A DNA stretch of 64,000 nucleotides. Origin: Acidiferrobacteraceae bacterium. Lineage in GTDB: Bacteria > Pseudomonadota > Gammaproteobacteria > Arenicellales > UBA868. Positions 1 to 64,000 of this stretch are shown in pieces (the first letter of the stretch is position 1; the number at the start of each line of letters is the position of its first letter). The position numbers were made by a program, and so were the translations under genes. The notes below the pieces were generated by a model. The model made no database searches. It was not told the origin of the DNA and saw only the letters and a program-made list of their open reading frames with translations. Where the stretch lies: the NCBI GenBank assembly GCA_002724185.1, contig PBOB01000045.1, positions 62,001 to 126,000 of the forward strand. Reading direction: 5' to 3'.

Positions 1-2320
1 CCCTTGTTTGCTCCATAAAAATTTTTACACCAGGATAGCGATTGAAATATAGATCTATGTACTCTTGTGCCTCCGCTCGTACAATGCCCAGCTGGCGTGC
101 TAATCCAAACGCTGACATACCATAAATTAAACCAAAATTTATTGCCTTCGCACTTCGCCTTTGATCACTTGTGACTTCATCCAGGCTCACCCCAAAAACC
201 TCCGAAGCTGTAGCAAGATGGACATCTTGCTCGTTGGAAAACGCGGCCATAAGTCCTTCGTCTTGAGATAGATGAGCCATGATGCGGAGTTCAATTTGCG
301 AGTAGTCAGCAGACAAGAGCACATGATCTGATTTTGGAATAAATGCCTCTCGAATTTTTCGACCCTCAGGAGTTCGGATAGGAATGTTTTGCAGATTTGG
401 GTCCGTCGAGGAAAGACGCCCTGTACCGACAGCGGCCTGATGATATGATGTATGAACACGGCCAGTTTTTTCGTGGACAAGTTCAGGTAGTTTTTCGGTG
501 TAGGTTGATCTGAGTTTGCTGAAACTCCTATGCTTGAGAATTAGCTGAGGCAATTCATGCTCTAATGCTAGTTCTTGGAGAGCGCTCTCTGCGGTAGACG
601 GTTGGCCCTTAGGTGTTTTGCTCCTAACAGGCAACTGAAGTTTTTCGAATAACACTTCTTGTATTTGACGTGGGGAAGCTAAATTGAATGCAGTATCTGC
701 AATAGAATATGCTTTCTCCTCAATCTCTTGTACAAGCTTGAGTAGTTCAGAACCTTGAGTAGCTAACATTTCTGCGTCGACCTTTACCCCAGTTCGTTCA
801 ATCGTTGACAACACCGGAATAAGAGGGATTTCTATGTTTTCAAATAGTTGCAAGAGTTCTCTTTTTGCTTGCAGCTTTATGTACAGCGTCTCATGTAATT
901 TGAGGGCTATCTCGGCGTCTTCAGCAGCATACGGGCCAGCTCGAGCGAGATCAATCTCATTGAACTTTAGTTGTGATTTTCCTTTGCCAGCAATATCACT
1001 AAAAGACGTGGTGCCATGACCGAGATATTTGAGAGCTAACGAATCGATGTCGTGTCGGGAGGCGGTACTATTGAGGACATAGGATTCAAGCATTGTGTCA
1101 AATCTTATGCCCTGTAGGCATATGCCGTGATTTAGTAAGACGCTACGGTCATATTTTAAGTTTTGACCAATCTTATGAATCTTCTCGTTTTCAAATAATG
1201 GCCTCAGCTTCTCAAGAGCGAGCTCTCTATTCAGTTGATGAGGTGCGCCTTCATAGTTATGGGCAAGGGGCAGGTATGCTGCCACTCCAATTTTGTCAGT
1301 AAAGGATAAACCCACAATTTCAGCTTGCATTACATCTAGTGAAGTTGTTTCAGTGTCAAGGGAAAAGTAAGGTGAGTTCTCCAGCCTATGTATCCAACTA
1401 TCCAGCATCGACTCACTAAGAATAATTTCATAATTCTCTTGGATGTTGGATTTACGAGATACATCATCTTCATTTTTGCCCAATTCTGATAGCCATGTCT
1501 TAAACTCGAGTTCAGTATACAGCTTTCTAAGCAGCTCGATATTGGGAGGCGCTGGACGAAGTTTATCGATTGATTGTTCTATTGGTACATCTAATTTAAT
1601 AGTAGCAAGTTTCCTGGTGAGCGGTAGTTGATCTAGAGATAATCCTAAATTCTCACCTGCTTTTCCAGAAATTGATCCAGCGTTCTTAATAATCTCATCA
1701 AGAGATCCGAATTGAGTTAACCATTTGGCGGCTGTTTTAGGTCCGACTCCGGGAACACCAGGTATGTTGTCTGACGTGTCCCCTACAAGTGCGAGATAAT
1801 CTATGATTTGATTTGGAGATACTCCAAACTTTTTTTCGACTTCTAGCTTGGTGTATCTAAGATCCTTCATTGTATCAATTAACGCTATTTTTTCATCAAC
1901 CAACTGGGCCAAATCTTTATCGCCACTAATAATTATTACATCCATTTCAGTTTTTGATGCTTGAATAGCTAGTGTCCCTATTACATCATCTGCTTCGACC
2001 CCTTCGATGCAGAGGATTGGTAAGCCAAGGGCATCAATTAACTCATTGATAATACTGAGTTGGGATCTAAGCTCTGGTGGCATCGGTGGCCGATTGGCTT
2101 TGTAATTAGGATATAGTTTGTCTCTAAATGTCGGGCCGGGCGCATCAAAAATGACTGAGAAGTTCGTGGCTTCATACTCTCGTATAAGCCTCCGCAGCAT
2201 ATTTACAATACCATAGACAGCGCCCGTTGATTGCCCCCTCGAATTTACAAGATTCGGCATTGCGTGAAATGCACGGTACAGGTAAGACGACCCATCAACC
2301 AAGACGATTCTATTCACCAT
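1..2320 (-). CDS. polA: DNA polymerase I (3' end beyond window)
   Basis: Replication and repair polymerase that removes primers and fills gaps. The gene starts at the ATG complementary to 2318-2320 and stays open to the left edge, giving 773 visible codons of the usual ~930. The N-terminal 5' nuclease domain begins with MVNRIVLVDGSSYLYRAFHA and includes LVGDTSDNIPGVPGVGPKTA. The 3'-5' exonuclease keeps its acidic pair in SLDTETT (D322, E324) and NLKYD, so proofreading is probably functional. Polymerase motif A, SADYSQIELR, has D672, and the O-helix reads RRSAKAINFGLIYG. Motif C lies beyond the edge. I checked the frame at several points and found no frameshift. It diverges from lysA across about 300 bp. 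Confidence 0.96.
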   Translation of the reverse strand, partial: MVNRIVLVDGSSYLYRAFHAMPNLVNSRGQSTGAVYGIVNMLRRLIREYEATNFSVIFDAPGPTFRDKLYPNYKANRPPMPPELRSQLSIINELIDALGLPILCIEGVEADDVIGTLAIQASKTEMDVIIISGDKDLAQLVDEKIALIDTMKDLRYTKLEVEKKFGVSPNQIIDYLALVGDTSDNIPGVPGVGPKTAAKWLTQFGSLDEIIKNAGSISGKAGENLGLSLDQLPLTRKLATIKLDVPIEQSIDKLRPAPPNIELLRKLYTELEFKTWLSELGKNEDDVSRKSNIQENYEIILSESMLDSWIHRLENSPYFSLDTETTSLDVMQAEIVGLSFTDKIGVAAYLPLAHNYEGAPHQLNRELALEKLRPLFENEKIHKIGQNLKYDRSVLLNHGICLQGIRFDTMLESYVLNSTASRHDIDSLALKYLGHGTTSFSDIAGKGKSQLKFNEIDLARAGPYAAEDAEIALKLHETLYIKLQAKRELLQLFENIEIPLIPVLSTIERTGVKVDAEMLATQGSELLKLVQEIEEKAYSIADTAFNLASPRQIQEVLFEKLQLPVRSKTPKGQPSTAESALQELALEHELPQLILKHRSFSKLRSTYTEKLPELVHEKTGRVHTSYHQAAVGTGRLSSTDPNLQNIPIRTPEGRKIREAFIPKSDHVLLSADYSQIELRIMAHLSQDEGLMAAFSNEQDVHLATASEVFGVSLDEVTSDQRRSAKAINFGLIYGMSAFGLARQLGIVRAEAQEYIDLYFNRYPGVKIFMEQTR

Positions 2321-2618
2321 TTGCTAAATCCTATCACCAAGCATCTAAATCTTTTGCGTTGTATCGTTTGTGCGGCGCATTATAGAGCTGAGTATAAGGG
2401 TTACTTTAGTTCTATAGACTTGAAATGTCTCAAGGATCGCGGTATTTCGCAGAAAGCTTTACAATAACTGGGTTACTGTTGGATCTATTGAATATCTTAA
2501 AACCTTCTTGTGGTGAAATTGTTTGTCCGGATCGCAGTTATTTAAACTATATGAGTATACTGAATCCTAACAGGTTCCATTTCATCTTTCCTCGTAAAAC
2601 TAAGGGGACTATTTTACG
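2321..2618. promoter_or_regulatory. Divergent intergenic region between polA and lysA
   Basis: About 300 bp that must hold the promoters for polA (leftward) and lysA (rightward). I see no clear sigma70 pair, RNA gene or convincing small protein. An open frame at 2425-2622 ends across the lysA start, but it has no recognisable features. It is not the small lipoprotein that often precedes lysA in gammaproteobacteria, because it has no signal peptide or lipobox. Confidence 0.4.
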
Positions 2619-3884
2619 GTGAGTTTTGTGGATTATTTTAAATACGTTGACAATCAGTATTATGGAGAGGAGCTATCATTATCTGAGATAGCTGCAAAGG
2701 TAGGGACTCCCTGCTACGTATATTCTCGTGCTACGATCGAGCGACAGTGGCGTGTTTTTGATTCCGCATTTGATTCATATCCGCATCGGGTATGTTATTC
2801 TGTAAAGGCTAATTCGAATCTTGCCGTGCTTGATGTATTGACCAGGCTGGGTTCAGGCTTCGATATCGTTTCAGCAGGAGAGCTGCATCGCGTTATGCGC
2901 GCCGGTGGAGATGCTGGAAAGATTGTCTTTTCCGGTGTTGGCAAGAGTGATACTGAACTTTGCCATGCCCTTAAAGCAGGGGTTGGTTGTTTAAACATTG
3001 AGTCAGAGTCGGAATTGCATCGGATCCAAGCCGTTGCGCAAGAGTTGCGAGTTAAAGCGCCGATTTCTATAAGAGTTAATCCAGACGTTGATGCAAATAC
3101 ACACCCGTACATCGCAACTGGTTTGCGCGATAGTAAGTTTGGGTTAGGCGCTCGAGACGCAGAGAGAGTTTTTGTTTTAGCTGCGGCTATGCCAAACATT
3201 GAGATTAAGGGTATTGCTTGCCACATTGGATCACAACTTACGGAAACTCGGCCATTTATTGATTCTCTTGAAAAGTTAATTGATTTCATTGGCCAATTAG
3301 CTCGCGTAGGCATTGGGCTGTCGCATATCGATATAGGAGGTGGCCTCGGGATCATTTACCATAATGAAAGCCCTCCTACACCTGATCAGTATGCGAATGC
3401 CTTGATTAATGTTCTAAAAAGGCGGAAATGTAATCTCCCAATTATTATTCAGCCAGGCCGAGCAATCGTTGGTAATGCTGGAGTTCTGTTGACAAGGGTT
3501 GAATATTTGAAGATGAGTTCGGATCGCAACTTTGCCGTAGTGGATGCGGGTATGAATGATCTGCTTCGACCGGCCCTATACCAAGGCTTTCACGAAATAT
3601 TGCCAGTGCGTCTCAGTGGATCGAGTACGAGACACGCTTACGATATCGTTGGCCCCGTTTGTGAAAGCGCAGATTATCTGGGCAAGGGACGCGTACTAGA
3701 TATCGGAGAAGGTGATCTTTTAGTTGTACGTTCGGTCGGGGCATATGGTTTTTCAATGAGTTCAGAATATAACTCGCGATTGAGACTGGCTGAAGTGATG
3801 ATAGACCGAGATAAATACTACGTCATTCGCAAACGACAAACAGTCGATCAATCGATGGAAAATGAGTCTTTATTACCCAGATAA
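2619..3884 (+). CDS. lysA: Diaminopimelate decarboxylase
   Basis: PLP-dependent enzyme for the last step of lysine synthesis, meso-diaminopimelate to L-lysine plus CO2. The 421-aa product has the fold-type III signatures: CYSVKANSN with the PLP lysine at K63, GSGFDIVSAGEL, ACHIGSQ, the phosphate-binding DIGGGLGI, QPGRAIVGNAG, and the C-terminal GPVCESADYLGKGR with the catalytic Cys. The GTG start at 2619 has an AGGGG-type Shine-Dalgarno about 11 bases upstream and matches the usual N-terminus of the family. dapF, an earlier step of the same pathway, lies separately at 48.1 kb with xerC; in many relatives lysA, dapF and xerC sit together. Confidence 0.96.
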   Translation: MSFVDYFKYVDNQYYGEELSLSEIAAKVGTPCYVYSRATIERQWRVFDSAFDSYPHRVCYSVKANSNLAVLDVLTRLGSGFDIVSAGELHRVMRAGGDAGKIVFSGVGKSDTELCHALKAGVGCLNIESESELHRIQAVAQELRVKAPISIRVNPDVDANTHPYIATGLRDSKFGLGARDAERVFVLAAAMPNIEIKGIACHIGSQLTETRPFIDSLEKLIDFIGQLARVGIGLSHIDIGGGLGIIYHNESPPTPDQYANALINVLKRRKCNLPIIIQPGRAIVGNAGVLLTRVEYLKMSSDRNFAVVDAGMNDLLRPALYQGFHEILPVRLSGSSTRHAYDIVGPVCESADYLGKGRVLDIGEGDLLVVRSVGAYGFSMSSEYNSRLRLAEVMIDRDKYYVIRKRQTVDQSMENESLLPR

Positions 3885-3923
3885 GGCTCGGAAGTTACTA
3901 TTGTATTGCTCCATAATAAAGTT

Positions 3924-5486
3924 ATGAAAAATACAGAAAAATTTGATACGGCTAGCCGTTCATTTGTTTGGGCGATTTTTGGTATCGGCACGCTTATTAG
4001 TTTAGTGTTGTCGATTTGGAGTATTGGTATCGATAGTGTGATTAACAATGATGGTGTTATTTATGTGCTCGCTGCTGAACTACTTTCGTCTGGAGACTGG
4101 GAATCAGCCCTTGAAATTTACCGCTGGCCATTTTACCCGTGGTTAATTATGCTAGTTGGCGATACGTTAGGAATATCCTATAAGATTGCTGGACACTCAC
4201 TCAATTCAGTCTTTTTTGCTCTGATTGTTATATTTTTTGTTGACGCAGTTCGTGCTTTTGGAGGCGTTTCACGGATGGTGCTAGTTATTGCTATGTTAAT
4301 AGCATTGGCGCACCCAGCCTTCAACGAATATCGTGCATTCTTGATACGAGATCCTGGATATTTAGCTGCCTATCTTTTAGCTGTATGTTGTTTTGCACGT
4401 CACTGCAAACAGCCCTTTATCAGATATAGGGTAATAGCAACATTATGTCTTGTTGTTGCAACTCTTTTTCGTTTGGAAGGGTTGATTTTTCTGTTCTGCG
4501 CTCCGGTGATATTTAAGTTAGCGAATAACAGCATCGCAAGTTACGGTACGCGTCACTGGATAACTCTTTTGCTGAGCATTGGTCTAATTGTAGGTCTTGG
4601 CTCATTTGTTTTCTCTTGGTTATTGACCATGCCCACTAGTCATTTAACTTCTTTGGATTACATGGGCAGCCCAGTTCGACTTATGCTTGAGAGTTGGGGT
4701 TATATAGCCGAAGGAGTAAATGACAAGTTAGCGAGTTTGCGCGTATTTTTGGGCCCCTATTCAGCGAACAATACATATGTGTTATTTGGACTTGCTGTGT
4801 TTGCAGTTCTTGGTGCAGCAATATTAAATGAGTTAACAGTTCCTTTTAGTCTGCTCATAGCATATGCTTTGCTCCGACCAACGGCTAATACTCTTCAGGG
4901 CTCTTGTAGAAAAATATGGGCAGCATTGCTTTTGATCAACGTCTCAATATTGCTTGTTTTCACATGTATATTTATGTTTCTAGCTCCGCGATATCCCCTA
5001 GCAATTTGTATGACTTTACTATTGCTTGTTCCGTTTTCGGCAAGTGAAATTTGGGCACGCGCACGGAGCATTAGCGTTTTTGGGCGATGCATCGTTATAT
5101 TTCTTTTAGTCTGGGCTGTTGGGGAAAGTTGGAGTGGAGTAAGTAACTTTTCACGGAATGAACACCATCGGATGGCTGGTGTATGGCTAACACAAAATGC
5201 TGATGAATCTTCTATTGTTGTCACTAATAGTCGAAAGGTTGCCTATTATGCAGACCGTTATAATAATCCAGAGATATGGGGCATGGAGCCTTTAGGGTTA
5301 TCGAAGTATTTCCTTGATGGGAGTGAGATTCAAGAAGCAGATTTTGTTGTTGTAAATTTGCCTCGAAATGATACTGATTTGGCGACAAGATTTAGCGAGT
5401 TAGCCGGTGCTAGCCCTATTCAAATTTTCGATAATGGTCACGGAGATTGGATATTGATTTTCCCAGTTAATAATTCATCATATTAA
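3924..5486 (+). CDS. Polytopic membrane protein, GT39/ArnT-like glycosyltransferase family
   Basis: A 520-residue inner-membrane protein with roughly ten to twelve hydrophobic segments and a soluble C-terminal part of about 100 residues. Near the first periplasmic loop it has NNDGVIYVLAAE (Asp near residue 43), the place where PMT/ArnT-type GT-C enzymes carry a catalytic acidic residue, followed by IYRWPFYPWL. GT-C enzymes transfer sugars from polyprenyl-phosphate donors in the periplasm; the donor and acceptor here cannot be told from sequence. The ATG at 3924 is used; a TTG at 3906 adds six residues and has a possible GGAAG ribosome site. It lies about 40 bp after lysA on the same strand. 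No lipid A or wall-polymer genes are adjacent. Confidence 0.65.
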   Translation: MKNTEKFDTASRSFVWAIFGIGTLISLVLSIWSIGIDSVINNDGVIYVLAAELLSSGDWESALEIYRWPFYPWLIMLVGDTLGISYKIAGHSLNSVFFALIVIFFVDAVRAFGGVSRMVLVIAMLIALAHPAFNEYRAFLIRDPGYLAAYLLAVCCFARHCKQPFIRYRVIATLCLVVATLFRLEGLIFLFCAPVIFKLANNSIASYGTRHWITLLLSIGLIVGLGSFVFSWLLTMPTSHLTSLDYMGSPVRLMLESWGYIAEGVNDKLASLRVFLGPYSANNTYVLFGLAVFAVLGAAILNELTVPFSLLIAYALLRPTANTLQGSCRKIWAALLLINVSILLVFTCIFMFLAPRYPLAICMTLLLLVPFSASEIWARARSISVFGRCIVIFLLVWAVGESWSGVSNFSRNEHHRMAGVWLTQNADESSIVVTNSRKVAYYADRYNNPEIWGMEPLGLSKYFLDGSEIQEADFVVVNLPRNDTDLATRFSELAGASPIQIFDNGHGDWILIFPVNNSSY

Positions 5487-5503
5487 ATTGGGGTCGATCT
5501 ATA

Positions 5504-6955
5504 CTATCCAACCGCTGGTATGTCTGAGCGTCGCTTGGAGGTTGTCCGTGCAAATGTACTAGGTTTATCCAACGCTTTTTGGTTTTCAGAGCTAGTAGTA
5601 TCACCGATGTATTGTTTTTGTATCTTATTGTTGGGATTTAAGGAGTTAGAAGGTTTCTTTAGTTGCTTAGCTTGATTGTGGGCGGGAACCTTTTTTGATC
5701 CGGTTTTTTGTTGATGCTTTCTTGCCTTAGGCTTGTTGGCGACAGGTCGCTTGGGTGGTGCTTCTATAGGCGCTAGGAGATTTTCGGATATCTCCATCCG
5801 AGTGAGCTGGTGACCGATAAATTCTTCGATATCGATTAGGGATAAAGCGTGTTCCTCACATGCGAAGCTTATAGCATAACCACTAGCGCCTGCTCGGGCG
5901 GTTCGACCGATTCTGTGTACATAGTCTTCAGGATCCTGAGGTAGATCATAATTAAAAACATGGCTAACATGGGGTATATGAAGCCCACGTGCTGCAACAT
6001 CGGTTGCCACCAAAATCTGTTTTTTTCCTTCTTTGAATTGATCCAGGAGGCGTTCCCTCTTTTTTTGAGGCACATCCCCTGATAGCACGCCTGTAGCATA
6101 GCCGTTGACTAAGAGATGCTGTCCGACCTGATCACAAATAAATCGGGTATTGGCGAATACTAATACCCGATGCGCTTCTATTTGCTTCATTACGCCTACG
6201 AGTAAATTTAGTTTTTCGTTGTTTGCGGGGTAATAGACTTGTTCCGAGAGGCCATCAGCTACTAGAGCAGTAGCTGCTATGTTGATCATATGGGGGTCAT
6301 TCATATGCTCATATGCTAACTCTCTGATTCGGTAGGATAGCGTCGCAGAAAACAACATATTTAGTCTTCTGTTAGGGGGTGGCATACGACGTAGCACGTA
6401 TCGTATATCCTTTATGAATCCTAGGTCGAACATGCGATCGGCTTCGTCCAACACAACTACCTCTACATTCTTTAGAGTAAAAAGCCCTTGTTTGAAGTAG
6501 TCTATAAGCCGACCTGGTGTTCCGATGAGAACATCAACGCCATTAGCTAACTCGTTGCGTTGCTGCTGATATCCAGTACCGCCGTAAACTAAACCGAGCC
6601 GAAGTCCTGTATGCGCTCCTATAGCTTTCGCATCACGGTGGATCTGCATAGCCAATTCCCTAGTGGGAGCCAATATAACCGCCCGTAATTGCCGATCTGA
6701 ATTTGTTGAAATAGCTGAATCGTCCAATAGTTTTTGGAACATTGCTAGCAAGAACGCCGCCGTTTTGCCGGTGCCAGTCTGTGCCTGGCCCGCAATGTCT
6801 ATTCCTGTAAGCGCCAAAGGTAAAGTTTCTGCTTGAATCTGAGTGCAATGCGAAAATCCCATTGCCTCTAATCCGGTCAATAGTTCTGGTTTAAGATTGA
6901 ACTCATCAAATCTATGACCAGTTAGGTGGGATGGTTTGTTTACGTCGGTATTCAC
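5504..6955 (-). CDS. rhlB: DEAD-box ATP-dependent RNA helicase RhlB-like
   Basis: RNA unwinding ATPase; in enterobacteria RhlB works with RNase E in the degradosome. The 483-aa protein has the Q motif (GFSHCTQIQAETLP), Walker A AQTGTGKT ending near residue 65, PTRELA, TPGR, DEAD at 170-173, SAT at 203-205, and the C-terminal helicase motifs including HRIGRTARAG. After about residue 400 there is a basic, Lys/Pro/Asn-rich low-complexity tail, typical of RNA-binding extensions. It diverges from trxA, with rho following, as in E. coli rhlB/trxA/rho, which supports RhlB over RhlE or SrmB. Confidence 0.92.
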   Translation of the reverse strand: MNTDVNKPSHLTGHRFDEFNLKPELLTGLEAMGFSHCTQIQAETLPLALTGIDIAGQAQTGTGKTAAFLLAMFQKLLDDSAISTNSDRQLRAVILAPTRELAMQIHRDAKAIGAHTGLRLGLVYGGTGYQQQRNELANGVDVLIGTPGRLIDYFKQGLFTLKNVEVVVLDEADRMFDLGFIKDIRYVLRRMPPPNRRLNMLFSATLSYRIRELAYEHMNDPHMINIAATALVADGLSEQVYYPANNEKLNLLVGVMKQIEAHRVLVFANTRFICDQVGQHLLVNGYATGVLSGDVPQKKRERLLDQFKEGKKQILVATDVAARGLHIPHVSHVFNYDLPQDPEDYVHRIGRTARAGASGYAISFACEEHALSLIDIEEFIGHQLTRMEISENLLAPIEAPPKRPVANKPKARKHQQKTGSKKVPAHNQAKQLKKPSNSLNPNNKIQKQYIGDTTSSENQKALDKPSTFARTTSKRRSDIPAVG

Positions 6956-7328
6956 GCCTTGGGGATTATTTATGCTCGTTTGCAGATAATTAATAGTTAA
7001 AATGGGTCATATTAATACTTAAAGATCATACGGATGGATGCGTTATCTAGAACCTGCTGTGCCCCAGCCTTGCAGTATTTATTGTTGGAATCAAAGAATT
7101 ATATTGGGTAATATCACCGCGTGATAGAAGCAGCTCTCGAAAAAGTTCTCTTGCTTCTTATGATAGATTTCTGGTAAAAACCACTATCGGATGAGGTCCT
7201 TGTTAAGTATAGTTACGCTTTATTGACTTTGCTAGCTTGGCCTTTTTTGAGTAATTTGTAATATTATACCAGCCAGCAATGGTTCTTTCGTGTTAATCAT
7301 AATAGCGCATAATTCAAGGTGATATCGT
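6956..7328. promoter_or_regulatory. Divergent intergenic region between rhlB and trxA
   Basis: 373 bp between divergently transcribed rhlB and trxA. No gene or RNA was recognised. Close to trxA there is an AT-rich stretch with TTGACT near 7233 and TATTAT near 7262, but the spacing is not canonical, so no promoter can be assigned with confidence. The trxA ribosome site is AAGGTGAT about seven bases before the ATG. Confidence 0.35.
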
Positions 7329-7655
7329 ATGGGTGAAAACATCGTTCAAGTAAGTGACGCATCTTTTGAGGAAGAGGTTTTGCAGTCAGATCAGCCAGTG
7401 TTAATTGATTATTGGGCGGAGTGGTGTGGGCCGTGTAAGATGATTGCTCCGGTACTGGAGGAGGTCGCTGTTGAGTATGACGGACGTCTGAAAGTTGCCA
7501 AGCTAAACATTGATGATAATCCACAGACACCACCTAAGTACGGAATTCGAGGTATACCCACTTTGATGGTTTTTAAGAATGGTCAGGTGGAAGGTACCAA
7601 AGTTGGCGTAGTCTCAAAGGCACAACTTATTGAATTTCTTGATGCTAGTATATGA
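7329..7655 (+). CDS. trxA: Thioredoxin 1
   Basis: Cytoplasmic disulfide reductase of 108 aa, the standard length. The WCGPC active site is at residues 32-36 in [15 protein letters not shown], the buried Asp is in IDYWAEW, and the cis-proline is in [13 protein letters not shown]. An AAGGTGAT Shine-Dalgarno precedes the ATG. It sits directly before rho, the conserved gammaproteobacterial order, and diverges from rhlB. It reduces ribonucleotide reductase, PAPS reductase and methionine sulfoxide reductases in known species. Confidence 0.97.
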
Positions 7656-7857
7656 TTAAACCTATTATCATCAATAACTTAAATATAATACTAGACTTAC
7701 AACCCGAAGAGGTGATACGCTCTCGTCCGTGAAGCTGCTGCGGGTCGCACTTCTTTAATCCCTCACTAATTTTCCGTTGCTCCCAGTCAGCGTCGTGCTG
7801 AGGCAACGAGCTCAGAATAGCCAATAATTTTCCGGCCTTAATATTAACGATTACAAA
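7656..7857 (+). promoter_or_regulatory. rho leader region with imperfect hairpin
   Basis: About 200 bp between trxA and rho. A two-part inverted repeat lies at 7775-7808: CGTTGC (7775-7780) pairs with GCAACG (7803-7808), and inside it TCAGC (7787-7791) pairs with GCTGA (7797-7801). The upstream part is pyrimidine-rich. In E. coli the rho leader mediates autoregulation by Rho-dependent attenuation; similar control here is inferred from position only. The rho ATG itself has no obvious Shine-Dalgarno. Confidence 0.35.
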
Positions 7858-9120
7858 ATGTCTCTAAGCCTTACAGAACTCAAAGAAAAAACACCTACGC
7901 AACTCGCTGATTTTGCCCGTGAGTTAAAGCTACAAAATGTTACCCGAATGCGTCGACAGGATCAGATCTTTTCGATCTTAAAAACGCAAGCCAAACGCGG
8001 GGAAAAAATAAAAGGAGAGGGTGTTGTAGAGATATTACAAGATGGCTACGGATTTCTTCGCTCTGCGAGCAGCTCCTATCTTGCTGGGCCAGATGATATT
8101 TATATCTCTCCCAGCCAGTTGCGGCGGTTTGGTTTACGAACGGGTGACACCGTCAGTGGATTAATTCGTCCTCCAAAAGATTCCGAACGTTACTTTGCAT
8201 TGTTGAAAGTCGAGACAATAAATTTCCAAGCTCCAGAAGAGGCAAAGAACAAGATACTTTTCGAAAATCTGACACCATTACACCCCAATGAACGAATGCG
8301 TCTTGAGCAAGAGAATGGCTCTACAGAAGACTTGACTAGTAGAGTAATTGATCTGATCGCTCCTATTGGCAAAGGTCAGCGCGCGTTGTTAGTCTCAGCA
8401 CCGAAAACTGGAAAAACAGTCATGTTGCAGCAGATCGCGCATTCGATCACAGCTTCTCAGCCAGATTGCATGCTTATGGTATTGCTTATTGATGAGCGGC
8501 CGGAGGAAGTGACAGAAATGAATCGGACGGTCAACGGTGAAGTTATGGCGTCGACCTTTGATGAGCCAGCCTCGCGCCATGTCCAGGTGGCAGAAATGGT
8601 AATCGAAAAAGCAAAGCGCCTTGTTGAACACAAACATGACGTGGTAATACTTTTGGACTCTATTACACGATTAGCACGGGCCTATAATACAGTGCAGCCT
8701 GCTTCAGGGAAGGTATTGACGGGAGGTGTTGATGCTAACGCTTTGCAGAAGCCTAAGAGATTTTTTGGTGCAGCTAGAAATATTGAAGAGGGTGGCAGCC
8801 TCACTATAATTGCTACAGCATTGATCGACACTGGCTCTAAGATGGATGACATAATTTATGAAGAATTCAAGGGTACCGGGAACTCAGAAATTCACCTTGA
8901 TCGCCGAATTTCAGAGAAAAGAGTCTACCCCGCAATTATCATTGGTCGGTCAGGTACGCGCCGTGAAGAGCTACTTACAGACCCCACTGAGCTTCAAAAA
9001 ATCTGGTTGTTGCGAAAACTTTTACATCCTATGGAAGATGTCGAGGCAATTGAATTTCTCCTGGATAAGCTAAGGGCAACAAAGAACAATGCGGAATTCT
9101 TCAAATCAATGAACCGCTAG
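7858..9120 (+). CDS. rho: Transcription termination factor Rho
   Basis: Hexameric RNA helicase that ends transcription at rut-dependent sites. At 420 aa it is the standard length. It has the N-terminal Rho_N helical domain, a cold-shock-like RNA-binding domain at about residues 50-120 ([19 protein letters not shown]), Walker A SAPKTGKT at about 180-187, [13 protein letters not shown], Walker [17 protein letters not shown], and [19 protein letters not shown] in the secondary RNA site. There is no inserted domain of the kind seen in high-GC Gram-positives. Confidence 0.98.
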
Positions 9121-9203
9121 GGCCGCTTGGTTGCGAGCATGGATGGTTTAGCATATCATGTGATGCTTTAGATCTCCGGCACTACACGATTGATGTGATT
9201 AAT

Positions 9204-9413
9204 ATGAAATCTGATATACATCCCAATTACAAATCTATGAAAGTTACTTGTCATTGTGGAAGCGTTTTTGAAACGCGCTCAACCCTTGGGCAGGATCTTA
9301 ATGTAGAGATATGTTCGGCGTGCCATCCGTTTTATACTGGGCAACAAAAGATTGTCGATACCGCTGGTCGTGTTGGCAAGTTCCAGAAAAAATACGGTAG
9401 ACAATCGCAGTAA
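9204..9413 (+). CDS. rpmE: 50S ribosomal protein L31, zinc-binding (C+) form
   Basis: Small 69-aa ribosomal protein. Starting at the ATG at 9204 gives [10 protein letters not shown], which aligns without gaps to E. coli L31 and places the zinc cysteines at 16, 18, 37 and 40 (CHC and [10 protein letters not shown]). An in-frame GTG nine bases earlier is therefore less likely. The presence of all four Cys marks this as the zinc-containing paralogue rather than the zinc-independent YkgM type. It follows rho, as in several gammaproteobacteria. Confidence 0.95.
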
Positions 9414-9611
9414 TCTATTCTCTGGAGTTGCCCATTGGGCGGCGAAATCACGAATAAGACTAATGTTTACCATTAGCCATGCATCAGCTTCGTGGATCAG
9501 AGTGGCTTTCACCGTATTTTGTTAGGTATTGTTGTCGACTAAATTAGAGCTCCGTTACCAACTACAGTATTTGCTACTAAACCAGGTAAGCTTAATAATT
9601 CACATTTTTTA

Positions 9612-10238
9612 GTGTCCTTCGGGAAGATTATGGCTCGGATAGGGATATTCAGGAGTGCCATCATTGTAGCGATACTGGTCCTTATTCTAGGAGTGGGTAT
9701 TTATACGGTGCTCCAGCGCTTTGCTTCAGAATCATCTCAGCCATCCTACGATTCTTTCGGCGATGAATTTACCCTTATTTCACAAGACGGGCCCATATCC
9801 TTGTCTAAATTTCGTGGCAAGGTTGTTGTTCTTTTTTTCGGTTATACATCTTGCCCAGATATCTGCCCCACTGATCTTGCTAGAATGGCAGCTGCTTTTA
9901 GAATGTTATCAAAAAAAGAGCTTGAAGAGACTAAAGGGATATTTGTTAGTATTGACCACTCCCGCGACACCGTAATGATAGTTTCAGCATACGCAAATTT
10001 TTTTCACAATAATATCATTGGGCTAACGGGCGACGAAACCACTTTATCTAAAGTCGCTAAAGACTATTTCGTATTCTTTGATAAGGCGGAAACTGGCGAT
10101 ACGTCTGAAGATTACACTCTCGACCATTCAACTACCACATATTTGTTAGATCGAGAAGGCAAAGTAAGGAAACTGATTAAGCATGACGCAACGACAGGTG
10201 ATTTGGCAGCAGCAATTCGCCACGTTTTAAAAAGCTAA
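9612..10238 (+). CDS. SCO1/SenC/PrrC family copper-binding protein
   Basis: Membrane-anchored periplasmic protein with a thioredoxin-like fold, 208 aa. A single hydrophobic segment lies at about residues 14-34. The copper ligands are in GYTSCPDICPTDLA (C81 and C85, CxxxC), with the third ligand His172 in DHSTTTYLL. SVDxxRDT of the family appears as VSIDHSRDT. Family members deliver copper to the CuA centre of cytochrome c oxidase or act as thiol oxidoreductases. No oxidase genes are in the window, so the target is unknown. The start is uncertain: GTG at 9612 or ATG at 9630. prmB begins two bases after its stop, so the two are probably co-transcribed. Confidence 0.88.
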   Translation: MSFGKIMARIGIFRSAIIVAILVLILGVGIYTVLQRFASESSQPSYDSFGDEFTLISQDGPISLSKFRGKVVVLFFGYTSCPDICPTDLARMAAAFRMLSKKELEETKGIFVSIDHSRDTVMIVSAYANFFHNNIIGLTGDETTLSKVAKDYFVFFDKAETGDTSEDYTLDHSTTTYLLDREGKVRKLIKHDATTGDLAAAIRHVLKS

Positions 10239-10239
10239 T

Positions 10240-11142
10240 ATGCAAGAAGTTTATCCAAAAACTATAATTGCTTGTATCGAGTATGTCGAAAAAAAATTTA
10301 CTGATTCCCGATTGTTTTTTGGTCATGGAACCACCAACGCTCATGAAGAAGCTTCATGGTTGGTTATGTCTGTAACTGAACTAGAAGAAATTACGCTTGA
10401 AATAGAGCAGACATTTGTAGTTCAGCTACCACAATACCTGTCTATTGAAAAGCTAGCTGAGTTGCGGATTATGACGCGCAAACCACTAGCATATTTGTTA
10501 GGAGAGTCTTGGTTTTCTGGGCACAAGTTTTATATAGATGAGCGAGTGATAGTGCCCCGCTCGCATATAGGAGAACATATTCGTGATCGATTTCATCCGT
10601 GGTTAGGAATAATGCCTATCCAGTCTGCTTTGGATCTTTGCACTGGGTCTGGGTGCATTGCCGTAGCGATGGCGCTTGCTTTTTGCGACATCACGGTTGA
10701 TGCTGTAGATATTTCTGTAGAAGCTCTTGATGTCGCGAGAAAGAATATCGAAAGATATTCGTTGGACAAACGGGTCAGGTTATTCCAAGGCGATTTATTC
10801 GACGCACTTACTCCATTGTCAAGTTACGACTTGATTGTTTGCAATCCACCGTATGTTAGTACACAAATAATTCAAGACTTGCCACCTGAATACCGCTTTG
10901 AACCAGCAGTTGCTTTTGATGGTGGGGCTGATGGTCTAGATATCGTGTGCCGTATCTTACGAGAGTGCAGTAAGCATTTAACTAATAGCGGTAGGCTATT
11001 TATGGAGTTAGGTAGTGCTGCGATGGAGTTGGAGGAAAAGTCACCAAAGACCCCATTTACGTGGTTAACTTCATCAAATGGGGAGTCGGCAGTGTTAACC
11101 CTTACTAAGCAGGAGTTGATAAAAATACAAGAGCGTTTCTAA
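10240..11142 (+). CDS. prmB: Ribosomal protein L3 N5-glutamine methyltransferase
   Basis: SAM-dependent enzyme that methylates a glutamine of ribosomal protein L3. The 300-aa product has an N-terminal helical domain, SAM motif I LDLCTGSGCIAVA at about 131-143, DAVDIS, and the glutamine/adenine-methyltransferase signature NPPYV at 202-206. The stretches IDERVIVPRSHIGE and LPPEYRFEPAVAFDGG follow PrmB rather than the release-factor enzyme PrmC, and PFTWL near the C-terminus also fits PrmB. It is translationally close to the Sco-like gene. Confidence 0.93.
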   Translation: MQEVYPKTIIACIEYVEKKFTDSRLFFGHGTTNAHEEASWLVMSVTELEEITLEIEQTFVVQLPQYLSIEKLAELRIMTRKPLAYLLGESWFSGHKFYIDERVIVPRSHIGEHIRDRFHPWLGIMPIQSALDLCTGSGCIAVAMALAFCDITVDAVDISVEALDVARKNIERYSLDKRVRLFQGDLFDALTPLSSYDLIVCNPPYVSTQIIQDLPPEYRFEPAVAFDGGADGLDIVCRILRECSKHLTNSGRLFMELGSAAMELEEKSPKTPFTWLTSSNGESAVLTLTKQELIKIQERF

Positions 11143-11169
11143 TCAATTATGAGTCGCGATGCCAATAGT

Positions 11170-11340
11170 TTAGATTTCGATCATTTCAAAGTCTTCTTTG
11201 CCCGCGCCGCAGTCAGGACAGCTCCAATTTTCTGGAACTTCTTCCCAGCGAGTACCTGCTGCAATACCATCTTCTGGCCACCCTTCCGCCTCATCATAAA
11301 CTAATCCGCATACGACGCACATCCAAGTTTTATATTCCAC
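11170..11340 (-). CDS. rubA: Rubredoxin
   Basis: Small cytoplasmic one-electron carrier with a single iron on four Cys. The frame encodes 56 residues from a GTG at 11338-11340 to a TAA at 11170-11172, beginning [20 protein letters not shown]. The iron ligands are C8, C11, C41 and C44 (CVVCG and [16 protein letters not shown]), and the intervening [18 protein letters not shown] is characteristic. The length is exactly that of ordinary rubredoxins. No rubredoxin reductase or alkane hydroxylase gene is nearby, so its partner is unknown. It converges with prmB, the stops lying 27 bp apart. Confidence 0.95.
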
Positions 11341-11684
11341 TTTATGATTGTCTCTATATCTTTGATGATTAAAATAGGGCGGGATTGTACTGCAACAGCT
11401 CAGTAATTCAATAGTTATTTGGCATTACCGCTGAGCCCGCTAAGAGTCTTGCCGAGAATCGATCAAAGCAATCTTCACGATCAAAGCATTGCTCTAATTC
11501 CCATACAGTTCATTGACTATTCTGTGAGCCACAAAAGCTCGCCTAGTTTTGTATTGATGCGCCCTATTTAAGGCAAAAAGCTCATATAAGGAGCATCTTC
11601 AGGTCAAACGAACCCACGAGCGCCATTCACGCGCCCTCGACAGGCACTCACACATGAGTAAGTGTCTACACAATACGAAGAGAG
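11341..11684. other. Intergenic region upstream of rubredoxin, no gene seen
   Basis: About 340 bp between the rubredoxin start and the cold-shock gene terminator. It must hold the rubredoxin promoter. I find no open frame, tRNA-like fold or repeat that I can support. Confidence 0.4.
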
Positions 11685-11707
11685 CCGGCAATTTATCAAA
11701 TTGCCGG
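11685..11707 (-). terminator. Perfect hairpin downstream of the cold-shock gene
   Basis: A 10-bp perfect stem, CCGGCAATTT (11685-11694) and AAATTGCCGG (11698-11707), with a 3-base loop, starts 12 bp beyond the stop of the cold-shock gene. There is no long U tract after it on the minus strand, so it may act as an mRNA-stabilising 3' hairpin rather than, or as well as, an intrinsic terminator. Confidence 0.6.
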
Positions 11708-11718
11708 TAAAGATCAGG

Positions 11719-11931
11719 TCAGTCTGTCGGCACGACGTCTTCTGCCGCCGGGCCTTTATCCCTAGTAACTAACCCAAATTCGACTTGCTGGCCTTCAGCA
11801 AGCGTCTTAAACCCCTCACCTCGAATTTCACGGTAGTGGACAAATACGTCGTCCCCATTTTCTTGTGCGATAAAGCCATAGCCTTTTCGCTCGTTGAACC
11901 ATTTTACTGTTCCGGTATGCCGCTCGGACAT
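11719..11931 (-). CDS. CspA-family cold-shock domain protein
   Basis: A 70-aa single-domain OB-fold protein that binds single-stranded nucleic acid and acts as an RNA chaperone. RNP1 is KGYGFIAQ and RNP2 is VFVHYREI; it opens with [15 protein letters not shown]. The ATG at 11929-11931 is chosen because GGAGG lies five bases upstream; an in-frame TTG four codons earlier lacks this. HYREI replaces the more common HFSAI. Whether it is cold-induced cannot be told from sequence. Confidence 0.95.
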
Positions 11932-12034
11932 TGATGCCTCCAAAGATTACTTAAAACTCATAATTACTGTTAAAACGTTGCACAATCGCAACTTGGCGCA
12001 TTGTACCGTTGTTTATACCCAAATTGAAACCCAT

Positions 12035-12982
12035 TTAACGCACAGTTGTGTTGTTTTCACACAACATACGAAAAGGTATATTGCTTGACTGGTTAAACCA
12101 AGTTTCCATAAGACTAAAGGAGATTGACGCAGCCGTGGGCGGAAGAAATGTTCCATTTTCCAGATTTCTAGACAGTTCTTCCCGTGTAAACCATCTAGCT
12201 TCTTGCAATTCGCCATCTCTAAGCTGTATTTGATCTGTAGATGCTTTTGCGAAGTAACCTAGCATTAATGAGCCAGGAAATGGCCAAGGTTGTGAGGATT
12301 GGTAAGAGACTTCAGCCACCTCGACCCCTGTTTCTTCTGCTACTTCTCGAACCAGCGCTTGTTCCGCGCTCTCTCCAGGCTCTATGAATCCGGCGATCGC
12401 AGAATACCGTTTCTCGGGCCAGTCCGATTTTCGACCTAATAGCACTCTTTCGGCATTTTCAACTAGCACGATAACTGCTGGGTCAATTCTCGGATAGTGT
12501 TCGATACCACAGTTGTCGCCACTACACTTAAGGATGTGTCCACTTGAAATCGATATTGTAGGGGCGCCACAAACGCCACAAAACCGATGGTTGCGCTGCC
12601 ACGTTATCATCATCACCGCATAACCAAGCAGAGCTGCATCGTTTTTATCTAGTAAAGGCGCAAGACTGCGCAAGTCCCGAAATTCTTGGGTTTTCCCATG
12701 GCCGATATCAACTGATACAGCAAAGTAGTGCAGACCATTATCTCGACCAAGGTAAACGGGGGGCTTTTTATAGTATTCTTGGGAGCGAAATTCAGTCACA
12801 TCGATTGTTACCACTTCAAGATTTTCGGTTACCATCACCTTGTAGCCAGTTATCGGTAAGAATCTAGCATGGCCGCTTTCCGACAGCTCATTCAAAGTTC
12901 TCGGATCTCCTATGTTATGGTCGGATCTATCAATGGTATAGCTGGAAAAGATATTGAGCTGACTTAGGTTAAGATGGTTCAT
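12035..12982 (-). CDS. nudC: NADH pyrophosphatase / RNA decapping enzyme NudC
   Basis: Nudix hydrolase that cleaves NAD(H) to NMN(H) and AMP and removes NAD caps from RNA. The 315-aa protein has an N-terminal domain, a four-Cys zinc ribbon (C135, C138, C153, C158 in CGVCG and CSGDNCG), the Nudix box at about 198-220 (GFIEPGESAEQALVREVAEETG), and the NudC-specific SQPWPFPGS at 230-238. E. coli NudC is 257 aa, so the N-terminal part is somewhat longer here. It is divergent from argS. Confidence 0.95.
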   Translation of the reverse strand: MNHLNLSQLNIFSSYTIDRSDHNIGDPRTLNELSESGHARFLPITGYKVMVTENLEVVTIDVTEFRSQEYYKKPPVYLGRDNGLHYFAVSVDIGHGKTQEFRDLRSLAPLLDKNDAALLGYAVMMITWQRNHRFCGVCGAPTISISSGHILKCSGDNCGIEHYPRIDPAVIVLVENAERVLLGRKSDWPEKRYSAIAGFIEPGESAEQALVREVAEETGVEVAEVSYQSSQPWPFPGSLMLGYFAKASTDQIQLRDGELQEARWFTREELSRNLENGTFLPPTAASISFSLMETWFNQSSNIPFRMLCENNTTVR

Positions 12983-13156
12983 ATAATCTTCGCGGAGCGG
13001 ACTTAAGGCTAGCCTATAGTTGATTGGGTATAAAGAGCTTAGGATACTATCTAATAGTTGGAGGTACTGTCTTCTTTCGCCAGGCGGTACAATCCAGATA
13101 TTACATTAGGATCCCCATTTCTGTTATAGCCATTTATAGATATTTAGGTCTTGTTA

Positions 13157-14893
13157 ATGCTTGAAGAGATACGGTCATTATTGCAGCAATCGATAAAGTC
13201 TCTAAGAGAGTCAGGAAAACTTGACCATATAGAGAGTTTTATCTTTACTGTTGACTATACTCGAGAGAAGGAGCGTGGCGATGTAGCTAGTAACATCGCT
13301 CTGGTGCTGGCTAATGCTGCCCGAAGTAACCCTCGCGAGCTTGCGGAAAATATTATTCAACATCTTCCATTTTCACCCTTCATAGACCGAACAGAGGCAG
13401 CTGGCCCTGGATTTATTAATTTTTTCTTTACGCGTGAAGTTTGGACAAGGGTGATCGAGGAAATAAGAAACAGTAAGCAGGATTATGGGAAAAGTAAAAT
13501 TGGTGCAGGTCAGAAGGTTTTGGTAGAGTTTGTTTCCTCCAATCCAACGGGTCCACTCCATGTTGGCCACGGACGTGGGGCGGCTTATGGGGATGCACTT
13601 GTCCGAGTTCTTCAAGCAGCAGGTTATGATGCGCAAAGTGAATATTACATAAATGACGCAGGACGTCAGATAGATATCTTAGCTCTAAGTATATGGATAC
13701 GTTACCTAGAACTGTGTGGAGACTCGATAGCATTTCCAGAGGGGCTATACCTTGGTGATTACATATTCGATATAGCAGCTCAGTTACGTCGCGAAGATGG
13801 TAATGCGCACTATCAAGTTAGTAGCGATCTGTTTGAGTCCTTACCTGGAGATATTGATGAAAAAATAGATACGCTTATTAAGAACATGAAGTCAATTCTT
13901 AGTGAAGGCTCGTTTTCTCGCATCCGAATGTTAGGCTCCAGCATATTGGTGACGGATATAAAAAAAGATTTAACCGAGTTTGGTGTTGAATTTGATCGAT
14001 GGTATTCAGAGAAGAGCCTCATTGATTCAGGTGCGTTAGATAGAATGGTTGGAGTACTCCAAGGTGCTGGTCAACTGTATAAGAAAGATGGCGCTCAGTG
14101 GTTTCGTAGTACTGCTTTCGGAGACGACAAGGATCGTGTGTTAATTCGTGCAAATGGTAATTACACTTACTTTGCAACTGACGTTGCTTATCACATGGAC
14201 AAATTAGATCGTGGTTTTAGCAAGTTAATTAATATATGGGGAGCTGATCACCACGGATATATTGCCAGAGTGAAAGCGGCAATAGCAGCATTAGGGAAAG
14301 ATCCAGACCAACTAGCGGTGGCCCTGGTGCAATTTGCCGTTTTGTATCAGGGAGGGGAAAAGATCGGTATGTCCACGCGCTCGGGTGCTTTTGTTACCTT
14401 GCAGGAATTAAGGCATAAGGTAGGTCGTGATGCTGGTCGATTTCTTTATGTACTTAGAAAGCCCGAGCAACATATGGATTTCGATCTTGATCTTGCAGTT
14501 AAACAGTCTAAAGATAATCCGGTCTATTATGTCCAATATGCTCATGCACGCATTTGTAGTGTATTCCAGCAGTTACAGGAGAGAGACATGAACATTAATT
14601 TACATAGCGCAGACGCCGATTTGTTGACTGAAATTCAGGAACTAGAGTTATTGCGATCTTTGGCAAGATACCCAGAGGTAGTTGCTCAATCTGCACGAAA
14701 TTATGAACCACATCAAGTAGCCTATTACATCAAAGATTTAGCAACTGATTTCCATGCATACTACAACGCACACCCATTTATAGCGGTAAAGGGGCCACTA
14801 CGGTTGGCAAGGTTATTGTTGATCGATGCGACTCGGCAGGTGCTTGCTAACGGATTAAAGCTTTTGGGTGTAGCCGCACCAGAAAGGATGTGA
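13157..14893 (+). CDS. argS: Arginyl-tRNA synthetase
   Basis: Class I aminoacyl-tRNA synthetase of about 578 aa. The N-terminal additional domain that recognises the tRNA D-loop occupies roughly the first 110 residues. The HIGH motif is HVGH in NPTGPLHVGHGRGAAYGDA. The KMSKS loop is degenerate (GMSTRSG), which is usual for ArgRS. The DALR anticodon-binding domain starts near YVQYAHARICS, and the protein ends in the conserved LLGVAAPERM. The ATG at 13157 gives the usual N-terminus; a TTG six bases earlier is also in frame. It is followed after 3 bp by a SPOR-domain gene, an arrangement known from pseudomonads. Confidence 0.97.
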   Translation: MLEEIRSLLQQSIKSLRESGKLDHIESFIFTVDYTREKERGDVASNIALVLANAARSNPRELAENIIQHLPFSPFIDRTEAAGPGFINFFFTREVWTRVIEEIRNSKQDYGKSKIGAGQKVLVEFVSSNPTGPLHVGHGRGAAYGDALVRVLQAAGYDAQSEYYINDAGRQIDILALSIWIRYLELCGDSIAFPEGLYLGDYIFDIAAQLRREDGNAHYQVSSDLFESLPGDIDEKIDTLIKNMKSILSEGSFSRIRMLGSSILVTDIKKDLTEFGVEFDRWYSEKSLIDSGALDRMVGVLQGAGQLYKKDGAQWFRSTAFGDDKDRVLIRANGNYTYFATDVAYHMDKLDRGFSKLINIWGADHHGYIARVKAAIAALGKDPDQLAVALVQFAVLYQGGEKIGMSTRSGAFVTLQELRHKVGRDAGRFLYVLRKPEQHMDFDLDLAVKQSKDNPVYYVQYAHARICSVFQQLQERDMNINLHSADADLLTEIQELELLRSLARYPEVVAQSARNYEPHQVAYYIKDLATDFHAYYNAHPFIAVKGPLRLARLLLIDATRQVLANGLKLLGVAAPERM

Positions 14894-14896
14894 TCA

Positions 14897-15520
14897 ATGT
14901 CGGAGTCGTTGCAAAATCGTGCACAGGCTCGAAGGAATGGTGAAAAGCCAGTCAGATCGAGCCCCCGCAATTGGGCCATGCTTATCGTTGGGATTTTCAT
15001 AGGGGTGATTGGGAATGAATTCTACAGCGGCATAAGAAGTGGTGAATCGAACCGCATTGGTAGTGGTCTTAAGGAAGTATTTAAGGCGTCCCCTATTGAG
15101 GCTCGTGAGCAAGAACAGTCAATGTCAGAAATTGATCCACCGAGGACAGATTTTGAATTTTTTACCATACTGCCAGAGCCCAAAGACGTCATGTCAATGC
15201 CTGCGATGGATGTAGAGCCAGCAGCAAATAGCCAGGATAATACTTCTGACAGAGGGGAGCATTCGGCAATGAGTTCTGCTGGGTATTACATGCTACAGAT
15301 TTCTTCTTACTTGGAAAAGATAGAAGCAGATAGAGTCAGTACGCAGTTATCTAATATAGGCTTTGTTCCACAGATTCAAAAAAGTACTAGTCGGGGCGAT
15401 AATGAACGATATCATGTTCAAATTGGTCCCTTTTACAATATTAAGGAATCAGAGGTAGCCCATAGCCAACTAACGAGCATGGGCATTAATGCAATTCTTT
15501 TCAAGGTTTCACGTCCATAG
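14897..15520 (+). CDS. SPOR-domain membrane protein, FtsN-like
   Basis: A 207-aa bitopic protein with a basic cytoplasmic N-terminus (QARRNGEKPVRSSPRN), one membrane segment at about 26-42 (AMLIVGIFIGVIG), a periplasmic linker rich in Glu, Pro and Ser, and a C-terminal SPOR domain from about residue 127 (GYYMLQISSYLEKIEADRV to the end, including VQIGPFYNIKESEVAHSQL). SPOR domains bind denuded peptidoglycan at the division septum. Topology and the argS neighbourhood match the FtsN-like protein of pseudomonads, but the essential FtsN periplasmic helix region cannot be recognised, so I do not assign ftsN. A clear AAAGGA ribosome site precedes the ATG. Confidence 0.82.
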   Translation: MSESLQNRAQARRNGEKPVRSSPRNWAMLIVGIFIGVIGNEFYSGIRSGESNRIGSGLKEVFKASPIEAREQEQSMSEIDPPRTDFEFFTILPEPKDVMSMPAMDVEPAANSQDNTSDRGEHSAMSSAGYYMLQISSYLEKIEADRVSTQLSNIGFVPQIQKSTSRGDNERYHVQIGPFYNIKESEVAHSQLTSMGINAILFKVSRP

Positions 15521-15528
15521 TTTGTCAG

Positions 15529-17199
15529 ATGACTAAATATAGAAGCGGTGGTCAAATCCTAGTAGATGCACTTAGACAACATGGCACCACTCACATTTTT
15601 TGTGTTCCCGGAGAAAGCTATCTACCGGTTCTTGATGCACTGATTGATGAGCAAACTATTAGCACCGTTGTCTGTCGACATGAGGGAGGCGCGGCTATGA
15701 TGGCGGATGCATATGGGAAGTTAACCCATAGACCAGGGATTTGTTTTGTAACTCGGGGACCAGGTGCTGCAAATGCGGTCGCTGGGCTACATATCGCAGC
15801 TCAGGATTCAACACCAATGATTCTATTTGTGGGTCAGGTTCCTACTAATTTCATAGGCAGGGAAGCTTTCCAGGAAGTTGATTTTAAGTCAATGTTTGAT
15901 TTACTGGCGAAAAGAGTGGAACGCGTTACAGATGTCAAACGAATACCGGAGATCTTGAGTCGAGCTTTTCATACAGCAAATAATGGTAGAGCTGGGCCAG
16001 TAGTGGTTGAACTTCCTGAGGATGTTCTTAGAGCGCAAGGCGTTGTGGATCAGGTGAAGCCTTTTGTTCGGGTTGAAGCGAGTCCAGGCATTGAAGAGAT
16101 GGAAAGATTCTGTCACTTGTTAAAAAATGCAAAAAAGCCAGTGGTGATAGTAGGTGGTCGGGGCTGGAGTCCCAGATCTCGTACTATCTTTCAGAACTTC
16201 ATATCAGCTTGGAACCTGCCAGTCGCCGCAGCGTTTCGTTACCAAGATGTTTATGATAATACCTCTAGACAGTATATTGGTGATGTTGGAATAGGGATCA
16301 ATCCGAAGCTTAAGGAAGCTATCATCAGCTCCGATTTATTGATAGCTGTTTGTATTCGTTTAGGTGAAATTACTACTTCAAACTATAGAATAATCAATGC
16401 ACCTACACCTTGTCACCCGCTAGTGCATATCTACCCTAGCATAGAGGAACTCGGTAGCGTGTATAGTGCTGACTTGTATGTCAATGCAGGTCCGAACAGA
16501 TTTGCAGAGGCTCTAGAAAAATTGCGTCCGCCCGTTAGATATGCATGGTCTAGCTGGAGTAAGGAGTTGCACGATAACTACCTTTCTTGGACGAGGCCTT
16601 CAAAACAGACAAGCCGGATCCATCTTGGAGAGATAGTTAAGTCCCTCGAAAAAGAGCTTGGATCGAAGGCCGTGATTACCAATGGGGCTGGTAATTATAC
16701 AACTTGGTTGCATCGCTATTACCGATATTCTCTTCCAGGTAGCCAGCTAGCTCCAACCTCGGGGAGCATGGGATATGGATTACCAGCGGCTATCGTAGCT
16801 AAATTATTACATCCACAATGTGTATCAATTGCATTGGCTGGAGATGGTTGCTTCTTGATGACTAGTCAAGAGTTAGCGACAGCAGTCAAATATGATTTGT
16901 CCGTTACTATTATAGTGGTTAATAACGAAATGTACGGAACGATACGGATGCATCAAGAAATTAACTACCCCGAACGTATAAGTGGAACAGATCTCGTGAA
17001 TCCTGATTTTTGTCAGCTTGCCAGAGCTTATGGTGCATATGCTGAACGCATAGATACTACTAATCAATTCTTGCCTGCATTGCGGAGAGCGATCAAGTTT
17101 TCTGGGCCAAGCCTAATTGAGATTATCACCGACAAGGAGCACATTACTTCTAGCCAAACTCTCTCCAGTATTCAATCTAACATACGCAAGCCCGACTAG
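15529..17199 (+). CDS. Thiamine diphosphate-dependent enzyme, acetolactate synthase-like
   Basis: A 556-aa enzyme with the three-domain pyruvate oxidase/acetolactate synthase architecture. The catalytic Glu is E52 in CRHEGGAAMMADAYGK. The central domain lies at about 190-320. The C-terminal ThDP-binding motif runs from AGDGCFLMTSQELATAV to VVNNEMYGT. Known relatives catalyse pyruvate condensation or related 2-oxoacid decarboxylation. There is no regulatory subunit (ilvN) or isoleucine-valine gene nearby, so a role in branched-chain amino-acid synthesis is not supported and the substrate is open. It starts 8 bp after the SPOR gene and converges with a malonyl-CoA synthetase. Confidence 0.85.
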   Translation: MTKYRSGGQILVDALRQHGTTHIFCVPGESYLPVLDALIDEQTISTVVCRHEGGAAMMADAYGKLTHRPGICFVTRGPGAANAVAGLHIAAQDSTPMILFVGQVPTNFIGREAFQEVDFKSMFDLLAKRVERVTDVKRIPEILSRAFHTANNGRAGPVVVELPEDVLRAQGVVDQVKPFVRVEASPGIEEMERFCHLLKNAKKPVVIVGGRGWSPRSRTIFQNFISAWNLPVAAAFRYQDVYDNTSRQYIGDVGIGINPKLKEAIISSDLLIAVCIRLGEITTSNYRIINAPTPCHPLVHIYPSIEELGSVYSADLYVNAGPNRFAEALEKLRPPVRYAWSSWSKELHDNYLSWTRPSKQTSRIHLGEIVKSLEKELGSKAVITNGAGNYTTWLHRYYRYSLPGSQLAPTSGSMGYGLPAAIVAKLLHPQCVSIALAGDGCFLMTSQELATAVKYDLSVTIIVVNNEMYGTIRMHQEINYPERISGTDLVNPDFCQLARAYGAYAERIDTTNQFLPALRRAIKFSGPSLIEIITDKEHITSSQTLSSIQSNIRKPD

Positions 17200-17333
17200 A
17201 GGCTATGTTGATGGCTGCATCCGACAATGGTTTTGGTTCGTATATCTTTCTTAGGATAGATAACGGATGCTTTCCATAACCGTAAGATTGATATATTGAT
17301 CTGGCACATAACCTATATTTGTGATAGTGATCG

Positions 17334-18857
17334 TCACGAATTACTAACAAGCTGCATGTATCGATTTTTCAGAATGTCCTTCTGTATCTTGCCCATTGTG
17401 TTTTTTGGAAGTTGGTCTAGACAAAAAACTCGGCGTGGGATCTTGAATCGTGCCAAGTCAAACCGAAGCAAAGATATGATGTCTTCTTCGTTAGGGATAA
17501 GATCAGAATCTCCAGCGACTATAGCAACTAGGATCTCGCCATAATCGCTGTGAGGTATACCAATAACCGCGGATTCTGTGATACCCGACAATTGGTTGAG
17601 ACAATTCTCTATTTCGCGGGGATAAATATTCAAACCTCCACTGATAACGACATCTTTTTTGCGGCCTACGATGGTAATCCGACCGTTGCTTGCCATTTGT
17701 GCAACATCTCCCGAGATAAAAAACCCATCTTTCCGAAATTCAGATTGTGTCGAATTCGCTTTACGCCAGTAGCCCTCAAAAACATTAGGGCCTCGAAGCT
17801 CCAAGATGCCGGGTTGCTCTTCGTTAGTCGGAATAACCGTACCATCATCATTACATACGCGCAAAGTAACATCGGGCAATGCAAAACCTACGGTACCAGG
17901 AATCCTCTTGCCATTTAGTGGATTCGAAGCGATCATTCCAGTCTCAGTCATGCCATATCGTTCCAAGATTTTGTGCCCAGTTCTAGTTAGAAAAGACTCC
18001 CAGGTTTGGGGTAAAAGTGGAGCTGAGCCCGAGATAAATAGTCGCATGTTCTGGCAAATCTGTTCATTTAGGCGATGATCTTCTAATAATCGTGTATAAA
18101 AAGTTGGGACTCCCATAAGTACTGTCGCACTTGGAAGCAGATTAATAACCATATCTATTTCAAATTTTGGGAGATAAATCATCTCGCATCCACTCAACAT
18201 AGCGCAGTGTACAGCGACAAAAAGGCCGTGCACGTGAAATATAGGGAGTGCATGCATAAGGACATCATCAGCACGGAACCCCCAAATTTTGTTTAAGGAA
18301 ACCGCATTACTTATTAGATTGCCATGACTAAGCATTGCTCCCTTGGGGGTTCCTGTAGTTCCTGATGTATAGATAATAGAAGCAATGTCACTGGTTTTTA
18401 CTGGTTCTATTGCATGAATTGGATCACTGTTCAGCATTAAGTGATACAGCGACCCCGTATTGTTTATACCCAGTGTTGCAATTTTTGCACCACTAGCATT
18501 TGCTACTGATTCTTGTTCGGTATCAATATCGGGTCGCACAACGACTACTTTGGGCTTTATATCGTCTACAAAATATCTAAATTCTCTGATTGTATAGGCA
18601 GTATTTAGTGGGACCAGAATCGCACCTAGTCGGAGGATAGCTAGATAAAGAAGTAATGCTTCTGGCGATTTTTCGACTGAAGATATCAGCCGATCGCCAT
18701 GACCAAGCCCAAGCGTGCGAAGTGCGCCTGCAAGTCGGGCAGTTAGGTTGTCAACATCACTATAGGCAATCTGGCTCCCCGAGGGAGTAGTCGTAAATAA
18801 TGATTCTTTAGACTTGGGGAAATTCTTACGAAGCAGTATATAAAGATTTTCATTCAT
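17334..18857 (-). CDS. matB: Malonyl-CoA synthetase (MatB-like acyl-CoA ligase)
   Basis: ANL-superfamily enzyme of 507 aa that adenylates a carboxylate and transfers it to CoA. The P-loop-like motif is IIYTSGTTGTPKGAMLSHGN, followed by LPIFHVHGL, ERYGMTETGM, ISGDVAQ and IVGRKKDVVISGGLNIYPRE, with the catalytic Lys in NTMGKIQKD. The stretches VEKSPEALLLYLAILRLGAI and VPLNTAYTIRE closely follow malonyl-CoA synthetases, which supports malonate or methylmalonate as substrate; another short dicarboxylate is possible. No malonyl-CoA decarboxylase or transporter lies next to it. Confidence 0.85.
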   Translation of the reverse strand: MNENLYILLRKNFPKSKESLFTTTPSGSQIAYSDVDNLTARLAGALRTLGLGHGDRLISSVEKSPEALLLYLAILRLGAILVPLNTAYTIREFRYFVDDIKPKVVVVRPDIDTEQESVANASGAKIATLGINNTGSLYHLMLNSDPIHAIEPVKTSDIASIIYTSGTTGTPKGAMLSHGNLISNAVSLNKIWGFRADDVLMHALPIFHVHGLFVAVHCAMLSGCEMIYLPKFEIDMVINLLPSATVLMGVPTFYTRLLEDHRLNEQICQNMRLFISGSAPLLPQTWESFLTRTGHKILERYGMTETGMIASNPLNGKRIPGTVGFALPDVTLRVCNDDGTVIPTNEEQPGILELRGPNVFEGYWRKANSTQSEFRKDGFFISGDVAQMASNGRITIVGRKKDVVISGGLNIYPREIENCLNQLSGITESAVIGIPHSDYGEILVAIVAGDSDLIPNEEDIISLLRFDLARFKIPRRVFCLDQLPKNTMGKIQKDILKNRYMQLVSNS

Positions 18858-18993
18858 ATTGTTTGACTAGGAGACGCTCTCATAAGAAACCCATAATGCG
18901 ACACTCATAATGGTTGATTACTTTGACAAATTAAGTGCTATTTCTTACTGAGTTTAAGATCATTCCAATAATTTTTGTCAATATTAAGTCTTT

Positions 18994-19008
18994 TCCCCCT
19001 ATGGGGGA
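18994..19008. repeat. Short inverted repeat upstream of the pterin dehydratase gene
   Basis: TCCCCC and GGGGGA arms separated by TAT, about 62 bp before the likely start of the downstream gene. It is a tight palindrome that could be an operator or an mRNA hairpin; nothing else supports a function. Confidence 0.35.
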
Positions 19009-19069
19009 TAGACTCGATACCATCGACGGTGATAACGTTTTCCTTAATGACGGAAAACAAGGAGGAATG

Positions 19070-19408
19070 ATGCAAGATTTTAGTAAGCTACAATGCGAGG
19101 CGTGCCGAGTAGGGGCACCGCCAGCCACCGATGAGGAAATATCAGATTTTTTGGAACACCACCCTGATTGGACGAAGATAGAAAACAATGGGATTTCCCA
19201 AATTACACGGACCTACAAATTTAGTAATTTTGTTGAGGCTCTTAAATTTACTAACTTGGTTGGTAGTATCTCGGAAGACGAGGGTCATCACCCGGCTTTA
19301 TTGACCGAATGGGGGCAAGTAACAGTTAACTGGTGGACCCATAAAATTAGTGGATTACATAGAAATGACCTTATCATGGGCGCAAAAACAGATATGTTGT
19401 ATGTCTAA
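19070..19408 (+). CDS. phhB: Pterin-4a-carbinolamine dehydratase
   Basis: About 112 aa from the ATG at 19070. It recycles tetrahydrobiopterin-type cofactor after aromatic amino-acid hydroxylases by dehydrating the 4a-carbinolamine. The active-site stretch is EDEGHHPALLTEWGQVTV followed by WWTHKISGLHRNDLIMGAKTD, the standard HHP ... TH ... GL ... D pattern. A strong AAGGAGGA lies just upstream of the tandem ATG ATG. The frame is open 135 bases further upstream, but that extension shows no conservation features. No phenylalanine hydroxylase gene is in the window. Confidence 0.92.
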   Translation: MQDFSKLQCEACRVGAPPATDEEISDFLEHHPDWTKIENNGISQITRTYKFSNFVEALKFTNLVGSISEDEGHHPALLTEWGQVTVNWWTHKISGLHRNDLIMGAKTDMLYV

Positions 19409-19469
19409 ATATTCATTCAATGGCCATCGCGCGAAGCTTTTTTGACTGCTCGAATAGACACATATTGAT

Positions 19470-20444
19470 ATGGATCGCACCGAACGATTCTATACTATAG
19501 ATCGCTTACTAAAGAGCAGTCGTGTTGTACCATTGAGCCGATTGATAGAAGAGCTGGAAGTGTCTCGTGCGACAGTTCGTAGAGATCTTGAATATATGCG
19601 CGATCGTATGGCTGCTCCAATAATTTGGGATCGTGCCCAGCGTGGCTATCGCTATGATATCGATCAGGATCAGGATAGCCGGTATTCATTACCTGGTCTA
19701 TGGTTCAATTCTTCTGAGGTTTATGCGCTTTTAACTATGGATCGTCTTCTTAGCAGTTTACAGCCAGGTCTTCTTGAGCCTCATATTGAGCCTCTGCGCA
19801 CTAGAGTACGACGTTTGCTAGGGAGTGGTAACCATTCTACTCATGAAGTAGAGCGACGGATTCGAATTCTTAATATGGCAGCACGACAAGCAGACGCGGG
19901 CATTTTTGGGTCGATTGCAGATGCACTCTTGCGTCGTAAGAGATTAGAAATTCGCCATCTTAATCGACGCGTAGATGAGTATACAGAGAGGGTTGTTTCT
20001 CCCCAGCGACTGACTCATTATAGAGATAATTGGTATCTAGATGCTTGGTGTCATATGAGGAAATCCTTGCGCAGTTTCGCGGTCGATGTGATAGACCGTG
20101 CAGATCTGGTTGAGGATCAAGACACAAAAGATGTGAGTGATGCGGAATTGGAGAGAATACTCGGTAATGGATACGGTATCTTTGCGGGAGAATCTACCCA
20201 AACGGCCCTATTAAAATTTACATCATCAGCTGCTAAATGGGTTGCTCAAGAAAAGTGGCATTCGGAACAAAATGGCAGTTATCAATCAGATGGAAGCTAT
20301 CATTTAACTGTGCCTTATGCTAATAACACAGAACTCATAATGGATATTTTGAAGCATGGTCCGGATGTCGAGGTGCTGTCGCCGGACAGCCTTAGGGAGG
20401 CTGTCCGGCGCCGTCTCAGGGCAACAACCATTCATTATGAATAG
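19470..20444 (+). CDS. WYL-domain transcriptional regulator
   Basis: A 324-aa regulator of the YafY/PafBC type. The N-terminal winged helix-turn-helix covers about residues 4-60 (RFYTIDRLLKSSRVVPLSRL and ELEVSRATVRRDLEYM). The WYL domain includes NWYLDAWCHMRKSLRSFAVD near residue 190, with the arginines that contact ligand or nucleic acid in studied members. A C-terminal WCX domain includes the PDSLREAVRRRL stretch. WYL regulators commonly respond to DNA damage or to nucleic-acid ligands and are frequent in phage-defence loci. The gene lies about 60 bp after phhB and 200 bp before recC on the same strand. Confidence 0.9.
   Translation: MDRTERFYTIDRLLKSSRVVPLSRLIEELEVSRATVRRDLEYMRDRMAAPIIWDRAQRGYRYDIDQDQDSRYSLPGLWFNSSEVYALLTMDRLLSSLQPGLLEPHIEPLRTRVRRLLGSGNHSTHEVERRIRILNMAARQADAGIFGSIADALLRRKRLEIRHLNRRVDEYTERVVSPQRLTHYRDNWYLDAWCHMRKSLRSFAVDVIDRADLVEDQDTKDVSDAELERILGNGYGIFAGESTQTALLKFTSSAAKWVAQEKWHSEQNGSYQSDGSYHLTVPYANNTELIMDILKHGPDVEVLSPDSLREAVRRRLRATTIHYE
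20381..20409. repeat. 11-bp perfect inverted repeat within the 3' end of the WYL gene
   Basis: GCCGGACAGCC (20381-20391) and GGCTGTCCGGC (20399-20409) are separated by seven bases. The element is GC-rich in an otherwise AT-leaning region and lies 35 bp before the stop, about 240 bp before recC. It could form a strong mRNA hairpin or bind a dimeric regulator. It encodes a conserved-looking part of the protein, so chance plus codon constraint is also possible. Confidence 0.6.
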
Positions 20445-20646
20445 TGACTGCAAAGTACGAGTAAATAGTGCCTCACCACTTGACCTGATTTAGATGAAAA
20501 AGTCCAATTCAAGATTGCCTAGTTTCATACTGCATAGACCGATTAAATTGCATAGATGCTCATGTCATGAGACCTCGATGCAGTAGACTTGCTGAAATTG
20601 GTATTAATTATTTCGGCGCATTTTATTGTGATCTAATTCTGAAGCC
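20445..20646. promoter_or_regulatory. Region upstream of recC
   Basis: About 200 bp between the WYL regulator and recC. It probably carries the recCBD promoter, but no canonical sigma70 pair or LexA-type CTGT-N8-ACAG site was seen. It contains a partial dyad (TCATGTCATGA) near 20560. Confidence 0.35.
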
Positions 20647-23600
20647 ATGCTGCAAATTTGTCACGCGAACTATCTAGAGGATCTTGCGGATCAACTAGCC
20701 TTAGATCTTTTCGATAAGCCTAGTGATGCTCTTGTGCCGGAATTGATCGGTGTTCCTGGTCAAGCCATTGCTGATTGGCTATCCCTTCGCATGGCGAGTA
20801 ATTATGGAATCGTGGCCAATGTAAGAAGACTATTACCAGCAGAGATAATTTGGCACTTGTTTCGATCAGTATTGTCAAATGTACCAAGCAGGAACGAATT
20901 CAGCGTGGAAGTTCTTGCTTGGAGAATTCTTGCATGTTTGGATGACAAGAGTTTTGTATTACAGCACCCCCCAATTTCAGATTATCTAGCATCAGGTGAT
21001 CTTCACAACAGATGGCAGTTAGCGAGAAATCTCGGCCACCTTTATGGTCAATACCTTATCTACCGACCAGATTGGATCTTACAATGGCAATATAAAGATA
21101 CAAAAGACTGGCAGGGTTCACTGTGGAATCGGCTTGTGTCTAAAGGTAGTGACAGACATTGGCTGGCACTTTACAAGGAGATGCACAGGTCATTAAAACA
21201 GCATGCATATGTAAGGGATAGATTGCCCAATCGAATCAGTCTTTTTGCACTTCCCGCATTGTCCGGTACGTATTTGGAAATAATGCAAGAACTTTCTGTT
21301 TACATGGAGGTAAGAATTTATCATCAAAACTTTTCTTCAGGCTATTGGGGAGAAATTCTCAGTGAGAAGGAGCGCGAGCAGTTAATTGCACAGTCAAGAG
21401 GCGTTTCTCCAGCGTATTTAGAGGCCGGCAACCCGATACTCGCATCAATGGGCAGGCAAGGCCGTGAACAACTACTGAGTCTACTTGAACTCGAATCAAA
21501 GGAAATAGATAAATTTCGTGAGCCATCATCACGAACACTTCTTGGCCGTATACAAAGAGATATTTTTGCGATGGAAGGAGAAAATGATCTGGGAGGCTTT
21601 CTGCTTAATGAGGCTGATCAGTCTCTCCAACTCCATATTTGTCATAGTATGATGAGGGAAATTGAAATTCTTCATGATCAATTGCTTGCACTGCTTGATG
21701 ACGATCTTACGCTTGATACATCCGATATCTTAGTACTGATCCCCAATCTGGCGTTATATGCGCCCCACGTAGAAGCGGTTTTCGGAACCGCACGAGGTAA
21801 AAGGTATTTACCATGGTCTTTGACGGGGAAGGGAATGTTAGACCAGCCACTGACTAAATGTTTTATTAATATTTTCGATCTAATTAATAGTCGTTTTGAA
21901 ACTGATAAAGTGATCGGATTACTTGAGGAAAAAGTTATAGCTAATCAGTTTGGCTTGCTTGAGGCAGACATCGAACTGATCCGGAAATGGGTACGAAATA
22001 TAGGCATATCTTGGGGTGCCGATCGTCCTGGTGTAAGTGATCTCGGTTTTAATACGGGATATCAACACACATGGCGAAGTGGCCTTGACCGATTATTACT
22101 CAGTCATGCTGTAGGTGAAAAACCTGATCTGTTCTCGGGAGTTTTACCTGGCATGCCGTTGAGTAGTAGTGAGGCGCAGGTTGTTGGGCGACTTTGTACT
22201 TTCATAGAGGAGCTAATAATGCTGATAAAAAAAAGTGAAGTTCCTCGAACGGTATTAGAGTGGGTGTCAGTATCTAATCAAATTCTAGATAGATTTTTCT
22301 GTATAGAGAATAAATACGAGATAGAAATTCGTCACTTGCGCGATGGGTTGAGCGAGGTTGCAGAGCGGGCAACAGCAGGTAACTATATGAATGAGTTGCC
22401 GATGACTATTTATCTAGATGCCCTTAAAGCTCAGTTTTCTGACAAGGTAAGTGGCAAGTTCATGACTGGCGGTATAACGTTTGCACCACTTAACCATGGC
22501 GCATGTGTGCCATCAAGAGTAATGTGTATTTTGGGTTTAGACGATAGTTTTCCCAGACACGATAGATCTTATAGCTTCAATCTAATTCGGCAAAAACCGC
22601 GATTTGGAGATAGGCGACAGAGAGATGAAGACCAACATGCGTTTCTTGAAGCGTTGCTGTCCGCTAGACAAAAACTCTATATAAGTTACGTTGGGCGGGA
22701 TGTAAGAGACGACAGTGAAAAATCTGCTTCAGTGTTGGTTAGTGAGGTCATTAATTACGCAAGCCGCATTTGTGGCACTACGTTTAGTACGACAAACAAC
22801 GGGCCACTAACTGTTGTACACCCCTTACAAGCATTCAGTGCCAAATATTTCACTGGAGAAGATAGTCGTCTTTTTAGTTATGCGTCTGAATTTTTGCCTA
22901 ACGCAGATAGCCAGATTTCATCTCCAAAAGAGCTTAATCTACAGTCACTACAAGTAATAGAAATTACAGATGTAGAACTCGAGAATCTTATACAGTTCTT
23001 TTGTAACCCAGCCCAAATGCTCTTGCGAGATCGTCTAAATATCTCACTAAAACGCCCACGAACTTGGTTACCGGCATGTGAGCCTATGGCTCTCGATTGG
23101 ATTGAGCTGAAAAATTTATCTGAAGCAGCTATGCAAGCTCAACTTAAGGAAGAATCATGGGAATCGTTTATTGATCGATGGCATGCGAATGGCAAACTTC
23201 CTTCTGCTACACCGGGCGATCTTGTTTTGGCTGAAGCGTGGTCTATAGCAACAGAAATTAGATTTCGGTTACAACAGATTCTTCCTGAGAAAATTCAACG
23301 AGATTTGATGATAGACATACATATGGAACGTTTTCGTTTACGGGGCACATTGCGAAATGTTAACGATGCAGGTTTGCTCAGCTATACTTTTTCTAGACCA
23401 AGCATCTATGATTTGCTGAGATTTTGGTTGTCACATCTGACATTGAGTGCATCTCCAGAAGTAAACGTAACAACCAGTAGGATGTTAATACCAGGTAAAA
23501 CGTTGGTACTTAGTAAAGTCAGAAATGGTGCTGAGTTTCTGCAAGAATTGGCGGCGCTATATGAAGAGGGTATGAACCAGCCCCTCGCATTCTTTCCACG

Positions 23601-23817
23601 ATCTGCTTGGGCTTATGTCAAAGCTGCACAAGATCCAAATAAAGCCGCACAAAAAGAATGGTTAGGCTCAGACTATAGTCGTGGTGAGGGCGATGATCCT
23701 TACTATACAGCTGCTTTCGAAGATGTTGAAGACAGTGTACTGGGCTCGAAGTTTGCGATTCTCGCTAAACAGATTCTAGGGCCGTTGCGTAAGCACTTGA
23801 TTGAGGAAAGTAAATAG
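20647..23817 (+). CDS. recC: Exodeoxyribonuclease V gamma subunit RecC
   Basis: Chi-recognition and strand-splitting subunit of RecBCD, 1056 aa (E. coli 1122). It opens with LEDLADQLALDLFDKP and VPGQAIADWLSLRMAS, the typical N-terminal inactive helicase fold. Later GRQGREQLLSLLELE, ILVLIPNLALYAPHVEAVF, LPWSLTGKG and GGITFAPLNHGACVPSRVMC match RecC. The C-terminal third is the inactive nuclease-like domain. It overlaps the recB start by one base, so recC-recB-recD form one operon. The ribosome site is weak. Confidence 0.95.
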   Translation: MLQICHANYLEDLADQLALDLFDKPSDALVPELIGVPGQAIADWLSLRMASNYGIVANVRRLLPAEIIWHLFRSVLSNVPSRNEFSVEVLAWRILACLDDKSFVLQHPPISDYLASGDLHNRWQLARNLGHLYGQYLIYRPDWILQWQYKDTKDWQGSLWNRLVSKGSDRHWLALYKEMHRSLKQHAYVRDRLPNRISLFALPALSGTYLEIMQELSVYMEVRIYHQNFSSGYWGEILSEKEREQLIAQSRGVSPAYLEAGNPILASMGRQGREQLLSLLELESKEIDKFREPSSRTLLGRIQRDIFAMEGENDLGGFLLNEADQSLQLHICHSMMREIEILHDQLLALLDDDLTLDTSDILVLIPNLALYAPHVEAVFGTARGKRYLPWSLTGKGMLDQPLTKCFINIFDLINSRFETDKVIGLLEEKVIANQFGLLEADIELIRKWVRNIGISWGADRPGVSDLGFNTGYQHTWRSGLDRLLLSHAVGEKPDLFSGVLPGMPLSSSEAQVVGRLCTFIEELIMLIKKSEVPRTVLEWVSVSNQILDRFFCIENKYEIEIRHLRDGLSEVAERATAGNYMNELPMTIYLDALKAQFSDKVSGKFMTGGITFAPLNHGACVPSRVMCILGLDDSFPRHDRSYSFNLIRQKPRFGDRRQRDEDQHAFLEALLSARQKLYISYVGRDVRDDSEKSASVLVSEVINYASRICGTTFSTTNNGPLTVVHPLQAFSAKYFTGEDSRLFSYASEFLPNADSQISSPKELNLQSLQVIEITDVELENLIQFFCNPAQMLLRDRLNISLKRPRTWLPACEPMALDWIELKNLSEAAMQAQLKEESWESFIDRWHANGKLPSATPGDLVLAEAWSIATEIRFRLQQILPEKIQRDLMIDIHMERFRLRGTLRNVNDAGLLSYTFSRPSIYDLLRFWLSHLTLSASPEVNVTTSRMLIPGKTLVLSKVRNGAEFLQELAALYEEGMNQPLAFFPRSAWAYVKAAQDPNKAAQKEWLGSDYSRGEGDDPYYTAAFEDVEDSVLGSKFAILAKQILGPLRKHLIEESK

Positions 23818-26800
23818 TGGAGCTACACCACTTTAATGTTTCTAAAGCTCCTCTTGAAGGTATGAATTTAGTGGAAGCTTCAGCAGGGACTGGTAAAACG
23901 TGGGCCATTACTTCGTTGTACCTACGATTAGTGTTGGAGCAGAAATTGCCATTATCCCAAATCTTGGTAGTTACCTATACTCGTGCTGCAACACATGAAC
24001 TCAGAAACAGAATCTATCATCGTTTGCAGACTGCTCTAGTCGCTTTTGAGTTGGGATCAAACAGCAGTGATGTAGTGATTAATACACTCTTGAGGCAGTT
24101 TCCCAATCACAAGGAAGTGATAAGTTGTTTGCGTCATGCGCTGGCAAGCCTTGACGAATCAGTGATTCTTACAATACATGGTTTTTGTGATAGCGTACTT
24201 AAGGACTGTGCGTTCGAGGGCGCGATGCCTTTTGAGTCGGATGTAATCGTTGATGAAACTAACAATTTGACCGAAGTTCTTAATGACTTCTGGCGTCAGA
24301 ATATCTACTCCTCAGACCGGCTTTGGGTGAGTTGGTTAAAGTCTAATGGAATTAGCCAAGCGGATGATTTAGTTCAAAACTTTAAGGGACTAACTGGGAG
24401 ACCGTATCTTAATTTTGAGTCTTTGAATCAGATTCCCAACCTAGCGCCTTATGAAAGTAATCTGCACACAATATATAAAACTACTACAAATTTATGGTGC
24501 AGTTATCGTGAAGAGATAGTCAAGATATTAGAAGATGATGCCAGCCTCAATAGAGTAGTTTATCGAAAAACTAGTTTGTGCAAGTGGTTTGGTGACATGG
24601 ACAGATTGTTATCAGTTAAGAATCCTGATTTTAATCTATACGATAAGTTTGAGCGATTTTCGCGATTTCAGCAGTCATTCATTAACAGTGCAGTAAACGC
24701 AAATACTGATGCTCCGCAACATATTTTTTTTGAAACTTGTGACGAGTTAGCCCAGTGTTTCGCGTTGCTAAGCGATGTCTATGAAAAGAAGTATCCAGTC
24801 TGGCAGCGAGCGTGCTATGACTTTGCAAACGATGAACTACCCCGCCTTCAGGCTCAGCAACAGAAACTTTCTTATGACCGTATGCTTGTGAATTTACACA
24901 CTGCTCTTTTGGGTTCACAAGGGACTGACTTTGTGAAGCGCTTGAGGCAGGCTTATAAAGCTGTTTTATTGGATGAGTTCCAAGACACAGATCCGATCCA
25001 GTATGAGATATTCCGGACGATCTATGCAGGTACAGGCCAGCCTGTGTTTATGGTTGGAGATCCTAAACAAGCGATCTATTCTTTTCGTGGAGCCGATGTT
25101 TTTACCTATCTAAATGCTCGGGAGGGGGTCGGACGTATTTACACATTAGACGAAAATCATCGGTCAGTTCCTGGATTGGTGCAGGGGATAAATACTCTAT
25201 TCTCAAAAAGACAAAATAGTAGCGCGTTTTTGTTTGACGCTATTGAGTTCAATTCTGCGGTAGCAGTTGCTGAGGTGCCTGAAGTTTCGCAGGATCCATT
25301 AGGCCTAGAGCCATTAATAATTTGGCCTCTTCTGCGAACAGGCCAGGAGAAACCACTGGCTAAATATAACGCAGAAGCTATATGTACTCAGGCAGTTGCA
25401 GCAGAAATTGTGCGATTGCTTGGAGCACCTGCAAAGCTCGGTGATCACTTACTTAGGCCAAGCGACATTGCGGTGCTTGTGACCAGTCACGATGAGGCTC
25501 GTAAAGTCGAGGACGTTTTACAGGATGTTGATGTACCTGCAGTACGAGTTGTTCAGGAGAGCATTTATGAGACCGAAGACGCATTAGAACTAGAACGAGT
25601 TCTTGCCGCTGTTGCACAACCTAATAGCCTGTCGCTTGTTAGGGCAGCTCTATTAACAGATGTGTTTGGATATAGTGTCCGAGAATTATCTGCAGTTACT
25701 GAGATTGATCCGTTTTGGGATGATCTTTCGGAGCGATTACATCGTTATCATGAGCGATGGAGGCGAGCTGGGTTTATGCAGATGTTTCGTGAACTTACTT
25801 CAACAGAAAATACTTTCCAGCGTCTGCTAGATGCGTCTGATGGCGAGAGAAGAATAACAAATTTATTACATCTTGCTGAAAAAATTCATACTGAGTACAG
25901 CCATAGTTGTGATCCTTTAAGGGTGCTCATGTGGTTTTCTACCATGCGCGATCATCCGCCGACGGGAGATGACGATGCGCTCTTGAGATTAGAAAGTGAT
26001 CAAGATCGTGTGCGAATTATGACTTTGCATGCGAGTAAGGGGCTCCAGTTTCCAGTTGTTTTTTTGCCCTTTAGTTGGCGTGGCGGCCTGCGCGCGGGTC
26101 GGTATGTTGACTACTGCATATTTCATCAGTCGGAACCACCCTATTCAGCCACTGTCGATTTCGGTTCAGATCGAATGTCAGAGAACATAGTAAGGGCGCA
26201 TGAAGAAGAGCTGGCGGAGCGCCTTCGACTACTCTATGTCGGACTTACTCGAGCACAAAGTCGATGCTATCTTGCCTGGGGGGCTGTGAATGACGCCGGC
26301 ACCTCACCACTTGCATGGTTACTACATCGGCCACAAGAATATTCTTCTACAGATAATGTGGCAGCACTGGCTACAAACTTTTGTTCAATTTCAGACAATG
26401 ATTTAATTCGGACGTTGTACGATATCAAAAAGCAAGCATCAGATAAGATATCTATTTCGCAGCCACCAGAATTAAATGGCAATCTTGCTTACTCCTATGC
26501 TATGCCGCAAGGGCCATTTAGGTCGCGACAATCAGTACGCCAGGAGAAAAGATCGTGGCAGGTGGATAGCTTTAGTTCGTTAACTAGACATCAGCATAAG
26601 GATAATATTGATTTGCCAGATCGTGATGACAGGGATAGTTTTCCTCGTGACAGTGACATCAATAATATAGATGGAATTTTTGCTTTTCCAAAAGGTGCTC
26701 GGGCAGGTACTTGTCTCCATCAAATTCTTGAAGAAATTGATTTTACGGTAAAAGACGTATCTGTAAGAAAGGCGACGGTAGTGCGTATTCTAAGAAGCCA

Positions 26801-27416
26801 CGGGTTTGATATGCATTGGGTCGATATTATAGATAATATGATTGGTAATGTGCTGTCCACATCCCTTGGCATACATGATTCATTTACGATGTCCGAAGTC
26901 GCAAGATCGCAGAGAATAGATGAGATGGAGTTTTATTATCCTGTATCCAAATTACACTCCACATCTTTGCGAAAAGTACTAGATGATCGTGGATTTAGCG
27001 CGAATGGAGTACTTGCGTCAGCCTTAGCAGGTATCGATTTCGATATTAACGATGGATACATTCATGGCTATATCGACCTTGTTTTTAAAGCTAAGGGGCA
27101 ATATTGGTTGGTTGATTACAAGTCAACTTATCTCGGGAACCAATTGGAAGATTATCGGGACGTTATGCTCCAATCAGCAATGATCCGCGAGCACTACAAT
27201 TTACAGTACTTGCTATACACCGTTGCTGTACATAGGTTTCTTAGTCAGCGTATGGTCAACTATGAGTACGACACTCATTTCGGTGGTATCTACTACCTCT
27301 TTCTTCGAGGCATGGAGCCAACTCGGCCTGGCAGCGGAGTATTTTTTGATAGACCTTCACGGGAACTAGTGGAAAGTATCGACAAATTGTTTACTGCGCA
27401 GAGCAAAGCGATATGA
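23817..27416 (+). CDS. recB: Exodeoxyribonuclease V beta subunit RecB
   Basis: UvrD-family 3'-5' helicase fused to a PD-(D/E)xK nuclease, 1199 aa. Walker A is EASAGTGKTW with K27, and Walker B is VLLDEFQDTDPIQYEIF. Further helicase motifs are GDPKQAIYSFRGAD, TLHASKGLQFPVVFLP and LRLLYVGLTRAQSR. The nuclease domain near residues 1080-1105 has GYIDLVFKAKGQYWLVDYKS, with the catalytic Asp and Lys retained. The start is a GTG overlapping the recC stop by one base. Both motor and nuclease therefore look active. Confidence 0.97.
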   Translation: MELHHFNVSKAPLEGMNLVEASAGTGKTWAITSLYLRLVLEQKLPLSQILVVTYTRAATHELRNRIYHRLQTALVAFELGSNSSDVVINTLLRQFPNHKEVISCLRHALASLDESVILTIHGFCDSVLKDCAFEGAMPFESDVIVDETNNLTEVLNDFWRQNIYSSDRLWVSWLKSNGISQADDLVQNFKGLTGRPYLNFESLNQIPNLAPYESNLHTIYKTTTNLWCSYREEIVKILEDDASLNRVVYRKTSLCKWFGDMDRLLSVKNPDFNLYDKFERFSRFQQSFINSAVNANTDAPQHIFFETCDELAQCFALLSDVYEKKYPVWQRACYDFANDELPRLQAQQQKLSYDRMLVNLHTALLGSQGTDFVKRLRQAYKAVLLDEFQDTDPIQYEIFRTIYAGTGQPVFMVGDPKQAIYSFRGADVFTYLNAREGVGRIYTLDENHRSVPGLVQGINTLFSKRQNSSAFLFDAIEFNSAVAVAEVPEVSQDPLGLEPLIIWPLLRTGQEKPLAKYNAEAICTQAVAAEIVRLLGAPAKLGDHLLRPSDIAVLVTSHDEARKVEDVLQDVDVPAVRVVQESIYETEDALELERVLAAVAQPNSLSLVRAALLTDVFGYSVRELSAVTEIDPFWDDLSERLHRYHERWRRAGFMQMFRELTSTENTFQRLLDASDGERRITNLLHLAEKIHTEYSHSCDPLRVLMWFSTMRDHPPTGDDDALLRLESDQDRVRIMTLHASKGLQFPVVFLPFSWRGGLRAGRYVDYCIFHQSEPPYSATVDFGSDRMSENIVRAHEEELAERLRLLYVGLTRAQSRCYLAWGAVNDAGTSPLAWLLHRPQEYSSTDNVAALATNFCSISDNDLIRTLYDIKKQASDKISISQPPELNGNLAYSYAMPQGPFRSRQSVRQEKRSWQVDSFSSLTRHQHKDNIDLPDRDDRDSFPRDSDINNIDGIFAFPKGARAGTCLHQILEEIDFTVKDVSVRKATVVRILRSHGFDMHWVDIIDNMIGNVLSTSLGIHDSFTMSEVARSQRIDEMEFYYPVSKLHSTSLRKVLDDRGFSANGVLASALAGIDFDINDGYIHGYIDLVFKAKGQYWLVDYKSTYLGNQLEDYRDVMLQSAMIREHYNLQYLLYTVAVHRFLSQRMVNYEYDTHFGGIYYLFLRGMEPTRPGSGVFFDRPSRELVESIDKLFTAQSKAI

Positions 27417-29167
27417 TGTTGGATCATCTAAAGGCAGCGTGCCGCGCCGGGCAGCTAAGCGAGATTGCTTTACATTTTGCTGAGTTTGTAGGCCGACTAG
27501 AACCTAATGCTGACGACAATGTTTTACTTGCTGCTGCCCTTGCCAGTCAGAGCGCTGTTTCAGGAGAGACATGCATCAATTTGAAGGATTTAGCGGGTAA
27601 TGCTGTGCTGCAAGGTAAAAACGATTCCGAGATTTGCGCACCTAAGCTATCTACCTGGCGGGCTATTCTGGTTAGCTCTCCATCTGTCAGCACCGGCGTT
27701 GAATCGTCGCTATTAGCGCTAGAAGATGATCGATTGTATTTGTCTAGCTACCGTGATTGGGAAGATCGTCTTGCTGCTGCGATTCGGGTATACGCCGAAG
27801 GTCCAGATATTGAGATAGATCAACAATTGTTTAACCAAGAACTATCCGCGTTATTCCCAGAAGATTTCTTGTCCGTAGAGCAAGAGCGAGCCGTGGTTCT
27901 CTCAATAAATCGGCGCTTTTCAGTAATCACTGGAGGACCAGGAACTGGCAAAACAACAACTGTGGCATCGCTTTTAGCATTGTTGCAGTGTTTGCAAACT
28001 ATAGAGCCGAACCAGATAGCATTATCAGCACCAACCGGTAAAGCAGCTGCACGATTAAGAGAAGTGATGGCGCATGTTTACGAGAAGTTGGGATTATCCA
28101 GTAATCTCTTACCGGCAAATTCTATTACTATGCATCGCTTATTGGGTCGTCGTAGTGGAGAAATTTTATCTAGATCTCACCCGGATAGCCCTCTTCCTTA
28201 CAGAATAATTGTTGTGGATGAGGCATCTATGGTGGATTTAGTTATGATGACGCAATTATTCGAGGCGCTGCCAGAAACTAGTCGTTTGATTATTTTGGGC
28301 GATAAAGATCAACTAGCATCTGTTGAAGTGGGTGCTGTTTTAGGAGATATCTGTGAGGTTATGAATGCTGGATTCTTAGTTCAGTCGGTGTCTGTGTTGC
28401 GGACTAGTTGGCGATTTGGGGATGAGAGCCAGTTGAGTGGTTTGTCGGCAGCGATCATTGATGGTGATACAGAGCAGGTTTACGAAGCAATCAATAGTAC
28501 CTCACAATCAAACATATCAAGAAGAGAGATTCTAAAACACGAAGAGTTTGCAGAAAATCTCAGAGATCACTGCATTAGTGATTATGCGAAGAGCATAGAG
28601 TTAGTTTTAGAAGGAGCTTCACCAGAAACGGTATTTAATGAGATTTCAAAGATGCAAGTGCTAGCTGCACATCGCACCGGCCCTCAGTCTGTTGAAGAAA
28701 TAAACCAGATGGTGTCAATGCATCTTGCTGATAGAGGATTAATTTATCCTAGCGATGGCTGGTATCCTGGGAGACGTGTACTGATCACGGAGAATGACTA
28801 CAACTTAGGTCTCTTTAATGGAGATATAGGAGTAACTTTTAGGGATAATAATCCTGATGTGTTAAAAGTAGTCTTCCCACGGCCTGAGGGGGGATGGCGG
28901 TCAATTAGCCCAGGGCGACTGCCGAGACATCAAACTGTTTATGCAATGACAGTCCACAAATCTCAGGGGTCGGAATACGATCGTGTCATAATGGTATTGC
29001 CTCAGACGATTTCGCCTATACTGACACGCTCCCTTTTATATACTGCTGTTACTCGTGCAATCTCTAAACTTGAGATCTGGGGTAGTGATGAAGTATTGCG
29101 CACAGCCATCGAGGCCGACTATAAGCGGACGTCTGGTTTACAACGGCGTCTAATTCGTGACCTGTAA
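27413..29167 (+). CDS. recD: Exodeoxyribonuclease V alpha subunit RecD
   Basis: SF1B 5'-3' helicase subunit of RecBCD, 584 aa. Walker A is TGGPGTGKTTTVASLL near residue 175, followed by SAPTGKAAARL, VVDEASMVDLVMM, ILGDKDQLASVEVGAVLGD and the C-terminal MTVHKSQGSEYDRV and LYTAVTRA. The N-terminal domain of about 110 residues is the RecD-specific RecB-contacting part. It overlaps recB by four bases (ATGA). Together with recB and recC it makes a full double-strand-break resection enzyme. Confidence 0.96.
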   Translation: MMLDHLKAACRAGQLSEIALHFAEFVGRLEPNADDNVLLAAALASQSAVSGETCINLKDLAGNAVLQGKNDSEICAPKLSTWRAILVSSPSVSTGVESSLLALEDDRLYLSSYRDWEDRLAAAIRVYAEGPDIEIDQQLFNQELSALFPEDFLSVEQERAVVLSINRRFSVITGGPGTGKTTTVASLLALLQCLQTIEPNQIALSAPTGKAAARLREVMAHVYEKLGLSSNLLPANSITMHRLLGRRSGEILSRSHPDSPLPYRIIVVDEASMVDLVMMTQLFEALPETSRLIILGDKDQLASVEVGAVLGDICEVMNAGFLVQSVSVLRTSWRFGDESQLSGLSAAIIDGDTEQVYEAINSTSQSNISRREILKHEEFAENLRDHCISDYAKSIELVLEGASPETVFNEISKMQVLAAHRTGPQSVEEINQMVSMHLADRGLIYPSDGWYPGRRVLITENDYNLGLFNGDIGVTFRDNNPDVLKVVFPRPEGGWRSISPGRLPRHQTVYAMTVHKSQGSEYDRVIMVLPQTISPILTRSLLYTAVTRAISKLEIWGSDEVLRTAIEADYKRTSGLQRRLIRDL

Positions 29168-29216
29168 ACAGCAACTCAGTTAGTTTCGTTTTATTGTGCG
29201 GTGTTATGAATGCCAA

Positions 29217-29987
29217 TTAAGCATGTTGGTTTGTCCGAGGTCGGAGGTGTGCCAGCCAGTAATGCTCCCAAAGACGAAAACCCCGACTAATAATGAAAAC
29301 TAAAATCATATAGAACATCATCGCAGTAATAAATCCTTCATAAGCCAGATAATATCGCCCATTTAGCCATCGCCCTACTCCCAATATATCTTGGATTGTG
29401 ATAGTGCTTAGAACAACAGAACTGTGCAGCATGAATATCACCTCATTTGAATAGGCTGGCAGAGCGCGACGAAAAGTGCTGGGTAGTATTATCCGAAACA
29501 TTACCCTTTTGTGTGACATTCCGCAGGCTCTAGCTGCCTCTATTTCACCCCGAGGAGTGTTTTCAATTGCGCCTCTAAGAAACTCCGCTGTGTAGGCGGC
29601 TGTATTAAGACTAAACACAATAACGGCACACCACCATGCCTTAGAAAGAATAGGATCCCATAAAAAACTTTCTTTTACAAAATCAAATTGGGCCAGCCCA
29701 TAGTAGATGAGATAAGTTTGTACTAATAGTGGTGTTCCACGAAAAAAATATGTATAGCACCAAATTGGTCGATTAAAGAGTGGATGTTTATATGCTCTTG
29801 CGATAGCAAGAGGAATCGACAAAATTCCACCTATAAGTAACGATAGAGCAGTTATCTCGAGGGTCACTATTGCCCCATAAAAGAATTTATCTATGTGGTC
29901 TATAACCAAGACAAAGTCAAGTGGAGACTGATTTTCACTGATGTGGGTAAGGTACTCCCAAAACGTCCGATCTGATGGAGAAGCCAC
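29217..29987 (-). CDS. Amino-acid ABC transporter permease, HisM/ArtM type
   Basis: Inner-membrane permease of 256 aa for a polar or basic amino-acid importer. The His/Glu/Gln/Arg permease signature is AAYTAEFLRGAIENTPRGEIEAARACGM, the EAA loop that docks on the ATPase. About five membrane segments are visible. It is the last gene of the four-gene transporter and follows the other permease after four bases. It converges with recD; no clear terminator was seen in the 49-bp gap. Confidence 0.9.
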   Translation of the reverse strand: MASPSDRTFWEYLTHISENQSPLDFVLVIDHIDKFFYGAIVTLEITALSLLIGGILSIPLAIARAYKHPLFNRPIWCYTYFFRGTPLLVQTYLIYYGLAQFDFVKESFLWDPILSKAWWCAVIVFSLNTAAYTAEFLRGAIENTPRGEIEAARACGMSHKRVMFRIILPSTFRRALPAYSNEVIFMLHSSVVLSTITIQDILGVGRWLNGRYYLAYEGFITAMMFYMILVFIISRGFRLWEHYWLAHLRPRTNQHA

Positions 29988-29991
29988 TAGC

Positions 29992-30681
29992 TCAAACCTC
30001 CCTAGCTCTTAAGGAATACTTGCGTTCAAGCCACCGTAGCCCTATATCTGATGTTGCGGTTAGTAAGAGATAGATTATCAATACAGCGAACATAAATGTG
30101 AAAGGCTCTCTAACGGAGCGTCCGGCAGTAGACGCATTCCATACTAGGTCATGTAAGCCAATTACTGAAACTAGAGCTGTTGCTTTAAGTAGAACAAGCC
30201 AATTGTTTGTGAAGCTTGGTAATGCATGTCTTACCATTTGTGGCCATGTAATGCGATAGAAGATAGTTCTAGGGATCATTCCACAAGAAATACCTGCTTC
30301 GATTTGACCCCGAGGGATAGCAAGAATCGCTCCTCTAAAGGTTTCCGTCATATAGGCGCCAAATACGAACCCAATCGATGTGATTCCGGCCGTCAGCTGA
30401 TTAATTTCCAGGTAGCCCCATAGACCTGTAAAGCTTCCGAAATCGTTAACAATTTGTTGCCCCCCATAAAATAGGAGCATCATTAAAACTAAGTCAGGAA
30501 CGCCTCTGATTAGCGTTGTGTAAGACGCAGCAAGTTTTTGTGAAACAACATTGCTTGACAGCTTGGCTAGCGCGCCAATTAGCCCCAAGATTACAGACAG
30601 CAATAGAGAACCAAGTGCTAGTTGAATTGTGACTGCGGTTCCTTCTAGCAGCAGAATACGGTATTCCCAGACCGACTCCAT
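29992..30681 (-). CDS. Amino-acid ABC transporter permease, HisQ type
   Basis: Second permease of the importer, about 229 aa. The start is set at the ATG at 30679-30681 (MESVWEYRILLLEGTAVTIQ), which aligns with HisQ; a frame opening at 30714 would begin inside a strong hairpin. The docking loop is AYMTETFRGAILAIPRGQIEAG. Five membrane segments are apparent. It pairs with the downstream HisM-type permease. Confidence 0.9.
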   Translation of the reverse strand: MESVWEYRILLLEGTAVTIQLALGSLLLSVILGLIGALAKLSSNVVSQKLAASYTTLIRGVPDLVLMMLLFYGGQQIVNDFGSFTGLWGYLEINQLTAGITSIGFVFGAYMTETFRGAILAIPRGQIEAGISCGMIPRTIFYRITWPQMVRHALPSFTNNWLVLLKATALVSVIGLHDLVWNASTAGRSVREPFTFMFAVLIIYLLLTATSDIGLRWLERKYSLRAREV

Positions 30682-30700
30682 AATTTGCTTAGGACAAATA

Positions 30701-30726
30701 GGACGGGCCCACAAGAGGACCCGTCC
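30701..30726 (-). repeat. Intercistronic stem-loop after the binding-protein gene
   Basis: GGACGGG (30701-30707) and CCCGTCC (30720-30726) form a perfect 7-bp GC-rich stem between the binding-protein stop and the HisQ-type start. Such hairpins after periplasmic binding protein genes are known to protect the upstream mRNA and raise binding protein over permease; that role is inferred from position. Confidence 0.6.
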
Positions 30727-30749
30727 AGACTGTTATTAGCTCAACTAAA

Positions 30750-31526
30750 TTAGTCGGCGCCGTAAATGTCGACTGGGAAGTACTTATTATTCATAACTTT
30801 ATAGGTGCCATCTGACCGTATGTCTTTGATAGCTTGGCTGAGCGCATCACGCAGTGCTGAGTCTTCTTTACGGACAGCGAAGCCTGCACCAACCCCTTGA
30901 CATTCAACATCATCTATCCCGCTACCAAGGAAAGCAAAATCGCTGCCAGCATCTAAACCAAGAAAACCCTCTTGTGCTTGCAATGAATCAGACAATTGGG
31001 CGTCGAGTCGGCCCGATGCAAGATCTTGAAAAACTTCTTCTTGAGTAGCGTATAAGACTAGTTCTGCACCAGGATAGAGCTTTTCAGCAGAACACTGGTG
31101 AGTCGTAGCTCGCTGTACACCCAGCCGTTTACCTTTGAGGCCAGCAGCAGTACCTTCAAAGCCAGGATTCTTTTTGGCAACTAGTTTTGCTGGTGTATTG
31201 TAGTACTTAATTGTGAAGTCGACCTTTTTCTTACGCTCTTCTGTAATCGACATTGAGGCGATGATTGTGTCGAATTTCTTTGCTAACAAGGCCGGGATCA
31301 TCCCATCCCATTCTTGTTCTACTAGTACACATTCTTTGTTTAACCGTTTGCAGACTTCATGTGCAAAATCTATATCGAACCCCATGAGCGTGCCATCTGC
31401 TTCTTTCCATGAGAATGGAGGATATGCTCCTTCGACGCCCACCCTAAGTTGATCAGCTTGAACGTTTGCAGCTCCAAACATAAAAAGAGTAGCTATTGTC
31501 ATCCCTACAAATTTCTTGAGTTTCAT
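30750..31526 (-). CDS. Periplasmic amino-acid-binding protein, HisJ/ArgT family
   Basis: Solute receptor of 258 aa. A signal peptide (MKLKKFVGMTIATLFMFGA, cleavage likely after NVQA) is followed by LRVGVEGAYPPFSW, MGFDIDFAHEVCKRL and IASMSITEERKKKVDFTIKYY, the standard lysine/arginine/ornithine-histidine receptor pattern. A Cys pair (near CKRLNKEC) matches the disulfide of HisJ. AAAGGAGG precedes the ATG. The ligand is probably a basic amino acid. Confidence 0.92.
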   Translation of the reverse strand: MKLKKFVGMTIATLFMFGAANVQADQLRVGVEGAYPPFSWKEADGTLMGFDIDFAHEVCKRLNKECVLVEQEWDGMIPALLAKKFDTIIASMSITEERKKKVDFTIKYYNTPAKLVAKKNPGFEGTAAGLKGKRLGVQRATTHQCSAEKLYPGAELVLYATQEEVFQDLASGRLDAQLSDSLQAQEGFLGLDAGSDFAFLGSGIDDVECQGVGAGFAVRKEDSALRDALSQAIKDIRSDGTYKVMNNKYFPVDIYGAD

Positions 31527-31598
31527 GTTATACGCCTCCTTTGGCTTTGTGCTAGTTCCATTGTAATTCTAATAGTCATATTGATGCCACTACCTGCT

Positions 31599-32399
31599 TT
31601 AATGCGTGGCGGTTGATAGAAATTTTCTAAATTGATCAGATCCATTTTGACCAAACATCTCCTCAGGAGCGCCTTCAGATTCAATCAGTCCTTCGTGCAG
31701 AAAGATAATCTTATCCGACGCATCACGTGCAAATCCTATTTCATGGGTAACGACAATCATAGTTCTACCCTCTTCCCCAAGTCTACGCATTACACGCAGC
31801 ACTTCACCAACAAGTTCAGGGTCGAGTGCAGAGGTTGGTTCGTCGAAGAGCATGATCTTGGGCTCCATTGCGAGGACACGAGCTATCGCTGTACGTTGTT
31901 GCTGCCCACCTGAGATATGCGCTGGATAGTAATCTCGGCGTTCGTGCATACCGACTTTTTCTAGTACATGTTCTGCTTTTTCTATGGCTTCTTTCTTTCT
32001 GATTCCCAAAACATAAACCAGGGCTTCGGTAACATTCTCAAGGACAGTCATGTGCTCCCAGAGGTTAAAGTTCTGAAAGACCATGCCAACTTGTGATCTA
32101 ATTCGGACTACTTGCTTTAGGTCAGCGGGTACGCGAACACCTCGTTTATCGAAAGACATTCTTATAGTTTCGCCATGTACAGTAACAGTACCCGCATTGG
32201 GAGTTTCGAGAAGATTAATACATCTTAGGAATGTACTTTTTCCAGAGCCAGATGAGCCGAGCATAGAAATAACATCTCCAGTTTTTGCTAGAAGTGAAAT
32301 TCCTCGGATCACTTCAACATCTCCGAAGCTCTTATGAAGATCTTCAACTGCAAGTGCTGGCATGACGGATTGACTATTCTTCAATTGATGGCCTCTCAT
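31599..32399 (-). CDS. Amino-acid ABC transporter ATP-binding protein, HisP type
   Basis: Cytoplasmic ATPase of up to 266 aa that drives the importer. Walker A is GSSGSGKS at 48-55, the signature is HISGGQQQR and Walker B is [14 protein letters not shown], followed by the switch His in VVTHE. The stretch GMVFQNFNLWEHMTVLENV is typical of HisP/GlnQ. A downstream ATG at 32361-32363 (MPALAVEDLHKSF) could be the true start. It is the first gene of the HisP-J-Q-M set. Confidence 0.93.
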   Translation of the reverse strand: MRGHQLKNSQSVMPALAVEDLHKSFGDVEVIRGISLLAKTGDVISMLGSSGSGKSTFLRCINLLETPNAGTVTVHGETIRMSFDKRGVRVPADLKQVVRIRSQVGMVFQNFNLWEHMTVLENVTEALVYVLGIRKKEAIEKAEHVLEKVGMHERRDYYPAHISGGQQQRTAIARVLAMEPKIMLFDEPTSALDPELVGEVLRVMRRLGEEGRTMIVVTHEIGFARDASDKIIFLHEGLIESEGAPEEMFGQNGSDQFRKFLSTATH

Positions 32400-32462
32400 A
32401 TTTAGGACTCATTCGGTTTGTTAGTCTGCTGCTAGATAGGCAGCGAGAGTCTAATTGTTAGT

Positions 32463-33362
32463 CTATACGCTGATATTTTGATCATCATCTATGGTGGTCA
32501 ATGTCCTTTCTAGCATAGATAGAAAGATGCCAACGGAGATTATAAGTGCTATACCGAGCCATGCCCATATGTCTGGAAGGTCTCCAAACAACCAAAACCC
32601 AAGAATGACTTGCATAATGATTTCGGCATAGCGATATGGCGCCAATAGGGAAGCATCTGCATCTTGGAAGGCCCGGATGAGTAAGAGATGACCAATTGCT
32701 CCAGTTAAACCTATTGTGGCCATGAGAAGTAGGTCAAATAATCTAGGTGTTACCCACACAAATGGCATTGCGATCGACATAAGAACGAATCCACCAACTG
32801 ATTGATAGAGCAGGGTAGTTAACGGTGCAGAATGTTCTGACAAGAAACGAGTAGACAACAGATATAGCGCAAAAAATGCGGATGCGGCGAGCGCAGATAG
32901 GCTCGCCCAGTGAAATTCTTCAAAGCCCGGCCTTACAATAATCAGGACACCTACCAAGCCCAGCCCACTAGCTAGCCAGCGGCTTACCGACACTTTTTCT
33001 TTAAGGATTACAGAAGAGAGTCCAACGACAATTACCGCATCAAAAAAAATTAAAGCGGTTGCATCAGCAAGTGGAATATATTTTATTGCTCCAAAAAAGC
33101 ACAACGTCGCTGCAAGTAGGAATAAACCTCGACTAATTTGCCAGAAGGGTTTTTCAGTCGAAAAGACACCCCATTTTTCTCGATAGAATACAAGTGGGGC
33201 AATTATTATAAAGTGAAAGAAAAAACGACCCCACACGATCTGCAATATTGGAAAGCGGCTACTTAACGATTTTGCGATGGCATCCATAAATGGGACTATC
33301 AACATAGCAGCAATCATGAGACCGATTGCTAACGTCGTTTTTGATTGTATTGTTTTGAGCAC
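32463..33362 (-). CDS. EamA/DMT-family transporter
   Basis: A 299-aa inner-membrane protein with about ten membrane segments in two homologous EamA halves, each of five helices. The second half includes SVGGFVLMSIAMPFVW and APYRYAEIIMQVILGFWLFGD, with the conserved Pro-Tyr near a helix end. Family members export amino acids, nucleosides or drugs; the substrate cannot be predicted here. It lies 64 bp upstream of the amino-acid importer on the same strand. Confidence 0.85.
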   Translation of the reverse strand: MLKTIQSKTTLAIGLMIAAMLIVPFMDAIAKSLSSRFPILQIVWGRFFFHFIIIAPLVFYREKWGVFSTEKPFWQISRGLFLLAATLCFFGAIKYIPLADATALIFFDAVIVVGLSSVILKEKVSVSRWLASGLGLVGVLIIVRPGFEEFHWASLSALAASAFFALYLLSTRFLSEHSAPLTTLLYQSVGGFVLMSIAMPFVWVTPRLFDLLLMATIGLTGAIGHLLLIRAFQDADASLLAPYRYAEIIMQVILGFWLFGDLPDIWAWLGIALIISVGIFLSMLERTLTTIDDDQNISV

Positions 33363-33450
33363 AATTATCCCTAGACTTTGAGCTGTACTCCTCAGGGGTT
33401 ATCATAGCCTACTACTTAATTGGGCGCATAAACTATGGCGGCACGTGCTT

Positions 33451-33861
33451 ATGTCTAACCAACTAATATGTTGGAAGTGTGGTCAAGATGCATCTGAGCA
33501 CCCTCAACCACTATCGACTTATGCAGAATGTTCTACATGTGGGACATATCTACATTGTTGTCGGACATGTAGTCACTGGAATCCAAAGCTTAGGATTACT
33601 TGTGAGGAGACACGAGCAGAAGAAGTCAAGGATCGTGAAGCCGCGAATTTCTGTCAATGGTTTACACCAACGCCTAAAGTCCAGAAGCCTCAAACCGTAG
33701 ATTCTGAAACTCAATCCGCGAGAGATCAACTCAATAAACTATTCTCAAATGACAGTTCTGAACGTAACGTTTCAAATTCTGAAACCAATACGCACGAGGA
33801 ACTTGAGCAGTTGTTTAGTGGGACATCGAGTAAAGATAAATCCAATAACTCCGCTACTTAA
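33451..33861 (+). CDS. Small cysteine-rich zinc-ribbon-like protein of unknown function
   Basis: About 136 aa from the ATG at 33451 (a GTG six bases upstream is also in frame). The N-terminal half has C7-x2-C10, C27-x2-C30, then CC (36-37), C40, H42, C51 and C68 in NFCQWF, a layout of at least one, perhaps two, metal sites. The C-terminal half is acidic, Ser/Asn-rich and probably disordered, with two similar stretches, DQLNKLFS and EELEQLFSG, that look like short repeated helices. I recall similar small conserved proteins in pseudomonads, without an assigned function. The last eight bases overlap the end of the GNAT gene on the other strand. Confidence 0.7.
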   Translation: MSNQLICWKCGQDASEHPQPLSTYAECSTCGTYLHCCRTCSHWNPKLRITCEETRAEEVKDREAANFCQWFTPTPKVQKPQTVDSETQSARDQLNKLFSNDSSERNVSNSETNTHEELEQLFSGTSSKDKSNNSAT

Positions 33862-34561
33862 AATCATTAAGGTGACCAATTTGCTCGCCATTTTTTAAAA
33901 AGTTACCGGGGGCTAGCCATTTTTCAAAGGCGTTTTTCATTTGAGGCCATTCGCAATCAAGAATTGAGTACCATGCGGTATCTCGATTTCGATTCTTGTA
34001 AATTGTCGCTTGACGGAACAGTCCTTCAAAAGTCATGCCTAGTCGCACAGCAGCTTTGCGAGATCTTTCATTTAAAGCATCACATTTCCATTCATATCGG
34101 CGATATCCAAGATCGTCGAAAGCGTGTTTCATCATAAGGTACATCACTTCTGTTCCAGCACGCGATTGTTGTAGTTTAGGTCCGTAGTTAATGTGTCCGA
34201 CTTCTATAACTCCAGAACTCTGGTTGATTCTAAGGTAGCTAGCAACGCCGAGTGCTCTATTGGTATGTGGATCAATGATGGCATGAAATAGCGGGTCAGA
34301 TCCAAGACAATTCTTTTTGATCCAGTTTTTGAAATCTTCAACGTTTTCAAATGGTCCATATGGTAGATAAGTCCAAAGCGCAGCATTCGTATCTTCAGAA
34401 AATTCCTCAAACAGTGAGTTGCCATGGATTTCACCATTAAGAGGTTCAAGACGACACCAGGAGCCGAAGATTGGTGTTCGGGTTGGGGTACCAGCTGGTT
34501 TCCAATTTTCTATCGGAAAGCCGACAGGAAACTTACTTCGATATGAACGCGGCTCTATCAT
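33854..34561 (-). CDS. GNAT acetyltransferase, RimJ/RimL type
   Basis: A 235-aa member of the Acetyltransf_3 group, which acetylates protein N-termini or small molecules using acetyl-CoA. Visible features are CRLEPLNGEIHGNSLFEEF, VASYLRINQSSGVIEVGHI, the GNAT strand and CoA loop region near LQQSRAGTEVMYLMM, and YRRYEWKCDALNERSRKAAVRLGM, the strongly conserved family block. It ends close to NHR-type WY residues (DTAWYSILDCEWP). Substrate unknown. Confidence 0.85.
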   Translation of the reverse strand: MIEPRSYRSKFPVGFPIENWKPAGTPTRTPIFGSWCRLEPLNGEIHGNSLFEEFSEDTNAALWTYLPYGPFENVEDFKNWIKKNCLGSDPLFHAIIDPHTNRALGVASYLRINQSSGVIEVGHINYGPKLQQSRAGTEVMYLMMKHAFDDLGYRRYEWKCDALNERSRKAAVRLGMTFEGLFRQATIYKNRNRDTAWYSILDCEWPQMKNAFEKWLAPGNFLKNGEQIGHLNDFK

Positions 34562-34638
34562 TCTATGAAAGTTAAATCATAGATGTGAATATATAAATAA
34601 GTCATTGGGTATCAAACAGCATCCGAGCCTACAAACTA

Positions 34639-34953
34639 TCAGTGACCACTAATCGCAGCATGCAAAGGCTTTGTGTCCTCAAAGGTTTTTTTTTGTTCAG
34701 AAGTTGCTTCGATTTGATACTGTTCCTTCCATTCATCAAAAGCCATACCGTATACAATCTCACGTGCTTGGTCGTAATTTACAGAAACTCCTCTTTCTTT
34801 GGCAGCTGACAAATACCACTTAGAAAGGCAATTTCGGCAGAAGCCAGCGAGATTCATCAGGTCTATGTTTTGAACATCTGTACGCCGCTGAAGGTGTTCT
34901 ACTAGACCGCGGAAAGCGGCCGCTTCGAGTTCAATAGTATTGTTGTCGTTCAT
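34639..34953 (-). CDS. DUF1244 family protein
   Basis: A 104-aa soluble protein. The core block FRGLVEHLQRRTDVQNIDLM followed by NLAGFCRNCLSKWY, then YDQAREIVYGMAFDEWK, is the characteristic DUF1244 sequence, found widely in Proteobacteria and of unknown function. The CRNC cysteine pair is conserved in the family and could bind metal. A short charged tail follows. Confidence 0.9.
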   Translation of the reverse strand: MNDNNTIELEAAAFRGLVEHLQRRTDVQNIDLMNLAGFCRNCLSKWYLSAAKERGVSVNYDQAREIVYGMAFDEWKEQYQIEATSEQKKTFEDTKPLHAAISGH

Positions 34954-35098
34954 AAAGATCTCCGAAATTAAGCGCCCAAGAACATATTTGAATGGTGTTA
35001 GCGCCTGATGTCAAAAGTTACATTTCCTAATGATATAGTGATTAGCGAGTGAATCAGACGATTGCATATATTATTGACTAAATCCATGGTTAGTCGAA

Positions 35099-36583
35099 TC
35101 ATCTTTCGAAGGATTCACGTTGAGCTGCGGAGCTCAACGGTACTAGGTAATTGAGTGGATTTGGCAGTATTTCAGCGCGAGCATCTGCTAAGCTTTTTTG
35201 TCCCGTGTAGCTAACTGATGATCGCAAATGGCCGCGAATTCGGTGGAGAATATCAGTAACACTGCCTTTATATGGCACCTGTATTTCTTGTCCTTCTGGA
35301 GGAGTATCGAGTGCTAAATCGGTTTCATCTTCAGATGTAGCATAAAGTGATTCAAGAACAGCCTCTGGAGAAGTCATACCTCGGTACGTCTTCTTTTTGG
35401 TATGGGTAGCGGGATCTTCTATAACCCTTCCGGGAGATTCATCTGTACCAGATAGAGCACTGCCGAGCATCACGGTGTCGGCGCCACAGGCAAGCGCTAG
35501 AAAGATGTCTTTGTCATGTTTCACGCCTCCATCTGCCATTATTGAAATGTCATTACCCACTGCACACCAAACCTCACGAATAGCTTGTAATTGGGGTACA
35601 CCAGCAGCAGTTTCCAGTCTCGTGCGACAACCGCGTCCTGGGCCAACGCCAACCTTCACACCATCCGCCCCGACATCACGTATAAATTGCGCGCCTTCTC
35701 CAGTGGCGACGTTGCCGGCGACAATAGGGAGCTGAGGATGCCTAATTTTTATGGCCTCTATAGCTTTTTCTAGAACTGAGGAATGGCCATGTGCTATGTC
35801 CATAAAGAAGCAATCAACCCCTGCGAGGGCCAGTTGATCGGCTCGCTCAAGATAATCACCGGTACAACCTATAGCGGCACTGACTAGTAAATGCCCCTTT
35901 GAGTCTTTGCTTGCATATCGAAGCTCTCGAAGAAATCGAAGATCTTTTCGAGTTACTAAGCCTTGAATTTGTCTGCTTGCATTAACTAGTGGTAAGCGTT
36001 CGATTCTCCCCTGAAACATTATGCGATCAGCTTCATCGACACTGACTGGTTGACACGCTGTTTTTAGTTTACTGAATTCAGTCATAAATTCTTTAACAGG
36101 GTATTGGTCAAAATCTTCCTGCCACGGTATATCTCTGCGTGTAAGCACCCCAGCTAGTACATTGCTACCTGGAGTGGTCTCAATAAGTATGCCGTTGATA
36201 TTGTGTCTTCGTGAGAAGGCGCGTGCTTCTCCTATCGTGGCACATAATGGCAGACAGAGTGGATTTTCGATTATTGCGCTGTGACTTCGTTTAACTGACT
36301 CAACTGTTTCGGACTGTTTATCTATTGCTTGACCACGATGAATTACACCAAGACCACCCTCCAAAGCCATTGTCTCAGCCATTCTTTTACCCGTTACGCT
36401 ATCCATATTGGACGAGATAATTGGTAATTCAAGAGAAATTCCTGACGTGAGGGTTGAAGTTAAGGAAATGAGTACCCTGCTGTTGACTATTCCTTTTTGT
36501 GGACGAAAAAGAAAATCATCAAATGTTTTTCCTACCCACATTGATTCAAGAATTGATTGATTCATTTTTCTCGTTTTAGCCAT
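35099..36583 (-). CDS. IMP dehydrogenase/GMP reductase family protein with CBS pair, atypical active site
   Basis: A TIM-barrel purine nucleotide oxidoreductase of 494 aa from the ATG at 36581-36583, with GAGG four bases upstream. A TTG 66 bases earlier is also in frame. The barrel opens with KTFDDFLFRP and SSNMDSVTGKRMA; a CBS pair is inserted at about residues 90-220. The catalytic Cys (about C319) is present, but its loop reads GPGRGCRTR rather than the GPGSICTTR type. The mobile flap after YRGM has no Arg-Tyr dyad where IMPDH needs one. Nucleotide-binding IMADGGVKHDKD is intact. It may be a GMP reductase-like (GuaB1-type) or divergent enzyme. No guaA is adjacent. Confidence 0.8.
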   Translation of the reverse strand: MAKTRKMNQSILESMWVGKTFDDFLFRPQKGIVNSRVLISLTSTLTSGISLELPIISSNMDSVTGKRMAETMALEGGLGVIHRGQAIDKQSETVESVKRSHSAIIENPLCLPLCATIGEARAFSRRHNINGILIETTPGSNVLAGVLTRRDIPWQEDFDQYPVKEFMTEFSKLKTACQPVSVDEADRIMFQGRIERLPLVNASRQIQGLVTRKDLRFLRELRYASKDSKGHLLVSAAIGCTGDYLERADQLALAGVDCFFMDIAHGHSSVLEKAIEAIKIRHPQLPIVAGNVATGEGAQFIRDVGADGVKVGVGPGRGCRTRLETAAGVPQLQAIREVWCAVGNDISIMADGGVKHDKDIFLALACGADTVMLGSALSGTDESPGRVIEDPATHTKKKTYRGMTSPEAVLESLYATSEDETDLALDTPPEGQEIQVPYKGSVTDILHRIRGHLRSSVSYTGQKSLADARAEILPNPLNYLVPLSSAAQRESFER

Positions 36584-36687
36584 CAGACCTCGGTTGTTAT
36601 CAATTGATGTTGCCAGACTAATATAATGCGCAGCTACATTATTGCTCAATAGTTATTTTCAATAGTCTGATTTGATGCAACGTTAAT

Positions 36688-37299
36688 CTACATTGCCACT
36701 CTTACTGCGAGGGCTACGAGTACAACTCCAAAAATACGTTCTAAGCCACGTGAGTGTCGGCGAAGGCGAGGTAAAATTGAGGAATGAGATAGCAATAAAG
36801 CGACTATAGCGTACCAAAGAGTGTCAATAACGCCAGCGGTTGTAGCCATTACAAGCTTCTCCATCCATCCAGCCTCGGGCCGCACAAACTGACTAAATAA
36901 GGCCAAGAAAAACAATGCAATTTTTGGGTTGGTTATTGAAATTAAGAAACCGTCTCGAAAAGGTGAAGTCATTGAAGTTGCATCCGAATCGATGTTTATT
37001 GTTTCAGCAGTTTCTGATCGCGCTATAAGATATCGAAAACCCAGAAAAAACAAGAAGATTGCGCCAGTCCACCGTATTCCATCGAATAGTCCAGGGTTAC
37101 TGACAATCAATAAGCCAATCCCTGTTGCGGTTAGCAAAGCCCAGAGAATAATTCCAAGACCATGCGAGATAGCCGTAACAAAGCCATCCATACGACCGCC
37201 GATTAAGGTGTTGCGTATTACTACTGCAAGGCTCGGTCCGGGAGATATTGCGCCAAGGATACAAATCGTGACTAGTGGCAGCCAAAGATGGAGAGGCAT
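36688..37299 (-). CDS. LysE/RhtB-family exporter
   Basis: A 203-aa inner-membrane protein with about six hydrophobic segments. The N-terminal block GAISPGPSLAVVIRNTLIGG is the family signature (PGP after the first helix), and FLISITNPKIALFFLALFSQF is the second conserved block. Members export amino acids such as lysine, threonine or homoserine lactones; substrate not predictable. It lies between the IMPDH-like gene and an SDR gene on the same strand. Confidence 0.9.
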   Translation of the reverse strand: MPLHLWLPLVTICILGAISPGPSLAVVIRNTLIGGRMDGFVTAISHGLGIILWALLTATGIGLLIVSNPGLFDGIRWTGAIFLFFLGFRYLIARSETAETINIDSDATSMTSPFRDGFLISITNPKIALFFLALFSQFVRPEAGWMEKLVMATTAGVIDTLWYAIVALLLSHSSILPRLRRHSRGLERIFGVVLVALAVRVAM

Positions 37300-37350
37300 A
37301 TTATTTGTGATACTTGCCTGTAGCTAGGTTTAGCTATCAACTATCAACTA

Positions 37351-38124
37351 TCAAATTGAAGCTTGCATATGGCCACCATCTACGACGATGGTACTACCGG
37401 TCATGTAAGAGGAAGCATCAGAAGCGAGCAGCAAAAGAGTTCCTGATAATTCTTCCGGCTTCCCAATTCGACGTTGAGGAATATTTTTAATAAGCGCGTC
37501 GCGAGATTCACTTTTTGTTGTAAAAAAATCGTTATTCATCTCAGTTAAAAAGTAGCCTGGAGCAATCGCATTGACTCGGATTTGATGTTTGGCCCACTCT
37601 AGCGCCAGGCTTTTGGTAAGTTGCACTAAAGCCGCTTTAGAGGCTGCATAGGGACTCACCCCTTTTGCGACGCGATACGCTAGAATTGAAGCGATATTTA
37701 TAATGACCCCAGAGCGCTCAGCGGCGACGAGTCGTTTGGCGGTTTGCTGTGCTACAGTCCAAGCCCCTTTTAGATTGGTGTTAATCACCGCATCCCAATC
37801 GGCTTCTGTCACATCAAGAGCATTTTGCCCTATTGCCACACCAGCGTTGTTAACTAATAAATCTACTGTGCCAAGCTCACTTTCGATTTGATTGAGACTG
37901 CTATCAACGGACTCTGGAATCGATACATCCATTTCGAAGACTCCGGTACGGCCGCCGCGCATTTTAATATTTTCTGCAACATTTAAAAGTCGATCGTGTC
38001 GTCGTGCTCCTAATGCAACCACAGCGCCAGCATCAGCCAGTATGGTAGCGAAATGAGCACCCAATCCACTCGATGCTCCGGTGACTAAGGCAATGCGCCC
38101 ATCTAGTCGGAATAGCGAATTCAT
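37351..38124 (-). CDS. Short-chain dehydrogenase/reductase
   Basis: Classical SDR of 257 aa using NAD(P)H. The cofactor motif is TGASSGLG at about 15-22, with LVNNAGVA, the catalytic Ser in NIASILAYRVAKG, and the YAASK Tyr-Lys pair. The C-terminus IPQRRIGKPEELSGTLLLLASD and SYMTGSTIVVDGG is common to 3-oxoacyl-ACP reductase, gluconate and glucose dehydrogenase-like members. An Arg after the glycine motif (GARRHDR) suggests NADPH. Substrate unknown. Confidence 0.88.
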   Translation of the reverse strand: MNSLFRLDGRIALVTGASSGLGAHFATILADAGAVVALGARRHDRLLNVAENIKMRGGRTGVFEMDVSIPESVDSSLNQIESELGTVDLLVNNAGVAIGQNALDVTEADWDAVINTNLKGAWTVAQQTAKRLVAAERSGVIINIASILAYRVAKGVSPYAASKAALVQLTKSLALEWAKHQIRVNAIAPGYFLTEMNNDFFTTKSESRDALIKNIPQRRIGKPEELSGTLLLLASDASSYMTGSTIVVDGGHMQASI

Positions 38125-38658
38125 AGGCTGGTAGTTTTCGGCCCCACGGACACGTTAGCCCCCTTAAAGCCACCAGTGTAACGTAAGAAGTCTAGTACTA
38201 GCTAATGTTTTTTATTGCTTAGAGTCCTAGGCGGTTTTAAGGTCGGCAAGCTCAATCCCACCAATGAGTGGGTTAAGAGTTAGCGATAAATTCCTTTGAG
38301 CCCTAGGATTTCATAGATGGCCTGGGAGCGAGGTCGATCTTTGTTTTCTCCTGTGAGCTACTGCGGGTGAATCGTGCCAACAAAAAAGGACATTTGGCCG
38401 ATAGCCATGCTGAATCTTAAATGCGTTGCAAAACCGATAAACAAAGCTCAACATAAGCTATACCTCGCACTCTTTAATCGACGTTGTTTGTTGACGACGG
38501 GAGATTTTCTTGAGAGATTTAGAAGTTCGGATTTTAAAAGGACCAATTTCCCATGTTTTGTATGGATGCTGTTGATGCTTAGACTAAGTCCAGGTGATCG
38601 CTGCATGTCAGAGTGGTAGATTCAAAATAGCTACGTACATCTTCGGACGGTAAATTTA
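38125..38658. other. 534-bp intergenic region, no confident gene
   Basis: Divergent gap between the SDR gene and the aminopropyltransferase-fold gene, which must hold both promoters. An 81-codon frame at 38374-38619 (GTG start) has no recognisable motif, no clear ribosome site and unremarkable composition; I do not call it. A weak dyad, CCCAC and GTGGG with a six-base loop, is at about 38258-38273. No RNA gene was recognised. Confidence 0.4.
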
Positions 38659-39405
38659 ATGGCATTACTGTGGTCTTGTTGCGAAAAAGATATTCTTTAC
38701 CAGGTTAGAAGTGCGGGTTCTAGTATACGACTTTATACTGACGGCGTACTGCACAGCCAGTTCAACCCCAAACAAGTTTTGACCGGAAGCATTTGGGATC
38801 TGTTATGGCTTCCACTATTCTTTTCGCCTGAGCCTCAAGTGGAACGAATACTGGTTTTAGGTACTGGTGCCGGAGCAGTAATCCGTCAACTACATATCTT
38901 GTTCGAGCCAAAGCAAATCGTCGCAATTGATAACAATCCTATTCATATAAAGATTGCACGGGAATATTTTGGAGTTGAAAAGGAAATGGCGTCTTTGCAT
39001 TTGGCTGATGCCACGGAATTTCTTCCTCGTTACCGTGGAACTCGATTTGATCTTATTATCGATGATCTATTTGTGTCAGGAGGCAATATTGCACGCCGAG
39101 CTGTTCCGTGCGGAGAAGCCTGGCTAAAGCAACTAGTCCGTCAGTTGCGAACAGACGGGATTTTGTGCATTAATTTTGCGGATCGCGAGGAATTTCAATT
39201 AGCACCATTTTTCTCATTGGTTGGGCAAGACCACCGTTTCGCCAATGCTTTTGAGCTAAGTTGCCCCAAAATCGAGAATATCGTGCTCGCACTTGTTTCA
39301 ACGGCGACAGACGCTGCGTCTTTAAGGGCACATTTACAGGGTACACCAGTATTATCGGGAATGCTGGCACGTGGGGCCCTGACTTACAGAGTAAGACCAA
39401 TATAA
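38659..39405 (+). CDS. Spermidine-synthase-fold SAM-binding protein
   Basis: A 248-aa Rossmann-fold protein of the polyamine aminopropyltransferase/methyltransferase group. The SAM-type motif is ILVLGTGAGAVIRQL, followed by VAIDNNPIHIKIAREYF, LHLADATEFL and the acidic loop FDLIIDDLFVSGG. It begins with a short N-terminal beta region (IRLYTDGVLHSQFNP). The characteristic second polyamine-binding acidic pair of true spermidine synthases is not evident, so it may be a methyltransferase-like paralogue. It is about 125 bp upstream of three thiol-redox genes on the same strand. Confidence 0.75.
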   Translation: MALLWSCCEKDILYQVRSAGSSIRLYTDGVLHSQFNPKQVLTGSIWDLLWLPLFFSPEPQVERILVLGTGAGAVIRQLHILFEPKQIVAIDNNPIHIKIAREYFGVEKEMASLHLADATEFLPRYRGTRFDLIIDDLFVSGGNIARRAVPCGEAWLKQLVRQLRTDGILCINFADREEFQLAPFFSLVGQDHRFANAFELSCPKIENIVLALVSTATDAASLRAHLQGTPVLSGMLARGALTYRVRPI

Positions 39406-39529
39406 TCTATATTTGTGACATGATTCTTTTTAGTGGTTACGTAGTCGATAGACGGGTACACTGCTCAGTTATGTAGATCGGCATCAAAATAACGTAAGAC
39501 TTAATGTGATTAGTTTGGACTATGACTTG

Positions 39530-40300
39530 ATGAAATCAAAACACGCTCTTTTTTGTGATTATTTCTTGAAGCACCTGTATGTGTTTCTATCTGTGGGTTT
39601 TATTCTGCTACTGCCTTTACAGATAGATGCTGATGATGAAATTCCCCAATTAGTATTGGAATCAGCGTCTGAGCTAATCCCTGGTTTGATGCCTGAAAAG
39701 ATAGAAGCAACGCCTATTAAGGAGTTGTATTTGGTTTCTTTCGGGTCACAGATAATTTATATCTCAACAGATGGACGTTACGTAGTTGCGGGAGATATGA
39801 TTGATACTAAGTCAGGTCGCAATCTCGCAGAAGAGGTTAGGAGCTTAACCCGGAGGAAGCTCATTGATGATTTAAGCGAGTCAGGGATGGTTGTTTTCAC
39901 GCCAGAGGCTGTTCGCAGCACTATTACAGTATTCACTGATATAACGTGTCCTTATTGCGTGAAGCTTCATAATGAGATAGAAGAATTACTCAAGGGGGGT
40001 GTCAAAGTTCGGTATCTTGGATATCCAAGAGCCGGCCTATCGTCTTCTGCAAACGATATCCTAGTTTCGGTGTGGTGCTCCACTGATCGAGGACAGGCTA
40101 TGACCAACGCTAAGGCTGGAAAGCGTATAGAGGAGCTAATTTGTGAGACGCCGATAGCTGCACACATGTTGACTGCAGAAAAAATGGGAGTTCGAGGAAC
40201 ACCTACAATTGTTCTGCAAAATGGAGAACTGATACCAGGTTATGTTCCATCGTCCGAGCTCATAGCACGCTCAAATGGTGTCGCCGATTCAGGTGGTTGA
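39530..40300 (+). CDS. dsbC: DsbC/DsbG-type thiol:disulfide interchange protein
   Basis: Periplasmic disulfide isomerase of about 256 aa from the ATG at 39530, which gives a basic start followed by a hydrophobic signal (FLSVGFILLLPLQ). A GTG at 39506 is also in frame. The N-terminal dimerisation domain is followed by a thioredoxin domain with TDITCPYCVKLH (C140 and C143), an xPYx centre where E. coli DsbC has CGYC. The cis-proline is in GVRGTPTIVLQNG, and a second Cys pair (C183, C205) matches the structural disulfide of DsbC. The following gene overlaps its end by 26 bp. Confidence 0.88.
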   Translation: MKSKHALFCDYFLKHLYVFLSVGFILLLPLQIDADDEIPQLVLESASELIPGLMPEKIEATPIKELYLVSFGSQIIYISTDGRYVVAGDMIDTKSGRNLAEEVRSLTRRKLIDDLSESGMVVFTPEAVRSTITVFTDITCPYCVKLHNEIEELLKGGVKVRYLGYPRAGLSSSANDILVSVWCSTDRGQAMTNAKAGKRIEELICETPIAAHMLTAEKMGVRGTPTIVLQNGELIPGYVPSSELIARSNGVADSGG

Positions 40301-40859
40301 GATACTCCCGGTGCGGTGGAATTATCGGATATTTGTTATTGGTTGCTTGCGAGCATATTTGTTAGTTTGTCTTTCCAGTTCACTAGCAGAGGCTGCTTCA
40401 CTGAATTCTAGTTTTCGGACTGTGCTTGGCGATAATGAAGCTCAGCCATTTCAACTAGAAAATATTGTGGGTGATGTTAGATCATTGACAGATTACCGTG
40501 GCTATTCGCTGATAGTTAATTTTTGGGCTACTTGGTGTAGTCCTTGTCTCGACGAGTTTCCAGCGTTGCAGGCATTCGTATCAGAGTTCGCTGATAGTGG
40601 CATAAAGCTGGTCGCAATTAATGTTGGTGAAGATGTTGTTACCATAGAAAAATTCTTGCAAAGTCTTGAAGGTACCGTGGAATTTGAGATATTGATGGAT
40701 CCTAATATGCGAGTTGTTGAGGCGTGGTCAGTCAAAGGCATACCAACCACTTATCTTATTAATAGAAAAGGTTTTTTAGTGGATGTAGCAGAAGGAGGTG
40801 TTGATTTCGGCAATCCTGAAATTAAATCTAGAATTCGTAAGGCGCTAGACATCTATTGA
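40275..40859 (+). CDS. TlpA-like periplasmic thioredoxin
   Basis: A 194-aa secreted or membrane-anchored thioredoxin-fold protein. A hydrophobic segment at about 19-37 is followed by SLAEAAS, a plausible signal cleavage. The active site is WATWCSPC (C88 and C91), with cis-proline in VKGIPTTYLINRKG. Family members reduce periplasmic disulfides, often for cytochrome c or oxidase maturation. The start overlaps the dsbC end by 26 bp, indicating translational coupling; a later start would remove the overlap but also part of the signal. Confidence 0.85.
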   Translation: MVSPIQVVEILPVRWNYRIFVIGCLRAYLLVCLSSSLAEAASLNSSFRTVLGDNEAQPFQLENIVGDVRSLTDYRGYSLIVNFWATWCSPCLDEFPALQAFVSEFADSGIKLVAINVGEDVVTIEKFLQSLEGTVEFEILMDPNMRVVEAWSVKGIPTTYLINRKGFLVDVAEGGVDFGNPEIKSRIRKALDIY

Positions 40860-40899
40860 GATTAGTATATACGCCTATTACGTCTATGATTAATATATT

Positions 40900-41427
40900 A
40901 TGTCCTTCGGCAGATATTTTGCTCCATTAGTTGTATTTCTAGGGTTAGTGGTTTTGCTGGTTGCGGGGCTCAGGCTTGATCCAAGAGAAATTCCGTCACC
41001 GCTAATTGGCCAGCAGGCTCCTGATTTTCTGCTTCCCCGACTGATGTCAAGCAGTTTTGAGGTCTCAACGTCAGAACTTCTAGGAGAGGTTTGGGTTTTG
41101 AATGTTTGGGCGTCTTGGTGCGCGGCGTGCAGGGAAGAACATCAGGTTTTGCACAATCTTGTTCAGGCAGTTCCAATAAGTTTGGTTGGTCTCAACTATA
41201 AAGACGAAAAACTTTCTGCAATATCTTGGTTAAAGAAATTCGGTAATCCTTATAATCAGATTGCTGTTGATGCGGATGGCATGGTTGGCATTGATTGGGG
41301 TGTCTACGGTGTCCCCGAGACATTTGTGATCGACGCGTCTGGAGTTGTTCGTTACAAGCACATTGGGCCTCTCAGCGATGCTGTCTTGCGCAAAGAGGTA
41401 TTACCATTACTTCAAAGATTGCTGTAA
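40900..41427 (+). CDS. DsbE/CcmG-type thiol:disulfide oxidoreductase
   Basis: A 175-aa protein with an N-terminal membrane anchor (about residues 8-23) and a periplasmic thioredoxin domain. LRLDPREIPSPLIGQQAPDF and NVWASWCAACREEH (C74 and C77) follow the cytochrome c maturation protein CcmG, as does GVYGVPETFVIDASG, with the family's cis-proline and Glu. CcmG normally sits inside a ccm operon between ccmF and ccmH; here it stands alone after two other thiol-redox genes, so it could be the cytochrome c enzyme or a paralogue. Confidence 0.85.
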   Translation: MSFGRYFAPLVVFLGLVVLLVAGLRLDPREIPSPLIGQQAPDFLLPRLMSSSFEVSTSELLGEVWVLNVWASWCAACREEHQVLHNLVQAVPISLVGLNYKDEKLSAISWLKKFGNPYNQIAVDADGMVGIDWGVYGVPETFVIDASGVVRYKHIGPLSDAVLRKEVLPLLQRLL

Positions 41428-41477
41428 AAAGCCGGCAAGGGCGACCATTTTCACCTTGAGAGCTTGAAGCGGTTTTG

Positions 41478-42353
41478 CTACACAATTTTTCGAAGATCAT
41501 ACTCAAGTATTCCTTCAGCCCCCTCTGCTCTGAGTTGGGGGATAAGGTCTCGGACTAGATGACCGTCGACAACAGTTTCTAAGGCTACCCATCCTGTGTC
41601 CGATAATTGGCTAACAGTGGGGGCATGCAAACTTGGCAACAAGTCGATAATAGAGTCCAATCTTGTGTGCGGGGCATTCATTTTGAGTGCCACTTTACGT
41701 CTTGCCTGTAGTGAAGCTTTGAGTAGTAGCGCAATTTGCTCAATTTTCGTTTTCTTCCATGGGTCGGTTAGCGCTTTCTTATTGCTAATTAGTCGGGTAT
41801 GGGTTTCAAGCAAATCGCAGACTATTCGTAGCCCGTGAGCCCGAATTGTGCTCCCGGTCTCAGTGATTTCAACGACAGCATCAACAAGACCTTCTACGGC
41901 TTTAGCCTCAGTAGCGCCCCAGGAAAATTCAACTTGGCATTCAATGTCACGTTCGGCCAAATAGCGACGGGTAAAACTAACCAATTCAGTAGCAATTGTC
42001 TTGCCTTGAAGGTCCTCTATTTTATCGATAGGGGAATTTTCGGGCACCACCAGCACCCAACGACATGGATTGTCGGAACTTTTTGAATACAGCAGATCGC
42101 ATACCTCTTCCACTGCAATTCCACTTTCCATAATCCAGTCAAGCCCGGTTAATCCAAGATCAAGACTTCCCTGACCTACATATAGTGGCATTTCCTGCGA
42201 GCGAACTAGTGCGCAAGAGATCTCAGGATCATTTATTCTGGGGAAATAGTTACGGGATTGCGAGCGAATATCCCAGCCCGCCTGCCTAAATAAGCTGATA
42301 GTGGCTTCTTCCAAGCTTCCTTTGGGAATTCCAAGTTTTAGCTGATTTTTCAT
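41478..42353 (-). CDS. hisG: ATP phosphoribosyltransferase, long form
   Basis: First enzyme of histidine synthesis, joining ATP and PRPP. The 291-aa length and the C-terminal ACT-like regulatory domain from about residue 225 (including LPSLHAPTVSQL and GWVALETVVDG) identify the long, histidine-feedback-inhibited HisG that does not need HisZ. The catalytic part has LGIPKGSLEEATI, YVGQGSLDLGLTGLDW and the PRPP loop in VEGLVDAVVEITETGSTIR. It is not in a his operon here. It converges with the CcmG-like gene. Confidence 0.95.
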   Translation of the reverse strand: MKNQLKLGIPKGSLEEATISLFRQAGWDIRSQSRNYFPRINDPEISCALVRSQEMPLYVGQGSLDLGLTGLDWIMESGIAVEEVCDLLYSKSSDNPCRWVLVVPENSPIDKIEDLQGKTIATELVSFTRRYLAERDIECQVEFSWGATEAKAVEGLVDAVVEITETGSTIRAHGLRIVCDLLETHTRLISNKKALTDPWKKTKIEQIALLLKASLQARRKVALKMNAPHTRLDSIIDLLPSLHAPTVSQLSDTGWVALETVVDGHLVRDLIPQLRAEGAEGILEYDLRKIV

Positions 42354-43098
42354 TTTGCTATATTGCCAAGGTCTAACTTATTGTCGTTTTTATAGTCATG
42401 TAGAGGGTCTAATTATCGCATAAGCTTCGCACGAGGTCGTGCCCATTAAGATCATTGGCATTATCTAGAATTTAAGCTGTAGCAGATTCCGATCGATTTG
42501 TATTCGCTGGATAAGGTGGGAACTATTTATTTTCGGAGATAAGGTTGAATGCAGACAAGCGTTTCTATTGCGGAAGATATGCTACACAAATTGACTATAG
42601 GTCATATTTTGATGCGAGTATTATTACCTCATTCTGAAATCCAAAGATTATGAGCGCCATTAACAAGGTGCCACGACTTTGGTATCTTGGTGTTCTACCG
42701 TGTTGCTAATTGAAGCACGTAAACAATTGATCTGAAAGTGTGAATGCGTTAAGTACGCCTTGCTCAGACTCGTATGCTAAGGAAGGATTTATACACACGG
42801 ATTGAATGTGCAGAAGCGTTCGATGGCGATGTTTTTGTTGATAAACTTAACTGGGATCCAGAAGCATCTAACTCTTTGAATAAAAAAGGTTAAATTAACT
42901 GCCTAAGAAATAGGCAATCAACAATATACTACCAAATGGTCCGGCCACATAACAAATCTCAAAGTTTTATGCACAAAGTTATCCACAGGTTGCTGTGGGA
43001 AACTCGGAACCTCTTTTACTGTCAATATGTTATCGCTACTCGTTACGAAACGACTCTCGTCTTTTCTTGTAAATTTAACTTATGTGAAGTGAAAGACC
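42354..43098. promoter_or_regulatory. 745-bp gene-free region between hisG and priA with DnaA boxes
   Basis: The longest gap in the window, between divergent hisG and priA. It contains three perfect TTATNCACA sites (listed separately), a 14-bp dyad GCACGA-GG-TCGTGC at 42429-42442, an AT-rich stretch around 42875-42950, and a TGCCTA/TAGGCA hairpin at 42900-42916. TTATCCACA is directly followed by an inverted CCACAG/CTGTGG pair. A 39-codon frame at 42774-42893 is noted under findings. The combination resembles a replication origin or a DnaA-controlled promoter. Confidence 0.5.
42789..42987 (+). promoter_or_regulatory. Cluster of three DnaA-box consensus sites
   Basis: TTATACACA at 42789-42797, TTATGCACA at 42967-42975 and TTATCCACA at 42979-42987 all match the TTATNCACA consensus exactly and face the same way. 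The last two start 12 bp apart. By simple counting about 0.02 such sites would be expected on both strands of a 745-bp region with even base composition. Function as origin or regulatory sites is inferred. Confidence 0.6.
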
Positions 43099-45318
43099 AT
43101 GACGACTGACAAGCTTAATACCGTTGTTCAAGTTGCCGTGCCGATTCGATTGCGAAAAGTTTTGGACTATCAGCTGCCTGAGGGGTATTCGTCATTGGCC
43201 GAAGGCACTAGAGTTCGCATCACTGTGAAGTTACGAGAAATGACAGGTATCGTAGTAGGTTCCAAGAAGTCAGAACTACCTGAGGAGGGGCTCATAAGGG
43301 TTGTCAGGGTTTTGGACGAATCGCCATGCATACCGCCATCATTGCTAAAACTTTTGAGATGGTCTTCATCATACTACCACCACCCGCTCGGAGAGGTCAT
43401 ACAGACAGCTTTACCAAGTATTCTGCGGGGCGATAGCAAGATCAAGCCAGATCTGCCGTTTAGATATTATCTGACGTCTAATGGTGCCGAAGCTCTAAAT
43501 GGCATCCCAAAGAATGCCACCAATCAGCGCTTGTTACTTACTGAGCTTTCTAAAGCAAGTCCAGATGGCCTTTCCTCGAGCACTTTATCTAAGTTGGCCC
43601 CATCTTCGTCTACCAAATTACTGCGTGATCGTGGGTGGATTAACGTTCGGGAAGATTCAAGGGATTTTCTGTACGTTGGGCAAGAGCAAGATAGTGCTGC
43701 GATAGCTTTGAATCAGTCACAGCGAAGCGCTGTTTCGGAGATAAGTGTCGCTTTGCAAAGATATCAGCCATTCTTGCTCCAGGGTGTTACTGGGAGTGGT
43801 AAAACTGAAATTTACCTGGAGTTGGCCACGAGGGTTATCAAAACAGGGTGTCAAGTGCTCTTGTTGGTGCCAGAGATTGCTCTCACACCGCAATTGATTG
43901 GGCGCTTTAAAAGAGGGCTTAATGGCAAGATCGCAGTTTTGCACTCCCGGCTTAGTAATAAGGACAGGCATATTGCTTGGTGGGCAGCTCGAGAGGGGAT
44001 AGCGGACGTAATACTGGGTACTAGATCTGCAGTTTTTGTACCATTGGCTCGCCCAGGGATGTACATAGTCGATGAAGAGCATGACTCGGCCTATAAGCAG
44101 CAGGAAGGATTTCGCTATAACGCTCGTGATTTAATTGTAAAGCGTGCTCAGCAGGATGACATTCCAGCTGTGCTCGGCTCGGCCACCCCGTCTTTGGAAT
44201 CAATGCAAAATGCAAAGATTGGACGCTACGGCCATCTAGTCCTGCGAGATCGTGCTCGGGGAGCTATGATGCCGAAGATCAGTTTATTGAATGTGAAACA
44301 GTTACCACTTACATTTGGTATTTCTTCGCCTGTTCTTGAGGCTTTACGCCTCAGACTAGATCGTGGCGAACAGAGTATCGTTTATATCAATCGCAGGGGT
44401 TTTGCACCTATTTTATGGTGTCCTAAATGCAACTGGCGCGCCCGTTGTTCTCGTTGTGATGTATATCTGACGCTACATCGGCCAAGCAATCAGTTGAGAT
44501 GTCACCACTGCGGTGCATCGAATAAACCATCCGAAAATTGCCCCGATTGCAAGCATATCTCGTTAAAAGCAGTTGGCCAGGGCACCCAAAGAGTCGAGGA
44601 AACGCTGCAGAAATATCTTCCATCTGCTCGAATTGTGCGGTTTGACAGCGATAGTATTGGGAAAGCAAATGTTTTAGCAGAACGCCTAGCTCAGGTTTTA
44701 GAGGGAAATGTCGATATTTTGGTAGGGACTCAACTGTTGGCCAAAGGCCACAATTTTCCAGCTGTTACTCTAGTCTGTATCGTTGACGCGGATAGCGGTC
44801 TCTACAGTTTTGATTTTCGTGCCGTCGAAAGGCTATATCAGACGCTAACCCAAGTCGCTGGCCGAGCTGGCCGAGCTAGTCGCTCTGGCCAGGTGCTTGT
44901 GCAGACTCAATATCCGGAAAATTCAGCGTTTTCACGACTTATGGAAAATGATTTTTCTGGATTTGTGGATTTTGAACTAAAGCAGCGGCAATTGGCGAAC
45001 TGTCCGCCATTTGTCCGGTTTGTACTACTCCGTGCGGAATCGGTCTCCTCTGATTCATCGATAAGATTCGTGACTGCCGCTGCACAATTAGGCCAGCAGA
45101 TACTCCGAAAACAATCATCGTCGATTCGACTTATGGATCCAGTGCCTTCACCAATGGAACGACGATCTGGAAGATACAGAGCCCAGTTGTTAGTTACCGG
45201 CTGCGTTGAAACTGCATTACATCGTTTTCTTGATAATTGGCTAAATGAGCTTGATAAGCTTGAGATAGGTCGCCGGGTACGTTGGTCTCTCGACGTTGAT
45301 CCACTCGATATTTATTAG
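43099..45318 (+). CDS. priA: Primosomal replication protein N' (PriA helicase)
   Basis: Restarts collapsed replication forks by loading the primosome. The 739-aa protein has the N-terminal 3' DNA-binding domain (QVAVPIRLRKVLDYQLPE), Walker A GVTGSGKTEIYLELA near residue 230, DEEHDSAYKQ, and the zinc-binding insertion CPKCNWRARCSRCDVYLTLH and CHHCG ... CPDCKH that contacts PriB and the fork. Helicase motifs V and VI (LVGTQLLAKGHNFP; QVAGRAGRASR) are intact. It functions together with RecBCD, also encoded here, in double-strand-break repair. No clear ribosome site; GTGAAGTGAAAG lies upstream. Confidence 0.97.
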   Translation: MTTDKLNTVVQVAVPIRLRKVLDYQLPEGYSSLAEGTRVRITVKLREMTGIVVGSKKSELPEEGLIRVVRVLDESPCIPPSLLKLLRWSSSYYHHPLGEVIQTALPSILRGDSKIKPDLPFRYYLTSNGAEALNGIPKNATNQRLLLTELSKASPDGLSSSTLSKLAPSSSTKLLRDRGWINVREDSRDFLYVGQEQDSAAIALNQSQRSAVSEISVALQRYQPFLLQGVTGSGKTEIYLELATRVIKTGCQVLLLVPEIALTPQLIGRFKRGLNGKIAVLHSRLSNKDRHIAWWAAREGIADVILGTRSAVFVPLARPGMYIVDEEHDSAYKQQEGFRYNARDLIVKRAQQDDIPAVLGSATPSLESMQNAKIGRYGHLVLRDRARGAMMPKISLLNVKQLPLTFGISSPVLEALRLRLDRGEQSIVYINRRGFAPILWCPKCNWRARCSRCDVYLTLHRPSNQLRCHHCGASNKPSENCPDCKHISLKAVGQGTQRVEETLQKYLPSARIVRFDSDSIGKANVLAERLAQVLEGNVDILVGTQLLAKGHNFPAVTLVCIVDADSGLYSFDFRAVERLYQTLTQVAGRAGRASRSGQVLVQTQYPENSAFSRLMENDFSGFVDFELKQRQLANCPPFVRFVLLRAESVSSDSSIRFVTAAAQLGQQILRKQSSSIRLMDPVPSPMERRSGRYRAQLLVTGCVETALHRFLDNWLNELDKLEIGRRVRWSLDVDPLDIY

Positions 45319-45363
45319 AAATTGGTAATAATTTAAAGACTTAGGCTGTTCTAGGGGGCTTAC

Positions 45364-46470
45364 TTAGGGTCGATGTGGTTGCGAGATATATGCCGAGGAC
45401 TGAAATTCATGCAATCTGCTTATAGCGCGCCGAAAGCCTTGATCCATCTTGTCTCCGTCATAGAGCTCTTCAGGCCGGCTCGCTGCTGATACTATCAAAT
45501 TGACCCGATGATCATAGAGTTCATCGATAAGTTCAACGAAGCGCCTAGTCTCATCATCATTGTGCGATCTTAAAATAGGGATATTAGTTAGAATGACCGT
45601 GTGATAAATCGACGAAATCGCAGCAAAGTCAACTTTTGAGTAGTAGCCTGCACAGATAACTTCAAAATCAAACCAAACAATACCAGATCCTTTACCTCTC
45701 ACACTGACTAATCTTCCGTTAATAGGTATTGTTGTTTCGAGGGCTCCAGATTCGCCGGAAATGTCCCAAAATAACTTAGCGATCTGATTTTCCACGACGC
45801 AATCATGGGGCACTAGGTATACACCTGCCCCATCATTTTTGGCAATACGGTGATCACGCCCCCCCGATAGTTGTAAAACCAACATATTATTTTTTATTAA
45901 TTCTATCGCTGGGGTGAAGCGCTGTCGGTGAAGGCCGTCTTGGTACAGTTCGTCAGGAGCCGTATTTGAGGTGATAACCATGATAACGTTATTCTTATTC
46001 AGAGCAGAAAGAAGGCGCTCGAAAATAACTGCATCCCCGATATCATTAATGGATAATTCATCTAGGCACAGAATGCGAAAATTTTTAGCAAGGGAGAGAG
46101 CAATTTCTTCCACTTTGTTGGTTTTTTGGTCGGGTTCTTTAAGCCGATCATGTATTCCGATCATAAACCTATGAAAATGCACACGTTTTTTTCCTTCAAA
46201 TGGCAACGATTCGTATAGTAGGTCCATTAAGTAGGTTTTTCCACGCCCTACACTGCCCCAAAGGTAGATGCTATTAATCTTTGTTTCTCTGGATTTAAGG
46301 GGGTGCGACCATCTTTGCCAGACTGATGCTGGCCTATGATTTTTATGGGCGTCTAAGAGATACCAGTAGAGCTGGTCTAGCTGCGGTAAAATCGCACTCT
46401 GGTACGGGTCGTCAAAAAAATTCCGAGTTTCGAGGTTTCGACGATGGGTAAGAGAGGGTAATTGGCTCAC
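45364..46470 (-). CDS. zapE: Cell division protein ZapE (AFG1-like ATPase)
   Basis: A 368-aa P-loop ATPase. Walker A is GSVGRGKT at 72-79 in IYLWGSVGRGKTYLMDL, followed by KRVHFHRFMIGIHDRL, Walker B ILCLDELSINDIGDAVIF and the sensor region MVITSNTAPDELYQDGLHRQ. Residues past 300 (IPILRSHNDDETRRFVELID) complete the family pattern. ZapE associates with the division ring under stress in E. coli, and its mitochondrial relative AFG1 handles oxidase subunits. It converges with priA. Confidence 0.94.
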   Translation of the reverse strand: MSQLPSLTHRRNLETRNFFDDPYQSAILPQLDQLYWYLLDAHKNHRPASVWQRWSHPLKSRETKINSIYLWGSVGRGKTYLMDLLYESLPFEGKKRVHFHRFMIGIHDRLKEPDQKTNKVEEIALSLAKNFRILCLDELSINDIGDAVIFERLLSALNKNNVIMVITSNTAPDELYQDGLHRQRFTPAIELIKNNMLVLQLSGGRDHRIAKNDGAGVYLVPHDCVVENQIAKLFWDISGESGALETTIPINGRLVSVRGKGSGIVWFDFEVICAGYYSKVDFAAISSIYHTVILTNIPILRSHNDDETRRFVELIDELYDHRVNLIVSAASRPEELYDGDKMDQGFRRAISRLHEFQSSAYISQPHRP

Positions 46471-46659
46471 AGTGGGAGGTTAACAGGGTTCAGCCCGATC
46501 GGACAGGCGCCGGTGATTGGTCGCTCGATGAGGTTTTACCAAAATGTGATAAGTAGCAGCTTTGTGGCTTAATTAGTAGCCGTCCGGTAGTAAGATATTC
46601 GGCATCACGCTTTTCTCAAAGTTGCGATTTCTGGATTAACATAATAGCTGGGTAGCAAT

Positions 46660-47250
46660 ATGAGTACGAGTGAAAAGAAGGCGCTGGATAACTTACCTCT
46701 GATAAAGCGCAAGAGAACGGTAGCTACAAGCCGACTTTTTAAGATTCAAGAACTGGATCTGCAGTTTTCTAATGGCCATGAGGCGAAATTTGAGAGATTG
46801 ACAGGCGGCATCCTTCATCCGGGCGAAACTAGTGGCGTGTTAGTTGTCCCGGTGACTTCAGATGATGAGATATTGCTTATTCGCGAATATGCTGCTGGTT
46901 TGGAGCGTTATGAACTTGGGTTTGTTAGAGGGAGGATTGAGGAAGATGAGTTACCTCAATCCGCAGCGGCGAGAGAGATGCAGGAGGAGATTGGCTTGAA
47001 TGCGAGGGAATTTTGTCACTTAGCGACCATTTCGTTGGCCCCCGCATACTCTCAGCACCGCACCTATATTTATTCTGCTTCTGATTTGTATGAAAGCCAC
47101 CTGGAAGGCGATGAACCCGAGCCTATTGAGCAACTTACTTGGAAGCTTAGTGATATAGATCAATTGCGGCGACGGGATGACTTTACGGCTGCTACATCTG
47201 TTTTAGCAACTTATTTGGTTTGCCAGGAATTTTCTGCTACAGATGGCTGA
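46660..47250 (+). CDS. nudE: ADP-sugar/ADP compounds hydrolase NudE
   Basis: Nudix hydrolase of 196 aa cleaving ADP-ribose, NADH and Ap3A-type compounds. The Nudix box is GRIEEDELPQSAAAREMQEE followed by IGLNA, preceded by the NudE-like FVRG. It overlaps the next gene, cysQ, by 8 bp; the nudE-cysQ pair is conserved in gammaproteobacteria and both enzymes clean up adenine nucleotide by-products. Confidence 0.93.
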   Translation: MSTSEKKALDNLPLIKRKRTVATSRLFKIQELDLQFSNGHEAKFERLTGGILHPGETSGVLVVPVTSDDEILLIREYAAGLERYELGFVRGRIEEDELPQSAAAREMQEEIGLNAREFCHLATISLAPAYSQHRTYIYSASDLYESHLEGDEPEPIEQLTWKLSDIDQLRRRDDFTAATSVLATYLVCQEFSATDG

Positions 47251-48067
47251 AAACGACTTTCTTCTCAACATTGTTGATGTTGCAAAGCAAGCGGGTCTTG
47301 AAATTATGCGGATTTATGAATCCAAGCATGACTACAAAGTAGAGTACAAAGATGACGGCTCTCCGGTAACGATTGCCGATATGTTGGCCCACGAACTAAT
47401 CTGCGAGCATCTAGCCAAACTTACCCCCAATATCCCTATTCTTTCTGAAGAGTTTCTGGCTGGAGATCCGGCCCACCGATTAATATCTGAGAAGATATGG
47501 TTGGTAGATCCGCTAGACGGCACTAAAGAGTTCATGAGTAGGAATGGTGAATTTACAGTCAATATTGCTCTTATCGACAGAGGCGCTCCCACAATTGGGG
47601 TTGTTCACGCGCCAGCTTTAGGGCTCATGTATTTTGCTGCACAGAAATTTGGCGCCTGGCGGCAAGCAAACGAAGAATCTCCCAAGACAATTCGCACTAA
47701 GAGTTATGATGGAGGTAGGGTTCGGATGGCGACTAGTCGATCTCATTCTGGGCAGCGAATAAAACTTTTTCAATCATGGATCGAAGGACAAACCGGCTCG
47801 GAAGTTAGGTGTACGCCTATGGGCAGCTCTTTAAAGATCTGTCTAGTCGCCGAAGGAAGATTAGACATCTATCCACGGTTGGGGTCGACCTCAGAGTGGG
47901 ATACAGCAGCAGCCCATTGCGTTCTTAACGAGGCCGGTGGCGCCATTATTGACTCTGACGGAAATGCACTTGTTTACAATAAGGCTCAAATATTAAATCC
48001 ATGGTTTTTTGCTATTGGGGATGAGTCTCACAATTGGCTGGAGAAATACAGTCAAGCAAAAGCCTAA
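47243..48067 (+). CDS. cysQ: 3'(2'),5'-bisphosphate nucleotidase CysQ
   Basis: Mg-dependent phosphatase of 274 aa that hydrolyses pAp/PAPS-derived nucleotides from sulfate assimilation. Metal ligands are in ILSEE (E69/E70), VDPLDGTKEF (D89, D92) and STSEWDTAAAH near residue 217, the inositol-monophosphatase-fold signatures. It is translationally coupled to nudE by an 8-bp overlap. Confidence 0.95.
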   Translation: MAENDFLLNIVDVAKQAGLEIMRIYESKHDYKVEYKDDGSPVTIADMLAHELICEHLAKLTPNIPILSEEFLAGDPAHRLISEKIWLVDPLDGTKEFMSRNGEFTVNIALIDRGAPTIGVVHAPALGLMYFAAQKFGAWRQANEESPKTIRTKSYDGGRVRMATSRSHSGQRIKLFQSWIEGQTGSEVRCTPMGSSLKICLVAEGRLDIYPRLGSTSEWDTAAAHCVLNEAGGAIIDSDGNALVYNKAQILNPWFFAIGDESHNWLEKYSQAKA

Positions 48068-48134
48068 TCGAAATCATTAAGCTCAGCTATAATTGCAACT
48101 GACAGGGCGCTTTGGTAACACATTTCAAAACAAT

Positions 48135-48965
48135 ATGCTTGCGTTTACAAAGATGCAGTCCCTTGGCAACGATTTTATTCTTGTTGATGGTATCCGCCTG
48201 CCCTTTGAGCTAGATAAGGGTCAAATACGCTATATTGCCGATCGTCACCTGGGGATTGGATGTGATCAGGTTCTCGTTGCAGAACTAACAGATAGCAACG
48301 CTGATTTTGCAATGCGGGTTTTCAATGCTGATGGTACTGAGGCCGAACAGTGTGGCAATGGGGCTAGATGTTTCGCTAGATTTCTGCATGAAGAAGGCTT
48401 GAGTGATAAGAGAAGGTTGTCGGTTGCGCTTAGGAGACATGCGATTAACCTAGAGGTAGAGGATGATTGGCAGGTAGTTGTAGAAATGGGAGAACCAATT
48501 TTCGATCCATCAGAAATTCCCTTTGAGTCGGACCACCAGACAGCGGCATATGAGCTGGAAGTCTCTAATGAAGTCTATGAGGTGCATGTTGTTTCAATGG
48601 GTAATCCACACGCTGTGGTTCTGGTTAATGATATTGATTCAGTTGATGTTGATTCACTGGGTGCTGCTATCGGGCGGCATGCGCGGTTCCCACAAGGTGC
48701 CAACGTCGGCTTTGTTTCGCTTAATACTCGAAATAAGCTTCGCCTAAGGGTATGGGAGCGCGGTGTAGGAGAGACTTTGGCATGTGGAAGTGGAGCGTGT
48801 GCTGCAGTAGTTTCCTGCCATCGGGTAGGAGAAGTTGATGATCAAGTTCTGGTAGAACTACCAGGGGGTGTACTGGATGTACGATGGCCTGGACAAGGGT
48901 CCGTTTTTTTAAAAGGATCAGCAATCACTGTTTTCCGAGGAGAGATAAACCTCGCGCTGGTCTAG
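48135..48965 (+). CDS. dapF: Diaminopimelate epimerase
   Basis: Converts LL- to meso-diaminopimelate for lysine and peptidoglycan. The ATG at 48135 yields 276 aa and puts the two catalytic cysteines at C73 (EAEQCGNGARC) and C217 (GETLACGSGACA), the same numbers as in E. coli; an upstream TTG at 48093 is therefore rejected. MLAFTKMQSLGNDFILVDG is the standard N-terminus. xerC follows after 16 bp, a common dapF-xerC arrangement, here without the usual DUF484 gene between them. Confidence 0.96.
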   Translation: MLAFTKMQSLGNDFILVDGIRLPFELDKGQIRYIADRHLGIGCDQVLVAELTDSNADFAMRVFNADGTEAEQCGNGARCFARFLHEEGLSDKRRLSVALRRHAINLEVEDDWQVVVEMGEPIFDPSEIPFESDHQTAAYELEVSNEVYEVHVVSMGNPHAVVLVNDIDSVDVDSLGAAIGRHARFPQGANVGFVSLNTRNKLRLRVWERGVGETLACGSGACAAVVSCHRVGEVDDQVLVELPGGVLDVRWPGQGSVFLKGSAITVFRGEINLALV

Positions 48966-48981
48966 GCATAACGGTTCAAAG

Positions 48982-49902
48982 ATGAAGGATTTAGACGCTA
49001 CAAAAGATCGACATGTTACATCTTTCTTAGAGCATCTAGCGAAAGAGCGTCGGCTGTCTAGTCATACCGTCGTTGGCTATGGAAGGGATTTAGATAAGCT
49101 GATAGTTTTTGTTTCAGGGCGTGGACTGAATAGCTTATTAACTATAGGACCTACGGATGCTAGGTCGTTCGCTGCAGATCTTCATCGTTATAGCAATCTT
49201 AAGACTCATTCAATACGTAGAGCTTTGTCTGCTGCTCGGAGTTTTTATAGGTATTTGATGCGGGAAGGTGTGGTTAAAAGCAATCCTTTTAATGGCCTTC
49301 AAGCGCCTCGTGGTAGTGATCGGAAGTTACCGGCAACGTTAAGTGTCGATGAGGCGACGCAATTGGTGTCTATTAAACCGAGGAATGATCTTGAATATCG
49401 AGATTGGGCTCTTTTGGAATTGCTTTATTCTTCAGGGTTGCGACTCTCAGAACTATCTGGGCTCAACATTGGCGACGTCGATATGGAACAGCGTGCAGCT
49501 CACATTAAGGGTAAACGAGGTAAAGAGCGAATACTGCCAATCGGGCGCCATGCGCATGATGCTTTGCAGGCTTGGCAAAATCGGCGTACAGAGTTTGCTG
49601 TTGAAGGGGAGCGCGCCTTATTTGTTAGTAGAAATGGGCGAAGGCTCGGCTCTAGGGATATTCAGCGTAGAGTCCAAATTTGGGCCAAGCGGCAAGGCCT
49701 TAGGCAGAGTGTACATCCGCATATGCTTCGGCATTCATTTGCCAGCCACCTGCTTGAATCTAGTGGTGATCTACGCGCTGTTCAAGAACTGCTAGGGCAC
49801 GCAGATGTTTCTACTACCCAGATCTATACCCACCTTGATTTTCAGCATCTGGCGGAAGTCTACGACAAGGCACACCCCCGGGCTCAAAAACAAACCGATT
49901 GA
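48982..49902 (+). CDS. xerC: Tyrosine recombinase XerC
   Basis: Resolves chromosome dimers at dif together with XerD. At 306 aa it is full length, with an N-terminal core-binding SAM-like domain (residues 10-95) and a catalytic domain carrying R154 (SSGLRLSEL), K178 (KGKRGKERI), H247 and R250 (HMLRHSFASHLL), H273 and the nucleophile Y282 (STTQIYTHLDF). The dapF neighbour supports XerC over XerD or an integron or phage integrase. Confidence 0.95.
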   Translation: MKDLDATKDRHVTSFLEHLAKERRLSSHTVVGYGRDLDKLIVFVSGRGLNSLLTIGPTDARSFAADLHRYSNLKTHSIRRALSAARSFYRYLMREGVVKSNPFNGLQAPRGSDRKLPATLSVDEATQLVSIKPRNDLEYRDWALLELLYSSGLRLSELSGLNIGDVDMEQRAAHIKGKRGKERILPIGRHAHDALQAWQNRRTEFAVEGERALFVSRNGRRLGSRDIQRRVQIWAKRQGLRQSVHPHMLRHSFASHLLESSGDLRAVQELLGHADVSTTQIYTHLDFQHLAEVYDKAHPRAQKQTD

Positions 49903-49991
49903 TCGGGATCATTGTTCTGATGCTATTTTTTAATTCATACAGAGATTTCCTTGGTAAAATTTCATTCTGAGATCTCTTTTCATCGCCGCAA

Positions 49992-50066
49992 ATGGCAATT
50001 TTTAAATGCCAAAAAATGCCATGTTAGAATCTCATAATGCTTCGTGCTTTCGGATGGCATATCCGA
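49992..50066 (+). promoter_or_regulatory. Repeated TGGCA/TGCCA motifs and hairpin upstream of hppA
   Basis: TGGCA occurs at 49993-49997 and 50055-50059 and TGCCA at 50007-50011 and 50017-50021, giving both inverted and direct repeats. A TCGGAT-GGCAT-ATCCGA hairpin is at 50050-50066. Weak -10-like hexamers (TAGAAT at 50025-50030, CATAAT at 50033-50038) fall between them. This could be an operator-promoter for hppA; the assignment is inferred from position. Confidence 0.4.
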
Positions 50067-50101
50067 CAGAATCTACTTAACTAATTGCAGGAGTCCGCTC
50101 G

Positions 50102-52120
50102 ATGTCTTCTTATGCGTATATACCTATCATACTTGGCGCTCTAGGTTTGCTAGCAGCATTAATTGTTTACCGAATAGTATTGTCTCATCCAGAGGGTACG
50201 GGGAAAGTCGTTGCAATAGGCGATAAAATCCACCGAGGCGCTCTAGTCTTTATGCGCCGAGAATATCTATATCTGCTAATTTTTGTGCTGGTTGTTGGAG
50301 TGGCGATATTGGTTTCGGATCTTGGATGGAGAACAACTACCGCCTTTCTCGTTGGAGCCTTTAGCTCAGCCACTGCGGGTTTTATCGGGATGTACACAGC
50401 AACTAAAGCCAATGTAAGGACTACGACTGCTGCACAAAGCAAGGGTGCAGCAGAGGCGCTGACGGTTTCGTTTTACGGTGGATCTATCATGGGGTTATCG
50501 GTAGCTGCCATGGGACTTTTAGGGCTCGGCGTACTATATCTATTTTTTGGTGGTGATCCAGAAACTGCACACGTCATTCATGGGTTTGGCATGGGTGCGT
50601 CATCTGTAGCGCTATTCTCGAGAGTCGGTGGCGGGATTTTTACAAAAAGTGCTGATGTTGGTGCCGATCTCGTGGGCAAAATTGAGGCTGGCATTCCTGA
50701 GGATGATCCACGTAATCCGGGTGTAATCGCAGATAATGTTGGCGATAACGTTGGCGATGTAGCAGGAATGGGTTCGGATATTTTTGAGTCGTACTGTGGT
50801 GCAATTATTGCCACAATCGCGATTGCATCTACATTGAGTATTGATTGGATTCAGAAATTAGCAATTGATGGCAGTCAAAGTAAACTCATGTTTCTTCCTT
50901 TAGCTTTGGCGTCCCTCGGGATAATATGCTCATTTGCAGGAATATTGCTGGTCCGCAGCGCCTCTCGGAGAAAGCCTGATGTTGCTTTGCGCACAGGTAC
51001 AATGGGTGCCTCGATAATCTTTATAGTTGCTGCATTTGGCCTGATTTCAACGGTTGATCTTAGCTTGAATATCTGGTTTGCAGTTTTAGTCGGAGCGATC
51101 GGTGGTATTGTCATCGGCCTAGTTACAGAATATTACACGGCTGGGAAGCCAGTTCGTAAGATCGCTGGTAGTGGAGAGACAGGACCCGCAACAGTAATGA
51201 TCAGCGGACTCGCAATTGGAATGCAATCGGTGGTTGTGCCTGTTCTAATGATTTGTATTATTATTCTTGTTGCGAGCGGGTTGGCAGGCCTGTATGGGGT
51301 CGGAATAGCAGCGGTCGGGATGCTTGCTACAGTAGGAATTACAATGGCAATTGACGCCTATGGCCCCGTTGCGGACAACGCTGGAGGCATTGCTGAAATG
51401 GCAGGTCTGGGCGAAGATGTTAGACAAATTACCGATTCTCTTGATGAGTTGGGCAATACTACAGCAGCCATTGGCAAAGGGTTTGCCATTGGCGCGGCCG
51501 CACTAGCCGCGTTAGCCATAATTTCTGCTTACATTGAAACAGTGGCCCACCATGTGCCTGATTTTTCCCTAGAAATTAGTGATCCAGTAGTACTAGCGGG
51601 CATGTTCTTAGGAGCCATCTTTCCTTTCTTAGTATCCAGTGTAACGATGAATGCTGTAGGCGATGCAGCATTCGAAATGATTCGCGAAATAAGGAGGCAA
51701 TTTAAGGAAATTCCTGGCCTGTTAGAAGGTACTGCTGAACCTGATACGGCGCGTTGTGTTGATATTGCCACCACAGCAGCGTTGAAGAGAATGATTTTGC
51801 CGGGTGTATTGGCTGTTGTAGCCCCCGTTGTAGTGGGTCTCGTTTTGGGTCCAGCTGCGCTAGGCGGAATGCTAGGCGGTGCTTTACTCGGCTGCGTATT
51901 GCTGGCCTTGACTATGGCGAATGCTGGGGGAGCGTGGGACAACGCTAAGAAGTATGTTGAAAAAGGTAATTTGGGAGGCAAGGGATCAGATGTTCATAAG
52001 GCTACGGTGGTTGGGGACACAGTAGGTGATCCATTCAAAGATACTTCTGGCCCCGCAATGAATATTCTAATCAATGTTATGGCTATCGTTAGCCTAGTGA
52101 TTGCTCCCCTACTTTCATAG
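50102..52120 (+). CDS. hppA: Membrane-bound ion-pumping pyrophosphatase, K+-dependent type
   Basis: A 672-aa membrane protein with about 16 helices that couples PPi hydrolysis to ion export. The PPi/Mg site is [20 protein letters not shown] and [20 protein letters not shown], with a second acidic cluster in [16 protein letters not shown] and the C-terminal [25 protein letters not shown] has A455 and G458 where K+-independent enzymes have Lys and Thr, so it should be K+-stimulated. E229 lies in the DIFESYCG position used by sodium-transporting members. An AGGAG site eight bases upstream sets the start. Confidence 0.95.
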
Positions 52121-52134
52121 CTTGGAAATCAACA

Positions 52135-52189
52135 AAGTCGGAGAGGGTCAGGTTATTAGTTATATGTAACGATCCTCTCGACTTCTTTT
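52135..52189 (+). terminator. Intrinsic terminator after hppA
   Basis: AAGTCGGAGAGGGTC (52135-52149) pairs with GATCCTCTCGACTT (52171-52184), about 14 pairs with one bulged G and a GU wobble; an inner GTTA/TAAC pair shortens the loop. It is followed by TCTTTT on the + strand. It begins 14 bases after the hppA stop. Confidence 0.8.
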
Positions 52190-52231
52190 GATGTGCTGAA
52201 GTTGAGCAAATAGAACCGAAAAAAGGTAGAA

Positions 52232-52735
52232 ATGACGAAGAACATTGTCCGGCCGATGCGAGAGTCAGATATCAATGAAGTGCATGAAATATATTCAGCT
52301 GCAGTTCTCGGAGGTACTACGTCTTTTGAGATTGATCCTCCAACAGCAGGCGAAATGACAACTCGCTGGCGAAAAGTGGTAGATGTAAATTTACCGTACG
52401 CTGTAGCCGAACAAAATGAAAGGGTGGTTGGTTTTGCCTATGTTTCTCCCTATCGATCGCGCTCTGCATATCGATATACAGTAGAAAATTCACTATATGT
52501 AGCTCCTTGGGCGCGTCGCCAAGGAAGTGGAATACTATTATTGAGTTATTTGCTGGATCATAGTAAAGCAGCAGGAATGAGACAGGTAATCGCAATTATT
52601 AGTGGCGGAAATCCGGCACCATCTATCAATCTTCACACAAAAGTCGGATTCCGAACCGTCGGGACATTACGAAATGTTGGCTGTAAATTTGGTAAGTGGC
52701 TAGATACTATTATCATGCAACGCACATTGGACTGA
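52232..52735 (+). CDS. GNAT acetyltransferase, phosphinothricin acetyltransferase-like
   Basis: A 167-aa enzyme with the PAT/Pat-like pattern: NIVRPMRESDINEVHEIYSA near the start, TTSFEIDPPTAGEMTTRWRKV, VVGFAYVSPYRSRSAYRYTVENSLYV (cut here for length; the last four residues continue the strand), the acetyl-CoA loop RRQGSGILLL, and VGFRTVGTLRNVGCKFGKWL. Members acetylate methionine sulfoximine, phosphinothricin or unknown amines. It lies between two terminator-bounded units and probably has its own promoter. A GAAAAAAGGTAG ribosome site precedes the ATG. Confidence 0.88.
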   Translation: MTKNIVRPMRESDINEVHEIYSAAVLGGTTSFEIDPPTAGEMTTRWRKVVDVNLPYAVAEQNERVVGFAYVSPYRSRSAYRYTVENSLYVAPWARRQGSGILLLSYLLDHSKAAGMRQVIAIISGGNPAPSINLHTKVGFRTVGTLRNVGCKFGKWLDTIIMQRTLD

Positions 52736-52820
52736 GGCGACAATATGCGTTTGCTCTGTAGCGATAGGTGTTCTGAGCATCATTGACAGTGAATTCGAGT
52801 AGGAATCGAGTAGATCTGAC

Positions 52821-53849
52821 ATGAAGTGGCACAGTTGGATGATGGTGTTCCGGCTTTTGGCGACATTTAAATCTAAGAGACTTCGTCATTCTTCTTTTTG
52901 TGGCACTCGGTCTGTTTCCGGAATGGACGTGGATCACTATGAAGGTCGTGGTAAGGTGGTCGGGACCTTGATCTTCATTCATGGAATGTCATTGCTGGGC
53001 CGGGAGGATCCGAGAATCGCTCATTTTTCTGAAGCACTTGCTCTAGCAGGCTACCGTGTTTTGGTGCCTGATTTTCCAAGCATTCGCAGATTGGATATTG
53101 AAAAGGGTCAATCCGAAGAGATACTTGGGCAGTTGGAACTTTTGGTTTCGGACCACAGCTTAGTGCCTGATTCGTTCGGTTTGATCACTGTATCTTTTTC
53201 GGGAGTGTTTGCGCTATTAGCGGCGTGCAGATCGGGTCTTGCCTCGAGATTATTTGGAATTTGCTTAGTTGGAAGCTATAGCGATATATTTTCGGTTAGC
53301 TCATTTAGTGTTTTAGCAAACCGCTCGGATCATTACGGCAAATTAATAATATTGCGGAACTACTATCGCGAGGTAGAGCCCGAAGAGATTCAATTACGTA
53401 CTGTATTAGATAGGTGTATTTCAGAATGTGCTGTACAAAATGTGTGGAATCCTGATGTTGCTCTAGATCAATCAAAGTATGTGGAAGGTCGAGTCCACAG
53501 CATGTTGACGGATTTGGATGAGCGCAGAGAGTTAGCGAGTCGCTTAGCTAACTTATTTAAAGAAAATTGGTCGGAGTATCAGATCAACCTAGATTTCTTG
53601 CATCGGGATATTCCAGTATTGTTAATACATGGTAGGCACGACAGAATTGTACCCGCTGGGGAGTCAAAGAAACTTGCAAGAAATTTAATAGATAGAGGTA
53701 TTCCAACTTGGTTGTGCGTGACGCAGCTTCTTAGCCACGGGGATAGTGAATTGCGGCTAAGCAAATGGATTGAAGTATTTCGGTTGCTCCAAGCATTTGC
53801 GTGGTTTTTCCATGCTCACAAACAACATGCAAGAGGCAGGAAAGATTAA
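52821..53849 (+). CDS. Alpha/beta-hydrolase family protein, unassigned substrate
   Basis: A 342-aa soluble protein. The oxyanion region is LIFIHGMSLLG, the nucleophile elbow reads TVSFSGVFALL (Ser in place of the usual first Gly of GxSxG), the acid is in LLIHGRHDRIVP, and the His is in LLSHGDSE, so a Ser-Asp-His triad is plausible. A helical cap lies between about residues 150 and 260. The N-terminal 35 residues are basic and variable and an internal start is possible. The substrate cannot be predicted. Confidence 0.75.
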   Translation: MKWHSWMMVFRLLATFKSKRLRHSSFCGTRSVSGMDVDHYEGRGKVVGTLIFIHGMSLLGREDPRIAHFSEALALAGYRVLVPDFPSIRRLDIEKGQSEEILGQLELLVSDHSLVPDSFGLITVSFSGVFALLAACRSGLASRLFGICLVGSYSDIFSVSSFSVLANRSDHYGKLIILRNYYREVEPEEIQLRTVLDRCISECAVQNVWNPDVALDQSKYVEGRVHSMLTDLDERRELASRLANLFKENWSEYQINLDFLHRDIPVLLIHGRHDRIVPAGESKKLARNLIDRGIPTWLCVTQLLSHGDSELRLSKWIEVFRLLQAFAWFFHAHKQHARGRKD

Positions 53850-53941
53850 GAATTGACTAGCCAGACCGAATTGATCATGTGTAATACGGGACAATTGTTC
53901 GTAGCCGATTAATTCTCCTTAGTTCGGCAGCATATTGATGA

Positions 53942-53968
53942 AAAAAGGGCGCCTGAAGCGCCCTTTTT
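53942..53968. terminator. Bidirectional intrinsic terminator
   Basis: AAAAAGGGCGC (53942-53952), loop CTGAA, GCGCCCTTTTT (53958-53968). The 11-bp perfect stem, flanked by A and T runs, would terminate both the hydrolase gene on the + strand and the PuuD-like gene on the - strand. Confidence 0.95.
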
Positions 53969-53984
53969 AGAAATTAGCATAATG

Positions 53985-54629
53985 TTATGACATATAGGTA
54001 GTGACGCTTGCCATGATTATGGTCAGCACTATACTAGAAGTTATGACTCCACGTACCGACTGAATAGCTCCATTCATTTTTCCGAATAAAGCGTTTCCTT
54101 CGATGATGGCGATAATGATTAATCCTACTATTAATGGCGTCGCACCAACGCTGTCGCCACCAGCAGCTAGTCCTACTCCTCCGTGGGCCGATGCAACCAT
54201 GAAGTACAACATCGGCAGCGACATTAATGTATTAGTACGAGAGGCTAATGCTGCTTTAGGCGCTGCTTTAGCTTTATCACCATTTGATAGGCCAATTACG
54301 ATTTTTTGATTTGGCCATATGATACCCCAGACATTAAGCATCATAATGGTGCCCATAATGACACCAAACGTGATGGCGAGATTAAATTTCCCCTGGTCGG
54401 TGATAAACCACAGTAGTACTGCGCCAGTGAGAAAAGTAAAAAGAGCTGCCCAGCGAAACCACCAGAGAGCGCGCGGTGCTAATTTTTTCATTACGTCAGC
54501 TTTCGCAGCGTCTTCTGCTTCTTTGACATATTCGGTTTGTACAAAATTGAAATAGTACAGCAGTCCTATCCAGGCGATACCAAACAGAATATGACCCCAT
54601 CTAAACAGAATATCCATTATGTATTGCAT
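53985..54629 (-). CDS. PuuD-like (COG3748) membrane protein
   Basis: A 214-aa inner-membrane protein with about six hydrophobic segments. RWGHILFGIAWIGLLYYFNF and APRALWWFRWAALFTFLTG are typical of the membrane domain that is fused to a cytochrome c domain in the urate hydroxylase PuuD. The cytochrome c part (CxxCH) is missing here, so urate oxidation is doubtful; similar short proteins occur in many marine bacteria. Conserved His and Trp in the first helices could bind haem. GGAGGG four bases upstream of the ATG is a strong ribosome site. A shared terminator lies downstream. Confidence 0.75.
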   Translation of the reverse strand: MQYIMDILFRWGHILFGIAWIGLLYYFNFVQTEYVKEAEDAAKADVMKKLAPRALWWFRWAALFTFLTGAVLLWFITDQGKFNLAITFGVIMGTIMMLNVWGIIWPNQKIVIGLSNGDKAKAAPKAALASRTNTLMSLPMLYFMVASAHGGVGLAAGGDSVGATPLIVGLIIIAIIEGNALFGKMNGAIQSVRGVITSSIVLTIIMASVTTYMS

Positions 54630-54818
54630 TTTCCCTCCAACAGTTTGTTGAAAATCAGTGGGGCTTTCTCGCCCAGTCGGTCCATCACTGGCCTAGTCAA
54701 ATTGGGCCAATATTATGGACGATTAAGGGTAGTCTACTGGAGTGCCTGTTGTGCTATCAAGTTCATGAAATTAATCGAGGGGGCTCAATCGTGGCTTTTG
54801 GCCATTTTTGTACTCAAC

Positions 54819-55592
54819 TCACTGACGAACACCATAGCCATGGTTAAGTAATCGCAGATTAATGACAAAAAGAGCAGCTATAAATATTCCGATTATCAAG
54901 TATGAAGAGGGCAAGGAAATATCTGAAATGCCCAAGAAACCAAACCGAAAGGCATTGATCATATAAAGAATAGGATTGACTAGAGATACCGTTTGCCAGA
55001 GTTCTGGAAGGAGCTGTATTGAATAGAAGATTCCTCCGAGATAGGTCAGTGGCGTCAGCACAAAATTAGGAATAATGGATATGTCGTCGAAGCTTTTTGC
55101 GAAAACAGCATTTGTAAATCCACCAAGTGAAAACAAAAAAGCGGTGAGAGTAACAACGCTGATAAGTACACCCAGATTATGAATGTGTAGATTACTAAAG
55201 AAAAGTGACACAACTGTGACAATCAGTCCAACGATCACTCCCCTAGCTACGCCACCTGTGATGTAGCCCAGAAGAATCACATAATTAGGTGTTGGTGAGA
55301 CTAGCATCTCTTCAAGAGAATGCTGAAACTTTGCCCCAAAAAAAGAACTCACGACATTTGAATATGAGCCTGTAATGACTTGCATCAGGATTAGTCCAGG
55401 CACAATAAAATCAATGTAATTAAAACCATCCATTTGCCCGATTCTCGGACCAATCAAGTTTCCAAAGATAACGAAGTAGAGGCAAGTTGTAATCGCTGGT
55501 GGTAATAAGGTTTGTTGCCAAATACGCATGAAACGTATGAATTCCTTGGTTACGATAGTAGCGAATGTGATCAGTTGTTCTCGACTATTCAA
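54819..55592 (-). CDS. ABC-2 type transporter permease (YadH-like)
   Basis: A 257-aa permease with six membrane segments: RIWQQTLLPPAITTCLYFVI, GFNYIDFIVPGLILMQVITG, the conserved FGAKFQHSLEEMLVSPTPN loop, and LTPLTYLGGIFYSIQLLPE near the end. This follows YadH/NodJ-type exporters. It overlaps its ATPase gene by 8 bp. Substrate unknown. Confidence 0.9.
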   Translation of the reverse strand: MNSREQLITFATIVTKEFIRFMRIWQQTLLPPAITTCLYFVIFGNLIGPRIGQMDGFNYIDFIVPGLILMQVITGSYSNVVSSFFGAKFQHSLEEMLVSPTPNYVILLGYITGGVARGVIVGLIVTVVSLFFSNLHIHNLGVLISVVTLTAFLFSLGGFTNAVFAKSFDDISIIPNFVLTPLTYLGGIFYSIQLLPELWQTVSLVNPILYMINAFRFGFLGISDISLPSSYLIIGIFIAALFVINLRLLNHGYGVRQ

Positions 55593-56532
55593 TGGTTACC
55601 CCGCTCTCTTTAGATTGGCTGACTAGATTAATAAAGAGTTGTTCGAGGCGGTTAGCTTTGTTACGCATACTGCGTACATGAATATTCTTATCCGATAATT
55701 GCTCATATAGAAAGTTTAGATTCTGGGTTCTATCTACTGCTACTTCTACTGTGTATTCATCCAGCAATCTAATTGCGAGTCCAGTATTCTTGGGAAATTC
55801 CTTTATAGGTTGTTCCAGATCTAGGATAAAAATTTCTGTATCGATTTTTCTCAAAAGCGATCGCATTGAGGTGTTTTCTATCAAATGCCCTTCGTCAATA
55901 ATAGCGACATTTCTGCAAAGACTTTCAGCTTCTTCGAGATAGTGCGTTGTTAGGATTATAGTAGTTCCATCTTGGTTCTTTTTTTGAAGAAAATTCCACA
56001 TTGACCGGCGAATTTCAATGTCTACCCCAGCGGTTGGTTCGTCCAAGATTAACAGTCGTGGATGATGAACTAGGCCACGTGCGATCATTAGTCGACGTTT
56101 CATGCCACCTGAGAGTTCAGCTGAACGATTGTTACGCTTTTCCCATAATCCCATTTGCGTTAGATAGGATGAGGCTCTTTTTGTTGCTACATGCCGCGGT
56201 ATCCCATAATAACCGGCCTGATTGATGAGGATTTGCCAGGGAGTTTCAAAGATGTTGAAATTGAATTCTTGCGGTACTACTCCTATGAATGATTTTGCCT
56301 GCGCAAAATTTTTGTCTATGTCTACGCCGAAAACTTTAGCGGTGCCACTGGTTTTATTTACTAGTGAACTGAGAATCCCGATTACGGTAGATTTGCCTGC
56401 ACCATTGGGTCCTAATAGTCCAAAAAACTCACCTTCTTCTACTTTTAGGTCTATGTCATGTAAGGCCTTGACGCCGTTCTGATAAGTCTTACATAAGGAG
56501 CGAATTTCTAGTGCAGCTGTTGATGTAACCAT
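55585..56532 (-). CDS. ABC transporter ATP-binding protein (YadG-like)
   Basis: A 315-aa ATPase. Walker A GPNGAGKS at about 40-47, signature SAELSGGMKRRLMIARGL, Walker B LLILDEPTAGVD and the switch in LTTHYLEEAE. GVVPQEFNFNIFETPWQIL is typical of YadG. Residues after about 230 form the family's extra C-terminal domain. It pairs with the overlapping permease to make an exporter. Confidence 0.92.
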   Translation of the reverse strand: MVTSTAALEIRSLCKTYQNGVKALHDIDLKVEEGEFFGLLGPNGAGKSTVIGILSSLVNKTSGTAKVFGVDIDKNFAQAKSFIGVVPQEFNFNIFETPWQILINQAGYYGIPRHVATKRASSYLTQMGLWEKRNNRSAELSGGMKRRLMIARGLVHHPRLLILDEPTAGVDIEIRRSMWNFLQKKNQDGTTIILTTHYLEEAESLCRNVAIIDEGHLIENTSMRSLLRKIDTEIFILDLEQPIKEFPKNTGLAIRLLDEYTVEVAVDRTQNLNFLYEQLSDKNIHVRSMRNKANRLEQLFINLVSQSKESGVTIE

Positions 56533-56588
56533 AGAATTAGTGTGTTTAGAGGTTATTTCAGCAAATGCGCTTATGTGTCTGGTTCGGC

Positions 56589-57929
56589 TTATTGCCTTAA
56601 GACAGATTTTTGGTAGAGGTTGTGCAAGCGTGCATCAGGATCATAACGCTGCTTTAGACTTTGGTACTTGTTGCCGTTGTAAAGTCCCCAGAACTCTTCC
56701 TCCGGATAGTAGGAACTTGAATAAAGTGATTTGATACCGTGTAACTCTGCGACCATTTTTTCGATTTTTCGGTTGTAGTAACCTTCGGATAGTTTTTCCT
56801 GCCCCCGAATAACTCCCCAAAAGCCAAAGTTAATGTAGCGGGTTGCAGGATTAAGTGGAAACAATGGATAGTTATTTTGCAAACCTGTATTTGGATGACT
56901 TACAGGGCAAATCCAAATGGGTCGCATGCCGATCTCACGATGGAAAAAATCTAAGAATCGGGGAGCATTTTGAATTGGAATATCGACATCTTGGATTACA
57001 GATTCTGTGTGAACTCCCAAATATTTATTGATGATTCTTGTCATCCCGACGCGAGTATTCCACCGCATTACCTTCTGATAAGTAATAGAATTCAATCGTT
57101 TTCTGCCTAAAATTCGTCGTACGATAGGATTTTCAGCGCAGAGATTCCTGGAGCACCAAAACCAATCGGTGTCCCATCGCCATAAATAGTCCTTGACTGT
57201 TAAATAGTCTTCATTTTTTTCTTGTATAGACCTGTAAAAAATATTTAAGTACGTGTAATCACTAACATATGGCGCTACATCAACAAACTTACCCACTGTT
57301 AGGTAATGTTCACCTTTCTCAAAAACAGCTCCATCAATGAAATCAACTCTTTCTGAGCACCACTGATCTATTTCGGAAAAAAACTTCTCTGAATCAGTCA
57401 CTCGGATATGTCTTATATGCACATATGGTTTTACTGGAATGGTTCGCGCTTTGAGCTTTAATATGTATCCCAAGGTGCCATACGAATTTGGAAGTCCGAA
57501 GAAGAGATTCTTATGTTCATTGCTTGCTGTACAATTAATGATTTCACCATCACCCAGGAGGACGTCCATTTCTGTTACGGTTTCATGCACTAAGCCATGC
57601 TGAAATGAAGATGATTCAATTCCAACGCCGGAGACAGCTCCACCAATGGTTATTGATTTGAGTTGTGGAACAATCGCTGGCATGCAGCCTTCTCTTAGTG
57701 TAGCGTCCACTAAAGTGGCATAAGTCGTCATCCCCTCGGTCTCGACAATCTGATTAACCGAATCGACACGAATCACGTTATTAAAATTAGTTACGTCTAG
57801 TTTTTGTGCACCACTTCCACCGCGGTGTCTAAATAGATTCGAGGTTGATTTTTCGAGACGTACTGGACCCGGTTGATTTTGACGCAATTTTGCAGTCAAA
57901 CGCTCTTGTTTTTCTTCATAAGATTCCAT
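56589..57929 (-). CDS. FAD-binding oxidoreductase, DHCR24-like
   Basis: A 446-aa flavoprotein of the FAD_binding_4/PCMH group. The FAD region covers about residues 20-200 and includes KSTSNLFRHRGGSGAQKLDV, MTTYATLVDATLREGCMPAI, and SITIGGAVSGVGIESSSFQHG, where the conserved GG and His are positioned for covalent or close FAD binding. The C-terminal half resembles the sterol delta24-reductase group (GLYNGNKYQSLKQRYDPDA). The substrate is unknown. It follows gamma-glutamyltransferase by 15 bp, so the two are likely co-transcribed. Confidence 0.8.
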   Translation of the reverse strand: MESYEEKQERLTAKLRQNQPGPVRLEKSTSNLFRHRGGSGAQKLDVTNFNNVIRVDSVNQIVETEGMTTYATLVDATLREGCMPAIVPQLKSITIGGAVSGVGIESSSFQHGLVHETVTEMDVLLGDGEIINCTASNEHKNLFFGLPNSYGTLGYILKLKARTIPVKPYVHIRHIRVTDSEKFFSEIDQWCSERVDFIDGAVFEKGEHYLTVGKFVDVAPYVSDYTYLNIFYRSIQEKNEDYLTVKDYLWRWDTDWFWCSRNLCAENPIVRRILGRKRLNSITYQKVMRWNTRVGMTRIINKYLGVHTESVIQDVDIPIQNAPRFLDFFHREIGMRPIWICPVSHPNTGLQNNYPLFPLNPATRYINFGFWGVIRGQEKLSEGYYNRKIEKMVAELHGIKSLYSSSYYPEEEFWGLYNGNKYQSLKQRYDPDARLHNLYQKSVLRQ

Positions 57930-57944
57930 TTGCTTAATAGCGTT

Positions 57945-59528
57945 TTAAAAGCCAGCAGCATGTCCGTCTTTGCGCGGATCGGAACCTGAAATATAGCCGT
58001 TTTTCGTGCGCAAGATTGCTTGTCCACCCCCAAACAAGCCAGGAGTTTCTTGAGTAAAACGATGCCCTCGTCTTTCGAGCTCAGGTTGCAAATGCTTGAG
58101 CCCCGATTCTAAGCAAACGGCAAAATCTTCAGAAACATACCATCTTGGTGCGTCTAGGGCTTGTTGTGGCATTAGATCTTGGCAAAACATGCGAATTAAA
58201 ACTTGGACATGTCCTTGAGGCTGCATATGCTTACCCATAACTCCAAACGCTAACAAGGGCTGATCTCCACGAGTAGCAAAAGCCGGGATAATTGTATGGA
58301 AAGGTCGTTTAGATCCATTGACTCTGTTCGGGTGTGACGGCTCCAGAGAAAATCCACTACCACGACTTTGAAGGCTTATACCAGTCCCAGGGATTACGAT
58401 TCCCGAGCCAAAACCCTCATAATTGGATTGTATGTAGGATATCATCATGCCTGTTTCGTCCGCTGCACAGAGGTATACAGTACCTCTGTCTCCAGAAACC
58501 TCGGAGATTGGGAAATGAGCATGGCTGAGCTTAATAGACTTAGCGCGTTGCGACATTTGAGTCGGATCTAAAAGTGCTTCGATTGTCACGTGCATTGAAT
58601 TAGGGTCGGCTATATGTTGATGGGCCTCAGCAAATCCTACTTTCATCGCTTCGATTTGCAGATGCACGCTGTCAGCAGAGTCGGCAGGATATTGACTGAT
58701 TTCTAGACGATCCAATATGCCAAGTGCTATTAGACTAGCGAGTCCTTGGCCGTTGGGTGGGATTTCATATATACGCAGATCCAGAAAATCTTGCGAAATA
58801 CAATCAACCCATAAACTGTCATGAGAGGCAAGGTCGTCTTTAGTCATGGCCCCGCTTTCCTTCATAGCGGCAGCTGCTATCATTTCTGCAAGACGCCCCC
58901 TATAAAAACTTTCACCTTTAGTTTCAGCAATTTCGGCTAGCGTTGCACCCTGCTCAGGCAGCCTAAATACGTCGCCTGCTTTTGGCGCGTTTCCGTCCGG
59001 CAGAAATGCACGGCAAAATTCGGGATAGTCTTGATATATTTGCGGTGCTGAAGCCCAGCTGTTCGCAATTATCGGACTAACCAGGAATCCCTCTGATGCG
59101 TATTTTATAGCTGGCTGGAAAAGTTGAGCAAAGGGGAGATTTCCAAACCGATCCGATAGTTTTACCCACCCATCCACTACACCAGGAACGGTGACACAAT
59201 CCCAACCAATAGTTGGCATAGAGTCGTTTTCTTGAAATCGTTCTGGTGTCCAAGCTGCTGGAGATCGACCAGATGCGTTCAAACCGTATGTTTTATTACC
59301 GGCATTAACTATTGCAAATGCATCACTGCCAATACCGTTTGACACGGGCTCTACAACGGTTAATGTAATTGCACTCGCTAGTATGGCATCAACTGCATTA
59401 CCACCAGCTTTTAGCATTTCGATACCTGCTTGCGTCGCAAGGGGCTGAGAAGTTGAGACAATATTGCGTGCATAGACATCGGATCGTCTAGATGAATAAC
59501 GATAGCTTGGATCAAGGGACTGAAACAT
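57945..59528 (-). CDS. Gamma-glutamyltransferase family protein
   Basis: N-terminal nucleophile hydrolase of 527 aa that self-cleaves into two subunits and removes gamma-glutamyl groups from glutathione-like peptides. The large-subunit part has AGGNAVDAILASAITLTVVE and GIGSDAFAIV. The nucleophile is T350 in GDRGTVYLCAADETG, followed by SNYEGFGSGIVIPGTGISL and the small-subunit motif RPFHTIIPA. No signal peptide is evident, suggesting a cytoplasmic YwrD-type member rather than the periplasmic Ggt. It sits downstream of yejABEF with 108 bp between. Confidence 0.9.
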   Translation of the reverse strand: MFQSLDPSYRYSSRRSDVYARNIVSTSQPLATQAGIEMLKAGGNAVDAILASAITLTVVEPVSNGIGSDAFAIVNAGNKTYGLNASGRSPAAWTPERFQENDSMPTIGWDCVTVPGVVDGWVKLSDRFGNLPFAQLFQPAIKYASEGFLVSPIIANSWASAPQIYQDYPEFCRAFLPDGNAPKAGDVFRLPEQGATLAEIAETKGESFYRGRLAEMIAAAAMKESGAMTKDDLASHDSLWVDCISQDFLDLRIYEIPPNGQGLASLIALGILDRLEISQYPADSADSVHLQIEAMKVGFAEAHQHIADPNSMHVTIEALLDPTQMSQRAKSIKLSHAHFPISEVSGDRGTVYLCAADETGMMISYIQSNYEGFGSGIVIPGTGISLQSRGSGFSLEPSHPNRVNGSKRPFHTIIPAFATRGDQPLLAFGVMGKHMQPQGHVQVLIRMFCQDLMPQQALDAPRWYVSEDFAVCLESGLKHLQPELERRGHRFTQETPGLFGGGQAILRTKNGYISGSDPRKDGHAAGF

Positions 59529-59636
59529 TGTTCTTTTTGCGAGTTTAGGTGTTAGGCTCCAGGCAGCAGTTTAGCATTGCTTGCCTGGTATTATACAAAT
59601 CAGCTTTTATGATCCATAAGAATATATCTAGTTTGT

Positions 59637-61253
59637 TCACTGAAGTACCGCAGTAGAGGTTTTTTCTATTTCAAGATCATAGGCTGCTGATAATAAGGCT
59701 TTCGTATAATCGTCTTGCGGATCATTAAATATGTGTTGTGTTTGGCCTTGCTCTACCACCCTACCCTTTTGTAAAACGATAATTTTGTGACTTAAAGCGC
59801 GTATTACTTTTAGATCATGGCTAATGAAGAGATATGCAAGATTCTTTTGCTGTTGAAGTTGGCGGAGTAGGTCGATAATTTGTGCTTGTACCGTGCGATC
59901 CAACGCTGATGTTGGTTCGTCAAGAATAACAAGTTTAGGCTGAAGGATAATAGCTCGGGCCAGAGCAATACGCTGTCTTTGCCCACCAGAGAATTCATGG
60001 GGATATCGATGACGACTGTCAGGATCCACCCCCACTTCCTCTAGTGCCTCGGTAGTCAGCCTTGCTCGTGTAGAATCAGAGCCGATCCCATGCGCTATTA
60101 ACCCCTCTTCAATTATTTGACCAACTGACATCCGTGGACTCAAGCTACCATAGGGGTCTTGGAACACAATCTGAAGATCTCTTCGCAACGGCTTAAGGTC
60201 ACGATTCTTAAGATTTTGGATCGATTGTTGCAAGAATACGATGGGTCCTTTGCTTGAGACCAGTCGAGCTAGAGCCAATGCCAGAGTTGTTTTGCCCGAT
60301 CCACTCTCACCGACAATACCAATGGTTTCACCGGCGCGAATCTCGATGCTGATATCGTCTACTGCTTTCACATGATTCACGGTACGGCGAAAAATGCCGC
60401 GCTGAATGGGAAACCAAACCCTTAGGCCTTTACTTTGTAATATGGCTGATGCAGCGTCCTTGACAGGGTTGGGTACACCAGATGGCTCTGATTGGATTAA
60501 TTGCTGGGTATACGTGGCTGTAGGTTTACGTAGGGTTTCATTAGTGAGCCCCTGTTCCACAATTGCTCCATTCTTCATAACGTATACTCGCTCACTGGTT
60601 TTTCTTACCACATCCAAATCATGTGTGATTAACAGCAGCGACATATCTAATTGCTGCTGTAGTTGTTTCAGTAGAGTAAGAATTTGAGCTTGTACAGTTA
60701 CGTCTACCGCTGTCGTCGGCTCGTCCGCTATCAATAGATCTGGTTCGTTGGCTAGAGCCATTGCGATCATCACTCGCTGGCGTTGTCCGCCCGATAGTTG
60801 ATGGGGATAGGCAAGCACCTTTTGATTAGGATCTTGAATATTGACTAGATTCAATAAATCCATGGTCCGTTCGCGTGCTTCTTTAGGCCCCATGCCTTTA
60901 TGCAACATCAAGACTTCCGTGATTTGCTTAAGCACTGTATGAAGTGGATTAAGGGCAAGCATCGGCTCTTGGAATATCATACCGATCTGATTGCCTCGGA
61001 TCTTTTGTAGCAGCGTATCAGGTGCTCGTAGCAGTTCTTTACCGTGAAAGCGGATTTGACCACTGGGATGTGTGGCCAGTGGATAGGGCAGTAGGCCCAG
61101 TACAGAAAGAGCAGTGACGGATTTCCCTGAACCGCTTTCTCCAACAAGTGCAACTGTTTCACCTTTTCCTATGCTTAATGATACATTCCGAACAGCGTCC
61201 ACATTGCCATAAGATGTTGTAAAGGTAACTGATAGATCGATAATTGAAAGCAT
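59637..61253 (-). CDS. yejF: Peptide ABC transporter ATP-binding protein, YejF-type fused ATPase
   Basis: A 538-aa protein with two ATPase domains in one chain. The first has Walker A GESGSGKS at about 37-44, [17 protein letters not shown] and [14 protein letters not shown]; the second starts near residue 275 with [23 protein letters not shown] and [13 protein letters not shown]. The fusion of DppD-like and DppF-like halves is characteristic of YejF. It is the last gene of yejABEF, two bases after yejE. Confidence 0.92.
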
Positions 61254-61255
61254 GA

Positions 61256-62281
61256 TTAAACGATAGTTTTTCTAGGATCAAAAGCATCTCGAACCGCTTC
61301 ACCTACAAAAATTAGGAGTGTAAGAATCAGTCCGATGACAAAGAATCCAGTGAGGCCTAGCCACGGTGCTTGTAGATTGGCTTTTCCTTGAGCTAGCAGT
61401 TCGCCCAGGGAAGCTGAGCCAGGTGGAAGTCCAAATCCGAGGTAGTCTAAGCCAAATAGCACCGTCACTGAGCCAGCAAGTGTGAATGGCATAAAAGTCA
61501 AGGTTGCAACCATTGCATTAGGTAGTACATGTCGCCAGATAACCATATGATCGCTTACACCAAGCGCTTTAGCGGCCCGCACAAATTCAAGGTTGCGGGC
61601 ACGCAAAAATTCTGCCCTCACGACCCCCACAAAGCCCATCCAATTAAATAAGAGTAATAATCCCAACAACCACCAGAAATTGGGCTGAATCACGCTCGAG
61701 ATAAGAATAATGAGGTACAGAAGTGGCACACTCGCCCATACTTCAATAAAACGCTGGAATAATAGATCAATCCACCCGCCAAAATACCCTTGTATTGCAG
61801 CCGCCGATATTCCGACGATAGCGCTCAATATTGTTAGCGTGAATCCAAATAGTACCGAGATTCTAAAGCCATAAATGACGCGTGCGAGCACATCGCGGGC
61901 TTGATCATCTGTACCGAGTAAGTTGCGCGAGTCCGGCGGCGATGGGGCTGGTCCTTGTAGGTCCCAAACGACACTTTTGTGGTGATACCTGATCAGGGGC
62001 CAGAGCATCCATCCATCGTCTTGAATAAGGCTTTGTACGAATGGTTCTCCGTAATCAGCTTCAGTTTGAAAGTCGCCACCGAATGTTGTTTCAGGGTACG
62101 CTTTAAAGACTGGGCTGTAAAAGGACTCTTTATAGTAGACAAGAAGTGGTTTATCGTTGGCAAAGAATTCGGCAAAAAGCGAGATCCCAAAGAGTCCTAG
62201 AAAAATCCACAGTGACCACCAACCCCGGCGGTTTGACTGAAAAACCTCAAGTCGCCGCGCTGTTAGTGGGGAAATTTTCAT
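61256..62281 (-). CDS. yejE: Peptide ABC transporter permease YejE
   Basis: A 341-aa permease with an N-terminal membrane helix (WWSLWIFLGLFGISLFAEFF), a periplasmic loop of about 90 residues with PSPPDSRNLLGTDDQARDVLARV, and five further helices with the docking loop RAKALGVSDHMVIWRHVLPN. The long loop and NLLGTDDQARDVLARV are typical of YejE. It forms the membrane channel with YejB. Confidence 0.93.
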   Translation of the reverse strand: MKISPLTARRLEVFQSNRRGWWSLWIFLGLFGISLFAEFFANDKPLLVYYKESFYSPVFKAYPETTFGGDFQTEADYGEPFVQSLIQDDGWMLWPLIRYHHKSVVWDLQGPAPSPPDSRNLLGTDDQARDVLARVIYGFRISVLFGFTLTILSAIVGISAAAIQGYFGGWIDLLFQRFIEVWASVPLLYLIILISSVIQPNFWWLLGLLLLFNWMGFVGVVRAEFLRARNLEFVRAAKALGVSDHMVIWRHVLPNAMVATLTFMPFTLAGSVTVLFGLDYLGFGLPPGSASLGELLAQGKANLQAPWLGLTGFFVIGLILTLLIFVGEAVRDAFDPRKTIV

Positions 62282-62301
62282 GATTCTTTGGCAGTGAGCC
62301 G

Positions 62302-63393
62302 CTAAACTTCGCGGGTTTCAAAGTCAATTCTAGGGTCAATAATCATATACATGAGATCATTTATCAGGCCAAGGAGTAATCCGAATAATGAAAAGAAATA
62401 GAGTGTTCCAAACATAACCGGATAGTCTCTATTAAGAGTCGCTTCATAGCCAAGCAGACCAAGGCCGTCGAGAGAAAAGATGATTTCAATAAATAGCGAT
62501 CCAGTGAAAAGAATACTTATAAAGGCACCCGGAAAGCCTGCAATAACTATTAACATAGCATTCCTAAATACATGGCGATACAGAACTCGTTTTTGGTCTA
62601 GTCCTTTGGCTCTCGCTGTTAAAACATACTGGTGATTAATCTGATCCAGAAATGAGTTTTTTGTAAGCATTGCAAGACTGGCGAAACCTCCTATAGTCAT
62701 TGCAATGATCGGCAATGTTAGATGCCATGCGTAGTCAGCGACACGTTGTATCCAATTCAGCTCATCCCAATTTTCGGAAGTAAGTCGACCCAGGGGGAAC
62801 CAGTCAAACGGGTTGCCACTTGCAAATACAAGTATCAGAAGCACAGCAAATAGAAAGCCGGGGATAGCGTTTGCCACAAATACAATGACACTAGTCCAAA
62901 TGTCAAAACGACTGCCATCCCGTGAAGCTTTAGCAATGCCGAGTGGTATTGAGACCAGATAGACCAATAAGGTGGTCCAAAGACCGAGGGAGATAGAGAC
63001 AGGCATTTTATCTAATACAAGATCAACCACTGTGCGATCGCGGTAGTAACTCTCTCCAAAATCAAAGATGAGATATTGCTTCATCATCTGAATAAAACGC
63101 TGATGCATTGGTTTATCAAAACCGAATTGTCGTTCCAAGTCCTTGATAAAATCGGGGTCAAGGCCGCGAGCACCCCTATACTTTGTGGTTGGATCACTAA
63201 TGTCCTGCTCCAAGATTTCACTACCACCTCGAGTAACGCGCTCCACCATGGTATCGCCCATACCGGCGAGATTGGCTAGTACTTGCTCAACCGGTCCACC
63301 GGGGGCAATCTGAACGACGAAGAAGTTGATGACCATAACTGCAAGCAGCGTTGGGGCAATCAATAACAATCGGCGGATAATATATGCAGTCAT
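62302..63393 (-). CDS. yejB: Peptide ABC transporter permease YejB
   Basis: A 363-aa permease. It starts with the usual YIIRRLLLIAPTLLAVMVIN helix and FFVVQIAPGGPVEQVLANL, contains LDPDFIKDLERQFGFDKP in the large periplasmic loop, and ends in the docking block LTARAKGLDQKRVLYRHVFR and FEIIFSLDGLGLLGYEA-like sequence (IEIIFSLDGLGLLGYEA). It is 20 bp upstream of yejE and 84 bp downstream of yejA. Confidence 0.94.
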   Translation of the reverse strand: MTAYIIRRLLLIAPTLLAVMVINFFVVQIAPGGPVEQVLANLAGMGDTMVERVTRGGSEILEQDISDPTTKYRGARGLDPDFIKDLERQFGFDKPMHQRFIQMMKQYLIFDFGESYYRDRTVVDLVLDKMPVSISLGLWTTLLVYLVSIPLGIAKASRDGSRFDIWTSVIVFVANAIPGFLFAVLLILVFASGNPFDWFPLGRLTSENWDELNWIQRVADYAWHLTLPIIAMTIGGFASLAMLTKNSFLDQINHQYVLTARAKGLDQKRVLYRHVFRNAMLIVIAGFPGAFISILFTGSLFIEIIFSLDGLGLLGYEATLNRDYPVMFGTLYFFSLFGLLLGLINDLMYMIIDPRIDFETREV

Positions 63394-63477
63394 TTCGGAC
63401 GATATTAAAACATCTTCAATACTTACAACGGGGATGAACCAACACGTAAGCTATATGATGGCCACCAGTGTTTTTAT

Positions 63478-64000
63478 CTACTGACGTGCGTCTTCAAGTG
63501 CTGCTGCTTTAAGTTCGTCGTACCACCATCGACCCGTCATTACACCAGTTCGGAGGGAAGAATCCGGACGCGAGAATTTGTCCCAATAGAGAACCCGGTC
63601 AGATCGAATATGCCACTGTGGTAGCACATAAAAACCTGATAGAAGGACTCGGTCTAAGGCGCGGGTTCTGATGTTCAGTTGCTCGCGGGAATTCGATACG
63701 ATTAGATGCTCAATCAATGCATCAACCACTGGGTCTTTAATACGGGCTAGATTGCGACTACCATCAGTATCGGCCGCGTCGCTACCCCAGTAGCCACGTT
63801 GCTCATTGCCAGGCGTATCACTTTGGCCCCATGTAAAGACAACCATATCAAAGTCTTTTGCTCGCAGTCGATTGACATATTCAGTTTGCTCCTTCATCTG
63901 GATAGTGGCTTCAATGCCAATTTGTTCTAGATTGCGAATGAATGGTAGTACGATACGCTCAAATGCTTGACTGTACAGCATGATCTCAAATTTTAATGGC
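63478..64000 (-). CDS. yejA: Peptide-binding protein YejA (5' end beyond window)
   Basis: C-terminal 173 residues of an SBP_bac_5 periplasmic receptor. The frame stays open to the right edge (LKFEIMLYSQAFERIVLPFI), so an internal ATG at 63981 is not the true start. FDMVVFTWGQSDTPGNEQRGYWGS and LPQWHIRSDRVLYWDKFSRP match YejA, and the sequence ends GRWWYDELKAAALEDARQ. YejABEF imports oligopeptides, including microcin C in E. coli. Confidence 0.93.
   Translation of the reverse strand, partial: PLKFEIMLYSQAFERIVLPFIRNLEQIGIEATIQMKEQTEYVNRLRAKDFDMVVFTWGQSDTPGNEQRGYWGSDAADTDGSRNLARIKDPVVDALIEHLIVSNSREQLNIRTRALDRVLLSGFYVLPQWHIRSDRVLYWDKFSRPDSSLRTGVMTGRWWYDELKAAALEDARQ

Follow-up and report, generated by a model that had tools for sequence, protein, structure and literature searches.

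Within the window, the 64-kb stretch of DNA analyzed here (C33:62001-126000 of a draft genome of 96 contigs), a gap at 42354-43098 is bounded by hisG (41478-42353, minus strand) and by priA (43099-45318, plus strand), which encodes the primosomal replication-restart helicase and was identified by homology to annotated priA genes. A pattern scan bore out the claim of a sequence-only reading that three exact DnaA boxes (TTATNCACA) lie in this gap, all on the plus strand with starts at 42789, 42967, and 42979, and these are the sole exact TTATNCACA sites in the window. The first, box A (TTATACACA; 42789-42797), matches the consensus exactly and lies 190 bp upstream of box II. Box III (TTATGCACA; 42967-42975) and box II (TTATCCACA; 42979-42987) are the first and second halves of a double box with 9-3-9 spacing (TTATNCACANNNTTATNCACA), the only exact one in the genome. 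Whole-window shuffles contained 2.65 exact sites on average, so a total of three is ordinary and the clustering alone is unusual. Across the 2.69-Mb genome, exact TTATNCACA sites number 71, compared with 82 for the same pattern read backwards, and the earlier estimate of ~0.02 sites expected by chance per 745 bp agrees with the count of 71.

Further predicted sites in the gap had been overlooked. An inverted and degenerate fourth box, box I (TTTCCCACA, 7 of 9 positions), occupies 42994-43002 on the minus strand at +15 from box II. A perfect Fis consensus (GCCTAAGAAATAGGC; strand neutral) lies at 42901-42915, 78 bp upstream of box II (-78), and a predicted IHF-like site (ATTCAAAGAGTTA, matching 12 of the 13 positions of WATCAANNNNTTR) lies at 42869-42881 on the minus strand (-110). 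A second IHF-like match on the plus strand (AATCAACAATATA; 42916-42928) is not conserved in position, being found at this offset in the window and one relative only, and a conserved TCAATNNNTTA motif, also IHF-like (12/13), stands at 43020-43032 on the plus strand (+41). An Rfam search of the gap returned no match, and an RNA element was dropped as a candidate on that basis. A sigma-70 promoter as the reason for the block of conserved sequence beyond box II was likewise rejected, as none rose above shuffles.

Conservation of the element upstream of priA

A DNA search with the gap against 60 relatives returned short matches at ~80 to 90% identity around gap positions 613 to 662, which correspond to the double box and the DNA that follows it and lie upstream of priA in about a dozen genomes of the same family; the alignment to the sister species spans gap positions 341 to 710. 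The exact pattern CACANASTTATCCACAG was recovered from 47 of 61 genomes, mostly as one copy each, with 0 matches for the reversed control, and it lies directly upstream of priA in nearly all genomes of the family and in several other families. Within the order, priA is the constant neighbor of the element, which precedes 45 of 50 priA loci and consists of box A, an interval of 186 to 193 bp, the 9-3-9 double box, and usually an inverted box at +14 or +15. The five priA loci from which it is missing are those of a single genus in family f11, with four genomes, and of one further genome. Adjacency to hisG is lost in most relatives, and a tie of the element to hisG was rejected because hisG is its neighbor in some relatives only. 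Conservation in related genomes had been proposed as a check on the boxes, and they proved to be strongly conserved upstream of priA.

The internal spacing of the 45 elements is rigid, whereas their distance to priA varies from 80 to 233 bp. Box A matches the consensus at 8 or more of 9 positions in every element and exactly in 27, at 186 to 193 bp upstream of box II, with one exceptional box A at -179, a helical turn shorter. Box III, kept in 45 of the 50 priA loci, lies at -12, and box II is invariant in the dereplicated family alignment. The Fis consensus GnnYAnnnnnTRnnC is found at -77 or -78 in 41 of 45 elements, often as GCCTAAAAAATAGGC, and 23 of 45 have the IHF-like WATCAANNNNTTR between -109 and -112 on the minus strand, the match falling below threshold in about half. 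Inverted box I lies at +14 in most of the 45, often as TTRCYCACA, and is unrecognizable in three; it matches 7 of 9 positions in the window, its sister species, and most of the family. The TCAATNNNTTA motif recurs at +40 or +41 in a large minority. After dereplication to 31 elements, Fis sites remain in 27, IHF sites in 18, and an exact box A in 23. What is conserved in the gap is a composite site in which predicted binding sites for DnaA, Fis, and IHF are held in a rigid geometry and which has, as compared below, the architecture of a DARS core. The window's own copy may be weaker than those of its relatives, given that its box I is degenerate and displaced by 1 bp.

It might be argued that the boxes are a chance cluster of DnaA-like 9-mers, since the totals of exact boxes in the window and the genome are not above chance. 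Against this, both sequence and spacing are conserved across many families and the reversed pattern gives no matches, and we regard coincidence as vanishingly improbable.

Comparison with DARS, datA, and the replication origin

Read in the same direction as the window, E. coli DARS1 is TAATACACA-3-TTATCCACA-5-inverted TTATCCACT and DARS2 is TTCTTCACA-3-CTATCCACA-5-inverted TTATTCACC. Core offsets of -12, 0, and +14 with an inverted box I are therefore common to DARS1, DARS2, and the elements of most relatives, compared with a box I offset of +15 in the window's genus. Equal spacing of boxes I to III and the inversion of box I are what DARS cores have in common (PMC5742627). The three-box spacing is present in most relatives and only approximately in the window (box I at +15, 7/9), where box I is nonetheless opposed to boxes II and III. 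DARS1, located between bioD and uvrB, shares the core geometry of the element, and no IHF-like site or upstream exact box was found there. DARS1 is active without IHF or Fis.

The closer likeness is to DARS2. In the rppH-mutH intergenic region of E. coli, we located two IHF-like sites separated by 3 bp (-99 and -83), which agrees with the published IBS1-2. Farther out, the Fis consensus is matched perfectly at -137, and a box at -197, exact but inverted, is probably box V. As in DARS2, the predicted IHF and Fis sites of the element lie on the box III side, and an exact DnaA box lies ~190 to 197 bp upstream. E. coli DARS2 depends on both IHF and Fis, which are needed at fixed helical positions, and the predicted IHF site at -110 (12/13) is about one helical turn from the E. 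coli site at -99. The order of sites differs: DARS2 reads box (-197, inverted), Fis (-137), IHF (-99/-83), and core, while the element reads box A (-190, direct), IHF (-110), Fis (-78), and core. Moving outward, the sequence core-IHF-Fis is replaced by core-Fis-IHF, and we therefore file the element as a DARS2 variant rather than as a plain DARS2 orthologue. Also at odds with a plain match are the weak box I (7/9), which in the window and the sister species is displaced outward by 1 bp, and the direct orientation of box A, compared with the inverted box at -197 in E. coli. Unlike DARS2, moreover, the element is origin proximal and linked to priA instead of lying in mid-replichore, and box I is weaker in the window's genus.

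The sequence-only reading had offered a datA-like titration locus as one possibility, and a site for hydrolysis of DnaA-bound ATP or for titration of DnaA near the origin would suit the position of the element, ~99 kb from the origin in the window's genome and ~114 to 253 kb in three complete genomes. E. coli datA (glyVXY-queG) resembles the element in combining a double box, an IHF site, and a distant box in one direction, with the IHF site between the boxes. Its order is reversed, however, running from the double box (boxes 7-2) through an IHF site (+65) to box 3 (+162), an order that the element does not have, and it lacks an inverted box I at +14, which is a DARS feature. Furthermore, the minimal datA includes a site for IHF but none for Fis (PMC5742627). 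DARS2 is the nearer match, and we consider a datA-like function unlikely. Double boxes of the E. coli DnaA regulon, at polA and purH, likewise place a tandem pair with 9-3-9 spacing ahead of a replication gene, and DnaA in vivo prefers pairs of boxes 2 to 3 bp apart, DARS2 included (PMC11317965). To such a pair the element adds a third box in inverted orientation, predicted sites for Fis and IHF, and a distant box, all at fixed spacing.

A nonstandard oriC had also been suggested for the gap, partly on the grounds that dnaA, dnaN, and rpmH are absent. Their absence holds for the window and fails for its contig, where dnaA, identified by Pfam, lies at about C33:4590-5912. Its neighborhood (C33:4.4-6.1 kb) includes genes that, from a reading of their translations, we take to be mnmE, yidC, rnpA, rpmH, dnaN, and gyrB, and exact boxes flank dnaA on both sides. 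The standard origin therefore lies ~99 kb from the gap, and the check on GC skew went against an origin here, with cumulative skew rising along the contig from ~4 kb to its end and reaching no extremum near the element. The element coincides neither with a skew switch accompanied by a dnaA neighborhood nor with the only dense cluster of boxes. A second or alternative origin could be imagined from DnaA boxes in AT-rich DNA, and autonomously replicating second elements have been reported in Pseudomonas aeruginosa (cited in PMC4403523). Given that the contig has its canonical oriC at rpmH-dnaA, that skew reaches no extremum at the element, and that the core geometry is of the DARS type rather than that of oriC, we consider this very improbable; the Pseudomonas species checked are also without the element at priA, and for this reason no link to the P. 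aeruginosa second origin was drawn. The general proposal of a DnaA-binding regulatory locus was thus right in kind, as the boxes are conserved, and wrong with respect to oriC, with DARS2 a nearer relative than datA.

Distribution of the core and its linkage to priA

A search for nothing but the core, covering 84,980 species with one genome apiece, gave at least 117 stretches, mostly from gamma- and betaproteobacteria among the matches listed. Data from the order had already been seen when the core pattern was drawn up, and circularity was guarded against by genome-wide enrichments and reversed-pattern controls. Among 96 listed loci with full flanks, chosen on the core alone, 30 have an exact upstream DnaA box at -194 to -175 (same-width background mean of 0.46, maximum of 4), 51 have an IHF-like site at -112 to -108 (background of 0.43, maximum of 3), and perfect Fis sites in the bin from -80 to -71 number 31, compared with a mean of 1.1 per bin. 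These enrichments in the flanks of core-selected loci indicate that the composite site is real and old. The position of box A is near -187 to -193 at gammaproteobacterial loci, compared with about -176 to -180 at several loci from betaproteobacteria. With one genome sampled per family, the core (at most 1 mismatch) was present in 105 of 134 gammaproteobacterial families, and the reversed pattern in 0.

The main rival to the DARS interpretation is that the element is a priA promoter region under the control of DnaA, Fis, and IHF, activating or repressing, so that restart capacity tracks the replication cycle. All three proteins are known to regulate transcription. In the order, 45 of 50 loci keep the element upstream of priA while the gene on the opposite side changes, and across the class the core lies on the same strand as priA, 37 to 201 bp upstream of it, in at least 27 genomes (27 among the 79 listed, one per family); it also precedes priA in Luteimonas and Janthinobacterium. 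Lasting linkage at 80 to 233 bp is also what would be expected of a promoter-regulatory site. The same range sits uneasily with control of priA when set against the rigid internal spacing, and no sigma-70 site above shuffles was found near the core. Moreover, many genomes carry the same core at other loci, including xseA-exbB, RDD-lptFG, the rppH-mutH region of E. coli, and a position near rpmE (neighboring genes whose names presumably hold, some having been assigned from a reading of translations), and its function therefore does not need priA. Tested genomes of Pseudomonas, Acinetobacter, Marinobacter, Aeromonas, and Legionella have the core at other loci and none at priA, and priA of E. coli, Klebsiella, and Halomonas is without it. 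For Aeromonas, Halomonas, Acinetobacter, and Klebsiella-type loci, PriA homologues in PLSDB served as chromosome stand-ins, with no core at priA. Because the distance to the gene is variable and copies exist elsewhere, this alternative is weakened, and we consider priA control by itself rather unlikely, although it could coexist with a DARS function.

Other settings of the core were also observed. In three complete genomes, the priA-linked core is ~114, 249, and 253 kb from dnaA, and a second core is 0.5 to 1.0 Mb away (distances by subtraction). No second core of the +14 pattern was found in the window's own genome, and a near double box at C83:36439 was rejected as one, having neither an inverted box nor a replication-gene context. 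Other families of the order have a second conserved double box upstream of a gene of the RDD family, next to lptF/lptG in some genomes and accompanied by an inverted box at +14 in several (among loci L085, L086, L088, L091, L093, L094, and L096); on its sequence, it is a candidate second DARS-like locus. Betaproteobacteria carry a DARS-like core beside xseA, encoding the exonuclease VII large subunit (L108, L120, L124, L133, L146, L156, L159, L161, L170, and L177), and several of these have an exbB/motA-type gene on the opposite side. In Janthinobacterium sp. S3T4, four DARS-like cores follow one another in tandem, ~160 bp apart (L133:7385-7902), and one genome (G117) has seven, all on the forward strand of their contigs. 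Pfam searches of the tested open frames beside non-priA cores in Pseudomonas and Marinobacter returned no match. Several large P. aeruginosa plasmids (160 to 204 kb) encode their own PriA homologue.

A possible role in DnaA reactivation

Taken as a whole, the comparison makes it probable that the gap holds a DnaA-reactivating element of the DARS2 type, with Fis and IHF sites reordered and with linkage to priA. Protein binding and DnaA reactivation are projected here from E. coli DARS2. By that analogy, ADP-DnaA would occupy boxes I to III, and head-to-head contact between DnaA on box II and DnaA on box I would lead to release of ADP, switched on by DNA bending through IHF together with Fis. 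The freed apo-DnaA would then rebind ATP and become competent to fire oriC. In E. coli DARS2, ATP-DnaA at box V displaces Fis, and box A may act in the manner proposed for box V, with ATP-DnaA feeding back to displace Fis; alternatively, it may contact the core by way of the IHF bend. The origin-proximal position upstream of priA would lead to early copying of the element, and, more speculatively, the state of DnaA could also influence priA transcription. The window's genome, a draft estimated to be 92.9% complete, encodes two IhfA-type proteins (C9:654-920 and C74:29270-29536) and one HU, and IhfB was not found in it. The presence of two IhfA-type genes without IhfB could reflect paralogy, a contaminating contig, or incompleteness of the assembly.

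Published descriptions of DARS sites cover E. coli and relatives out to Vibrio and Shewanella; the DARS2 core has been called specific to E. coli-related gammaproteobacteria (PMC4245941, PMC8682772). In the open-access literature searched, we found no report of DARS outside the relatives of E. coli, and the system that recharges DnaA may be far more widespread than described. We tentatively suggest, as a possibility we would not press, that DARS-type reactivation is ancestral in gamma- and betaproteobacteria and that E. coli DARS1 and DARS2 are derived from it, and that the priA-linked form, with its fixed DnaA/Fis/IHF spacing and ATP-DnaA feedback at box A, also tunes priA and so couples initiation potential to fork-restart capacity. 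The variation in site order, box A orientation, and box I strength offers natural variants for tests of the DnaA-IHF-Fis complex, and the persistence of the element at priA raises the question of its reason. If the DARS interpretation holds, recycling of DnaA by DNA sites would be a general regulator of replication timing across the class.
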